From NCBI GenBank assembly GCA_038503065.1, contig JBCAMK010000009.1, positions 62,001 through 126,000 on the forward strand: a stretch of 64,000 nt of DNA. The letters are read 5' to 3'. Positions 1 to 64,000 of the stretch are shown one piece after another; position 1 is the first letter of the stretch, and every line of letters starts with the position of its first letter. This DNA is from Paragyromitra xinjiangensis. Its lineage: Eukaryota; Ascomycota; Pezizomycetes; Pezizales; Discinaceae. The notes beneath the pieces are model-generated. The model was not told where the DNA came from. It worked only from the letters and a program-made list of their open reading frames with translations, and did not search any database. Made by a program: the position numbers and the translations under genes.

Positions 1-3000
1 CTCTTTCTCGAGCTGACACCCTTTCCAGGCGAGCGGAGATTCAACCTTCGCTGGGAACCCTTCTGGGAGAGTTTTCGTAAGACCGCCATTCCTTAGTCTC
101 CGAAAGCACCTATCACGGTAGCTTTTAAAGCTTGGGATCCATTCAATGTCGGGTTCTTGTGTTTGCGCAGCCGCTTCAGCGACCGGCTTTTGGACTCGGT
201 TTCTGGTGGTTGGTCGCCTACTCAGGGTCCGTCGTGGTGCGGGGGAATCGTATGCAGGGTCCTGATCAGGTGGGTATTCGTTGGCATATCGGAGTGGAGC
301 CGGCGGGGCCATTTTTATGGTAGAAATCGTTATTTGCTTTTTGCTCACGGTCGTAAAATGATTTGCTTTTTTTTTCCGTACACCCTTCTTGAGTAATGAT
401 TTCTCCTGATTCGCTCGTTTTTTTGGGTCTGTGGTAGGAGGGAAGACTTTTGTTGAAAATTTGATCAAAATGAAAGAAGAGAACTGGGCTTTTTGAAACT
501 TTTCTGTGGTGATGATTCAATGATAGTTGAGTGGGCGTGAAGAGAATGTTATTGAATTCGGATACGATTATTGAAAGGAAGAACAAACACCGGAGCTGCT
601 CTAAGCTCTCTTTGTAATCGAATACGGAGGGTGTACGGCAGCTGGATATCCAATGAAGCCTCAGTTTATGAAGCCCAGTGAGGACGCTGGGAATTCTCGC
701 TGCAGCTGAGCACAAACAGAAGTATGTACTTACTACTTATCCCTGAGTGGATTCGACCAAGGCTCACCTAGCCCTATCTTATACGGCGAACACCCCTGCG
801 AGAAAAAAAAAGATTCTTGTTGGATGGATCAGCGTGCAATGGCCAAAAGAAGGTAGACCGTAGGATGGGGGTGAAGTTGGAGTTGACACAACCGGGGCGC
901 GCCACTCGAATGCCGGAAAGAACGTTTGAGCCGCAACTACCGAGCGAACGCTACTACTAACGGTGCCGCAACCTGCAACGTCGGTGGAACAACAATTATC
1001 AAACGAAGAAAACTAGATGCTCTGGTTTAGTTGGATCGTCTCTTCTCTTGCGAACGGGATGGGCTCCTGTACGGTATTTCTATTCTTCCCTCCACCCCCC
1101 ACAACTACTTATCGAAAAGGGGTCCCGATCTAGAGGCTTGAGTTCGTTCCTGTAATATAGAGTGAGATGCGCAAAGCTCCAAGGGCCTTCGTGTTGTTAG
1201 CGTATTATGTAGTACATATCCGTGGAAATTCGATTCCCCTGTCCATGTTTCATTCAGTAGTGTCACATCGAACGAAGCATGCATTCACGGCGCAATATCA
1301 TCCAAGCCGTTCATTCCAGAACCATTCCATCCTCTTATCCCTACACGGCTATGTGTTGTGTTTCCAAGCACTGGATCTCACTCTTTTCACCGGGGCCGAA
1401 AACTCCATGGCTCTATACCATCGTTGATCCCAACAGTCGATGTAAGGATGAGCGTGAATAAGTCCGCTCGTAAGTGCGAAGAAATATCAAACATCCTTAC
1501 TTTCGGGCCGGAGCTGCTCCCTCTCCAGCAGGTCTGTAGTCTTCGTGATCACTTGATCACTTGCTATGCCCAAGAAGGCAATAACAAGAGAAAAGACGAA
1601 GGGGAGAGAAAAAAAAGTAATACAGGGGAATAAGCATAACCGATTGAAAACTTCTCGTAAATAAAGCCACTCAGCCTCAAGTTTGACATCTTATGATACC
1701 GGAAAGATTCTCTGTGGCGGATGAGGCAGAATCGTTGCGGATCAATGCATGGGGATGGGTACCAATGTATGAGTATGTTCTGCACCAAAACAATTTCAGA
1801 TGTCGACGCGTCGTATCGATCCATATTCCTTGCGCATGGCCCTGCATAAGTAGGTACCACACTCGCGGGCGGAAAGACAGGCGTACGTTGTGGACAGCCA
1901 TGGGGGGGTTCGGCAAAGTCTAGACTACCAACGATACATTAGCCAGAGCATCGTCTGGGATGGCGGAGAGGAATTATCAGGCCTGAATCGAGCAATTCGT
2001 TTCTGGACAGTCGTCATTGAGGGCAATACCGTGATATGGGGGGGGGATTGACTTGAGGGTACGCATACGGGAAGAGCCTTACAACTCTATTCAACTATCA
2101 GATTTTATTTTTTTGGGGAGCACGGAATGAGTCGCAAATGTCTTTCATGATTCATGTTTCTCTCTTGCCTTGTCTTTCGTCCCCCTTACTAGTATGTGAT
2201 ACATGCCCTGGTGGCAATTGTTGGGTAAGAACAAAAAATAATTAATGGATTTTTTTGTGATTTTCCATTAGTTTGCGGCGTTCACACATAGCTCATCTCA
2301 TGAGCAATAAGTTCCCCTGTCTCCACTACATGTACGTCCGCCTCCAACTTCCCCCACCCTGGGTCATTGGATTAGTGTCCGTGCTTCCGCCTCAGGCACA
2401 GAAAGTCGTTGATGAAGGTTAGCGTCAGGAACACACGAAAGGGGGATGCAATGGAATAAGAAAAAAGGAAAGAAAAGGAAGGAAGGCAAGAAAAGAAAAG
2501 AAAAAAAAAAGAGACCCACGATACAGGAACTCCGCGGTAAGGACCGGTTGGCCGGGCAGATTCACTCTCACTCGCTCTCTATGGCTATCTCTGTTCCAAC
2601 TCTTGTAACCCCCACATATCTTTGTCGTTGAGAATACATACACATGTACATGTACATGTACAGCTCCCACGAATGTCAAGCTTCTGACTGATGTTTGACA
2701 ATGAAATACAGAGACCGCGTAATGAGTATGCCGGGAATCGAAGACAAATTGACTAAATGTACCTGATTGCTCTGGACTCTCTCATCGCACAGACTTTACA
2801 GTTGTGGTGTTACGTGAGAAAACGCCATAGATAGAAGTTCCATCTGAACTTCGCGTGAAAGACCAAACCGGGCGATGGATGTGCTCCAGAAACCTTATTA
2901 GCGAGCTAAAATATCTCATATGTGAGTATATGCCGTCCTCCCGTGATCTTGAGTCCGTCCTGTTGAGTCCATCCTGTTGAGTCCATCCTCGTCAGGTCCA

Positions 3001-6000
3001 CCCTCGTCAAGTCCATCTCCCTCCCTCCCTCCCTCCCTCTCCACCCTCCATCCCTCCCTCTCTCCACTCCCCCACTCATCGCCACTCATTTTCATCCATG
3101 TGGCCTTCGGGTATCATATCATCATGTTCCTGATTAACTATCGCTCCCGAGACAAGATAACGTTGGAAAAATCCATCTTCTTCTCAAACCTAGACATCCT
3201 CTTCCCGAAATGAATCCCTCTGTCAGTCTCTATCCCCACTGATGTAAAAGAATATTCACTGTTTTGAATAGAATCCCCCATGCATGACGAATACCCACAC
3301 CCCCCCGTCTGTGCCGGTGAGATAATGATAAACGTGGTGTGAGACCCCCCGCCAAGGTTACCACCTACCTACCACCTGTAGACTGTGTACCCGGTCTGCT
3401 TTCCGTCTTCTATTTTCCCGAGACATGTTCGAGTATTATGTCGTGCAGAACCTCTTCTGAACCCTCCATCCCTCCCCCCCCCTCAGCTTACCTATACGCA
3501 CATAGGTTGTTTGGGCGCCACCAGCGAGCCTCTCGCTACGATTCTGCAACGGCTGATCGTCAATCTCGGGATCGCTAAGTTTCCCATTGTGTGTAGCCAT
3601 ATATTTACTGTTTTGATGTAACGGCCTGAGATCCCGACCAGGGCAACAGCCTTCGGATCGAAGAGAAGGTTCACGCCACGAAGATTTGGCTTTTCTCGCT
3701 TCTCCTCTACCTCGATCACGAAAAAGGGGAATGACCACATGTAGGATAGTTTCACGATAGTATGATTGAAAGCGTAGCGGAAGCGCAGGTAAGATTAAAC
3801 CCTGCTTTGGCTTTAGGGAGTCTACCATTCGGATACTTCGTCCTAAGGGAGCTTCCCTCAGGAGATAAGGTCCCAAATAGAAACCCTGATCACGGGCAAG
3901 GCAGCAGCGGAAGATGTGGTGATGGACAGGACACGGCACTATATTTTGACTGCAACCTGTATAACGTGAAGCGAAGGGGTGTGTTGGTAATGACGGGAAA
4001 AAAAAAGAGAAGGCAAGACCACGATATTGGGACATATCGGGGTAGCTCTCGGCTGACGGAAGATCCCAAGGGCTAGGGTTCATCAGAAGCAGTAAGGTAC
4101 AAATCTCCCCCAATCGATCTTTGGCAATCTGGCAACTCTTACATCATAATTGCTCTACTAACCCGGAGTACCTGCTGGGGTGAGCTGCATGATATTCTAA
4201 CATGGGTATTAATAAAGTCGCTCGCATATGGTGTTGCCTCAGTCGCAAGTCTGTCTTCATTCTCCACTTGACCCGACATCAGTACCGCTTCCAAGGATAC
4301 AAGCCAAACAATCCCTAATTTAATCGAATTAAACCCAAGCGCGGCTACTGCCGATTCCGAACTGATATGACTGGAACCATTTATTACAGATCCTGGAGTC
4401 GCTAACGGGGAGACCGGTTTTCGTGTGAACATGGGTTGGATAAACGAAACGGTATCGTGGATTTTGCATAGGAGCTTTGGGTCTAGTATATTGCTGTGGG
4501 ACTTTTCGCTCTAGATCTTCTCACATGTAGTGCGAAATCTTTATTCTAAAGCCCCTGTGTATGCAATCTGGGCAGCTTGGAGGCGTGCATATACGCTGCT
4601 ATTTTGTGATATCCAGGTTTGATAACTTCCTGTTTCCGCTGCAACCTACTTTGTTTGCAACAGGGGATATAATATTAGAACTAAAGAGTGTGTGTGAAAA
4701 ATCCTTTTGAGATTGGTACTACCAGACAGAATTCTTTGTGCTCTGAAAATCACTCGACAAGGCTGCCAAGCAACTGTCAGCTAGCCTTCGGGTTCTAAAC
4801 GAGTTTTTTAATATTAATCCCAGGGAATGCTGCATCTTCGTCTTTACAAATTCCCGGGATACTCACGGAAGACCAGTTAGCTTTCCTTTTCGCATGTCGG
4901 TCATTTTCCGGCAATATTATTAGCCTAGAGTTCGGCATGAAGATTTTCGCTGTCTAACAGTTTCTAGAGGACTAAACTGTTCCATACACCGGTAGGTAAT
5001 ATATGGGTCAGATCTACCCGGCACTTTCTTGCCCTGTAATCTTGCCACATGTCAGTAACTTGTATGTATGGTAACGGTACTTTATTTTTCGCCTGTATCG
5101 AACCCCTGACTCGTGCAGAGAACAACTGAGGTGCACTTCTCTGCAGATAATACGAATTGCATACCTTCCCGTTTAGTAGCAGCGAACACTGTCTAAGACT
5201 TTTTCTTTCCATTCCAGATGCTTGTTTCAGCCTTTTCAACGGCCACAGTAACAAGGCCCACACGTGTCTGCTGGGAGGGGATTTTGGACTGGGCTAGACT
5301 TTTCAAGTCTCAATATATCAGCGACCGTGAGTCGATATTGAGGGATAAGCGCTTCTATAAATTGGTGGGTAGGTTTTAGCGTTGTTAATTCCGAGAAAAG
5401 TTTTACGGGCCGGGCCCTTCTCTTGCGAAGAACCCGCATTAATTTGGAGCATCGTCTAACATAGTTGCAATTTATCGTATATGTGAGGATAAATTAGAAA
5501 TCAAACCGCCGTCGGCCTGCTAGAATAGGTTAATGCTTGGCGAGTGGGCAGGTTTATCCATTGATGAGGGGACCCTGTCGAGCCCGTACCGATCGCGAGG
5601 TAACGGATATATGTATCGATCTCTCCTTTATTTGATTGGTAAATAACTGGTCCTCGATAGGTTAGATGGGATAATAGGTAGTAAGAGTATCGTAATGCTT
5701 TGCAATGCCGCCGCACGAATCATTCCCGAGTGTTACCGTTGTCAATATTAGGCTGGATGCACATAGCAGCGGTCTTTAAAACTGTGCACATAATGCGGCG
5801 CTGGCTAGCGTGAAGTGGAACCAACTTACTACTCATGCGGCGTTGAGCGGCTGGTTTGGCCGTGGCGTACAGAAACCGTGTCTGGCAGACATTCCTTTTG
5901 TGACGTGTGCCAACTTATAGTAACTGAAACAGCTAATAGGTGCTGCGTTCGGTTCCTACCATTTTTATTAAATTTTCCGGTTTGGGGTTCCTGTTTGGGA

Positions 6001-9000
6001 ACCCTAGCCCATTGTTCTCTTTCATGACCGTGGGTTTCTACGACAAGATTTTCACGAGTCCTTTGTGATGTGCCCCCCAAACTCGTGCATTGTGCTGAAA
6101 GACTTATGGCACCAGCTTCTGTGTTTCCTGTCGGTGTGAAATCGCTCTCACCGTTTCCTCAATCCTTGTTCACTTTGTGCCACGGTGTCTAGATCTATAG
6201 TAACGCTATAGATTTCCCTATAATATCTTTTAACTGCGTGACTAGCCTGCGGCATACCGCAGTTTGATAAATCAAAAAGCGTTAGAACTAGGATCTAATC
6301 TCGGAGGTAAGCTAGCATAGCGCCATCACATGTAGATCTAGGGTCACCAAAGTCGCCATTTTCTCTCTCGGGGGCTATGATAGTAGCTAGACTTGTCCGA
6401 GAAGAGGGTGTTCGTGGATTGATAATCTCTTCCAGAATAGGATTTTGTACATTTCGTAGGTACACTAGGATATACGTAGTATAGATCAAATCTTCGGGAT
6501 CCCCCAACTGTCCATGGTTGCGAAACATAATTCGACAATTTGACTGCCGGTCATTGCGTATACCCTGGTGTATGTACTTGCGTTTCTCGGCGTACATATG
6601 CATATGGCGACAGCTACCTGGGGGACAGGTAATTCGGTACCAGATTTTGGGACAAGCCCCGCCAACGACAAGACACCTTTTAGCGGGGGGGGGGGGGCGT
6701 TACTGGTGCCCCGCTGTTTCCTGGCGGGGGATTTACTTATTTGGGGTGATTCCCGAGCTGGGGGCCTTCTGGAAATTTCCCTAAATCCCGGGTCGGAGCG
6801 GGTTTTCATTTCTCCTCCTATCAGATCTGGCTTGCTTTGGGATTCGTGGGAAAGAACGCTAGATAACAGTATCAAAGAGCGGTTTTTTTTCCTTTTCTTT
6901 CCCGTGGAATTTCGGGTTTGTTTCGAGGGGTACCGTATTCCCTGTAATTGCATTGAGGTGAAATTCCTTAGGCGTGGGTTTTTTTCTTTCTAAATCTGGC
7001 CTCGGACCATCGCCGATACGAAGGGCATTAAACTGCAGAGTTTTTTTTTTCTACGACTCCCCGCAAGGCGGGTCTTTTTTGCCTTTTCTGGACTAGAATT
7101 CTCTTGCTAAAGTTTGGTTTCGTTCTCTAGTTGGGCTGAAATCATCTGTTCACAAAGTGGAGGTAAATAGCTCTCTGGGGGGCCGGTGTGGGCGGGGACG
7201 TTCAGTAGACCAATCAAGCAGCGGCGCGGCATTATGGGTATTGTACGGCTTGGCAATTTTGCTTGCTATATTGGGTAAATTTGAGCAGTCTGCTGAAACA
7301 GTTTATGCCTTAGGATGTCATGATAACACTTATGGGGTTTATCACCGTCTTGGAAAGTGGTGTGATTCTTACCTTTGGCGGGGGTGGTAAGTGGAACAGA
7401 GCTTCCAAGAAACCAACAACATTAACATCCGCTGCCTTCTATGGCTTGGTCGACCCTCAAGGCGGATGATTCTCGATCATGTAAGCTCTAGAGTTAAAGT
7501 TCAATATCTGCATCTCCTCGGCTTAGAATTACTGGGCAGAGATAGATTCTGCGGCGATTGTGAGTCTATCCGGTTACCGCTCCGGACCTGCCTGATTCTA
7601 TAGAACCTGGGCTGGGCACTACTCAATTACTTGGCTGTGTCGAAACTCGGCTTCCGCGCGTTCTACGCTTACACTAAAACCCTGCTACGCAATTTCAATC
7701 ATAGGTACCCGTAGGTAGTATGGTTCTGTCCTGGTTTTGAGCGGATGTTAGATTGTACATTAGTAAGGTTGCTATTAGGATAGTGACGTCAATGCTGTGT
7801 AGGCTAAGGCGGATTACCTCAGCGCTCACACGAGGCTCTTGTGGAGGATAAGATATGTTTTGTTACTTTCTGACCTTTCTAGTAAACTTTAGACTAGGTG
7901 GCTATCGGCTTAGGAATTATTTTGGCAAGCAATGGGCATGACGTTACGGACTGCTTGGAACTGGATGAGGCATAGTAGGACGAGGTTTGAGCCGCTTGCT
8001 ATACATGAGCATGACGTCGCTCTCTAGGATAGGTACCATGCAGCCGCAATGTTGGAGTGCATCTCTAGATCTGTGGTGCTACGACTAATGATTTAGACGG
8101 CTCTTGGTGAGATTAGTAAACTACTTGTAAGTGGGTGGGTAAATGGGTAATCTATAGAGCAACGCGGGGATTCATGGGCAAAGATATAGAGGTAGCTTTA
8201 ATACGTCTAGAATTAGGTCTTCTCGTTAGGACTTGCTAGTGTTCCGTCGAGGGGTGTTGTATGGGAGAACCATGCGGGAGATCATATTGGATTCTCATAT
8301 CTTCTGGGCTCTAGACGAGACTGATACGTTTCGCCGGGGGCTCTACATCTGCACTACATCTGCGCTCCCAGGTCTTTGCTGTAGGCTAATGGGCAGAGCG
8401 AAAAATGACAGACAACCTAACGGGATACCGATCATTATTCTTTGGTGATTGATGAGATGGTATTGACGTGGCAATTAAGAAACTCAGAGAATGTTGGACG
8501 GGGGTAGGTTTGTTTGGAGCTGCGCTGTTTCAGCGTCCGAGAATCTGCGCGAGGGATACAGTGCTTGGAAATAGCTAATGCGGATCAGTGAGCAATTTTT
8601 TGTTCCACGAAAAGCTGAAATAGGAATTCAGATGCTTTGAATTTTCGTGACCCGTAAAGATTGAAGAGAATACCGGAATAGCAATTCAAGTAACAATCGG
8701 TGAGACTATTCCTTGAGTGATATGGGTATGGATCGTGATGAGGTAAACTATCGCGCTGCATGCACATCCCCCGGAATTTTGTGGGGGTGAGTATTTCTTG
8801 CCCTGTCACAGGGCTACCCAGTAACTATGCTGCGGAACACCTCCCGCATATATGCAAGTAATACTACATGCATCGTTGCTGCATAGTCAATGCATGTAAG
8901 GCGCTCTATCTATATCTAAAAACCGTTTCCCGTAAATCAACCGGGTCTGTGTTTCCCCTTGGAAAGACCATGTTTTTTCCTTCAATGCATAAGCTGTGAA

Positions 9001-12000
9001 ACCAAGTGGCTTCAATCTCGAATTGCGTCGTCAAATCAAATGGCCCGAAATCAGATCTCGGAACATAGCTAGTGCAGATCTACTAGTAAGCTTTGGTGCT
9101 ACAGCTAAATCTGTCCTGGAGAAAAAAAACTATATGAGTACGTAATATTTGTTGTGCTGTGACTAAACTACCGGCGTTGATAAGGCGGCGTGACGCTATC
9201 ATTTTACTACGGGCTGCACTCCCTGATCTTCGATGTTACAATTCCCTGGGGTAGCTGTGTTTTGGTAAGGGTAGATTCGCAGTTTTTAGAGATCTAAGTT
9301 CACATGAGTTGTATACGGGCGCTTCACATACCCTGCGCCTGTGGCACTTTTGATCACTTAACCAACAATGCTAGGGAAAAGACTATATACCCCTGGAATG
9401 ATCGAAAAGATGATTGCGTATGCGTTGGTACCGAAATAGAGCCTCAATATTTCGCCTTGTGCCTCGGATTTGGGCCTCAGTTTTGGATCTTAAGAACTAC
9501 GAAGGAGGGCGTTATATTGCGCATGCATGAGTTTCCTGTAGCGTGAAATAGCAACGTTGTTTAGTCTCTGGCCTAGGAATTATTTCCTGAATAAGGTAAT
9601 AGCGGGGAAATGGCTCGGGGTTACAATATTCCGGTGTGGTTTGTTGATAGGCCTGATTACCGTAAGCTTAGGTGATCGGTTGACTATTTCGTGTAGACAA
9701 GCTTCATGTCACCATGGTCATATAAAATCGCCCCAATATCAGATATATCATGTCTATTTTCTCGTGGGCTTGTTAATCCCCTGTTGGTTCGGTTCATGCC
9801 GTCTGGACCTAATTTGCCAAAATTTAATAAGGGTTCGAATCGAATCTACCCCACCGTCCACGGCGGGGTCCACGATATGGTCCCGCCTACGCCACCGATC
9901 TTCACCGATCATAGCTCAAATCATGTGATATAGTGATTTCCTGGAGCTACACATCATGCGTATGGGGGTATCACGGGGGTGTGATAAATAGTATTGAAAA
10001 ATAATAATGAAAAAACTGCTGCGGCCACAACGATCGGAATGTGACTTTTGGGCCGTAGCTGGACATGGGTTTTCACGTTGCATGCATTATTTTGTAAAAA
10101 AAGGTCAAAATATATAGCTGTTCCTCTTATGGCTTAGCAGCTATCGAAGCCAGGAGGCCGTTTCTGAATATACAAGCGAGTAAGAAAAGGGAGGGAAGGA
10201 GTCACGATTAGCATGGCAAACGGGAATCAATGTTGGCTGGTTTCGAAATTGCATTTTCCCGAGTTAGCTTCGGGATGGCTGAATAGAAACTCCGCTGGTA
10301 ATTCTAAGGGCCATAATGTCCCTGAAGAATTCCAGACGAATCAATTTGCATCGTCGTGGGTGGAAATTCTGTAACTTGATGATAACTACCTGCCGTGTCA
10401 CACCATTCCCACTGTAATTGAGCAACTTCCCCAGTTGTTTCAACATAACGATATGATAGGTGTGAAAACTTATGGGCGCAGTGTCCAGAGCTAACAGGTT
10501 TTTTACATGTACAGAATTTGTTCCTTGCTGCATAGTGTATCACTCTGTGGGATCTTATTGGACTGAAGTTATCCGGTTCTAGGTAACGTGTTACGATCTT
10601 ATTCCCTTCGGCCTATTTTGTTGCGGTCGTCGGGGTTCTATGTGGTGTGGTTTTGTTTCAGAGAGCCGGAAACAAAACCATTTGGTCCGTACATGGGAGC
10701 GTCCCAGGATGGATGCTTAGTGCCCTTATATCAAGCCCTAAGCCTTCACATATTGCGTGACTGGTATTTTGTGTTTAAGGCCTCGACTTCCTGTATAGTA
10801 GATCTAGACCGCGAATGGGTGCGAATACTTTATGACTAACTACATTACCGTGCTTATGGGCTGGGACACCTGGAATGAAATGAACACTTGCGGCTACTCG
10901 GGCCTGACGGAAATACCACTCTAGAGTCTGATCGGCACGCTCCCCGGTTTTCTTTAGTTAAGCTTTTTTTATTGCTGTCATACATGTGTACACGAGGATA
11001 GGAATGTGTATTGGTCTAGGCTGGACGAGAAGGCGTCCAAACGTTTCAGATATGTATAATAATTGCCAGGAGGCCAGTCGGTAGATTGATATTTTGTAAC
11101 TGCCAACCGATTCTGTAAACTTGGACTTAAGATATCCGAGATTTACGCGAGAGGCTGACTCGCTTGGATGCACCATTCGTAAGCTGTCTTTTCAGAAGTA
11201 GCAAGTCCACTGGTTGAACGACGTAACACTTCATGCATGTAACGACAAGGGTTCCAGTATGTTTATCCATAATCTCACATCTGAATATCTCCACGATGTT
11301 GACTCACGAAGTTTCAGCTGTTACGTGCTAGGTAAGAAGTTGTAGCACGTATTGATATTTATGGAGGTGAGAAACCTACTATTAATCGTCCTCTAGTCCA
11401 ATTACTCAACCTCTCCGACCAACTACGTGCACGGGCCTTACGGTTAAGTTGCAGCAGCTGGTTGGGGCTTTGCCGAAATCTGCCGGGACCCGAGCAAGAA
11501 CAACGTTCCCTGCAGACGTGATTAATATTACTCTGTAATTGTTTCTATACAATTCTTTTAAATACGGCTTCGTAACAGTCTTGATCAAGGCCGCAGGAGT
11601 CTAGGATGAGTGAGATATCGGTAAAATTAATTCTGATAAGAGACGAGGATCGAGGCAGGATCTATTTTGAGAGTTTCCCTTGGGATACTATTGGTAGACT
11701 GGTGTAGTTCGCTCTCGATTAGCCTGTATGTAGCTTTTATATGGCCTTCTGGAAAGGGTTACAGGGTCACTTGCAGGCGAGAAGAATCGAGTGAGTTACT
11801 ATGAACAGTGTTACCTGCGTCATGGGTGGTTATTCGGTGCTATTTCATATCAGCCCTTTCGTGATCAAACTGTTTTATGCTGTGGCATGTATGACTTCCT
11901 AGATGGGTGGAATTCACCTCATGTTTCCTGCAAGAGAAACTGAAAAGGGAGAATATACTATAGAGGTGGCTGTAGGAGCTGGGGTCAAAGGTCTAGACTT

Positions 12001-12528
12001 TTCTTCGTTGAAGCGGAGGAACTATACCGTGTCACCACACTCGCTACGCCACAAGGCGCGAATAATATAATGTAACAAAGACAGATAACAAAATGCACAT
12101 TACGGATTTGGGTAATTGTTTGAGTATCTAATTTGGTATCGAACGGGCGGATTTGATGAACTTAGAAGGCAAAGATTGACATCCAATTAATATTGCTGAC
12201 ACTTAGATCCATTTGTCATCTAACCACTGAGTGTAAATGAATCCATCACGTAATAGGCTTGGGTATCGGTAGTATGTACTGTAGTGACTCGAACGAAGGT
12301 CTGGATTTGAAGAAGAGGGCTGTGTAATTTTATTATAATCACTAATTCGACTGACAGGAACTGCCTGCTGTTATCTCTATTTTGGGCTCTTTTAATTCAG
12401 GCTTTAGATTTTGCTGGGGTAACTAAGCAAAAGCTACATGTAGTAAGGGAATTTCGTGTTGCTGCCTAGAAATCATTGTTATTGCAACGTTTTGACCAAT
12501 ATCAAAACCTTATGAGTTTCCTCGAGCT
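1..12528. other. Gene-poor region with no supportable gene
   Basis: No open frame here reads like a protein. The longest (about 225 codons, minus strand near 3.4-4.1 kb) has no recognisable domain and no intron-compatible continuation. Simple tracts are visible: a purine-rich A/G run near 2,455-2,515, an ACATGT run near 2,640, short 15-base GTCCATCCT-type repeats near 2,950-3,010 followed by CCCT repeats, and a G10 run near 6,688. TpA and TAG/CTA words are frequent by eye, especially 7.6-12 kb, which would suit old mutated repeat DNA, but I could not compute an index. Confidence 0.6.
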
Positions 12529-13857
12529 CTAAGTCCATTTGAAGCATATTTTAATATCGTATGCCAATGAAATCCAACTTATATCCTCATCCTCATCCTC
12601 ATCCTCATCCTCATCTTCATCTTCATCTTCACGTGTACTATTATCCCCTTCTCCATTTTCGTCTCTATCTCCCCCGTCATCACCATCATTGTCCCCGCCA
12701 TCACCATACCTAGAGCCACCTTCTATACTTCCACTATCATTAAAAAAAATCCGATTAAATCTTCCTCCTTGGACGTCTAAACTCTCCATTAAGCTTTTGA
12801 TCCACTGAATTTCACCCGGAAACCTCCCCTCGCCTTCTTCCATCGGCAGTAAAAGCCTCAGCGACGCTAACCCCATATGACTCGCGACTCTGTAGAACCA
12901 AATCTGCTTTTTTGGATCAGCTTCAAACCCCCGACTGTCCTTCGTGAGTACGCGATGAAGCTTCGGGTAGAAAGACGGAAGGAATTGATGCAAGTCGAAT
13001 TGCTGAAACTCCCCCTCGGGCCCAACAAACTTATCGTTATTATCAGGAACGCAGTAATGAAGCCAGTCCAGTCTCAGAGCGTCACTCAACGGCTCAACAC
13101 TCTCCGCCGTCACCGGAGAGAATACCTCAGACAGGACAACCGTATGATAGAAAAGATCGCAGTAAATCCAAAAGTTTAGTATCGCCAGCCCAACATCCTC
13201 ACACACCGACAACATAGTGAACCCCCCGCCATCCTCCTCACCATCTTCCTCGTCGCTAGACTCCACATAACCTTCTTCCTTCCTCCGAAAGTATCTTTGG
13301 TAATACCCCGAGCCCGCATCTGCTGCATGGCGTCGCCACCCCTCGCGTAGCTCTTTCCCGCATTCTAGATCTAGTTCTCTCGTGATCGGACCTAGGATCA
13401 CCCTTTTCACCCAGCTTGCTCTTAGGTGATCACTTAGGCTCAACGGGTCAACTTTTAATGCTAGGCGTAGTAACGTCTCTGGTCCTGCCTTGATGGCATT
13501 TCTTAGTGTCTCCCTACGGTCTGGATGCGCTTTCTCGACTGCCCAATTAGCTAGTTTACGTGCTTTGATGGCGATGAATAAATGCGGTTGTGGGTGGAGG
13601 CCATGGTTAGGTGTTTCAGTGAGGCGTTTTAGTTGCGCTGGGGTTAGGGATGAACAGGCTAAATGGAGAGAGCGGCAGGTGAGGAGGATGGAGGATAGAT
13701 CTTGGAATGAATGGAGATATGAAGGGAGGGTGATGAGTATATCATGGGGGAGGTCGGTGAGGAGCATTGTGATGGAATGGTTTGAGGGAGCTGGAGGGTT
13801 TCTAGAATGTTGTTGGGTTAGAGGCTGAACGAAGGTGGGGTTAGCTGGATGACTCAT
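12529..13857 (-). CDS. F-box-like protein with acidic Asp-Glu repeat tail
   Basis: The single-exon frame encodes 442 residues. An F-box-like segment lies at about residues 31-75, beginning LTDLPHDILITLPSYL and followed by LTCRSLHLACSSL. This is the usual Skp1-binding helix pattern of fungal F-box proteins, which recruit substrates to SCF ubiquitin ligases. A second in-frame Met just before LLTDLP (about 13,767) is a plausible alternative start. The middle has no domain I recognise. A Glu/Asp-rich stretch lies near residues 195-215, and the C-terminal end carries alternating Asp-Glu pairs encoded by a six-base repeat. The substrate cannot be inferred. The gene runs opposite to URA3, with a gene-free stretch on both sides. 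Confidence 0.75.
   Translation of the reverse strand: MSHPANPTFVQPLTQQHSRNPPAPSNHSITMLLTDLPHDILITLPSYLHSFQDLSSILLTCRSLHLACSSLTPAQLKRLTETPNHGLHPQPHLFIAIKARKLANWAVEKAHPDRRETLRNAIKAGPETLLRLALKVDPLSLSDHLRASWVKRVILGPITRELDLECGKELREGWRRHAADAGSGYYQRYFRRKEEGYVESSDEEDGEEDGGGFTMLSVCEDVGLAILNFWIYCDLFYHTVVLSEVFSPVTAESVEPLSDALRLDWLHYCVPDNNDKFVGPEGEFQQFDLHQFLPSFYPKLHRVLTKDSRGFEADPKKQIWFYRVASHMGLASLRLLLPMEEGEGRFPGEIQWIKSLMESLDVQGGRFNRIFFNDSGSIEGGSRYGDGGDNDGDDGGDRDENGEGDNSTREDEDEDEDEDEDEDEDISWISLAYDIKICFKWT
12582..12632. repeat. Hexanucleotide repeat TCATCC/TCATCT inside the F-box gene
   Basis: The plus strand shows repeated TCCTCA units turning into TCTTCA units. On the minus strand they encode alternating Asp-Glu near the C-terminus of the F-box protein. 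The period is a multiple of three, so length changes keep the frame and alter only tail length. Confidence 0.85.
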
Positions 13858-15209
13858 AGAGGGGAGGATATAGAGGAGGAGGAAGAAAATGTATAATATT
13901 TCTTAGATAGCTTTTGAAGGTGACATGTTCTGAAAAAGAGGTAAAGTTACATATACGGCGAAAAGATGGTTGGTGTTAACCCTTACTTAAAGCCCTGAGT
14001 CCTAAGTGTGGGATATCTCGAACAGCATCATGGATACATGTATCTAAGACCAGGAAATCAAAGTGTAGTATGTCGTAGTACATTTAAGGTGATTAGTTAA
14101 ATAGCTTAATAAATACCGTAGTAAGAAAGGTCCGATCACCACAAGTGAGCATCACAGAGTGTCACTCGAACAATACACACGTTAGTAACCCGATACGACA
14201 CGACCAAACCCTTAACTCCATTGAAAGTCCCCCCACAAGCGTAAATATACTCAAAAATAGCCATCCTTAAAAGAGCTATAGCGTAAAGCTCCATTCCTAG
14301 TACTACAAACATTAGACAGCTGCAGTTAGCACTGTCTGGGACTACCAGGACCTCACTAAAAGCTAACCCCGGGTAAATATTGAATCCGCCTTAAATGCCG
14401 ATAGGGCCAAACACAGTTTTCGGTGTTAAGGGATACTCTAGGGACCGGTATCGAGTTTAGTAAGGTTTAGTAAGGTTTATCGCACGTTTACCCCATATCT
14501 CCGGTGTCATTCATTACCAGTAACGTGAGTAGATACGTCCTATGGGTCTAGGTATAGATATTCATATAAGCTATGTCTAGCTGCCCCATCTGTATCCAAT
14601 TCCTTTAGATACAGAAGCAGTCGGAGTTTGGAATCTCGGGTTTAATTTCCCGACACCCCGCAAACGCCGACATCTCGGAGAAGTCATTGGAGATTTCGCA
14701 CTTAAGAGTTGCAATACAGGTGGATTTAGGACCAAATGAATAGCGAGTAAGGGCATAGGTGGTGCTGTAGATTTCAAAGGGGTGAATCCAGAGTGTGCCA
14801 ATACTGGGTAGGATGTTGCATCATGTGATGGGTCCTCCTATACGAAATGGTATTAACCTGGCAAGCAACTTAATATATTCACCCACAATGCATACAGGGC
14901 TCATTGGCTGTGATTAACCATGGGTGTGAATAGCCATAGTCAATATAGCTCCACCTGTATCTGCAGCTTAGATGCCACGACGGCTGCAAAACGCAATATT
15001 GTCACGAACCAATTGGCCACAGAACGAGTTACCAAACGTAATGCTACCTTTTCAACTCGTCAATTGCTATTTTTCTCCATAACTTAACTTTTAGAAACTG
15101 AATAACATCTGTCATTATACCCCACACATCCACCTGTACACATAAGTTACACGATGCTCGATACCTGCAGAAACAAGAACAAAACCCATTCCAAACCCCT
15201 ACCACAATC
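13858..15209. other. Intergenic region, nothing recognised
   Basis: About 1.35 kb separates the upstream side of the F-box gene from the 3' end of the membrane protein gene. It is AT-rich with no coherent frame. A short GTTTAGTAAG tandem copy occurs near 14,456-14,475. Part of it must serve as promoter for the minus-strand F-box gene. Confidence 0.5.
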
Positions 15210-16907
15210 CTACCTGCGGCCTTTTTTACACTCCCCTGCAGCCTCTACAACCCCCAGCAATAACGGGCCTACTGCTACCGCAGCTTCCGTCACTTTAACC
15301 CCTTTAACGCAAACTTTCATCTCCGCACAGCTCCGCCTCTTCACCCTACTCGTTACCAGCACCTCCTCCCCCCAGCTCCTTCCACTATCCTTCTCTAGCA
15401 CAATTCTAGGAAACCCAAAATAATCCTCCGGCTCACCGGCCACCTGTCGTAGCCCCAGCTCCGGAAACTCCATGTGTTCATTACCCGTGTACTCGCCAGC
15501 GATACCCAGGGGTAGTCTAGTGGATTTCGAATTGACGGGGGTCCCACGGTAGGTGTGTGTGATGGTGTCGTACGAGACAAGGGAGAGGAGATGCTGCGTG
15601 AGCGATTTATGAGAATACTTAAGGTGGAAGAAACGGTCGTAGTAGGTTTGTTCCTTCCTTCGTGGGGCCCGTAACGGGGTGAACTTTTTCTTCCCTGGTG
15701 TTATGGTGTTCCGACGGTATTTTAGGGAAGGCTTTCTCGGATCCGCTGGAATCTTCGATTTAATGGGCCGCTCTTGAGGTGCAGAGTCTAGCGACATCTC
15801 CATTGTGAACGACTTGGCTACCCCACCGGGATCTACTAATTTTCGATCGATGAACTTCGCTGTCGGTAAGCTGGAGGGAGGTGGACTAGAGGGAGACGAT
15901 TTCTTTAAGCCGTTTCTAGCATCGAGGATGACCTCCCACTCGTAACCGTCGCACGCATGAGCGTATATAGAGTCGCGGACTAGAGGTTGGATGGAGCAGG
16001 AAAGGATCAAAGGGATGAAACATAATATGAACGAGACGGAAAGACAGACTTTCCACACGATGTTGAATTTTCCAGACTTCTTACTCCAGGATGGTGGACC
16101 TCCTTGATGCGATTCTAGAAGCGACTGGGTTGGGATTGGATTGGCTGTTTCTCGTCGGATTAATGGTGGTCTTGGGTTAGGATCTCGACGGATGTTTACT
16201 ATAGTCGGCCGCGTATTCCGGATTGGCATCAATGTCGCTTCACGATATGTTGGTGGGCTACCTGGTTGTTCTGGCCCTGGGTTTGGTGAGAACCCATCTG
16301 CAGGAGTAAGAGGTTCGCTACCAGTACGTCCTCGGGATCCACCTGCAGGACGAACAACTGACGCTATCCGGGCTGAAGCGTTGGGGTTTGCTAGTTCAAG
16401 TGGTTCATCGTCGATGTGTTCATGAAACGCACTAACCCTCCCAGCCGCCGGTGCCAGTCTCGTTCGAGAATCAACGCTCACCAACTCGAAAGCCTCTCCA
16501 CTCGCTATTACGACGCTATCGCATGACGAGCTGAACGATGGATTGCCGCTCCTATTTCGTCGTCTAGACCACTTTGGCCAATTCCTCTTACTCCGCTGCT
16601 CCAGTGTCGAAGTTAACTGGTCGATGCAGTAGAAATCTACTACTGTCGCCAAGAGTCCGCATATAGCTGTGAAGAACATCCATGCTGATTCGGCGGCGGG
16701 GGAGCATCGTGTGAGGAGGGAGTCTTTATCGTGGATGTGTTCTTCAGCGTGTACGCCTGCGACTAGGACGAGGATAAACGGGAGGTGGGAAACCAGGAAG
16801 ATGATGAGGAGACGGAAGCGGGGGTGTACGAAGGAGGATGGAAAGAGCCGTGAGAATACCCTTTTGAAGGGATTTTGCTCACGTAGGTTTTGTAGGATGG
16901 GAGACAT
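15210..16907 (-). CDS. Putative three-helix membrane protein with a PPTY motif, function unknown
   Basis: The uninterrupted frame encodes 565 residues. Hydrophobic helices are visible at about residues 31-52 (FRLLIIFLVSHLPFILVLVA), 74-95 (AWMFFTAICGLLATVVDFY) and 282-305 (VCLSVSFILCFIPLILSC). Residues 100-280 form a Ser/Pro/Arg-rich, presumably cytosolic linker. It contains SPPTY at about 217-221, a PPxY motif of the kind bound by WW-domain ubiquitin ligases such as Rsp5; that link is inferred from motif only. The C-terminal half is basic, then a more ordered 120-residue segment. I do not recognise the family. The start lies about 340 bases upstream of, and divergent from, URA3, so the two may share a promoter region. 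Confidence 0.65.
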   Translation of the reverse strand: MSPILQNLREQNPFKRVFSRLFPSSFVHPRFRLLIIFLVSHLPFILVLVAGVHAEEHIHDKDSLLTRCSPAAESAWMFFTAICGLLATVVDFYCIDQLTSTLEQRSKRNWPKWSRRRNRSGNPSFSSSCDSVVIASGEAFELVSVDSRTRLAPAAGRVSAFHEHIDDEPLELANPNASARIASVVRPAGGSRGRTGSEPLTPADGFSPNPGPEQPGSPPTYREATLMPIRNTRPTIVNIRRDPNPRPPLIRRETANPIPTQSLLESHQGGPPSWSKKSGKFNIVWKVCLSVSFILCFIPLILSCSIQPLVRDSIYAHACDGYEWEVILDARNGLKKSSPSSPPPSSLPTAKFIDRKLVDPGGVAKSFTMEMSLDSAPQERPIKSKIPADPRKPSLKYRRNTITPGKKKFTPLRAPRRKEQTYYDRFFHLKYSHKSLTQHLLSLVSYDTITHTYRGTPVNSKSTRLPLGIAGEYTGNEHMEFPELGLRQVAGEPEDYFGFPRIVLEKDSGRSWGEEVLVTSRVKRRSCAEMKVCVKGVKVTEAAVAVGPLLLGVVEAAGECKKGRR

Positions 16908-17249
16908 TCACAGACGATGGTCAAGATGGTCCATGTTGTCCTGGATGGCGAGAGCTTCATGTTGGAGGAGATAGTTAAAGTGGGTGCTGGTTGTCGAAGT
17001 CACAAGACGCTGGAGAGGGAGGAAATACGAAGCGAGTTGGAGATCGATCTAGGGCTGGAACGAGAGTTGGTTTGTAATCCAGCTGATCTCTCTTGGGGAA
17101 CATTTAATCGAGGCTTAACTACGAGTGATCGCTCATGTTCGGAAGCGAGTGATATTCTATGAGAGTTGGTTGGCGTTAGTCATCAGCTGCCCCACCACCC
17201 CGCAGTTTTAGTCTCGCTCCCTCCTGCACGTCAACTCCAAACACTCAAA

Positions 17250-18126
17250 ATGTCCTATACCAAAAGATCTTATGGCGAGCGTTCGAAAACCCACCTGACT
17301 GTCGTTGGACGTCGCTTGCTCTCAATTATGGAGGCTAAGAAATCCAATCTCTGTCTATCCGTAGACCTAACAGACCCTGAAAAGATCCTCGCCCTCATTG
17401 ACCGTGAGCACCCCACCCAACTCAATCCCAACCTACAATTGAAAACGTCAACTAACACATCAACCAGAACTCGGTCCCAAACTCTGCCTCGTAAAAACCC
17501 ACATCGACATAATAACCTTCACCACCCCCACATCCATCACCTCCTTCATCACCTCCCTCAAACGCCTTTCCGCGCACCACAACTTCCTCATCTTCGAGGA
17601 CCGTAAATTCGCCGACATAGGCTCCACCGTGCAACACCAATACCGCTCCGGCATCTACCATATCGCCTCATGGGCACATATCACCAACGCGCATACCGTT
17701 CCTGGCGAAGGCATAATCCAAGGTCTTCGTGAAGTAGCACTTGAATACCCCGGTGAAGACCGTGGGCTTCTCATGCTTGGTGAGATGAGCTCGAAGGGGA
17801 ACCTAGGTGGTGGGGAGTATCTGGCGAAAACGGTGGAGATGGCTCGGAAGTATACGGATTTTGTAACGGGGTTTATTGCGCAGGGTGCGGTTGAGGGTGG
17901 AGGGGAAGACGAGGATTTTGTTGTTATGAGTCCAGGGGTTGGGCTGGCGAAGGGAGGGGATGGATTGGGACAGCAGTATAATACTCCGGATGATGTGGTT
18001 GGGAAGAGGGGGAGCGATGTGATTATCGTTGGGAGAGGGATTATTAAAGCGCAAGATCCAGTGGAAGAAGCGGAGAAATATAGGAAGGCTGGATGGGAGG
18101 CTTATGAGGGGCGGTTGAAGAACTAG
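17250..18126 (+). CDS. URA3/pyrG: Orotidine 5'-phosphate decarboxylase
   Basis: This enzyme converts OMP to UMP, the last step of de novo pyrimidine synthesis in the cytosol. There are two exons, 17,250-17,403 and 17,468-18,126. The intron has donor GTGAGC, a CTAAC branch site at about 17,451 and acceptor CCAG, and gives 270 residues. The spliced frame restores the family order: [28 protein letters not shown], the active-site block [14 protein letters not shown] (DRK at about residues 96-98), [36 protein letters not shown] and the phosphate-binding VGRGI near the C-terminus. Length and intron position fit ascomycete enzymes. The ATG at 17,250 ([12 protein letters not shown]) was chosen because it gives the normal N-terminus. 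All key residues appear present, so the gene should be functional. Confidence 0.96.
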
Positions 18127-18661
18127 AGTGGGGTAGATTTTGTAAGGGATACTGTAGTTGGAAATTATAGACAAGTGAGGTGGAGATTGTTGGTTGATAC
18201 CAAAAAAACCTGTGAATTAAAATAGTGAGTATATAATTAGGAGTTTTAAGCACGATATCAAGACATCCGAGATGATAATAGAAAAGAATGTGTGACAATT
18301 ACAAAAATTAGTAAGCATCATTCAACGCTCTTTCCACTTAGTACTTTCCTCTTACACCGCCCTCTACCCTCTAGTATAGCAACTTAACTCAGTCCACCGA
18401 GTGAGATCCGATGAGCATCGTGAACCCCACACCAACAAACAAACACCCCTTTCAAGTCTCAAATCGCTCCCCACAAGCCAACCAAGAACTTGAACCACCC
18501 GTTCAGCGACTCCACAGCCCACTCACCAAGTACCGAGCAAATACTATCTTGAAACCCCAAGCACAACCAACATGACCTAAAACCACTCACATATAAACAG
18601 TCCCCCACCCGTAAGTCCCATTCAATTCCCCATCAACTCACGGAAATCCCAACCACACAAA

Positions 18662-19180
18662 ATGTCTTCTCCCCGCACCATCACCTCACTCAGACACCAC
18701 CTCGAAACCCTCACCTCAACCACCGCAGTCATCGCAACTGATCTCGAACAGCTACTCACCTTCATCGAAGAGCAACTCCCTTCACCTTCCCCCACCAGCA
18801 CCGAACACAACACACCCCACCCCACTACGATCACCTACGTAGTCGAAACTAATAAAGCACTAATCGAGCGACTCGGTAAAGTCGCGTCACTCGCGCGGGA
18901 GGCTGGTACAGAGTGGAAAGCTACAGATAATTCAGGCAAGTATACCGAGGCCGTAATCAGGGAGATTGAGGAGCTGTTTGGTGATCTTGGACATAATATG
19001 GTTGTGTTGTATAAAGAGGTTGAGAGGATACGGTCGAGGTATGAGCTTGGGGATGATGGGAGTGAGGGGTTGGCGGAAGGTGAGGTGAAGGTGAGGAAGT
19101 CTGTGAGGCTTTGGGAGGCGTTGAGGAGGGTTGTGTCTTTGAGGGGGATCAAGAGGAGGATGAGGAAATTGAGTGGATAG
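18662..19180 (+). CDS. Small predicted helical protein, function unknown
   Basis: The single-exon frame of 172 residues begins MSSPRTITSLRHHLETL. It is mostly charged and helical. Heptad-like leucines occur in the first 40 residues, then a Pro/Ser/Thr linker (about 40-58), then long charged helices to a strongly basic end (LRGIKRRMRKLSG). No signal peptide or membrane segment is evident and I do not recognise a family. The gene lies about 530 bases after URA3 on the same strand. It is judged real because the frame is clean across a GC-richer block and starts just after an AT-poor, C-rich leader. Confidence 0.55.
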   Translation: MSSPRTITSLRHHLETLTSTTAVIATDLEQLLTFIEEQLPSPSPTSTEHNTPHPTTITYVVETNKALIERLGKVASLAREAGTEWKATDNSGKYTEAVIREIEELFGDLGHNMVVLYKEVERIRSRYELGDDGSEGLAEGEVKVRKSVRLWEALRRVVSLRGIKRRMRKLSG

Positions 19181-20578
19181 ATCTGGGAGGTGGTGGGTGG
19201 GTGATGGAGTTTATTTATTTTTGCTTTTGGTTATGGAGTATAGAATATCGTGGAACTAAATTAATCAATCTTTTCATATCATATGGGGGATTTAAATAAC
19301 AATTTACGGAGTAATATAACTGGCAGCAAAACTAGTGCAAACCGCTCCATCACTCTGCATGTAACTGATGGCGAATAAGGGAGGGAGGTAGTCTCGTGCC
19401 CAGCCCCACTGCGCAGCTTACTGCCTACCGTAGGAACAACCTATGATAGGTGGGGATGGGAACAAGCCTAGGAGGAAGGTAGGTAAGCACCAATTACTGC
19501 ATTGAATTAAGTCTACTACTCAGCCAGAGAGCACTAGTAGGAAGACGGGGAGCGGAGATGAGATATTTCAGCGTAACAACTGACATGATGTGTTTCGCTG
19601 GTTAATAGAGCAGAAGCAACAGCCCAGGACAAGCTGCGAGCTGAGAAAACGTTGATCAAGGATTTAAAGATTCAAGAAAACGAACAAATTCAAGTCCTAG
19701 ATCATCTTAGACCAGTAGTTTACCAAGTCTTGATTAGTAGCCGTAGGATCTTTAGCATTACATTGCGTAACTGTCAGCACGGGCCAGTGATGGGAAATAC
19801 ACATATAGCACACATTCTATGTCAGTATCTCGTTAAGTAAAGGAAGTTGGGAGCCTATTATAAGGTCTTGTAGCCCAAGTGGAGTAGGGATGGTAATGCT
19901 GATCCGAAGTATTCGGTGAAATAACGAACTCAGCCAACACAGGTTCGAATCCTGTCTCGACCAAACTTTTTGGAGTTTTGGTGGTCTGTTCGGGCTTGTC
20001 CGTCCTAAAGTTGTTTTTTCATCATAGTTTGGTATTTGTCCACGGTATCTGCATTTACAGCAAGGAAAATGGATAGAAAAGTGAGTAGAGGCGTGAAGTT
20101 TTTCATTGGGTCAAAACTCGTAAGCTCGAAATATCTTGTCAATACGATTGCGAATGACATCTACGGCAATTACTTCACATGGGGAACTGTACACGCGGGC
20201 AACCAAAACTTCCCTTGGATCTTAGTTGTTGGTTATAGAAGCAATCTACTTTCTCAAGATTATGTGCCGATCCAAGTTGTTCCTTAGTTAACTCTCGTTA
20301 CCTTACTCGACATTAGATTAAGGCATTTAGCTATAAAGATTTTAAGTCATAACCGATCATCCGGCTAATCAGATACATGAGGGGTTTCTTTATTTTAATT
20401 AACAAGGTACAACAAATACTAAAAGCAAATGAGCTTCAGCGTTTCTTCGAGTTGGCGTAAAATGGCCATCAACTTGAAAGAGTAATTAAAAATGCCTAGG
20501 CACCAACCACTACTACACCAACCAGGTTGAATCCAAGGGCCTAGACATGTATCCAACCATTCCGTCCTTCGAAAATGC
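19181..20578. other. Intergenic region with a tRNA-like sequence and one weak small frame
   Basis: Apart from the tRNA-like sequence at 19,864-19,963, this stretch has one ATG frame at 20,069-20,287 (72 codons, starting MDRKVSRGVKFF) with no recognised similarity. I regard that frame as undecided and do not list it as a gene. Confidence 0.5.
19864..19963 (+). tRNA. tRNA-like sequence, possibly a decayed tRNA gene
   Basis: An A-box (TAGCCCAAGTGG at 19,871) and a perfect B-box (GGTTCGAATCC at 19,942) lie 60 bases apart. The T arm is a perfect five-pair stem (ACAGG/CCTGT). The acceptor ends GGTCTTG and CTCGACC pair at five of seven positions. A T-run terminator follows at once (CTTTTTGG, 19,966). 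The anticodon arm does not fold cleanly and the length of about 99 bases implies an intron or long variable arm, so I cannot name the anticodon. It may be a pseudogene or a tRNA-derived repeat head. Confidence 0.42.
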
Positions 20579-21487
20579 TTACAACTCCGGAACAGGGACA
20601 CCGAATTGACGATAGATATCAGGATCGGTGATGCCGGTGCTTGCCCAAGCGTGTAGCTTGAGGTCGGGGGTAGAGATTGCGCTTGTTACGAACTGAACAA
20701 CTCTGTTGATCCAGTCGACAATGTTTGAGCTGTTATCAGTCGCAATTGCCTGCCTAAACTCGACCGTCTCGTACGATAGAACGCTGGTAAGATTATACCT
20801 ATAGTTCCTGCAATATAAAGAAGCGTTATAGGATTTAGAGCAAATAACACAAAGGAGTTCTGGGATGTCGGTCGCAGCCTCGATCTTCCACATCATGTGG
20901 AGATTATCCAAATTTGCCAAACTAAGGCTCTCGCGATTCGAAAGGATGTACCCGTTGTAATCCGGATCAGCTTCCATTTCCTTTGTATGGCAGCGACATG
21001 CTGGATGGTAAGCATCCATTTGCTTTTCGAACAAGATAATTGCTTTCGCGATGCGCTTGAGATCTCGTAATGTGTGCGCTCGACCGATGCCGACATGAAC
21101 ATGCAAGCCGGTGCTATTGTTAAATGCGAGTTTGAATGAAGATGAGAGGATTTGTGTCATCTCTGGGATGACCCATTCCCATTGCTTGTTTTTGAGGATT
21201 GGAGTAGCGATCTCAGCACTTCTCTGTACAAGACCGCTGCCGGACGATTGAATAGTTTTGATGCTGGTATCAGCTTGAACTTGGAACGACGAGATGACTT
21301 TCTCAAGACTGAGACGTCTATGGATCAGGTTGTCTACCATGTCGAGGGCTTGTGTTCCGAGTTTCTCAGCCAGAGGCGTCAATGCGGATACGATAAGGTG
21401 GTAGTGCTCGAATATCGAGGTGTTGAGAGGGATTTGGCAGATAATGAACTCTAGTTCAACGCCAACAGTGATTTCGTTTACTGACAT
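20579..21487 (-). CDS. Putative amidoligase-family enzyme
   Basis: The frame encodes 302 residues from the ATG at 21,487 (MSVNEITVGVELEF). An upstream in-frame ATG at 21,697 would add 70 unlike residues and is less likely. The pattern matches the fungal and bacterial Amidoligase_2 family of the ATP-grasp-like/glutamine-synthetase fold: GVELEF at residues 9-14, the hallmark TGLHVHVG at about 126-133, and a late block YRYNLTS with ETVEFRQA. Family members are predicted to join amino groups to carboxylates, but the fungal substrate is unknown. The acidic GVELEF and the histidines of HVHVG are the expected metal/ATP-site residues. No signal peptide is seen. The frame is intact. Confidence 0.78.
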   Translation of the reverse strand: MSVNEITVGVELEFIICQIPLNTSIFEHYHLIVSALTPLAEKLGTQALDMVDNLIHRRLSLEKVISSFQVQADTSIKTIQSSGSGLVQRSAEIATPILKNKQWEWVIPEMTQILSSSFKLAFNNSTGLHVHVGIGRAHTLRDLKRIAKAIILFEKQMDAYHPACRCHTKEMEADPDYNGYILSNRESLSLANLDNLHMMWKIEAATDIPELLCVICSKSYNASLYCRNYRYNLTSVLSYETVEFRQAIATDNSSNIVDWINRVVQFVTSAISTPDLKLHAWASTGITDPDIYRQFGVPVPEL

Positions 21488-22589
21488 CGTAAAATTTACT
21501 GATGATCGATCGTAGGTAAGGCTTGTAGAGAACGCGTAGAGAGTGGTTTGGTGAATAGGGAGAATTGGTGGAGGTAGGTGATATTCGCTGAATTTATCGT
21601 AAATGACTTGATTGAATTCGAGATTCAAGAATGTCTTTCGTTTTGACACCGGTGGACTATCTTGAAACAGAACACAGTCTTGGGGGACATGAATCAACCT
21701 TTATGGAGAAAAAATGGTTCAAGAGCCACCCTATATTCCAGTTCCTTTTTGTTACGTGCCAATCAGTGAACGTAGAAAGGTAAAAATTCATGTTTGAAGC
21801 CGCTCCCTCAATTACATACTGCAACAGTAGGCTGTAGCTAGCAGATAAACTCTAGCATGTAGTATGTAATTCTACTTTCTATTCTGAAATTTACTTGCCC
21901 TCTACCAGTATGCATGTCATCCCTTATCCATCCACTTTTTCTTTGTTCGTCAAAGCAATACACGTAACTCTGCGGACTTACTTAGGCGTTCACTAAATAC
22001 TGGGAAACGTTAGCCACGCCCACCAAAAATTACTAGTACTGTGGAACAACTCAAAAGCAACCAAATTGACTGCTGCTATAGTGTGATATTACTAGCTACG
22101 CAAATTTAAATAGATTTAGTCATCGGGCAGAGTCCATTATTTTCGTTTTATGATATGGTCAGTTTTGTTGATTTGGGGTTGCATTACGATGTGGCTCGTT
22201 GCAAATTCTTAGTATCTAATGAATGCCTAAATAAAACGAAGTACAAAACGAGGAATATGATTGGTACTGCGATAACCGTAGACCTCTACACCAAAAAGGT
22301 TATCAGCCCTTTCATCTGGGCTACGAAAAGGCGATATTGTAACACCCCCCAACAGTACGGCAGTGGATCTAACCCTTTTTTCGTTCTGTAACTAATACAA
22401 GTTGTCACCACCCACCCAGTTGATTTTCAAGTCGTCAACTTTTATGGTTTCATTTAAAAATCTTACTTTTAAATGGAATGCCGTATCTTACTACTTGATA
22501 CAATACAGAAATGGAAAAACACAATTGAAGAAACGACAGTAAGAAAACTTTATGCTATTATAGACAAAATTCCCCTTCCAACGTTGGGT
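21488..22589. other. Intergenic region
   Basis: About 1.1 kb of AT-rich DNA separates the amidoligase start from the 3' end of the NADH dehydrogenase gene. A short inverted pair CATTTAAAAAT / TTTTAAATG lies near 22,450-22,475. The frame at 22,155-22,391 has no recognisable content. Confidence 0.5.
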
Positions 22590-24548
22590 TCAGAACCGAT
22601 TGATGTCCCGGCCCAGGATCCAGTTTGTGAACCTGTAGGAGATGATAATTATGTCAGTAAATTACCTGACCTATAAGATCTATAACTAAGAGGTAATACT
22701 TACCAATAAACAGGTATTAATATCTTATTCCTCCAACTCAGACTCTTCGTAAAATAGGCCGTCCTCCACATGAGCCACGCCAACCGCCTACGCAGTGTCA
22801 GTTATCTGTTCATTGAGGTAGTTGGATCAATATTACCCTTTAACATCCCCCTTATCTGTTTGTGTAATTGCCTTCCAGCTACCCAAATACGCCATGATCC
22901 CAAGGCTCTTGTACTTGAACTCCTGTTCATTTCCGACTCTCACCAAGATTCCTTCCTTCCCCATATCGATTAACCCCTGCTTATTGTTTTTCTTCTCTTT
23001 CAAAATGGCGGCCTTATTCAAAGTTTTCCCCAGCCACCTAGCTTGCTGGTCCGCTACTTGCGCCGTCGCTGGTAAATCTTGTCCCCTCACCCATGCACAG
23101 TCCCCTAACGCGAACACGTCCTCCAGCTGCTTTGTATCTTCCGTCAACTTATGCTTAACCTGAACTCTCAAGTGATCATCCACAACCACCCTCCCCGCCC
23201 TCTTATCTTTCTCAACACCCCAGCTACAGCTCTCCTCTCCACTCTCATCCCGCCTCTGCTCTACATCACTTAGACAGAACTCCCCCTTCAATCCATTTGC
23301 AATAAACGGATTAGCTGCCAGTCCGGTATTCCAGACCACACCGCCAACAGGGATACGTCCGTCTTGTTTCGTGTTGATGTAGCCATCTTCGACGGAAAGG
23401 ACGTGCTGAGAGGTGCGGATATCGATACCTTGGCGGCTGAAGATTCGCTCCGCATAGCGCGCGAGATCGTCATCGAACATGGAGAGGATTCGTGGGGCGA
23501 CGTCGTAGATTGTGATACGAGGGTAGGAGGCGAGTGACGGATACATGCGTGAAAGATCGTCGGATACAAGATCGTGGAGTTCGGCGGAGAATTCGACACC
23601 CGTTGCTGTTGAAGTGTTAGTAAAGTGTTGGTTGAATGTAAGTTGAGATTAGGTTTGGTTCGCTTCATATGGGGCGTAGGGGAATTAAGATTTTGTTAAA
23701 TTGGAAAAACTTACGTCCACCACCTATTACGGCAAAATGGAGGAGTTGTTTCTTCCGTTCCTCTGAAGCTGTTGGTAGTGCAGCCTCTTCAAAACCTATT
23801 CCATAAGTTAGTGAATCCCCAGTGATATCGAGACCAATTTTCGTCATACATTCTAGCACACGTTTCCTAATCTTCCTTGCATCTGCAACATCTTTCAAAA
23901 AGAATGCATGTTCCTTAACTCCCGGCACCCCAAATGTCTGACTATAAGCACCAACCCCAATCACAATTTTATCAAACTTAACCTTAAACCTAGTCCTCAC
24001 CCCCCCACCGACAACCCCACCTTCATTTTCTTCTCCTTCAGGTTCTCGGTTTGTGGGCCGTTTTTCAACTGCCCCTTCTACAGTGACAGTCTTATTTACA
24101 AAATCAATTGAGTCTGCCCACCCGCGTAGGACATCAACTCCATGTCGAGATCGAGAGGACTCCATAGCCGTACGAAACTCCAATGTGCCTACGGCAGTAG
24201 AGGCAAGGAGAGGCGTAAAGACGAAATATGTTCGTGGAGTAACGATAACAGGCTGGTAGTGTTTCAAGGAGAGCATATTGGAGAGGCCAAATCCACCCCA
24301 GCCAGAGCCGAGGATTAAGACTCGTTCTCTATCTTTTCATTTAGTTAGCTGGGAATTCTGATATCAACAGGATAGGAATAGAAAATACCTCCTTTGGCTT
24401 CATCAAGGGCTTCAATAGTTAATCCTCGTCTCTGCTGTGAACTCCTTATGCCTCCACATTTTGCAGAAGCCCTGACACTTCTTCGAATACCTGCCAGACA
24501 TGTTTCCACAGAGCGGGTGCTCCCACGATACCTTAGAACAGTCGTCAT
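22590..24548 (-). CDS. Type II (alternative, rotenone-insensitive) NADH:ubiquinone oxidoreductase, mitochondrial
   Basis: This FAD enzyme oxidises NADH and passes electrons to ubiquinone at the inner mitochondrial membrane without pumping protons. There are five exons: 24,548-24,389, 24,332-23,715, 23,605-22,837, 22,787-22,704 and 22,632-22,590. All have GT..AG introns in phase, giving 557 residues. An Arg/Ser-rich presequence (residues 1-45) is followed by the first dinucleotide fold RVLILGSGWGGFG, then FVFTPLLAST, the second fold VIGGGPTGVEFSAEL, VFALGDCA, and the quinone/membrane C-terminus RLAWLMWRTAYFTKSLSWRN ending GRDINRF. Nothing essential is missing. The ATG at 24,548 was preferred to an upstream TTG. 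Whether the enzyme faces the matrix or intermembrane space is not decided by sequence. Confidence 0.94.
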
Positions 24549-27500
24549 GGCCAACAACGAGCAAGATGAAGCTTTTGAATTGAGGGCACCGGGAAAAAGT
24601 GGACTGAGGACATCTCCTGATATCTACAGCGAATATAACGAGAACAGAGTGAATTTATGGATCTAGGTTTACTAAAACCGCTATTTGAAATCTGACGTTA
24701 TTAAAGTGTCATATCGGGATCTTGAGCTCGGTTGCTAGTACACGGGGTCACGCCGCTTTCGGGTAGGGTTAGGGGTGCTGTGGAATCCGCGTTTATTTTC
24801 AACCGCTTCCGGCTGTCCGGCCAACAACCTTCGCGCGCCAACTCAGCCGTTCTACCGGCACCGATCTCCGTCGCCGATACTCCGTCTCTCTAACACCGAA
24901 AAATTTTACTTCATTAGCATGGTTCTTGGCAGATTATGTTCGTTTTCTAGTCCTAATTCGCGATTGAGCAATCTATGGCTGGAGACCCTGGAGAGAACCG
25001 GGTCATTTTCTCAAGTGTCTATTTATGAGTGGCATTCCGATACTGGAACTGTCACAGCCTGGCTACGGACTCCAGAACCTCAATACCTCAGAAACTTTTA
25101 AGCAGTGCTACAAATCCCACATGGCACAAAGGTTGTTGGGGGTTGCCAGAAGCTCGCCCACAACAAATTACCACGGACCCAGTTACTTGGTTACACAATC
25201 ACAGCAATGACACTTACCTTTAAATAGTAGGCATCACAGTAAGGTTCGGAATCAGCGAGGTGATAACCATGCCATTATCTTAGGGTTTGCTAGTTTTGAG
25301 GCAGCGGGATTTATCTTAGTAACCATCCAGATGTCATCTGGATCTTTTATGGAAAAATTTCTAGAATTTTATCTGTTACACGTAAAGACTGGGATTCAGG
25401 ATGAACAAATGGGCAAAGGGCAAGCTGCAAGAATCGCACTGGGGATAAACATAGTATATGCACTTGTGAAGAAATGAGTATGCGCTTAATAAATTATCTA
25501 TCTAAATGTAGTAGTATGAACTTGAGATGAGGGATGCAATATGAACGAGTGAGCAACTTATCGGAATAGAACGGACTGAGGAGCGCTAAATGATGAGCGG
25601 AAACAAATATATATCTAAGCTTACTAGAAAGAGGGTTGATACTTTTACTAGATATCGTGCTCATCATAATGTCACAAGTAGTTTAGTCAGATACTTGTGG
25701 TTGTCATAACCCCCATCTCCATATCCATTCAACTTGCCCGCCACCCCCTGCAATTATTTGCCGCCATGACTTCATCCTGTCATTTAATTTCTAGACATCA
25801 ATATTCCAGTGATGCCCAGGCAATTCTATACAAACTAGGCTAACTGGCGGGTATCGGGCTCGGCTATGTCTCCGAAAAACTAGTGTGAAGCGCTCGGTTC
25901 TGATTTACCGGGTCAGTAATCATGTTCCGCTTACCGGCTCGTTGGGAGAACTTTTTCCAAGTTCAAATTGCGCGTCAGTTTGTAGGGAATAATTTGATCA
26001 TGATCTGTTGGGCGATTTTGGACCCGCGTTCGGCCGTCGGCCCAAAGTGTATGATAACTTGGCACCAAAACAAAAAAAACAATTATATCCCACGGCTACC
26101 GTTCAAGAAGCATTGGGGCTGGCCTGAAATTTTCCATAATAAGTGTTGGTCAAGTTTTGGGCTGGTGTGGGGTATCATGAAGATCATCAAATATCACTCA
26201 GTGCTACCCCTATTTCTCCATCACGGCTCCAAAATAGTCTATCTGTAAGCTTGAGTCATCGAGAAGGTTGAACTTGGGATACCTACAAGACTACACAAAT
26301 AGCCTTGACATATTCGAAAGTGATGACTTGTCAATTCATTAGAGCTCCTACGGATCTAATTACATAGTCCTAGGATCAGCACTGGCCTAGACTCCGAGAT
26401 CTCGCACTAATAGTTCTTTCGATTTGGAATCTAATTGACCCCCATTGCCGGTTTCTTGCGGCAGTTAGAAGCAGAAAAGCTTCTCCCGGGCGGGCTGGCC
26501 CGCATGAAACACTAACAAATGATGTCGATGCATTGACATCAACTGTCTTCTGCGCAGCTGTTTCTAAGCACTTTAGCTAAAGGGATAGATCATATTGTGA
26601 TAACCGTTACGTAGCTTCTGGTGCTACATATTAACCACTCTGAAGCGAATGGAATGTGGGGACTAATAAGATATGCCATGAGAGATTTGGCCTTTTCTTT
26701 AGGTGGCTTCTGCCGCTAGGAAAGCTTCATGGTTCGGAAATTTTCCAGAAATTTTCTTATTCTAGCGAGTTTCGAGTGTCCTGTTGTCAGGTGTAGTGGT
26801 AATTTCCGGCACTTTTCTTCGATCTCCCCGGAGAAATGTCCAGCTTCTCAGTAATGGGCATTGCCGTCTTTCAATCTTACGATGGAAAACCCCAATCAAA
26901 GCAAACCAAGTGTGTCCGCATCTGCCTTTGGTAAAAAAGATCTTAGTGGAATCCAAATTTTCTCCCTTTGCTGCCAGATCGAGCCCCACGCCTCTCTGTT
27001 ACCTATTCAAATCCAGCATTGAAATCCTCTAGCAGTAATCACATAATTGGGTGTTGTGTTATGAAGTTCCCGTTCCGGTTGCCCAAGTCACTTCATCGCT
27101 GGTTTCGAATGTAATATCGGCTTTCTTCTTTGGAACTAGTTGCATCAAGACCCACGGCTGTGGCAAATTAAAGAGCGCTGCATCCCCATTTGCATCAAAG
27201 TGCACGGTTCGCACCCTTCCTACTGTCTGTGAAGCTTCAGTATATGCGTATGCATAGTAAACTGCACCTTATGATATCATCACCTGCCTTGACTGATCGT
27301 GAGAGCTTTGACCAGAAGTAGTCAAGAGGTGTAGGAATCAGTGCCATGCAGCAGCCGGGTAGAAGGTTATCCGGCTTGGGCTGTGGAAAGTACTAGAAGG
27401 GCGTTTCTGAGCCAAGAGGAGCCTACTGGATGGTAAATCGCGGGTGAATAGACATGGGTTCAGAAGATCCACGTTCCTGCGTTCTTTACTGCCCAGGGAC

Positions 27501-28108
27501 GCGTTAGGACTTCCTTTCATCCTGATCCTGCAATGGTGGAGCCTTAGCTATTGCTTCCTAGCTCAAATTCTACAATCTTAGCTCAAGCTAAGGGGATCTA
27601 TAACGGGCTTCCGGACTGAAGACGATGTGGGCTTTCCCAAGGTCTAGAGAACCTGTGGAAGAAACCATTAGCTGCAGGGTTGAGAGCTTCTCGCGTGTCA
27701 TTTCGCGATTAGGTAGAACTTTCCCCCCACTTAAGTAAGATCAACATGCAGTTCTACACCTTCAGAGTGGGCTGATTGCTGCGTGGGATCGATTGGGGTG
27801 AAGATAGGTTAAAATCCAGTTACCGTAATATTGCGCTCGAGGTTATTCTCAAAACTCCTGACAATTGCCGTCCACTGTTTGTGGTTCTTTTCTTTCTTTT
27901 GCTTATGGCACGTCATCAATTATCACCCACGTTGAATACCAAGCAGCTATGGTTTCAATGCTGCTATGGGTAAAAGCCGTTCAATGGCCATCAAATATCA
28001 TTTGTGGTGATTCGTGACCACTGGCGTGGTTTGGGACATTTGAGTTTCACATAAGCGATATTTCTGCAGTTTCACGCTAGGTAGGCTGGGGGCGAAGTTG
28101 AGATCTAC
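24549..28108. other. Gene-poor region, one orphan exon-like frame
   Basis: About 3.5 kb has no full gene. I see no conserved domain on either strand. The only stretch that reads like protein is on the minus strand at 27,059-27,268 (listed separately). The rest may be degraded repeats. Confidence 0.5.
27059..27268 (-). pseudogene. Orphan exon-like coding fragment
   Basis: The minus-strand frame encodes about 69 residues and ends in TAA. It reads like ordinary protein (TVHFDANGDAALF, then FETSDEVTWATGTG) but has no ATG. A possible acceptor (CATAAG) lies at its upstream edge. I could not find matching upstream exons, so it may be the last exon of a decayed gene or a chance frame. Confidence 0.28.
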
Positions 28109-29968
28109 CTACACTCTCAACTTCTCGAGTTCATCCACCACCCTCCAAGCAAATGCTTTCAATGCTTCACCCTCATCCCAATCTCCTTTCTCCTCTGACG
28201 CTAAACACTCTTCAACAACACGCTGATACGTAGCACCACACTTCCCGCCTAACTCCTTCGCCCACCCGTTCAGCAATCGATCTTGCCACACTTCCGGTGT
28301 GTATTTGTCCTGCCACAGGCTATCCAAGCGGCACCATAGACCGATCTCGAGGAGGACACAGCCGAGAGCATAGGCGTCATAGGCCTGTCTAAAACGTGGT
28401 CGTTTCGCTGGATTTGAAGCTACGGAGTCTGTGTGTGGGGTTTGTATGTAGTCTGGATGCCAGTATAGCTTTGCAGGGTGTTCAGGATGGGAATTCATGG
28501 ACTCGGAGACTTCATTTGGGGCGTTGGGGCGGGCGTATTCAAATCCTGATAGATAAAGTAGATACGGTAGATGCAATGTGGGAGTTGGAGAGGCCTTGAG
28601 ATATTTGAAAAATAGCACGTTATAGGAACGGAAATCTTTGTGTAGCCATCCCGCAGAGTGGAGTTCAAGGATCGCACGGGAAAGAGCTCGTGCAAGGGTA
28701 AATCTTTCTCCTAGAAGTGGTAGTTTTGATTCCCCGAGCAGAGCGTAGAGCGAGACTGGAGGGTTGGCGCTTTCAGGGGTGGTATCAACGGGTGGTGACG
28801 GTGATTGTAGCAAGGGAAGTCGATATACAAAACCGATACGAGGGTTATTAGGATAGGTCGTATCATCGAACCATCCAAGGCACTCGAGTAGTCTAACATC
28901 TGTTGGTTTGGATTTTACGTGCAACAGGCGTGCGAGGTCGTCAATACGAGAAAACATCTGTTGGGTTATATTAGTCGGCATATTGTCATACGGCTTCCAT
29001 TCTATCAACACATCGACGGATTCTGGAGATGCTCGCGAAGGGTAATAACTGCCGATTATCCTTGAGTGTGTGGTGTGAGGGTCGTTTGAAGCCGGAGATG
29101 AGAAATTCTTCGCGAATCTAATAGAACTTGGTACCAATTCGAGGCTTTGGTTGGCGTTCTCATGTGTTATCCAAGGTTTTATCTCCTCTATACTAAGCTT
29201 AAGAGATTTTAAGCTCGCCGTTTCCTGCAGCCTAGGGTATCCTTCCGAGGCAACCTCTTCAATTGTATGCAGTTCTTTCGCTTCTTCCATGTATGACAGG
29301 ATTTCCGACGGTAGTGCGCGGTCGAGTGATGCCTGCGTGGTTGGAGGCAGAAGTGCAAAGAGCCTATCGTTGAAGTCTTTAAGGTCTTTAATGAGTAGTG
29401 TAAATGCGGATTTGTTGTTAATTGACCAGCGTAGCTTCTTGATAAGAGAAAGTGACTGTTTAAAGTCTCTATCGTTGACTGCTGTGGACTTCCAGGGATA
29501 TAAGAATGACTCGATGATTTGAAAAGGCGCGAAAGTATCAGTTCGGGGCTAACATGTTAAATTTCAACTGTTAGCAACTTTTGTATACATTCGGCATCAG
29601 TATTAGTTGATCCCCACCCGCGGGGTCCTCACCTGCAAGGTCAAATCCACAGCCTTCAGTCCGAACCGTGATTTAAGCATCTCTGTGTTCGTCAGAGTAT
29701 CGATAATTTGCACTAGCACCCCTCTGAATATCTCAGCCAATCCCGCACTGTTGTTTAGTTGTTCCCCAAGCTGCGGGCTATAGGTCGAGCTTTGCGAGAA
29801 TCCCCAGCTGCGACCCCACAGTATAAAACGGGCTTCTTCGATGCGAAGTTTCCAGTAGAGAGTTTTAGTGTCTTTGCTTGCTGCCGCTGCATCTGAAAAG
29901 ACACTATAGCATTCGGTGGCAGTTTTGAAAAGGTCAAAGACTCGGATGACAGAAAGTATTACTTCCAT
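28109..29968 (-). CDS. HeLo-domain (prion-inhibition and propagation type) protein with kinase-like C-terminus
   Basis: There are two exons, 29,968-29,633 and 29,548-28,109, with an 84-base phase-0 intron (GTGAGG..TTAG, with GCTAAC upstream of the acceptor), giving 591 residues. Residues 1 to about 200 resemble the HeLo domain of fungal HET-S-like proteins: an amphipathic N-terminus (VIRVFDLFKTATECYSVF), YWKLRIEEARFILWG, and KLRWSINNKSAFTLLIKDL followed by NDRLFALLP. The rest is a divergent protein-kinase fold: an invariant-lysine-like IEWKPY near residue 297, the catalytic-loop-like LHKDFRSYNVLFF near 414-426, and YDAYALGCVLLEIGLW. The DFG aspartate is not obvious, so it may be a pseudokinase. 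In known cases HeLo domains act at membranes in heterokaryon incompatibility; that role here is inferred. It is divergent from the kinase-ankyrin gene about 340 bases away. Confidence 0.85.
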
Positions 29969-30309
29969 GACTTTTCATGTTCGAGGAACATGTATAGATG
30001 ATGTGCATGTAGTTACCTATGGGAGTTGAGGCTGAACTGTGTCTCTTTAGGCAAGTGGGGAGGGGAATCGGCAGCCTTTGTAACACAACAATCTTATCAA
30101 GATTAGATTGTTGGCGTCCGTATCCACCCCACTCGACAATCTGGCCCTGCCTGTGAAGAAGTGAACGATGGAAAGCTCCAGGTTCTTTCAAATATAAGCA
30201 CCTCCTTCGAAACTGCAGTGAGCAATGCTCAATCCAAGGATGAGATCCCGTCAGCAGGGTCTTTTCTGACTCTTTTCTCTAACCACTTACCTCTGGCAAC
30301 AGTCCCCAG

Positions 30310-33300
30310 CGATTGATTTATTCCACCTGGGAACCGAAGCATTCTATGGGGCTCTTAGCACTCTCGGCCAGGGCGCCACGTTCACGGTTAAGCGTTTCAA
30401 ATACACTGGGGGGCGCAGCAAGTATTGTGCACTAAAAAGATTACGGCTATCCTCACGTCTCGATAAGTCGACGAAACCGCAGGCAGTTATTTTGAAGATT
30501 CAATCTTTGATGTTACCCGCACTTCGGGTTCGTGAAAACATAGTGGACCTACTGGGGCTTGGTTGGGAGAATGATTATAACTTTCCTGATATATCCTGGC
30601 CGATTCTGATCCTCGAGTATGCAGACTTGGGTAACCTTGCTAGTTATCGAGAGCGCCGGCTCACGTTGCGATACAGTACGAAGAAGAGTATCTGTTTGGG
30701 CATTGCCCTCGGGTTGACCGCTCTCCACAACAATGGGGTATGCCATGGGGATGTTAAATCCGAGAATGTGCTACTCTTTTCGCACGCAAGGGAGAGGTAT
30801 TATCGCTAAACTCGGAGATCTCGGGTTTTCGTTTGCAAGTTCTCATGCCACCGATCTTGAGAGGAAAGTCAAACTCCCTAGTGAAACATTACCTTGGAAT
30901 GCCCTAGAACATCGCGAAGAGGTCTTAGTAATGATGCTCAAGTACACCGACATTTATTCCTACGAACTAATGTTATAGAGAGTCATGATTGACAGAAATA
31001 ACTCATGCGGTTGCCTGTGCCTATCCTGAGGGGGATTCACCACCGGAAGATGACTTCTTCGCCATTTTTTTCTCAGAACGTGCGGAAGAAGCACGAAGGC
31101 CGAAAGAAGATATCACAGAAGAGCTGAAGGACTCGGATAGTCTCGTCTCTCTCGTTCAGCTTTCCTTATTCCGGAGGCGAGCGATAATTGGAGTAATAGA
31201 TATTTGCCCGTTTCTGCATGAAGTCATTGCGGTAACAAACGCAACGCTTTGTAAGGGCCTAACGAAAAGGAGTTTAGAATTAGTGATCCAGGCTTTGAAT
31301 TTCACCCGGGGTGAGCGGGAATACGACGAAAGGTAAACAATGAAGTACTCTTTAAAGATTTTAATAGGTATGAAGTGTTGATATCTATTTCTTTCAGCAA
31401 CATACCTTATATTCCGGGTGACTTGAAGGATTCTCGCCCTCTTGTGAAGGATAGGAATGAGGGTGAAAAGGAACCCTTTGGTTTTTCTGCGGTAAGTATA
31501 GTCGAAATTCTCCCACTATTAGACCCATTAATATTTATGAGAGGCCATACTAGTAAACCCTTAAACTCTAGTCGGAATTCGACCTTAGGGCCCCATATAC
31601 TACCGTACCAAATATCCAACGGGATATAATCCAAGAGCTTGAAACCTTTGGACTTCAAACAGCAGCACTCCAACACCCAAGGCCCGAGGATGGAAATATC
31701 TTCCGTACCCTATTCAAATGCCACCTTTTTGGCATCGGTTCTCACGCCCGTCCAAATTTAAATAGAGCTTTATTTTGGTTGTTAAAGGAAGTTAGATTGT
31801 TTAGCAGATATCCATCTCCCGAAGGCATACCCAGGGTAGTGGTGCAGCAGTTGATTCCACTCAAGAGGATTTGTGAAGCGTTGGACCCGCAAACCATCAA
31901 GATGACCCTGGGGAATTTGACCTGTTGTGCGCAGCTTGGGGGTTTTCTGGCTTGGGAGGACTTAGAGATAGGGTTTCCGGACGCTTATTCAGCCGCATTG
32001 AAACGATTTCGGACTATTTTTGGTGGTTTTACACCAAAGATTAGCCGTTGCAATCAGACTGAAGTAGAGCTTCAGACGGATATCGCTATGTTGAAGGCGA
32101 TACGTATATCGGATATGCGTACCCATCCTGCAGATACTGCAGAGTTGAAGCAAATAAAAAACAATATCTGGGAGGCAGTAAAGATGCTATTACACAACTA
32201 CATGTATACAACCTACGGTAAGCTCGAGTATGTCACGATGATACTCGAGATCTGTGACCCCAAGGAGATCAACTCTCGTAATGCCGATGGAGAAACTCCA
32301 GTATTCCAAGCCTGTCATGCTGGATACTTGGAGGTTATAAGGGAGTTGGTCGAGAAAGATGTAGATGTCACCATCCTCGCACATAATGGAGAAACCTGTT
32401 TGCAATGGATCGTGTCTTTTGACGCTGACCAAGTCCTGGAGATGGCAGAGCTTCTGATTAAGCATTCAGCAAACTTGAAGGCTCATGCAAAATGGAATAT
32501 ACCTTTGATACAAAGAAGTCTGTATTTGGGCTGTTGTGCTGGGGCTCTACTTCATCGAGCAGTTTCCTTGAAGAGAAGTGGCCGTTGCAGCCCTTTTGAA
32601 GTTCGGAAGTGACCCCTTGGCACATGATAGAACTGATTCGCTATCTTTAGCTCCGATTTCCACTCCGCTCCTGATGGCTACGACGTGTCATTTGACGAGA
32701 ATTCTTCAGCTTCTCCTCGAGTCTTCCAAATGCAGCGCGGAATATCGTGTTGACGAAACGGGGAAGTCGCTTCTTTGGTATGCTATTGCATCCTCCAGAC
32801 CGCCCGTGTTTAATCATACCAAACACCAGTACCGCATGATTCTTCATGGAAGAGCGTATCGGCAAGCTAAAAGAAACACTGTGAGCCTATTCCATCACTA
32901 CGGCGCCGATCTCGGTGATCTATATACCGATATATATGGAAACAAAGTAACAGCTTTGCAAGTTGCTGTCCAAGAGGATGGCTTTGATACGGCTCAGTTG
33001 TTGCTGGAGTTGTATTCCCCGGGGGACATTCCGAAAATTCTTAGCACGTGGTTTGGAGAACACGGATTTACTCCACTCTACTATGCTTTGATCAATGGGG
33101 ATAAAGAAATCTTTACACTTCTCCTCGAGGCTGGCGCCGACGTCTGCCAAAGCATATCCGATATTTCCGCCCATTTTCAAGTTAGCGGCACAGACCTAAA
33201 ACCCGCTTATGAGGTCTATGGGCACGACACCTATCTTCATCACTGTACCAGATATCGAGAAGAGGAGGATCTCTTTTTTTTATCAGCGAGCTCATCCACC

Positions 33301-33829
33301 GACGAGCCGTAATTGATGCTCCCGATATCAACGGCCATACTCCTTTTACCCTAGCAGTGATGCAAGGTAATTTCCTCTTTGCCCAATATCTCTACCGAAT
33401 CCACGGTGCAGACCCTATGGTAGTTCTTCCATCTTATGGGCGGACGCTTCTGGGTGATCTCTCAGCGCAAAGAGACGAAATCCCATATTCACAAGTCCAG
33501 TACTTGATCGAAAAGACGGGGAGTGAGGTCGATGGCCGTTCGCAGGTAATTACTAACCCGAAGGTAAACCATACCGTCTTCCATATGGTGTCATATCTCA
33601 ACAATAAACGCCAACTTAGCGACTCTGGTGTGCGTTCCGCGCTAAATTTGTTGCTTAAACCAATTCTGTACAATTACTGGATTCCAACCCTGATCATACA
33701 GCACTGGATCTTGCGGTGATGACACAGAATTGGAAGGCGATTATAAGACTAGTAGAGGCCGAGGCGAATCCATCTGGTGGAAGTTCTTTGTTGTTTGCTC
33801 GGACTGCGGCTAAGTTGGATCCGCCTTGA
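30310..33829 (+). pseudogene. Protein kinase-ankyrin repeat gene, broken by several lesions
   Basis: One gene can be followed through shifting frames. The kinase part has a glycine loop (GQGATFTV), CALKRL with the ATP-site lysine, the catalytic loop HGDVKSENVLLF and KLGDLGFS (DLG in place of DFG). A linker follows with two clean introns at 31,333-31,397 and 31,492-31,571. Ankyrin-type repeats come next (NADGETPVFQACHAGYLEVI, HGFTPLYYALINGDKEIF, INGHTPFTLAVMQGN) up to the TGA at 33,829. Lesions seen: frame breaks near 30,790, 31,000, 32,570, 33,285 (at a T8 run) and 33,660, and an in-frame TAG at 30,976 where kinases usually have Trp. The first exon is not located; an acceptor CCCCAG sits at 30,308. 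It could be a recent pseudogene or, in part, homopolymer sequencing error. Confidence 0.75.
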
Positions 33830-35079
33830 GCGGAAGCGAGGTGGAGGCAGCTTTCTCTAGATATCCTGCGATTTTTGGGAGTATTTTACTTCTGAAAAGG
33901 AAGGTGGGGAATCGGGAATGACCGAACTGGAGAGTGAGATGAGGGGTTAGTCAAATTTCTTTGAATTAAGCACTCCCGCCTCTGCCCGCATAAGTTTCCT
34001 ATACCTTTCCTGTTTATCAATTGCATCGGATCTTAGGATTCCCGCTGATGAATTGATTCTTTGCTTACGCATGATAGATATGCTAGTAACGGGTGGGTTT
34101 TGGTGATGGGTTTCGACTAGCAGATGGTGATTAACCTTATGCAAAGCCGGCGAAGCTCATTAGACAGCAGCATTCATTGGCCCAAGCAGACTCCTATCTC
34201 GGAGTGGTGTACGAAGTAGTGTTCACCATTGCTTAGAAGGATTGCCATCCCTTTTCCTTCTCGAAAATCTTATGGATCTGATTATGGCGGTAGGCCTGTG
34301 TCTTTATCGTAGTTGGATTGGTTGTCAAGTGATCATGAGAAGGTCAATGGTTTATGGTTTTTTGTCAGAGATTGGCAGCGTCAGGTTGCGGGATTCATAA
34401 TATATGGCAACTAACAAATTTAGACATGCTAGCAGCTATATTTGTGCCTTTAAATTTATGGTGATGGCATACAGCATTTTTTTATATCAACGATACTTCG
34501 TTTTGTTGCCAATTCTCTAGATCTCACGTACGCTTTACTCCGAGTTACCAGCTTTGGTCGACTTGATATGGGTACCCCTCCCCACCGTAGCAGAACTTAT
34601 TTTATTTAGGTACGTGTCAGCTAAAAATTGTGATGATTGGAATATTGATAGTATACAGATTGGTGCTCTTGGCATCTTTCTTATTACTTCTCACCACGTT
34701 ACAAGCCCCGCTATTGATTCGTCGGGGTTAATTACATGTAGCTTGAGCTTAAGCTTAGGTTTAATTTTTACGGTATATATGGCTCCAGCCCCCGCACTTA
34801 CATCTAGGGTTGTGTCTTGGTATTGAGACTACGTTGGTTGCCTGGAAGTTGGTTGCCTAAACTTTTCTGTGGTACGCGCCTGAATGTTGGTTGCCTGAAT
34901 TTTCTCGTTTGATATCCGGATGCCAGTTACATGCATAGACTTGCTGTGTTTGATCCCATTCATCACGGGAGAAATCGTTTATCCATGCTGAAGGGCTCTA
35001 AGGTAGCATTTTTCCCAGCCAACGCTAAACACCATCAACTGCCTTCCAAACTTCCCCCTACTTTATCGATAGGTTTAAT
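33830..35079. other. Intergenic region
   Basis: About 1.25 kb is without a supportable gene. A short imperfect tandem of GTTGGTTGCCTG occurs three times between 34,832 and 34,900. The last 100 bases before 35,080 would hold the SET gene promoter. Confidence 0.5.
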
Positions 35080-36051
35080 ATGGCTCTTCAATCTATCACC
35101 TTGTACAAAATGGTACCTATCCCAGGCTGTGGACTTGGAATGGTTGCGACATCGCCTATAAAAACAGGAAGTTTAATAATTTCAGAGCCGCCTCTTTTCA
35201 CTATCGAAGATGGCTCATTAGAGAGCGCACGAATGACCTCGATAGCAGCGAAACTGCGAGCATTATCAAAAGACCAACAGCGAGTCTTCTTTTCCTTACA
35301 TAATGCTTATGGACAACAGATTTCGCCATTGCTTGGTATCGTGAAGACCAATGCCCATGCTCTCGGGGTTCGTTCAACAGGGTTCGGCGTCTTCCCCGAA
35401 TGCTCCCGCTTCAACCACAGCTGCACCCCGAATGCAATATATTCATGGCAGAGTGCCCGTTCTAGAGAAGAAATCTATGCCGTGAAGGATATCGTAGAAG
35501 GAGAACAAATCACGGTCAATTATCTCGGCGAGCGTATCAACCAGACTCGCAACGACCGTCGATCCACATTGCTACGTTCCTGGCAGTTCAACTGCCAGTG
35601 CGATGTCTGCGGGAAATCAGAGAGGGAGGTCAAATTTAGTGATGCCCGGCGAAAGGGACTTGCTATGATGGACGAAGAAGTGGGCGCTGGAGTGCTCATC
35701 ATGTTTGATCCGGCTAGAGCGTTGGATTACTGCAGAAGAATTCTTCAGTTGTATCAAGAGGAGGGCTTGATTGGGGCTTCGTTTTATAGAACTTATTATG
35801 ATGCTTTTCAAATATGCGTCACACATGGGGACCTGGCTCGCGCTAGCGCTTTTGCTGCGCTGGCGGTAGAGATGCAGGAGCTTTGCGAAGGGAAAGGAGC
35901 TACAGGTGTTGAACGTATCGAGCCATTTGTGGAACATCCTGAAAGCCATCGACTTGCGGGAATGTCTAGCGAATGGGAATCAACAACCGAGTCTACAAGA
36001 AAAATAGGTAGCGATGGGTTTGAAGAGTGGTTGTGGAGTAGGGTAGAGTAA
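35080..36051 (+). CDS. SET-domain protein (SMYD-like lysine methyltransferase family)
   Basis: The single-exon frame encodes 323 residues from the ATG at 35,080. SET signatures are in order: an N-terminal GCGLGMVATSPIKTGSLI block (about residues 16-33), the RFNHSCTPNA motif at 110-119 forming the SAM/pseudoknot region, GEQITVNYLGE at 141-151 with the conserved tyrosine, and a post-SET zinc-binding CQCDVC around 172-177. This layout is typical of small fungal SET proteins that use S-adenosylmethionine to methylate lysines. The substrate, histone or not, cannot be told. There is no MYND zinc finger between the SET halves; a predicted helical insert occupies the region after residue 45. The C-terminus is charged. 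The frame is intact despite decayed neighbours. Confidence 0.88.
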   Translation: MALQSITLYKMVPIPGCGLGMVATSPIKTGSLIISEPPLFTIEDGSLESARMTSIAAKLRALSKDQQRVFFSLHNAYGQQISPLLGIVKTNAHALGVRSTGFGVFPECSRFNHSCTPNAIYSWQSARSREEIYAVKDIVEGEQITVNYLGERINQTRNDRRSTLLRSWQFNCQCDVCGKSEREVKFSDARRKGLAMMDEEVGAGVLIMFDPARALDYCRRILQLYQEEGLIGASFYRTYYDAFQICVTHGDLARASAFAALAVEMQELCEGKGATGVERIEPFVEHPESHRLAGMSSEWESTTESTRKIGSDGFEEWLWSRVE

Positions 36052-39000
36052 ATTACAATAAAAATGACCTGGGTTTGTACTCAAGTCCTTATTTTGAGGA
36101 TTGACGTCGTTAACCTACTCACAGAAACCGACATTCGAGGACATGCCTTAGGTCACACCAACAGCAACACCTATAGATGCTGCTTTTTTGAAACTGGGTA
36201 GTGGATTTTCGATATATTTCCTATTTCCTTTATATTTACCGAAAATTTTCATACGGACTTGCTTATGGCGGGAAAAGCTAGTCTTTTGGTCAGGTTATGT
36301 ATTTGGGAATTGGTGTTGATGCGGCTGGGCAGCCATTGGAAGTGATGAAGAATTTGCTCCACGAGCCTCGTGTAACCTAGCTTCATACTAAACGTACAGT
36401 AGCGCAGAAGCCGTAGGCGATAGACAATGGAACGAGCCTAGTAGCTCCTCATGATAATGAACGGAAAAGAGAGGTGAGAAAGCGGGGCAGATATTCTTGG
36501 CTTGAGGCTCAAAAATCGGTCATCCTATGCGATAGCCCTAACAATCTACCATACTACGATCTAAGATTTGTAGGCTAAACTATTCTGAGTTTTGGCAGCA
36601 GGGTTATGTACCGAGTGATGGACTGTGGAGTGACCTGACGAAAAAAAGAGGGATTGAGAGCCACTCGAACAAAGAAAGCCCAGCCCCAATATCTTACCCT
36701 GCTTAGCAGTAAATGCTAGTATTTATGTGATGCCTTTGTTCTTGCGCAGACGTTAGGCTCTTCCTCCCAATTCCTCCATCATCCATCCTTAATTCCACAA
36801 GAATGTATTTCCCTACGTCCGGAACGATCCCGTTCGAGATTGTTCCCGAGATTCTCCATTTTGTTGAAAACTTCTACGACCTTTTCATTTTAATATCTTC
36901 ATCATCTATCTTCTACAACCTATTTACCAAACTCAAGCAATCAGCCTTCACGCAAGTGGCTTAGAATACGGTGGGCTCAGATTCATGGAAGGGAGCTGCA
37001 ACAATTCCGGTATACCAGCGAGAATCGAATCAAGAGATGATTACCTTGGAATATATTCTAGATTATGCTACTCTCCCTTAAGCTTTCACCCTCAAAGCAG
37101 CACAACCAGCAACCGATTGCAAATAAACGATTTCGAGACCCGAAGCAGCATTCGCAACCTTATCTCTGGAATCTCTCCAGATGACGGCCTTCAATTCGAA
37201 AGCATTGATACTACAACTACCCCTATCATGGCTTTCTCTTCCACTGTGTCGGTTCCTTCCTCCTCTAATCCCCCACTGATGGTCCCCGTACCTACTGCTG
37301 GATAAGCTTCTCGCGAAACAGTCCTAGGCTTACAAAATGTTTCTATTAACCATTCAACACCCAGAATACGATCCGGCATTCCATTCATCGCAAGCCACTC
37401 TCGCAGAACGAGGTTATTGATCTTTCCCTACTGTCACAGGCTATTCTCACCTAGCCTCACTACGAAGACCACAGTGATGATTTGTGTGCTTACTCGCGAA
37501 ACTTATTCAGCATTTTCGAAAATCCTATCGGCAGCGATTGGCGAAAGACAAGCGAGAATATTTTTACCTGGAATTTACTTTTTATTTCGATGCTGCCACA
37601 AGTACATGTTCGACGATATCATATTCGATGATGAATACGAATTCCTGCTGGATGGATTCATTCGTTAGCCACCCACCTAATACGCTCAGCAGTGTGACGA
37701 ACTTATCACGAAGTACAATTTCACGTGTGGTTAGAGTCACAGCCATGCCTCTCCTAGCTGCCTGAAACATTGGCCTTCCGAAACGCGAGGAGATTGAACT
37801 TGGAGGAGCTTTAGCACGGAGGTCTTTGTGATCAAGCGTTCACAGATTCAAACCATTGAACCTGCGGTGTGGTTGATCCTTTAAATAACACTCGGCTTAT
37901 TAACAAATCCAGTTGCAACAAATTGCCATTCACTCTAAGCTGGGAGACTCTCTTGAGCCATTCTCCATTCCAGTGAGTTTCTATTGCGAAATCTTCTACT
38001 TTTTCTTATAAGACTACAATTCGTACCCGTCAAACATGGTGCATTCTTGTACCCAACGTTTAATGGAGTCTCGGCTTAACGAAAGCTTGCAGAAGGGCTA
38101 TAGTCCCATCGCGTGGTATTCTCTCGGACCTGCTTCGGCGGTTTACATCTCTGGAGATACCCTAAGGACTGGTAGCATGATACATATCAGAGCCAGAATC
38201 AAATAGTGTCTGGGCATGATACGAGCCTATGATAGGATTTCGGGACAAGATCGTTACATTCAAGAAGAGTAAAAGGGAGAACATTACAAAGGACTCTAAA
38301 ATGCTGCAAAAAAAGGTGTCGCACATACCAAACTTATTCCAGCAAATCGAGCCATCGCACACTGAACTCCCAGCTCCTCAACTATTAAAACACCCGAACA
38401 TACAATAACTCTCGTCTCCCTCTTATGGGAGTTCACTCTCAAAAGCATATCTAACTATTCACATCAGCACATTGCCGTAAATACAACCCAGAAGACAAAA
38501 CTCAACCCCAGCGGCGCCTCTCCGCGCAGAAAACGATCCGGCAACATGCAGCCTTCCCTACTCCAAGCCCAGCTCCCTAACCACCTGCATCTACAACCCT
38601 CTAGAATCATCCCATCTCTGCATTAAGCCTTCTCAAGGCGCCATGATGTCATTCCAAGAGCAAACCAACAAATCAGGAATAGTTATAACATCTCCTCGGT
38701 CCATGACTTTTAAATACGCCCAGGTGTGGAGACTTTAAAATATTTCAGAAAAGTGCTATTCTTCTGCGAGTGCAGAAATTTGCCGACTGTGAGCTCGGGG
38801 TTAGGTCCCTCAAGCTACGTTATTGATTATGGGACGATAGGGAGCTCGCCCAGGAATTTTCGGGCTGTTTTGGGGTTCGATGGTTTGGAGCCACCTTGGG
38901 GATTTCGATAAGCTAGCGCGCCCGATGGTAGAGCTATGAAATAGCTTGCATGCTCTCTCTAGCTCTGGGAAGATACCAGTTTCAAGTCCAAGGGACCCGC

Positions 39001-40050
39001 GGCAGTAGCAAGTTCACCAAGCACTAGTAGCTGTGCATACTTGGGGTAAACCGACCCCCCATAGCAAAGACAGCTACCCAACCCCCAGAGCTCATCCCAC
39101 CACTATACTGGCCCTTCCCCGGTTCAAGACACCCCAGGAAAAACACCCCCGGATCTGACAGTTCGTAAACGGCTAAAGGAGCTCAAAAGAGTATCCATAT
39201 GTCAGATGACACCTGAAACCCTCGGATTCTTGAAGCGCCTCTCGTGTCCAGGTTTCTGGATTTGTGTTCCAGTACTGTTATTAGTATTCCACTAAGCGGG
39301 ATCCAAACCAGGTGGCTGTATTGAGATGCAGTATAAACCCACATGACAGCCCGATAAGGCCTATGAGATATTTCAAGAGTAGAAGTTATGCAGGTGGATT
39401 AGATATCTCCCACTACTAAAACACAGCGCCAAATCCGGTAAGATCACGCTGCACTCGTACGTTTAATCCATAAAGAAAGATAACCGGAAAACCCCAGGTT
39501 TTTCCATGACTTACCTGGATCGATGGGGTGTAGTCGAATCAGCGATGTCTAAGGTCCAGCCGTGATGGAAACGCTGTGATTAGAATCCTATGCGAGGCTT
39601 ACAGGGGTGTCAGAACTTTCTTCCATCAACCCCTTCTGTTACCTCATCCCGTTCGCTATTACCCCGCCTCGTCATCTTATTGCTAGATATCACATTTGCT
39701 TCATCTCCGCATTAAAAATGCCTCACCGTCACTGGGGAGTTTCGCTGCGTCAAGCTTCGATGCCTTCTAGCGTGTTTCCTTAACAGTAGGATAACCACAC
39801 AACAATCTGGACATAAACACCTAGTAGCTTAATAGAAACCCACCCTTGGGTTATTCACTTCCCAAAAATAATCAAGACAGTGACACGAGTGTGGGGCAGT
39901 GATATCAGGCCCCCAATGATCGTCAGAACCGCGCCGCACGAGACAGGCCCCCGAGTGATACCCCATGAAGAACCCCTAACCCCCATGCAGTCCAATTCCA
40001 AACTATCGATCCTCATGCAATGTCAACGGGACAACGCTGGCAGTTGATTG
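36052..40050. other. Gene-poor region with a decayed F-box start
   Basis: About 4 kb lies between the SET gene and the large inverted-repeat element. Besides the F-box-like relic at 36,803 I see only unconnected short frames. A weak tRNA-like pattern near 38,900-38,990 is discussed under rejected items. Confidence 0.5.
36803..36964 (+). pseudogene. F-box-like N-terminal fragment, probably decayed gene
   Basis: An ATG frame of 53 residues resembles the opening of fungal F-box proteins: IPFEIVPEILHFVENFYDLF, then ISSSSIFYNLF. It stops at a TAG. Downstream frames to about 37,765 have patches that could be the continuation (for example QHFRKSYRQRLAKDKREYF near 37,500) but in other frames. I infer a relic of a larger F-box gene. 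A real 53-residue protein is less likely. Confidence 0.4.
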
Positions 40051-40056
40051 GAAGTG

Positions 40057-40109
40057 TACGGCGGCTCATAGCTACTAAAGTCCGATCTGAAGATTTGACT
40101 GCAGCAACC
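40057..40109 (+). repeat. Left terminal inverted repeat of the 13.1-kb element
   Basis: It matches the reverse complement of 53,138-53,190 at 50 of 53 positions. It is preceded by the target duplication GAAGTG at 40,051-40,056. Confidence 0.93.
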
Positions 40110-40224
40110 ACGAGCAACATACCAAAAACCCCATTAAAAAAAAGTTATTTTTCTTGTAAGTGTTTTAACTAGAATAGAATACAATTGCTAATGAAAAAAT
40201 ATGAAATAATTAAAATCAAGAAAC

Positions 40225-41701
40225 TCATTTCCTGGCACGTAGTCTTGTAAGTTGAGTAGAAATCACATTTGAGTCCTCGGCCACATCCTTTATTTCCTCT
40301 TGAGAGGCTTTAGTAGGATGACATCGAGCCCTTTTCTTAGTGACAACAGGTAATTTCTCAACTTCTTCAGCCATCACATCATGGTCTGAGTTGCTTTCTG
40401 AACCAACAAATTGAGGAGGAGACGAGGCAATATCTAGGTCATTCTCACAGTCGCTATATTCTAGCAATGGGAGAACGGGAAGAGCAGGAGATGACTCTTG
40501 TTCAACTTGCCTATTTCTTTTATTGATAGATGAGGAAGGGCAAGAGTCGTCATCATATACCCGACACATGGATACTGTTCTTTTAATTGGAGGTGGTGAT
40601 GGTGATATATATGGACTCTAAAGTATTAACCATTATTAGTCCACTGGTCAACAAAGTATATAAATCTAGCTTGCTGACTTACTTCTCGACCAACAAAAAG
40701 AGTTGTATGTCGTGCAATCTCTTCTTTTTTAACAAGCTGATCGCCATCCATATCCAGTCCCGATTCCTGTTTGATATTTTTTATAAAGGCATGTGAGACT
40801 TCTTTTTCTTTTTGAGACCGGTCCCGTTTATCCTTTATAGTCCAATACCTCACAACTAGGAATATCTTAGTCATAGCTCCTCCGGGAAAATCTAATAAAA
40901 ATTCCCCAACAGTAATCGGATCTCTTCTCACTTCCAAACGATGAGGTCCTTCTTTTGCACTAAAAAAAGTAGCCGGAATGATTTGTTGGATATCTAAATA
41001 ATCGATATTGACAGCTTCTGCATCCGTCCAGTTCGGTGATGAGTCCAGAAGCATCCGAGCAAATTCTGCAAAGTCTGATATAACTTCTGTAAGGTCCTCA
41101 AAAACTTTAGAAGAAACACCTACTTTAATTAGTATATATTTCCCAAAGTGTGAGCTTGTTGTAGTACCTTACCTAAGTTTTTAAACGAGGTCCACTTATC
41201 AGAACTAGAACCTACAATAACAACAATCTTTCGAGAGTCTCTTGGTGGAATAATTTTTCTTGTATCCCCTTCTTTTACTCCTGGAATGGCTAAACTTGGC
41301 AGCAAACCATACTTGGAACTGCCTTGTTTTTTTGATTTTTTTTCTAATGAACTTTGTGTTATTGATCCTTTTCTATATAATTCAACAATTTCTCGATCGG
41401 TAAACTGACCTGTTTTGAAATGTACTGGCTTAGTAGGTGATCCTTCAGGACTAGATATGATTATCGTTTCCGGTTGTGGTGGGAGAATACTCTTATTTTT
41501 CCCTTTAACATTGGTTCTGCCAGTAATAACTCGTCGGGATGGAACAGGGGCAAAAGTAGGAACAGCAGGTTCAGAAATGATAAATAAATATGCAGGGACT
41601 CGTTCCCCACAACAACGAAAGATTCTGTCAGATGTTTGGGCATGCAAAGTATTTTCCCTCTGGCCACAGTATTCTGAAGGGAGTAATCGTGAGGAAGACA
41701 T
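40225..41701 (-). CDS. Element-encoded protein of unknown function (three exons)
   Basis: There are three exons, 41,701-41,173, 41,104-40,683 and 40,617-40,225, with in-phase GT..AG introns of 68 and 65 bases. The first has ATACTAAT before the acceptor. They give 447 residues. The N-terminal third has Pro/Ser and basic stretches; the middle (exon 2) is the most ordered (VFEDLTEVISDFAEF, GEFLLDFPGGAMTKIFLVV); the C-terminus is Ser/Glu-rich ending LTRLRARK. I recognise no domain. The gene is adjacent to the left inverted repeat and divergent from the integrase gene, so it is probably an accessory or regulatory protein of the transposon. The frame is intact in all exons, unlike the integrase. 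Confidence 0.7.
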
Positions 41702-41831
41702 AATTGTAGGATGGGGTGAATAGGGTAAGTGGGGTAAGGTGTAGTAAAATAGCAGATGAAGAGCAGACGGAGAGCAGGTATGATGAATGTAGAAAATTCA
41801 CAGGACAGTTACAAGATTATATTTGGGAGGT

Positions 41832-42334
41832 TGTAACGACCATGCCGCTCACGATCGTTGCACGTCATTAAGTCAAGAATATGACAGTCCCGTAACATGG
41901 TATTTGTTACTCAAGCGTCAATCGAACTCGTGTTTCAACTCACTTCGTCGTTGTCTTTAGTGTAGACATTATACAAGTGTTGTTATAGTTGAGAAAAGGC
42001 TTCGATTTATAACTTAGAAGATTGCGTACAGAACTAAACTATCTATCTACTCGACCTCTCTTATATAGAGGTCGATACATGACCTTTGTACTCCTCCTAC
42101 GCAATACCATTGCGTAGTCTCTGACGTGTTCATTAGCTATGACTCTATGCCTACGCAAGCTCTTGCGTAGTCATGACTCAGTACATGATGTCATAAGAAA
42201 TCCAACTGCGTAATACATTGCGCGTCCCTTCGTCATGATCTTCATGACGCAATACATGATGTAGTTTCTCCCTCCATTAGTTCCTTTCGTGATGTAATCG
42301 AAATGAATGAAGGTCTCGATAGAGGTTCGTGACA
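41832..42334. mobile_element. LTR-like insertion upstream of the integrase
   Basis: A block of 503 bases starts TGTAACGACC and ends GGTTCGTGACA, so it has TG..CA ends whose outer bases are mutually inverted (TTGTnACGA). It contains a TATA-like CTTATATAGAG at about 42,058 and several TACGCAA/TTGCGTAG inverted words. It looks like a solo LTR. I see no 5-bp duplication at its edges, so it may be a recombined or truncated copy. It sits exactly where the first part of the integrase gene should be. Confidence 0.45.
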
Positions 42335-42335
42335 A

Positions 42336-43583
42336 TTAACTATTCATCATAGGCATCGTATTGCAAGAGCTTTAAAAATAGTAGATCCTACTGGTGTAGA
42401 AAATCGTTGGAAAGGGGTAAACAGACATCATGCGCAGTTTACATGCCCAGGCCCTAATTGGTGTTGGTCTATCGATGGACATTTAAAACTACAAATGTTC
42501 GGGATAGAGATTTATGCTGCTATTGACTCATATTCCCATTACATTACCTGGTTCTCATCATGTGGTGTTAAAAACTGGTATAAGTATATTGAGTCAGTTT
42601 TTAAATGTCATAAGAACATAATTGTATGCGCTGCGTATACGGGCAGACAGGGGAACAGAGACCATGATGACAGCAGAAGCATTTTGGGGATTGCATCAAG
42701 TTGAGAATCCTGAAGTCACATTTCCAGAAGTGTTTTGGTATGGGACATCTACACGAAACGTTAGAATTGAAAGTTGGTGGGGGCAGCTTACGAAAGGTGC
42801 ATCACAGAATGGAAAGTATGGTTCACCAACGATTTATTAGTATTCTTTTATATCCTACAGGTTTAAAGTATTAATTGTATATATATAGAGACACTTTCGA
42901 AAGCTACAACAAGATCACTTATTCTACGAAGATAATATGGAAGATACTATATCTCTTATATATATTTATCTCCCACTATTACGAGAGAAGTTGCAGCAAT
43001 TTGTGGAATGGTGGAATGATCACAAAATAAGAAAACAAAGCAAGAGACCAAATCTTCCCACTGGCGAACCATACTATAATTACTATTTTCCGCCAGATGG
43101 AGTACAAGACTATGGAACTTGTCCGTCATTTGAGTGGATCGATAATCACCGGAACAAGAAATTAAGAAATACAGAAACTAATGCATTATATGGTATTAAA
43201 CTCTCTCAGCTCTTTACAATCTAGTTATATGTACTAACTTGTAAGACCATGATGAGTATCTACCGGAAGCTACTATGGCTTACTGTTATGCTTTATTACA
43301 CAAGGCAGGATTTCCACCACAGGTGAAATATGAAGATACCATGCCTGATGGACAAAGATCTCATTTGATTATGTATTGCTTTTTACGTACTCATCTGAGA
43401 AGGCATGTAGCAAAAGGAAATAAAGCTCCACAACTCTCATTACTTCATAAACCTCTAGAAAATAAGCGACAAAGAGGTTGTAGAGGCTTAAAAACGAATG
43501 AACAAGAGATAGAATTCTCAGGAGAGGAGGAAGATGAGGTAACAGACAGTTCAATAGATAGTAGTGACAACAATGAAGATTAA
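42336..43583 (+). pseudogene. Integrase-core (DDE) transposase gene, 5' truncated and frameshifted
   Basis: The frames give a retroviral-type integrase core: PGPNWCWSIDGHLKLQMFG (first Asp), AAIDSYSHYITW, then after a one-base frame break near 42,640 RADRGTETMMTAEAFWG (second Asp), and STRNVRIESWWGQL (catalytic Glu). An intron starts at 42,816 (GTATGG). The conserved tail LREKLQQFVEWWNDHKIR followed by PNLPTGEPYYNYYFP is next. A further intron at 43,193-43,245 leads to the last exon (from 43,246; DHDEYLPEATMAYCYALL) ending at 43,583 in an acidic Ser/Asp tail. The D, D and E are all still present. The N-terminal part is missing where the LTR-like block lies. This copy is therefore probably dead. 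The family is the eukaryotic integrase-core transposase group common in fungi. Confidence 0.8.
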
Positions 43584-43784
43584 AACACTTATATATGTTT
43601 ATATATGTGTGTGGTCATGTAGGTCATGTGGGTAGAATGGTTAAGAGTTTTGTCAGCAGAGGATTTCTTAGTGGGCTATTGCTGTTCAACATTGCCTGTC
43701 AATTTACCACTTTATATTGGAACATGATGATCTACAATGTTTCTCACACCTATATATCTTTTAACTTTAACTATATGTAATACA

Positions 43785-43955
43785 CTCACCCACACTTGTC
43801 CACCTCGCTTACACTTGTCTACCTCGCCCACACTCATTCACACTCGTTCACCTTGCCCAAACTTGTCCACCTTGCCCACTGGCACACTCAACCACACTCA
43901 CCCACCCCACCCACATCCGTCCACCTAGCCCACACTCATCCACACTAGTCCACCT
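43785..43955. repeat. CCACACTCGTCCACCTCGCC-type minisatellite, copy 1
   Basis: Imperfect tandem words of CACACTCGTCCAC and CACCTCGCC alternate on the plus strand. The same array type occurs at 48,985-49,262. Element B (43,976-48,277) lies between the two, so they could have been one array before insertion. Confidence 0.75.
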
Positions 43956-44144
43956 GTAACGGACCCACAAGGCTGCATCAGCAAAACTGATTCTGATCCA
44001 GGCTTGCACTTCCAGGTCCCGCATCTTCCAGGATGTCTGAGTGTTGGTGTGGGAGGGTCCTGAGCGCAACTGGATCAACCACCCGTGTTGTGGCGCACCC
44101 TGGTACCTGCAGGAATGAAGGACTGTGCTCCAGCACACCCCATG

Positions 44145-45962
44145 CATCAGCAAAAAGGGATGCCCGCCTGGGCGCGATGGGCAAGAACCTGGGCGTGGCC
44201 CCAACGCCCAGTACGCCTGCTTGCGTCCAGCTGCGTCCATAAGTCTAGTACGCCCATACGTTCGTTCTATTGCTCGCCCCAGCACGTTGGTACGCCTAGT
44301 ACGGCCATACGCTTGCTCTATAGCTCGCCCTAGTACGTCCATACGCCCATGCGCCCACATACGCCCACGGCCACACGCCCACACGCCCACATACGCCTAT
44401 GCGCCCATACGCTTGCTCTATTGCTCGCCTCAGCATGCATAGACGCCTAGTACGCCCATACAATCGCTCTATCATACGCCCAACCGCTCTATCATATGCC
44501 CATGCGCCCACATACGCCCTTGCGCAGCCCAATTGCTCTATCATACGCCCATGCGCCCATATACTGTCTCCTGGCCGCAAATTCAGCCAAGTCGAAACCC
44601 TAACCCTCGGTTACCCGACCCTCCTAGGCTCATCATGACCTCACACGCGCCTTCCGCCAGCAATTCCCTTATATCAACCACACACCCCACCTCCTGCTCG
44701 CCTCCCACCTCCTGCTCGCCTCCCACCTCTCCACCTCCCCCCTCTCCACCTCCCGCTTGCCCCACCTCTCCAATCCCCACCTCTTACCCGTCAATCGACT
44801 GTGCTAACATGCTGTACTATAGAGTCAATTCAGGAGTCAATTTGGAGGCTTAGAAACAGCCGATTCGGAGTCAATTCGGGAGTCAATTCGGAGTCTATTG
44901 AGCAGCCAATTCGGAGTCTATTCAGGAGTCTATTCGGAGTCTATTCAGGAGCCTATTCAGGAGCCTATTCCGCAGTCAATTCGGAGCCTATTCGGGAGCC
45001 TATTCAGCAGTCAATTCAGGAGTCGATTCGGAGACTCGGAAACAGCCAATTCGGAGTCTATTCAGGAGTCAATTCGGCAGTCAATTCAGCAGGATTCGGA
45101 GGCTCAGAAATAGCCGATTCGGGTCAATTCAGGAGTCAATTCAGGAGTCAATTTGGCAGTGGATTCGGAGGCTCGGAAACAGCCTATTCGGAGGCAGGAA
45201 AGCACGGGATTCGGAGTCTATTCGGGAGTCAATTCAGCAGGATTCGGAGGCTTAGAAACAGCCGATTCGGACTCGATTGAGGAGTCAATTCAGCAGTGGA
45301 TTCAGCAGGATTCGGAGGCTTAGAAACAGCCGATTCGGAGTCTATTTGGGAGTCTATTCGGCAGTCAATTCGGCAGTCAATTCAGCAGGATTCGGAGTCT
45401 ATTTGGGAGTCTATTCGGCAGTCAATTCAGCACGATTCGGAGTCTATTTAGGAGTCAATTCGGCAGTGGATTCAGCAGGATTTGGAGGCTCAGAAACAGC
45501 CGATTCGGGGTCAATTCAGGAGTCAATTCGTGAGTCAATTCAGAGGCAGGCAGACAGCTGACTCGGAGGCTGCTTGGGAGGTTGCTTGGGAGTCGATTTG
45601 GAGGCAGCTGGATCAGAGCGGAAGCAAGATAATGGGTGGAATTGCGTCCTACATGTACATAGAGCAGAATAGACTTTTAGTGCCATACAAAGCAGCGTGA
45701 CAAGCAGCGTGACATCGTACGCCCAATGCGCCCAATGCGCCCATGGGAGGCTATACGTCCAGTATGTCAGGCTCGGATTTTCCAGGCCTGCGCCTGGGCG
45801 TGGACGAGGCAGGTCCTACGTCCAGCACGCCCAGCGCGCCCAGACGTACGCCATACTAGACGATGCGCCTAACGCAGTGCCTAAAAAAAATCCGAGCCCA
45901 GTGCGCCTAGTGCGCCTACTGCTCTAGGCGCGACCGGACGCAGACCGGGCTTTTTGCTGATG
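44145..45962. mobile_element. Element A: CATCAGCAAAAAG-ended element nested in B
   Basis: Ends are CATCAGCAAAAAG at both sides when read inward (13 matching bases), flanked by TG (44,143-44,144 and 45,963-45,964). Length is 1,818 bases. Subterminal regions are packed with ACGCCC/GCGCCC words (44,180-44,570 and 45,700-45,930). The centre is a minisatellite. No gene is seen. Confidence 0.65.
44822..45610. repeat. 11-12-base minisatellite (GGAGTCTATTC / GGAGTCAATTC), forward block
   Basis: Dozens of imperfect copies of an 11-12-base unit are interspersed with GGAGGCTTAGAAACAGCCG spacers. All frames that stay open here give SIRSLF- or GVYS-like repeats and are not treated as genes. The block lies inside element A. 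Confidence 0.9.
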
Positions 45963-46564
45963 TGGACCTCGCTTGCATGGCCATGGACCTTCCTGGAGCT
46001 CCTGGAGCTCAGCTTCACGGTCCGTGGTCCTCTCTGGAGTTTCGTACCCATCTCCGGTGCCAATCAGGGTTCGCTTTTCTAGGTCCATGGTGCTCTCTGG
46101 ATACCACTGAAGTGCGTACCCCCACTCCACCAGCGCCCTGAGGCACGTACCTGCCCTCTATTAGACCCCCGAATTGCGCACCCCGCTGACAGGAGATCGC
46201 AGGACTCAGACCTCGCTTGCAAGCGACAATCAATAACCCTGACCTTAGGGACTTAGCGAATTTTTGGTGAATGCCTTTCGCTGCCACCCGTACCCTACCG
46301 TTGCCACCTTACCCCTATTCTCCAACTCCCACCCATTCACACCCACCCACACCCCCTATTGCCGTTCCCTCCCTACTTTGCAGTTACATGAACTTTGCTA
46401 ACATCGTGACTTCAGTTCCCACATCCCACATACATTCAGACATCGTTGACAGCAGACATAGGACCCTATTACATCGGACCTCGCTTGGTCGGACCCTTTC
46501 AGCCGCAGACCCCTTCAGCAGCAGACCTCGCTCGCTTCCACAGCCTGCTGAATCGACTGTGTGA

Positions 46565-47810
46565 GAGCCTCCCGAGCAGCCTCCGAATCGGCTGTTTCTA
46601 AGCCTCCGAATTGACTCCTGAATTGACTCCTGAATAGACTCCGAATTGGCTGCTCAATAGACTCCGAATCGACTCCCGAATAGGCTCCGAATTGACTTCT
46701 GAATAGACTCCGAATCGACTCCCGAATTGACTCCGAATCGGCTGTTTCTGAGCCTCCGGATCCACTGCTGAATTGACTGCCGAATAGACTCCGAATCGGC
46801 TGTTTCTAAGCCTCCGAATCCCGCTGAATTGACTGCTGAATTGACTGCTCAATAGACTCCGAATCAACTCCCGAATAGGCTCCGAATTGACTGCTGAATA
46901 GGCTCCCGAATAGACTCCGAATCCTGCTGAATTGACTGCTGAATTGACTCCTGAATAGACTCCTGAATAGACTCCGAATCAACTCCCGAATTGACTCCGA
47001 ATTGGCTGTTTCTGAGCCTCCGAATCCACTGCTGGATTGACTGCCGAATAGACTCCGAATCGGCTGTTTCTAAGCCTCCGAATCCTGCTGAATTGACTGC
47101 TGAATTGACTGCTCAATAGACTCCGAATCGACTCCCGAATAGGCTCCGAATTGACTGCTGAATAGGCTCCCGAATAGACTCCGAATCCTGCTGAATTAAC
47201 TGCTGAATTGACTCCTGAATAGACTCCTGAATAGACTCTGAATCGACTCCCGAATTGACTCCGAATCGGCTGTTTCTGAGCCTCCGAATCCACTGCTGAA
47301 TTGACTGCCGAATAGACTCCGAATCGGCTGTTTCTAAGCCTCCGAATCCTGCTGAATTGACTGCTCAATAGACTCCGAATCGACTCCCAAATAGGCTCCT
47401 GAATAGGCTCCGAATCGACGGCTGAATCCACTGCTGAATAGACTCCGAATAGACTCCGAATCGGCTGTTTCAAAGCCTCCGAATCCTGCTGAATTGACTC
47501 CTGAATAGGCTCCTGAATAGACTCTGAATCCTGCCGAATTGACTGCTGAATTGACTGCTGAATAGGCTCCCGAATAGACTCCGAATCAGCTATTTCTGAT
47601 CCTCCGAATCCTGCCGAATTGACTGCCGAATTGACTGCTGAATAGGCTCCCGAATAGACTCCGAATCAGCTGTTTCTAAGCCTCCGAATCCTGCGGAATT
47701 GACTGCCGAATTGGCTCTGAATCGGCCGTTACTAAGCCTCCGAATCCTGCCGAATTGAATGCTCAATTGACTGCTGAATAGACTCCGAATCGACTGCGTG
47801 CCAGCGCCTA
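46565..47810. repeat. Same minisatellite in inverted orientation
   Basis: The unit and spacer of 44,822-45,610 appear here as their complement (GACTCCTGAATAG, CGGCTGTTTCTAAGCCTCCG). With the forward block it forms a long imperfect inverted repeat with an interval of about 1 kb. It lies inside element B, outside element A. Confidence 0.9.
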
Positions 47811-48984
47811 AAACAACTGCTGAATAGCAGACCAAACAATTGATTTAGGCACAGGTGGGTTTAGTGCGGGGGGGGGTTTGCCTCCAGTGGCGACTGCTTG
47901 ATTTTGTACATAGAGATCCTATAGTGTAGCTTTTCAATATACGTAGCCGAATTGATACCAATAATCATGTGCATTCGTGTACCCCTAGTAGTAGTATTAT
48001 TGGCGCCCTACAGCCGCCCTATAAGTGGCCTACAAGCGACCTACAAGCGACAGTGTGGTCCACAGGAATTGATGGAGCTCCAGGAAGGTCTGCCATCTAT
48101 GGTAGGTGGTCCAGGGAGGTCCACGAGGGTCCGTGAGAAGTGGTGTGTGGTCCGGGAACCGTGTGCAAGGGTCCTTGGGATATGGCTGTTCCATGGACTG
48201 GCACTTGCCTCCATCTGGTCCGCGCCATCCATGAGGGTCCAGGAGCGCCCGGGAGCCGAGAATCGGTTTTGCTGATGTGTTACATGCGAAAGGTAGAATA
48301 GACCCGGGCAGACGGAGAGGTACAAGGACCAGCATGAGTGGAGTAGCTACCACATGCTAGGGAACACCAGTACCCCGCTGACCTGGTGGTTAGGAACATC
48401 CGGAGGTGCTAAGGCTGACGGGCCTGTAGCAGATCTCCGATGACATCAAGCACATAGAAATGCGGTTGAGTTCCTAATCCACCTGTGCATGCCCCACCAG
48501 CTATGGCTGATAGGCGGCGCAACTGGGAGAACTATTCTAGCGGACACCTGACGCAACTATGGACTGATTAGCGCCATGCAAGTAGTCCTGCAGGACTAGG
48601 CTGGCGGATCATAGAGTCCTGACTGGTAGAGCAGTGCATAAGGAGCGGTTGCACATGAGGTGCAGAACTCCAGCGGAATGTGAGAGAACACTTCCGAAGG
48701 GAACCGCCCATGATCACTGACAGGATTCAGGGTTAACCGGATCCCCCAGCTGAGTAGAACTGAGTAGAGGCAGCGAGCATGCAGTACTACAAGTACTGGC
48801 GAGCCCCGCCACCAGTTGCTCTTCTCCATCTTGAACCAGAGACCGAGTGACGAGAATTACCGAGTTCCGCCCTTAAGATTATTGAGTATACTGCACGAAA
48901 ATACTTTAAGATCTCAGCCTGACTTTAGTATAAGCAACGGCCGTTTTCCTACCTAGCCTTAGTAGTTGTCTAGAGGACCACCCC

Positions 48985-49262
48985 CATTACACCACCTTGC
49001 CCACCTTGCCCACACTTGTCCACACTTGTCCAAACTTGTCCACCTCGCCTACACTCATCCACCTCACCCACACTCGTCCACACTCGCCCACCTAGCCCAC
49101 ACTCGTCCACACTTGTCCAAACTTGTCCACCTCACCTACACTCATCCACCTCACCCACACTCGTCCAAACTTGTCCACCTCGCCCACACTCGTCCACCTC
49201 ACCCACACTCGTCCACAGTGACACTCGTCCACAGTGACACTCGTCTACATCTACACACTCAC
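48985..49262. repeat. CCACACTCGTCCACCTCACC-type minisatellite, copy 2
   Basis: Same unit family as 43,785-43,955, same orientation, longer. It is followed by AT-rich DNA and then the 3' end of the minus-strand element gene at 49,432. Confidence 0.8.
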
Positions 49263-50984
49263 CCATCTCTTAACTTCAACTACTCATAACATGCTTGCCC
49301 ATAACACTTGCCTACTAGTATACTATATATATCCCAACTCCTATCATACATAATACACTCGCCTACACTACAATACACTCATTAACACTATATATATCTT
49401 TCAATTTTAACCAAACATAACTTTTAATTAACTATGCTGACTTTGCTTGTTTGTTTTCCTCCCTTACATCCAACTTACTTACTTTTCTGACCCTTGGCCT
49501 ACCCCGTTTCCCTGTTTGAATAGATACAACATGACTTGATGCTATAGTTAACTCCTTCCTTAACTTAATTTCCTTAATCGTATCCATGAAACTTCCAATG
49601 CCAATCTCAGCCCTATTACCATCTGTATTCAAGAAAACTTGTTTCTTTTCAGCCTCTTCTAGTGAAAGAATCCTACCATTTTTTGCCCCGAACTGAGGAA
49701 AAATACAAGTATAAGTATACTTGGCTTTGCCTTTGTTCTTAATGTCATTGCTGTCCAAGTCTGGATCCATCTCTTCCCTTTTCTTGCTCCTTAACTGTAT
49801 GGTATAAATGGGGACCTTTTTTCTCTTCATATTTCCAGTGCTCGTTATCATATCCTCCTCCCATCCTTCCTCCAATGGCTCCATATCTGGTGCCAACAAG
49901 CCAGCTTTTTGGAGTCTGTTATAATCTGAAAGAGAAAGTAATGTATGAGGCTTTCGGTAGGCTTTGGTGAACTGAGAGTTGATGTAACGGGTAACTGCCT
50001 CAGAAAAATCAAATGCTCGATTGGAGGTGGAGCCAGCAGGAACTCTTTGACAGTATTCTGATGATTTTGCAATCTCAAAAAAGGTCCGAATAGCTGAAAG
50101 GAGGCTTTTTCTTAGCTGGAAATTGCCAAAAACATCCTTGGTACGGTGCTCAGGGTGTATAAAGGCTCGATGGAGAATTTCTACTGCATGGCTGGTTCCA
50201 ATGCCATTCCAGAGTGTATTCTTTGAAGAATCTGTCATCTCTTTATATATCCCACCAGTACGCTTGGTAAGAGAGGGTAAAGAGGAAAGTAGGTTCCTTT
50301 CAAAGGCATCGGGGTGTTGAATTGGGCATGGTGCCAAAGTGGTATCGTACCAGACATTGGTTCTGATAAAAACAGGAGTAATGGTGGTGAGTTTATTCCT
50401 AGTAACTTGTTAGTATATAGTCGAGGGAAAAGGAGTGAGAGTGCATACCTATCAACCAAAATAACACACATCTCAGGGCCTACAATTGCAGCAAGAATAA
50501 ATGTATGCTTGCTAGAATCATCCTCCTCTTTCCATGCTTTGATAATAGTATCGTACTCATGTCTAGTGCATGGTAAACCATGACCATGTAGAAGGAAATG
50601 TACTCTCAACCAAATCCCATCATCAGCAAAAAACGGAAATGCCGTAAAGTCCCTCTGGACGCCAAAATGCCATGGCGGAAACATACCCTTCTGGGCGCAG
50701 CGTGGTCCAACTACATGTCGCCCAGAAGACATGAGGTAGGAGCTCTGGTCATCTGGAAGGCAGCGCTGTAGGCTCTGATCGTCTGGACGAGCTCTAGTCA
50801 TCTGGACGAAGCTTGTCGACCTCTGTACGTCCGGGGGAACCTCTTGCGGGGCCAGCACATTTTGGTAGGTTTGGAATTGCACGCTTTGCTTGTATGGCTC
50901 GTATGGCTTCAATTCGTTCTATTGATTTATCTACTACTATTCTCTGGATCTATATAAATGTACAAACATTTACTACCCGCAGCG

Positions 50985-51960
50985 AATCGACCAATCGGCG
51001 CAGGCGGCGGAAGCTGCGGCAGCGAATTGACCATATGGCGGAGGGCAGCTGCAGCAAATCGACCATATGGCAGAGGCGGCGGAAGCTCAGGCAGCGGATC
51101 GACCATGTGGCGGAGGCGGAGGAAGCTCAGGAAGCGAATCGACCTATTGGCGCAGGCGCAGGAAGCTCAGGCAGCGAATCGACCTATTGGCGCAGGCAGC
51201 GGAAGCTGCAGCAGCGAATTGACCATATGGCGGAAGCGGAGGAAGCGGCGGAAGCGCAGGCAGCGAATTGACCATATGGCGCAGGCAGCGGAAGCTCAGG
51301 CAGCGAATCGACCTATTGGCGCAGGCAGCGGAAGCTCAGGCAGCGAATTGACCATATGGCGGAAGCGCAGGCAGCGGATCGACCATATGGCGCAGGCGCA
51401 GGCAGCGCAGGCAGCGAATCGACCTATTGGCGCAGGCAGCGGAAGCAGCAGCAGCGAATCGACCTATTGGCGCAGGCAGCGGAAGCTCAGGCAGCGAATT
51501 GACCATATGGCGGAAGCGCAGGCAGCGGATCGACCATATGGCGCAGGCGCAGGCAGCGCAGGCAGCGAATCGACCTACTGGCGCAGGCAGCGGAAGCTGC
51601 AGCAGCGAATTGACCATATGGCGGAAGCGGAGGAAGCGGCGGAAGCGCAGGCAGCGAATTGACCATATGGCGCAGGCAGCGGAAGCTCAGGCAGCGAATT
51701 GACCATTTGGCGGAAGCGCAGGCAGCGGATCGACCATGTGGCGCAGGCGCAGGCAGCGCAGGCAGCGAATCGACCTATTGGCGCAGGCAGCGGAAGCTGC
51801 AGCAGCGAATTGACCATATGGCGCAGGCAGCGGAAGCTCAGGCAGCGAATCGACCTATTGGCGCAGGCAGCGGAAGCTGCAGCAGCGAATCGACCATATG
51901 GTGGAAGCGGAGAAAGCGGCGGAAGCGCAGGCAGCGCAGGCAGCGAATCGACGACCTGCC
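50985..51960. repeat. About 40-base tandem repeat array (GGCGCAGGCAGCGGAAGC..)
   Basis: Units of about 35-45 bases built from GGCGCAGGCAGCGGAAGC, TCAGGCAGCGAATCGACC and TATTGGCGCAGG recur about 25 times. The array stays open in several frames on both strands because it lacks stops in its unit. The resulting ANRPIGAGSGS-type and WSIRCLRF-type peptides are treated as artefacts. Confidence 0.9.
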
Positions 51961-52012
51961 AGAGGCTGGCAGCGAATTTAGCTGCCTCCTGAGCTCGCTT
52001 AGGCGGAAGCAG

Positions 52013-52015
<3 letters not shown>

Positions 52016-52063
<48 letters not shown>
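52016..52063. repeat. AGGC tetranucleotide run
   Basis: About eleven perfect copies of GGCA lie just after the 40-base array inside element C. A likely length-variable site. Confidence 0.95.
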
Positions 52064-52064
<1 letters not shown>

Positions 52065-53137
52065 TGTGAATCGAACCGAGTCTGGGAGGCATATCAGCGG
52101 GAGTCAAATAAACGGAAGCAAGACGTTACCTAGGAGGTTCTTTGCAAGCAGAGCTCGTTACTTCGCACCTAAATGTCACGATGTCAGCGGTACAGCGAGG
52201 TTGAGAATGGGTAGGGGGGAATAGGGGGAAGCATGTGGGAAGGAATAGGGGTAGGTGTCTTAGTAGGCGTTGCTTAGGCGACACCTAAGCGAAGCTTGAA
52301 GATTTTGAAAATCGCTAAGTGCCTAGGGTCAGGGTTTTGACTTAGCGAAATAAAAAAAAGGTTCCGGCAGCTACACGCATCGGGAGGGTGTCGGACGCAC
52401 ACAGGTCGTCCAGAGGCGGTTGGTGAGAGCACGGGCTTCTGGAAGTGCGCTCGGGCGTTGGCTGGCGGTAAGAGTTAGTCACAGCGCATCTAGATGCAGC
52501 ACAGGCGCAGGCAGGCCGTCAGGAGGGGTTCAAGAGGCAATGCCTGTCTTCCAGAGGGCCGAAATGCCAATATACAATGTTACCCTTCTGGATGCCTTTT
52601 TTTTTTTACTGATGATCAGCAAGAGGAATTCCCATTGCTTTACCATAGAATTGGACATCGGAGCCCTGGAAAAAAAACTCCTTCTTGTCATAGGCATATT
52701 CCTCTAGTTGTTCCCCATCTCGCAGGGTTGGGATTTGGCTAGTGTTGGCTCTGAACCATTGTTCATGAACATCTAAGGTGTAGATGCCTGCTGGAACTTG
52801 GGCAGCTATCATCCGCTGCATGTCATAGTATGTGATTCCTTCAGGCATTGTGTGGTTGCGCGAGTGTGGTTGCGCGAGAGGTTGTGGGGGGTTTTGGTTG
52901 CGCGAGTGGATGTGCGAGTGGATGTGTGCGGGGTTGTGAAGAACAGAAAAAATCATCGCTACTAGGGAAAAGCTCACAACTATTGACCCCCCCAGCATGA
53001 CCAGTAAAATGTTTAAACCCCATAATAATATTTATCTCTAGCATATATTTAATCTACTCCCTAACATAGCTAGTAAAGCGAAAATATATTTATGTATCCT
53101 CGGTTACAGAGCTACATGTTGTACTGGGTCGCTAAGC

Positions 53138-53190
53138 GGTTGCTACAGCCAAATCTTCAGATCGGACTTTGGTAGCTATGAGCCGCCGTA
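53138..53190 (-). repeat. Right terminal inverted repeat of the 13.1-kb element
   Basis: Inverted counterpart of 40,057-40,109, followed by the duplicated GAAGTG at 53,191-53,196. Confidence 0.93.
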
Positions 53191-53595
53191 GAAGTGTATC
53201 AGATAAATCAAAAACCCAACTCCTTGCAGGAAATAAATGAAAGGAAAAATAAAATAAAAATAAAAATAATAAAAAAAGGCTGTCATACCCTATCGGGGAA
53301 TGCCGCTTATCCAATACTTTGTCCAGCTGAGTGTGATGCTGGCTTATCATTCGATAAAGAGTGCAGCTACATTTCAGCCACAATGTAAATCAGGCCTCTT
53401 AAACGGCTGCTATTCGTGCCCTGGACGATAGCTGATAGGCGACAAAGTAGCGTAAATAAACAAGGTCACCGGAATTCAAACACCTGGTAATACGCGGCTT
53501 CAGAGCGCGCAAGTAGCTAGAAATATATAGAACACTCCCCAGCCAGCCTTCTGGCTCCCCTCCACTAAACCTCCCCCAAACCGCAATAACACAAC

Positions 53596-55391
53596 ATGCC
53601 TTCAGCAACTACAGACACCTGGAATAACCCCCAAATCCCCCCACCTCCACCTTCACCAGCTATCGTAGGATCCCGCTATAGAGACACCTCTCCATCCGCG
53701 GACCCAGACTACGAAGCGCGATACCCAGAAGCGCCAAACCGTACCGAGAATAAATCCCCAGTAGACCTAGAACCATCACCGATAAGCCGACAACCCAGCG
53801 TCAGTAAATCCCACCATCGCTCAGACTCTATCCCTAAGAACCCGCAGAAGAAAAAACGAACACGTATCCCTAGCGGTGGAGTGGCACTTGGAGATGACCC
53901 GCGGTCGCAGCAGGGGTATAATATAGCGCCAAACTACTATCCTCCATCGCAGTACAATAGTCTAGAAACTTATAATGGGAATGGGAATCACTCACGAGGG
54001 TATTCTGGGCCTAGCTACTACAATGATAGTTACGCTGGAAATATGAATAACTCGTACCCACCGCCTCCGCATATGAGCCATATATATCCGCCACAGCCAC
54101 GGGCAGACTATGATAGCCCTTACTATGGAAACCCCTACACACCAGCGCCAGCGCACCTCTCGCATCCAACTTCGAGCTCACCGCTGGGCGCGAACGGAAA
54201 CGGAGACGTATTCCCGTTCATGAACCCTGGATTCGAGTACTCGAATCAAACCACAACTGGAAACCAAGCAGGACCAAACAACGAGAACCACGAGAACGGT
54301 ACAAACGGGCTACAAAACGGCGCATCACCAACCACAACCATCAGAAGAATAGAGGAAACAAAAGAAGGTTCCGAAAACGGTGAAAACGGGGTATCAGACC
54401 CTCTAGCAAACGACAAAACCGACTTCGGACCCGAAAGAACAATCCCCAAATCATACCCCTCCCCACGTAAGTCTCCCCTCCCCAGCGATCTAAACCCCAC
54501 TATAACATCTCTAGCGCAATCTCCTTGTCCATCTCAATACCGTCCTACCGGCTACCCTCTCCTTGCGAAAACCCTCTCCACAACACCTTCGCTACAACTC
54601 TACCGCCGTTTCTCATCTCTGAACCATCTCCTCCTTCTACACCTCCAAGACGAGATCTCAGAGCTAGAGAACGTGCTCGCTGAACTCGACGAACAGGAGT
54701 ACCTCGTAAACGGTGGTGCAGGACTACGCGCAAGAAGAGGCATGGGAACAAATAGTAGGAGACTGCAGGTCATGGGTGCTATCGCCTTTAAGCTACGACA
54801 ATATAGTGAGCTACCAGGAACACTCCATCTCAGAGCGGGTGCTAATTGGAACAGACAAAGCGTTAAAAGGGTATACAGACATGAACATAGCCTTAGAGCC
54901 AGCCGGAGAAGAAGACGTGAAGCGATACAAAGAGTGGATGGAGACGAGCCGACCGCTAGTGAAGGCGGAAGGAATGGTTTTAATAGGCCATCCGGAAGAT
55001 CTAGCTTGTTTACAGCGGAGAACGGACACGGATACCTTGGATATTATAAATAGCTGGAAACAGGAAAGTAAAAAAGACAGGAGAAACTCAAATTCAGAAA
55101 TATTCGAGGTATGTTCGCTGCGTGAAATCTAATCGTATAATCTGGCTCATATTCTCGCGCTAGACTCCGTTTTCGCCGGCGTTGAAATTGGGTATGACGG
55201 TTCTGTCGTGCGGGATGGCTGGACTAGCGAAATGGAGAGCGTCCCAGGTAACGGGAACGGGGTTGGAGGTGTCGTTGGCTTTGGCAGCAGGAGCGTAAGA
55301 CTACCACCCTCTGATATCCCCTGTTGAGTCCTCAAGCTGATCGTTGATTAGAACTGGAGGCGCCGCTGCGATGATGTGGGCGTTTTTATGA
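53596..55391 (+). CDS. DUF6594-like membrane-associated protein with Pro/Asn-rich N-terminus, one frame break
   Basis: Starts at the ATG at 53,596 (MPSATTDTWNNPQIPPPPP). The first 300 residues are low-complexity Pro/Tyr/Asn/Gly-rich. Then comes a DUF6594-like domain: TGYPLLAKTL, LYRRFSSLNHLLLLHLQDEI and ELENVLAELDEQE. The frame must change somewhere between 54,710 and 55,053 to reach the rest of the domain (ERVLIGTDKALKGYTDMN, EEDVKRYKEWMETSRPLV, HPEDLACL). I found no normal-length intron that does this, so a one-base indel is suspected. Two further introns are well formed, 55,109-55,163 and 55,295-55,351, joining hydrophobic segments (LGMTVLSCGMAGLA, SLALAAGA, then MMWAFL) to a TGA at 55,391. 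Family members usually end in membrane helices, as here. Function is unknown. Confidence 0.65.
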
Positions 55392-56264
55392 TGGGAGATC
55401 TGCGGAGAAGGATGTAATGGGATTTGTTCTGGGAGGGTATATTTGGGTACAGTTGAGTTTGGCGAGGCTCGTGTACTGTTTGACACTCTTTGGTTCACAG
55501 AATGGTTTCATTATTCTGTTTATATACACCTTCCATTTTGGTTGTTGGTATTGAAGGACATGAGTAACGATTTATGAGTGGGTTAACGATTATGACTCGG
55601 AAGAATTGTATTTATGTTATGACTTATGAGACTATCCACGCATTAGTTCAGATGTGCTATTCTGACATACTTGTTGACGTCTCGTTCTACGGGTAGATAA
55701 GAATATTATCGAAGAGGAAAGGGTTGGTAACGGGTAGAAAGTCCCCCCAAAGTATTATACGGAAGCTGGATAGAAACACAGACACCTAAGCACACTGATA
55801 ATTGGGGGCTATTAAACAGGCGCACAGATAAGGCATACTACGGCCCCTGGTGAGCTCTTTCCAATCCCCTGCTGCGGCGCACCGTACTGGGCCTTTAGAG
55901 AACAAGCTACCTGTTCCTGCCTCTCCATACGCTTACTATTCCAAAAACCTGGCCTCTACACTCCGAGTGACTAGATATGAAGCAAATCGGCAGTTAACTT
56001 CAGCGCACTGCGAAGCTCGACCAACTGAATCCAAATCATTTCGTATTCCAACACCAGTCTCTGCATGTGGCGCAGTCCCATAGAGTGAGTCAATACTGCG
56101 CATGCAAGGCTCCTGCAGGGCTAAGGGCTAGGGCTCACCAGCAGCTTACCACCTATAAGCACACCGCAGAAACATGCACCACCCAGCTGCAGCCTAACAT
56201 CCAACTCCACAAACATCTCAACTACCACAGAGAACCCCAATAAATCTCCACCAGCTATACCTCA
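55392..56264. other. Intergenic region
   Basis: About 870 bases lie between two plus-strand genes. No coherent gene is seen; frames here are short and unrelated. The final 100 bases form the promoter side of the F-box/Cys-rich gene. Confidence 0.5.
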
Positions 56265-58365
56265 ATGGACCCAGTAACATCAAGTTTCGAGCACGTCCTA
56301 ACGCGACACGAACCATTCTGCAGCCTCCTCATCAGATACCTCCAGATCCACGAATTCACTTCCCTCGCACAAACCAACCGCGTCTTACGCGAGTTTATAT
56401 TCTCCCATTCCGGCATCTGGCGAGATTTCGACGTGCGCCCTTTCACCCCTGAGGATGTCAACTGTGACGGACCGAATCCTGGAATATCCCATAATCCAGT
56501 CCTGAGCTGGGGTGAGCTAATAGGTGCATACAAAAAAAGGGCGGGCCCGTCCCGACCTGACCACTCGTTGCTTTTTCATGGACGCGTTGGTAGTCCTAAA
56601 GGCCTTCCTCGGTCGGTTCCAAGATTGTATGTGCCGTATCACTCAGAGCAAATAACGGCGGGATTCCTGGATAGTATATTTAAAAACCTTAAGCGGGGGA
56701 TTAATGTTGTGAGGCTGAATCTGGATGGGATGCCGGTTACAAGACGCCCTTTATTTGACATTGCGAAGGATCTGAAATGGACGCTGGAGGTTCTGAGTTT
56801 AAGGTTCTGTTCGGAGCTTAGGGGAAATGATTTTATCGACCTTTTAAGGCCACCCACCTTGGAGGAGGAGAAGCAGGGAATTGTGTTTCTGCCTAGATTG
56901 GAGAAACTAAAGAGGCTATATGTTAGTTATCTATACGTTGTCCCTTTTGTTACTACGGCCTCACTACTCGGAGAAGCTAACATGTCTACATTCCCAGGTC
57001 GCCAAAACCCCAGCGTTCTACACAGCAGGTCAGGGATCAACTGGAAACAATCAAACAGACAGCGAAACAACCATAAAGAAAGTCCAAGCATTATGCGCAG
57101 CTCGCAATATCAGCTGTGATGTCCGCACCTGCTCCAAGTGCACACAGGGATTCACCATCAAATCCTCTGCGAAATGTCCGCGGTGTCAGTCTGAGGACGA
57201 ATCAGACCTTTGCTACGAGTGCTACAGAAGGTCTAATCCTTGCCTCGGGTGCTCACTGTGAGTACTCCTAGATAGCCTGTGATCTACAAGGTAAACACTG
57301 ATTCGCTGATGCAAACGTCGGGGTAAAGGCCGTACTGTAAGCCATGTAGTTTTGTCGTTGGTGCATTCGCCATATGGCTTACGCTAGGTGATGATCACGA
57401 TTATGGAGAGCATTCCCCGGGCTGGGTATGCAAAAAGTAAGTCCCTTCACTGTCAATCCCATATTCATACTCCTAGATCTTGTTAAATATCAGATGGTCA
57501 CAGATGCATGAGCCAAAAATTCAACATTACAACCTGTCTGAAATGTTCCAAAAAAATCATTACCAGTAATGATGGCACAACCGGCAAGATATTATCCAAC
57601 AGCGATACCTGCCACGGTTGTCGAGGACGGTACTGCTTAGATTGTGTCACATTCGAACGCAGTTTCCAAAACTGTAGCTCATGTCGGAATTGGATGTGTG
57701 ATGTATTTCCTCCGTCCCCGTATCCAATACCATCCATACTCACACTCTCAGAAATGTTTAGAGCAGCCCAACCACGATACCAACGACACCTGGTATACGA
57801 GTATCGACTCGTCGTCTGATTGGTCTACAACCGACTCTGACTCAGATGACATGAGTCCCTCCTTACCACCCTCAATAAGTCTCGCGAGACTGTCTTCTCC
57901 GGTTGGCGAAGATGAGGTACCGTCTAAACTACTCAAAACAGTTGACGATAATCCCCACCGAATTGAAGATACAGTCCAAGAAGACACTCAGGTAGCTCAC
58001 TCAGAGGCCACCGAAAACACCGTAAGACCGAGAAACTTCGTAGAGTTCTGCTCCGAGTGTCAACAGTCGTCATGTGATGAATGCATACCATGGTCTACCC
58101 ACGAGGAGGCAGATATAATCTATATTGCTCATCGCGGTACGTACTTCACCCCAGTTGACCAAAACTAGATACTAAAACGAGAGAAATGGCTAATGTACTA
58201 ATGAGTATAATAGGGGATCTATGGGACTTATGTAAGAAGTGTGGACAGTGGAAACAGAAACAGGGCTCAGAATATAATTCCGACACAGATGATGAGGACG
58301 ACTGGGAATGGAGATCACATCGATCGCATAGCTCTGTTGGCAGCTCTGATCCAATTGATCTATGA
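56265..58365 (+). CDS. F-box protein with Cys-rich (zinc-finger-like) C-terminal half
   Basis: There are six exons: 56,265-56,921, 56,998-57,257, 57,350-57,436, 57,504-57,702, 57,752-58,136 and 58,214-58,365. All introns are GT..AG and in phase, giving 579 residues. The N-terminus is F-box-like (CSLLIRYLQIHEFTSLAQTN, then LREFIFSHSGIWRDF) followed by leucine-rich stretches (INVVRLNLDGMP, LEVLSLRFCSEL). From about residue 260 there are clusters of CxxC pairs: CSKCTQGF, CPRCQSEDESDLCYECYR, CLKCSKK, CHGCRGRYCLDC, CSSCRNWMC, FCSECQQSSCDEC and CKKCGQW. These suggest several zinc sites. Known F-box proteins are SCF substrate adaptors; the Cys-rich part could bind the target. Exon 6 was chosen over a stop at 58,168 because GTACGT..AATAG splicing adds another CxxC and an acidic tail. 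Confidence 0.8.
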
Positions 58366-59312
58366 CTGTCTTCAAGAATTATAGATTAGATCTAAGCGAT
58401 ATGAATTAGCTTATGCGGGAGATGATTAAGCTTTAGAATGTGTTTGATATACTTATAAATACGGGTTTGACTCGGGGACATAAAATGAAACTCTAAAGGT
58501 AGCAAAGTAGTGGTTTTCGTCGATCTTTGTTTTCTATCATCTTGTATTTTGGCCTACTGTGGAATTGCTCATTAAAGTGTTCTCAATAATACTTATGCAG
58601 AGAGTATTTTTCATCCGTTAGACAGGAACCAACAAACCTAGAGATTACTCTCGTCAAACCTTTGAACAGATATCTGTACGATAGTCACAGTTCATTACTT
58701 ACCGCCATAGAGTATTCATAGATCTGCATCCCAAGATTACTCGGCCCAAGTGAAGCGCGCCTGCAGATAAAGAAGACATAAATTCAACTAATCAGACGCA
58801 TAAATAATTCAGCTTTGAAGGAGTGAGAAGCAATAAGAAATAGAGAAACAGAGAGAGGTCGATTCCAAACCTACCAAGAACTACATTTCCGAGGGAAAAA
58901 AAAGAAGAGAGAGATAAAGCACATCTGATCTCTACCCAAACCAAGCTTTCCAGATAACCATAACAATACCGCAAACTACCCCCGAGAAAACCACCAACAC
59001 TTCGAATTCCATCCCAAGGAAAAGGTAGCTGAAAATTGGCCAACGCGTAAACTAGACCAATCGAAGAATATGAGGTAGAAAAAGGAAAATCGTTAAGCAG
59101 AACAGTAAATGAAACTAAGAGATACTAGAGATTCGTGTCACCCACGCTGAGTGATGTTTGATGAAGAAAAAAAGACGAGAACATCTGAAAACAATTTGAT
59201 CAACCAAATATCCCCGAACCTCAGTCCCAGCCACAGGTAGTCGAGGTCTGCCGCGCAATTTCCGTGGAAAGAAGGTTGAATATGTGATCCGCCAACCCAA
59301 AGCCGGAAACCC
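58366..59312. other. Intergenic region between convergent genes
   Basis: About 950 bases is AT-rich with no supportable gene. The tyrosine-recombinase or methylase ORF that normally accompanies DIRS-type reverse transcriptases was looked for here and not found. Confidence 0.55.
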
Positions 59313-61112
59313 CTAATAGGTCAGCATCTTGCCACGGCGTTTGAGCTTAATCTTGGGACAAAGCTCTTTGATACGCTTCTGATTGTACGAAGAAAGTGCC
59401 TCGGCGAGATGATTATCAGCCCTAGAAACCCATCTAGTTCTAAGATCTATGTCTAATCGTGCTGCCAGAAGTAGACACTCCCGAAGTACTTCCATTGCCT
59501 CTCCTCGGATAGTCTCGTTCTCAATACCTCGTGCAACAAGACGATTGGCGACATTAACAACTACCCTATGATGTTGCCAACCCTTTCCCCAGCGTCGAAG
59601 ACATTGCACAATCGCCTGAATCTCATTGACGGCGATATCCTCCGACTTATTCGGTGAAGAAACGGCTAACACTTGACTCACAGTCATGTCGGCCACTTTC
59701 TGGTCAAACGGACGATAATAACCACCCAAGCCTGTAGCGCCAGACCCGTCTGACCAAACCATTGCCTCTGGACGAACACGGGCAAGAGATCGTACCGCGG
59801 GTACAGAAGTGAGCAGATCGCACCACCACACCAGGTCACTTTTAGCGTCCGCCGAGACAGGTCGTCGCGCATCCCGGGCACGCGGAACATCAAGCTCTTT
59901 CTGAAGATCGAACAGCCGTCTAGTAAACGTCCGTCCAAGTGGGACGACTGTGGAGGTAAACGATAGAAATCCCGTAAGCGACCGAAGTTCGGTGAGGGAA
60001 GTTGTTTCCTGCCCCATACACTCCTTCACCAGCCTGATGCCCTTCTCTTGCTTATTTTGCGTTAAACGGGCTTCCATCTTCCCACTATCTATCTCTATAC
60101 CCCCATAAGCAACAAGAAGCCCCTGTTCGTTTTTGGCGAGTTTAACGTTGAGTCCGAGCTGGGAAGCAAGATCCATGTAGACACGATCAGCAGATTTCCA
60201 GTCCGTTCCAGGGGGGAGAATGATCAGAAAGTCGTCCACGTAGTGCACCACTTGGGCGCCAAATGGTTGCAGGCGAAGTTCCAGTATCCAATGGAACAGC
60301 TCGGCAAATAAATTAAACAGGTAACCAGACATGCGTAAGCCAAATGGGAGAAAACGCTCGGAATAAAACTTATCTCGCCATGAAAAACCAAGCAGCGGAG
60401 AGTCGATGGGAGAAACGGGTACATGACGATATGCGTCCTCGAAATCGCGTTTAAGCATGACACACCCCTCCCCCATAGAAGCAACAATCCCCAATACTTG
60501 CTCGAGAGAAGGGTGTCTAACAGTTCCCCAGTCTTGGTTGATATGATCATTGACGGACTTTCCGGATGGGAATGAAAGGTCGTGAATACGTCTCTTTTTT
60601 CCATTAGACTTATCCCTTAGACCGATTGGACAGCTAACAAAAAATTTGGGTAGATTCCCGCGGCGGCCGTGTTCATTAAGTCGTTGATGGGATAACTGAT
60701 CCAGTAGGTCTCTTTCAAGAAAGTCCGGTTGTGAATCTGCGGAACGGTGGTTTGCGTAGACCTGCACCCCAGCCCGTACCCCTTCGTAGCCAATCCTCGC
60801 ACCATACCGAATTATGCCAACGACAGCGTCAACAACACTTTGATCTGGGTATTCGCTTAGAAGCTCCTTCCAGGCAGATGCATTGAGAGGGCCCTGGAAC
60901 ATAGGAGTTTTGTGGGTTGTATAAACTTCATACGGAATATGCGTATTCGGTCTTGCCTCAGGCTTTTGTAGGGAAAGGATTCGACCGTTCAAGCTGATTG
61001 GTACCGACGAATGCCCTAAGGAAGAGATCCCCGAGGAAGAACTTGAAGAGGCACCTGAACTAGGGACAGGAGTTTTGGTAAAATACTTTGCAAGAAACGC
61101 AGTCACAGACAT
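59313..61112 (-). CDS. DIRS/Ngaro-like reverse transcriptase-RNase H, orphan ORF
   Basis: An uninterrupted frame encodes 599 residues from the ATG at 61,112 (MSVTAFLAKYFTKTP); a TTG slightly upstream is not needed. Reverse transcriptase motifs are in order: RRIHDLSFPSG (about residue 184), MLKRDFEDAYRHVPVS (motif A Asp near 223), RFLPFGLRMSGYLFNLFAEL (motif B) and VHYVDDFLIIL (motif C, YVDD near 291-294). RNase H follows: VWSDGSGATGLGGYY (Asp near 455), VNEIQAI (Glu) and ADNHLAEALSSYN. At the third acidic site the usual D-N pair reads A-N (NVANRLVARG), so RNase H may be impaired. The order and the HYVDDFLI motif fit DIRS-like elements. No gag, recombinase, LTR or split repeats are seen nearby. 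Confidence 0.85.
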   Translation of the reverse strand: MSVTAFLAKYFTKTPVPSSGASSSSSSGISSLGHSSVPISLNGRILSLQKPEARPNTHIPYEVYTTHKTPMFQGPLNASAWKELLSEYPDQSVVDAVVGIIRYGARIGYEGVRAGVQVYANHRSADSQPDFLERDLLDQLSHQRLNEHGRRGNLPKFFVSCPIGLRDKSNGKKRRIHDLSFPSGKSVNDHINQDWGTVRHPSLEQVLGIVASMGEGCVMLKRDFEDAYRHVPVSPIDSPLLGFSWRDKFYSERFLPFGLRMSGYLFNLFAELFHWILELRLQPFGAQVVHYVDDFLIILPPGTDWKSADRVYMDLASQLGLNVKLAKNEQGLLVAYGGIEIDSGKMEARLTQNKQEKGIRLVKECMGQETTSLTELRSLTGFLSFTSTVVPLGRTFTRRLFDLQKELDVPRARDARRPVSADAKSDLVWWCDLLTSVPAVRSLARVRPEAMVWSDGSGATGLGGYYRPFDQKVADMTVSQVLAVSSPNKSEDIAVNEIQAIVQCLRRWGKGWQHHRVVVNVANRLVARGIENETIRGEAMEVLRECLLLAARLDIDLRTRWVSRADNHLAEALSSYNQKRIKELCPKIKLKRRGKMLTY

Positions 61113-61760
61113 GTGGCACGAAATAAACAAACGAAGAGTAGGTATAAGAAGTGACTCGTATAGTTTTCAAGGCCAGATATTTTGAAATTTGAAACGAACT
61201 GCGAAATTCAGTACAGGTGCGATGGTACTAGTCGAAACTCATACTCAGCTGTTTGGCGGGGAAAAGCTATTCTTTTAATTGTGGAGGATTTTACCCCGCC
61301 TTCATGATTAGTATACTTCGGGCTACGAAACTGAAAAGCAGGCGGCTTCCTGTCACATGCGAGTAGCCAAAATTGATAATTACAAGGTCTTATCCATTAT
61401 GTTGTTTGGTCTCGTGGAAACGGATTGATCCGAATTGCAAAACCCACATTATCATATCGCAAATCCCACACCCAATTATTTGAGAGAAACATAACTAGAT
61501 ACTAACTTACTTAGGCCTATACAAACCCAATCTACTTTCAAGAGGAAATACCTCATAAATTATCATACCCTGTAACCACTCATTGAATCCATAGTGAATT
61601 AATGGCCAGCCAGATTCTAAATCCTACTGTACCAGTCCATCAGTCGAAAAGACATTACTCAGGGTCACACCCAAGAAGAATATTACTAGAGGATGAACCA
61701 CTATACCCACTTTAGCTGCGTAACGATTTCTTAGGCCAGCCTTTCACCAGGGTTCGCATA
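61113..61760. other. Upstream region of the reverse transcriptase gene, nothing recognised
   Basis: About 650 bases is without a coherent frame. The end (61,700-61,760) contains TTAGGCCAGCCTTTCACCAGGG, a diverged copy of sequences at about 62,375 and 63,450. Confidence 0.45.
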
Positions 61761-61861
61761 ATACAAGGGTAAAGTTGGAACGGCAAGGGTACTGAAAACT
61801 GTTTTTTTGTAGTTTAATTGTTATCACTGAACATCCTGGCCGTTCCCCCGTACGCTTGTAC
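61761..61861 (-). mobile_element. Small TIR element (MITE-like), copy 1
   Basis: About 101 bases match, in reverse orientation, the element at 63,493-63,605. The shared core is GGCCAGGATGTTCAGTGATA (read on minus) and the end is GTACAAGCG. It has lost a few bases (AACTTCA) from one arm. Confidence 0.7.
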
Positions 61862-61884
61862 TGAGTCCTTATCACAGAACTATA

Positions 61885-63465
61885 TAGTAGAAAAGACGCC
61901 AACGGGAGCAGCATGACTAAAACTAAAGCATGCCTCTACTAGAGCAAATCAGGTTTAGCGTGGTTGATTTACTTCGTACAACCACAGCTCTATGACCGGA
62001 CTAGAGCTTCCCATAGATACACGTACATCTACTCGTAAATGACTGACGTCTGTGCACCAGGCTAGGCCCGTACCCTATACACTTCCTATGATTCTGTATG
62101 GTATGCAGGCCCTGCCCGGTGCACAAACGTCAGTCATTCCGAGTATCGATAGGGTACTAGTCCAGATTAGGCTTGATGCGAGACAATTTCCTTCCTACTC
62201 CCTTCAGGCAACCCATATTCAACCCCATGAGCGACCTAAAAACTCCCCAACTAGCTGCACACATGTGGAAATCGAGCTACTGTGCTAATCTATGCACATA
62301 AACTCGTAGTTGTGTTCATGTAGTAAGAAAAAAATATCTCCTGATGTTGTCGTATTAGTTAAAACCCTGTCCATTTCAGGCCAGCCGTTCATCAGGGCCT
62401 TTGCATAATACCAAATTCTTATCACAGAATGATATACTCGCGATACCATCGGGTATTCAATGATACAGGGATTCGAACCAATCAAGATATGGGGGCGAAT
62501 ATGGTAAGAAGCGGCATCGACAGTTCGAAAACTCCCATAAATGGCTTGATCAACGAAGTAGTGGCGCTATACATCACAGCCTTAAGCCTTGCTCGCCTAA
62601 TAGGACGTCCCCTTCATTAGAATCCCTGTATCATTGAACACCCGATGGTATCACGAGTAGTAGAAAAGATGCCAATGGGAGCAGCATGACCAGAGCTTCC
62701 CAAAAGTGAAAGCGTAGTTTCTACTTGTTTCCTTCCTACCCCTTTCAGGCAACCCATATCTAGCCCCACGAGCGACTTGAAAACTCCCCAGCTAGCTGCA
62801 CATGCGGAAACCGAGATTGTCTCGAACCAGAGCCAATGGCTTGGTGATGTGAACACAAGAAACACACTAAGCCTAGTTGGGTTTGGTTCAAGGCAAGAAT
62901 CCGAGACATTAAATCGAAATATTGTACTAATCTATGCACTTGCAGTTATGTGCCTGTAGTAAGAAATAAATATCTTCTAGCGTTGTCGTATTATGGTGCA
63001 CGTGGTTGTAAGCTTAAACCCGGACCAGTCAAAATCGAGTATGGAACGCCACGTCTCACTAAATGCCCACCAAATTCTGCAGATAACTCTTCAATTTGAG
63101 AATTCTTATCAAAAGCCTCCCTAGATCAAAAGCCTCCTAGAGATCCTATAGCCCTATAGATGCTTAAACTTCCTCCCAGATGCCAAATATGGGGGGTAAT
63201 ATCCCTGCGTATATTTAGTCACGACCTTCGTATTCCTTAGAACGCTCCATTCCATGCATTTCACCACCAAAAGTGAGTTTTTATTCTGCCACAACCACCT
63301 GCTGCCATACCTTGCAAAAAGATATAGAGCTTGAATAGTATCATGTGAAATCATATATCTTTTCGCCAACAATTCCATTGGAAGTGAGTGGTGGAATAGC
63401 AGCTCGAAAAGGTGGTCCGGGTTTAGACTATAGTTAAAACCCTGCCCATTTCAGGCCAACCAATA
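61885..63465. repeat. Degenerate duplicated block
   Basis: Segments of 61,885-62,390 recur in order in 62,656-63,465: GTAGAAAAGACGCCAACGGG versus GTAGAAAAGATGCCAATGGG; the CCTTCAGGCAACCCATAT block at about 62,200 and 62,745; AGTAAGAAAAAAATATCTCC at 62,319 versus a like copy at 62,959; and AAACCCTGTCCATTTCAGGC at 62,360 versus 63,436. Spacing has grown by insertions. Most substitutions visible in these aligned words are transitions. Confidence 0.75.
62038..62137. repeat. Inverted repeat of about 30-base arms
   Basis: AATGACTGACGTCTGTGCAC at 62,038 is repeated inverted (AATGACTGACGTTTGTGCAC on minus) ending at about 62,137, with roughly 35 bases between arms. It could form a hairpin. It may be another tiny TIR element. 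Confidence 0.7.
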
Positions 63466-63492
63466 CGCGTGCTAATCCCGATTCGGACTGTG

Positions 63493-63605
63493 GTACAAGC
63501 GCACGGGGGGTGAAGTTGGAACGGCCAGGATGTTTAGTGATAACAATTAATCTACAAAAAACAGTTTTTCAGTACCGTTCCAACTTCACCCCCATACGCT
63601 TGTAC
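63493..63605 (+). mobile_element. Small TIR element (MITE-like), copy 2
   Basis: 113 bases with inverted arms of about 31: GTACAAGCGCACGGGG at the left and, inverted, GTACAAGCGTATGGGG at the right, both running into TGAAGTTGGAACGG. There is no coding capacity. A second copy in opposite orientation lies at 61,761-61,861. Arms differ mainly by transitions. Confidence 0.8.
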
Positions 63606-64000
63606 AATATTCGACGCCAGGAACCGGGGCGCGTTTATGGCGTTAGAAACCGTCCCGATTAGGGAGTAATTCATCATCCAGTCTGACCACTGTCTAGGTA
63701 TATAGGCGCGTAATCCCCTCGCTTTTCCCTAGGAAAGCTCCATCTCTTCTACATCACACACGAAGGACGAACAGCAGAGCGATCACCACGAAACAAGAAC
63801 CATCACGACAGTGGCCGACCCACCGCCATAACCAAGGTCAGACCACAATAGACGATGGGTACCATCTCCATCCTGCAACTATACTTGTTTAACTAGCTAA
63901 CTGGCGATTTTTAATGTTTGGCTTTCATCGCTAATACAGTACAATCGCTCTATATGAATACTGTCGGGACCGAGAATACAGAAGAATATTCTTATAAGGG
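63606..64000. other. Window end, nothing recognised
   Basis: The last 395 bases contain a TATA-like TATATAGGCGCG near 63,698 and a C-rich leader, which may be the promoter side of a gene beyond the window. No frame of note starts before the end. Confidence 0.35.

What the first reader, a model, noticed from the sequence alone, without database searches (positions are those of the whole stretch)
40051..53196. A 13.1-kb TIR element with a 6-bp duplication and an integrase gene
Near-perfect 53-bp inverted ends (three transitions), exact GAAGTG on both outer sides, a DDE integrase-core gene and two unrecognised intron-containing genes, each next to one end. Gene set plus 6-bp duplication does not match the common fungal Tc1, hAT, MULE or Starship patterns. 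It could be a fungal IS3EU-like or Maverick-relative family with new accessory proteins.
Basis: partly seen in the sequence, partly recalled or inferred. Interest (0 to 1): 0.88.

Follow-up and report, generated by a model that had tools for sequence, protein, structure and literature searches.

The report
Jumping gene carrying DNA-repair enzyme
A 13-kb stretch of a fungal genome is a genuine mobile DNA element that carries, besides the enzyme that moves it, a gene for what looks like a DNA-repair enzyme that cuts altered bases out of DNA, which may help it escape the host's silencing.

Summary
53-bp inverted ends (three transitions) starting TACGG, flanked by exact GAAGTG, bound a 13,134-bp transposon. 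Nine elements of this kind with both ends in hand were found in the genome (six three-gene, three compact), each with a different exact 6-bp duplication. Copies range from 2.7 to 13 kb; the window copy is swollen by nested insertions.

The parts
40051..40056 (.). target-site duplication GAAGTG, left
53191..53196 (.). target-site duplication GAAGTG, right
40057..40109 (+). left terminal inverted repeat, 53 bp, TACGG...
   Evidence: similar ends with different 6-bp duplications in eight other elements
53138..53190 (-). right terminal inverted repeat, 3 transitions from the left one
41173..41701 (-). gene A exon 1
   Evidence: homologs in Morchella
40683..41119 (-). gene A exon 2
40225..40617 (-). 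gene A exon 3; whole protein 452 aa, open in this copy
   Evidence: dN/dS 0.18-0.19 against the C11 copy
42336..43583 (+). remnant of integrase/transposase gene: exons 3-5 only, exons 1-2 missing, reading frame broken in exon 3
   Evidence: Pfam rva_4 on pieces 42336-42704 and 42889-43221
52615..52848 (-). gene B (Fpg/Nei-like DNA glycosylase), 5' part of exon 1, with Met-Pro-Glu start and Gly-Lys
50448..50620 (-). gene B, 3' part of exon 1, with the HGH motif
49432..50364 (-). gene B exon 2: H2TH-like region (NGIGTSHAVEILH) and C-terminal GRP (AT-hook-like, by eye) motif
41832..42334 (.). LTR-like sequence (TGTAACG..GTGACA, repeated in the genome) that replaces integrase exons 1-2; no duplication at its edges
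43955..48991 (.). nested LTR-type insertion, TG..CA, flanked by CCACC on both sides
43976..48277 (.). PlavakaB-like unit inside it, CATCA..TGATG, TG duplication, minisatellites
44145..45962 (.). second PlavakaB-like unit nested in the first, TG duplication
50621..52614 (.). PlavakaB-like insertion splitting gene B, CATCA..TGATG, AT duplication, minisatellite

Best explanation
This is a copy of a recently mobile DNA transposon of the IS3EU type. Shown by sequence: a transposase with D-D-E residues (DD40E) and a Clr5 N-terminus, 53-bp ends, 6-bp target duplications, several copies with different duplications. Inferred from the superfamily: the transposase binds the ends, excises the element and joins it to target DNA with a 6-bp stagger. 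Supported by sequence profile, fold prediction and selection: the gene at the right end encodes an Fpg/Nei-family (NEIL1-like) DNA glycosylase with its catalytic motifs kept. Inferred: the glycosylase excises a modified or damaged base from the element's own DNA. I think the likeliest substrate is an oxidised methylcytosine, so that it helps the element escape methylation-based silencing and mutation, possibly with TET/JBP oxidases supplied in trans. Gene A is a second accessory protein of unknown role. The window copy itself looks dead: its integrase lacks exons 1-2 and its glycosylase gene is split. Confidence by part: IS3EU-type transposon about 0.95, glycosylase family about 0.93, erasure of cytosine marks about 0.35; the figure below is for the first two with some such role for B.
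Against: Silencing escape has no direct evidence. No TET/JBP match lies at these loci; the four genome matches are elsewhere. Compact elements with similar ends and, of the three genes, only the integrase also moved (three with exact duplications), so A and B are not needed in cis for transposition. The Pfam H2TH model run on the genome found only the host's Fpg and none of the B genes, and the best-modelled homolog scores 12.4 bits against a cut-off of 34.7. Foldseek TM-scores are moderate (0.31-0.38 by query, 0.45-0.58 by target length). The Asn of the usual GIGN motif is Thr in most B proteins. Gene B is broken in all three near copies. No labelled IS3EU reference protein was on hand. Between other close copies dN/dS is mixed, 0.08 to 2.72, some on few changes; the most diverged pairs are saturated and gave no value.
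Confidence: 0.72

Rival explanations
1. Gene B repairs ordinary base damage or helps finish transposition (AP-lyase trimming at gaps or abasic sites), not epigenetic erasure.
For: Fpg/Nei enzymes are repair enzymes by established knowledge; fold and residues fit as well.
Against: The host has its own Fpg gene at C6:1770823, so general repair is already supplied; CpG-biased change between young copies points to methylation.
Confidence: 0.3
2. Gene B has lost catalysis and serves as a DNA-binding part of the transposition complex (H2TH plus AT-hook-like tail).
For: C-terminal GRP motif is widely kept and GIGN is changed to GIGT in most members.
Against: Pro2, Glu3 and the Gly-Lys are kept in 13 of 13 sequences that cover them, and compact elements move without it.
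Confidence: 0.15
3. A and B are passengers of no use to the element.
For: Compact elements lack both and moved; in the tree the compact clade sits among three-gene lineages, though branch support there is weak, 39-69.
Against: dN/dS 0.07-0.19 in A and B between the C11 and the other near copies, B lower than the integrase; fixed order and orientation at 8 loci; recurrence in Morchella and Tuber.
Confidence: 0.12
4. A Maverick/Polinton relative or decayed virus.
For: 6-bp duplication and an integrase-core gene.
Against: rva_4 rather than rve; no polymerase, ATPase or capsid family for 14 proteins scanned; ends begin TACGG; the nine related elements are 2.7-13 kb; two scans of viral contigs, one of them for close relatives only, found no relative.
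Confidence: 0.01

Closest known systems
IS3EU superfamily (fungal families in PMC12730594; general features in PMC10045372)
   Same: 6-bp duplications, TIR over 30 bp, TAYGG..CCRTA ends, DDD/E transposase, an extra gene in the opposite orientation to the transposase (passages).
   Different: The TET-carrying families there have an alpha-kinase and a TET/JBP gene; here there is an Fpg/Nei-like glycosylase and gene A. No alpha-kinase match in this genome (a search in which no control rang) and no TET/JBP match at these loci.
Styx of Zymoseptoria (PMC10853768)
   Same: IS3EU-type transposase, 6-bp duplication, about 8 kb, accessory genes (passages).
   Different: 36-bp TIR; accessory genes with GATA, CCHC and DUF3577 domains, none of which Pfam finds in A or in the two B pieces scanned.
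NEIL1 / Fpg DNA glycosylases
   Same: Met-Pro-Glu start, Gly-Lys, H2TH region, whole fold over about 259 residues.
   Different: Carried by a transposon; 12-17% identity to the listed solved structures; GIGT instead of GIGN in most members; longer C-terminal tail.
PlavakaB (PMC12730594)
   Same: The three nested units at 43976, 44145 and 50621 have CATCA..TGATG ends and 2-bp duplications as described there.
   Different: No transposase among the few frames of them scanned; rich in minisatellites.

Membership tests
IS3EU | 6-bp target-site duplication | tested here: met
   9 of 9 elements with both ends
IS3EU | TIR over 30 bp ending TAYGG..CCRTA | tested here: met
   53 bp, TACGG..CCGTA against PMC12730594
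IS3EU | DDD/E transposase | tested here: met
   rva_4 and Clr5 by Pfam, D, D, E present with 40 residues between the last two
IS3EU | no HHCC zinc motif upstream of the core | tested here: inconclusive
   no zinc-domain family from Pfam at E up to 1; not tested otherwise
IS3EU | transposase clusters with named IS3EU references | not testable with these tools
   no labelled reference proteins; supplements not open. Own tree has fungal relatives and one fish relative, none labelled IS3EU
Maverick/Polinton | PolB, ATPase, protease and capsid genes (recalled) | tested here: not met
   none among 14 proteins scanned in Pfam
Maverick/Polinton | rve-type integrase (recalled) | tested here: not met
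   rve 17.3 bits, cut-off 32.6; rva_4 107.9 bits, cut-off 26
Styx | GATA, CCHC and DUF3577 accessory genes | tested here: not met
   no Pfam family for A or for the two B pieces scanned at E up to 1
Fpg/Nei glycosylase (gene B) | Met-Pro-Glu N-terminus | tested here: met
   13 of 13 sequences that reach the N-terminus: 8 copies here, 5 homologs; same start in the host Fpg
Fpg/Nei glycosylase (gene B) | catalytic Lys in Gly-Lys | tested here: met
   13 of 13; WGK in host Fpg and in three B homologs; that this is the catalytic Lys is by motif and recall
Fpg/Nei glycosylase (gene B) | overall fold | tested here: met
Fpg/Nei glycosylase (gene B) | H2TH domain by the curated Pfam model | tested here: inconclusive
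   7 of 14 homologs match at E up to 1, best 1.1e-3; P0082 is below the cut-off; genome search with the model finds only the host Fpg; the profile of 14 aligns this region to NEIL1
Fpg/Nei glycosylase (gene B) | zinc or zincless finger | tested here: inconclusive
   aligned range reaches residue 370 of the model, but 344-359 and 387-403 have pLDDT under 50
Fpg/Nei glycosylase (gene B) | glycosylase / AP-lyase activity | not testable with these tools
   needs enzyme assay

The most novel reading that the evidence does not exclude
A eukaryotic DNA transposon encodes its own base-excision enzyme to strip cytosine modification from its DNA. It would be the second half of an active demethylation route whose first half (TET/JBP) is carried by other transposons of fungi, so that mobile elements share out a complete demethylation pathway.
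Probability: 0.3. Interest if true: 0.88.

Novelty: new variant of a known kind. Interest (0 to 1): 0.7.

Why it matters
Transposon-carried TET/JBP oxidases in fungi are already proposed as tools against silencing (PMC12730594, passages), but oxidised cytosines still have to be removed. A transposon-borne NEIL1-like glycosylase would supply that step and make the idea testable: one enzyme assay and one methylation comparison between three-gene and compact elements, which live side by side in this genome. Even if its role is plain repair, a DNA glycosylase kept under purifying selection inside a transposon is unexpected. Gene A is a second conserved protein; the one search made for it found relatives only in Morchella.

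Tried and rejected
Maverick relation: rejected. Alpha-kinase for A or B: no Pfam hit; the genome search was empty, but nothing rang in its controls, so absence is not shown. TET/JBP as part of the element: four genome matches, none at the eight three-gene loci. Fold of gene A: model too poor (mean pLDDT 37.8, 5 rows), not searched. Ends of the C11a and C15 loci: one TIR each found; the stretches fetched for the other sides hold a Gypsy-like pol gene (L051, judged by eye) and a PlavakaB-like insertion (L054, judged by eye). Direction of gain or loss of A and B: the compact clade falls among three-gene lineages but support there is 39-69. Empty sites: not testable, one genome only. Literature: no paper on a transposon-encoded Fpg/Nei enzyme in the listings seen: all 11 papers, all 3, 12 of 220 and 10 of 213; most subscription papers and bioRxiv are not held. 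Rows left out: of the 14 B homologs ten were given, of which five do not reach the N-terminus; the C15 integrase was not in the tree; the counts leave out two alignable window-C21 blocks (97.6% and 94.6% identical), which hold the integrase remnant and repeat-rich sequence.

Full report
Observation. The window lies on contig C9 of an unnamed 48.2-Mb genome in 22 contigs. The element runs from 40057 to 53190 between GAAGTG copies; its 53-bp ends differ at three positions, all transitions. A search with the left 200 bases found the query and five other places, which are the window's own right end and two further pairs of ends. The C21 copy (8,734 bp) is 99.4% identical over the first aligned block of 1,776 bases and has its own duplication; the C11 copy (7,251 bp, called C11b below) is 79-93% identical over the main aligned blocks and has a third duplication.

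Wider family. Searches of the genome with a gene B relative, a gene A relative and the Pfam model rva_4 gave 25, 22 and 48 matches. Reading positions together, gene A, integrase and gene B occur in the same order and relative orientation at eight loci: C9 (window), C21, C11b, C3, C11a, C6, C10 and C15. Two more (C1, C14) show A and integrase without a B match. The ends were sought in all loci then held and in five short stretches fetched later. Both ends were found for six of the eight loci and each has an exact 6-bp duplication, all different: GAAGTG (window), CTGCCC (C21; GGGCAG on the other strand), ATTTAG (C11b; CTAAAT on the other strand), GCCCAC (C3), CCTGAA (C10), GAAGGT (C6). For C11a and C15 one end each was found. 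Three compact elements of 2,664, 2,667 and 2,658 bp on C2, C9 and C13, with ends about 80% like ours, also have exact duplications: CTGACC, GCTATC, AAAGTC. Of the three genes only the integrase matched in them. Single ends were seen for two C4 copies and a C21 neighbour; other integrase matches gave no end.

The transposase. The C11b copy has an open 530-aa frame in five exons with Pfam rva_4 (6.9e-31) and Clr5 (1.8e-7); the general rve model stays below cut-off. The acidic triad is D202, D261, E302 with 40 residues between the last two. Seventy-five relatives were found; the named ones are ascomycetes apart from one fish protein, many are unnamed, and the best is a Morchella importuna protein at 72% identity over 68% of the query. 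The C21 copy has a stop in this gene; the window copy has lost exons 1 and 2 to an LTR-like replacement and its frame is broken in exon 3.

Gene A. It has three exons and is open in all three near copies: 452, 452 and 462 aa. No Pfam family at E up to 1. Three homologs were found, all in Morchella; one, LAJ45_08977, carries the locus tag next to the integrase relative LAJ45_08978. dN/dS between the C11b and C21 copies is 0.19. Its predicted structure is unusable.

Tree. In a maximum-likelihood tree of 30 integrases, our lineage (seven of the eight three-gene loci, C14, five compact-type copies and the Morchella importuna protein) is separated from the other 16 by a branch with support 100 in the Newick string. 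The compact-type copies form one clade (100; it includes the two C4 copies, of which only one end each was seen) among the three-gene lineages, but the branching order around them is weak (39-69), so loss of A and B in the compact clade is suggested, not shown.

How it works. Shown: mobility in the recent past (14 differences in 3,028 bases in three aligned blocks between window and C21 copies; two other blocks are 97.6% and 94.6% identical; duplications differ). Inferred: cut-and-paste with a 6-bp stagger. For B, I favour removal of oxidised methylcytosine. Reasons: transitions between these two young copies are enriched in CpG (6 of 12 readable against 11% of C contexts, P 0.0009), as expected if the host methylates the element; between window and C11b the enrichment is weaker (46 of 271 readable, 17%, against 9%). 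Human NEIL1 excises 5-carboxylcytosine (PMC5566547, title and abstract start seen). Fungal transposons including IS3EU carry TET/JBP oxidases, also in Tuber (PMC12730594, passages seen). This genome has four TET/JBP matches, two over the cut-off. Against: none of those lies at these loci, and no activity is measured. I put erasure at about 0.35, repair at 0.3, a structural role at 0.15.

Comparison with the known. The element meets the published IS3EU description by ends, duplication and transposase type (PMC12730594 and PMC10045372, passages only); clustering with named references could not be tested. Styx (PMC10853768, passages only) is the nearest well-studied relative in build but has other accessory genes. 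Four literature searches listed no transposon with an Fpg/Nei gene: all 11 papers, all 3, 12 of 220 and 10 of 213; the library lacks most subscription papers.

Host.

Noticed in passing
43955-48991 with 43976-48277 and 44145-45962: Nested insertions: a PlavakaB-like unit (CATCA..TGATG, TG duplication) inside another, inside an LTR-type insertion (CCACC duplication), inside the IS3EU-type element.
   Followed up: partly
50621-52614; L054: PlavakaB-like, minisatellite-rich units with 2-bp duplications: one splits gene B in the window, and one seems (by eye) to sit in gene A at C15.
   Followed up: partly
41832-42334; L035 and L036 (reverse strand) 920-1319: The same LTR-like sequence lies directly upstream of integrase exon 3 both in the window copy and in the two compact-type C4 copies. 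One position in different elements suggests recombination or an insertion hot spot. Unexplained.
   Followed up: partly
59313-61166 (-): Long frame with a reverse transcriptase domain (RVT_1, 4.1e-14), an unrelated retroelement.
   Followed up: no
28109-29548 (-): Protein with a HeLo prion-inhibition domain (6.5e-11) and DUF7580, possibly heterokaryon-incompatibility related.
   Followed up: no
20579-21700 (-): Putative amidoligase (Amidoligase_2, 1.9e-16).
   Followed up: no
G000 C6:1157158, C15:1341155, C1:3431858, C12:824328 (L046-L049): TET/JBP-like matches in the same genome (two over the Pfam cut-off), not at the three-gene loci; whether they sit in other transposons was not checked.
   Followed up: no
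L007 677-745: An end of a neighbouring integrase element lies 20 bp from the three-gene C21 copy; two IS3EU-type insertions almost touch.
   Followed up: no
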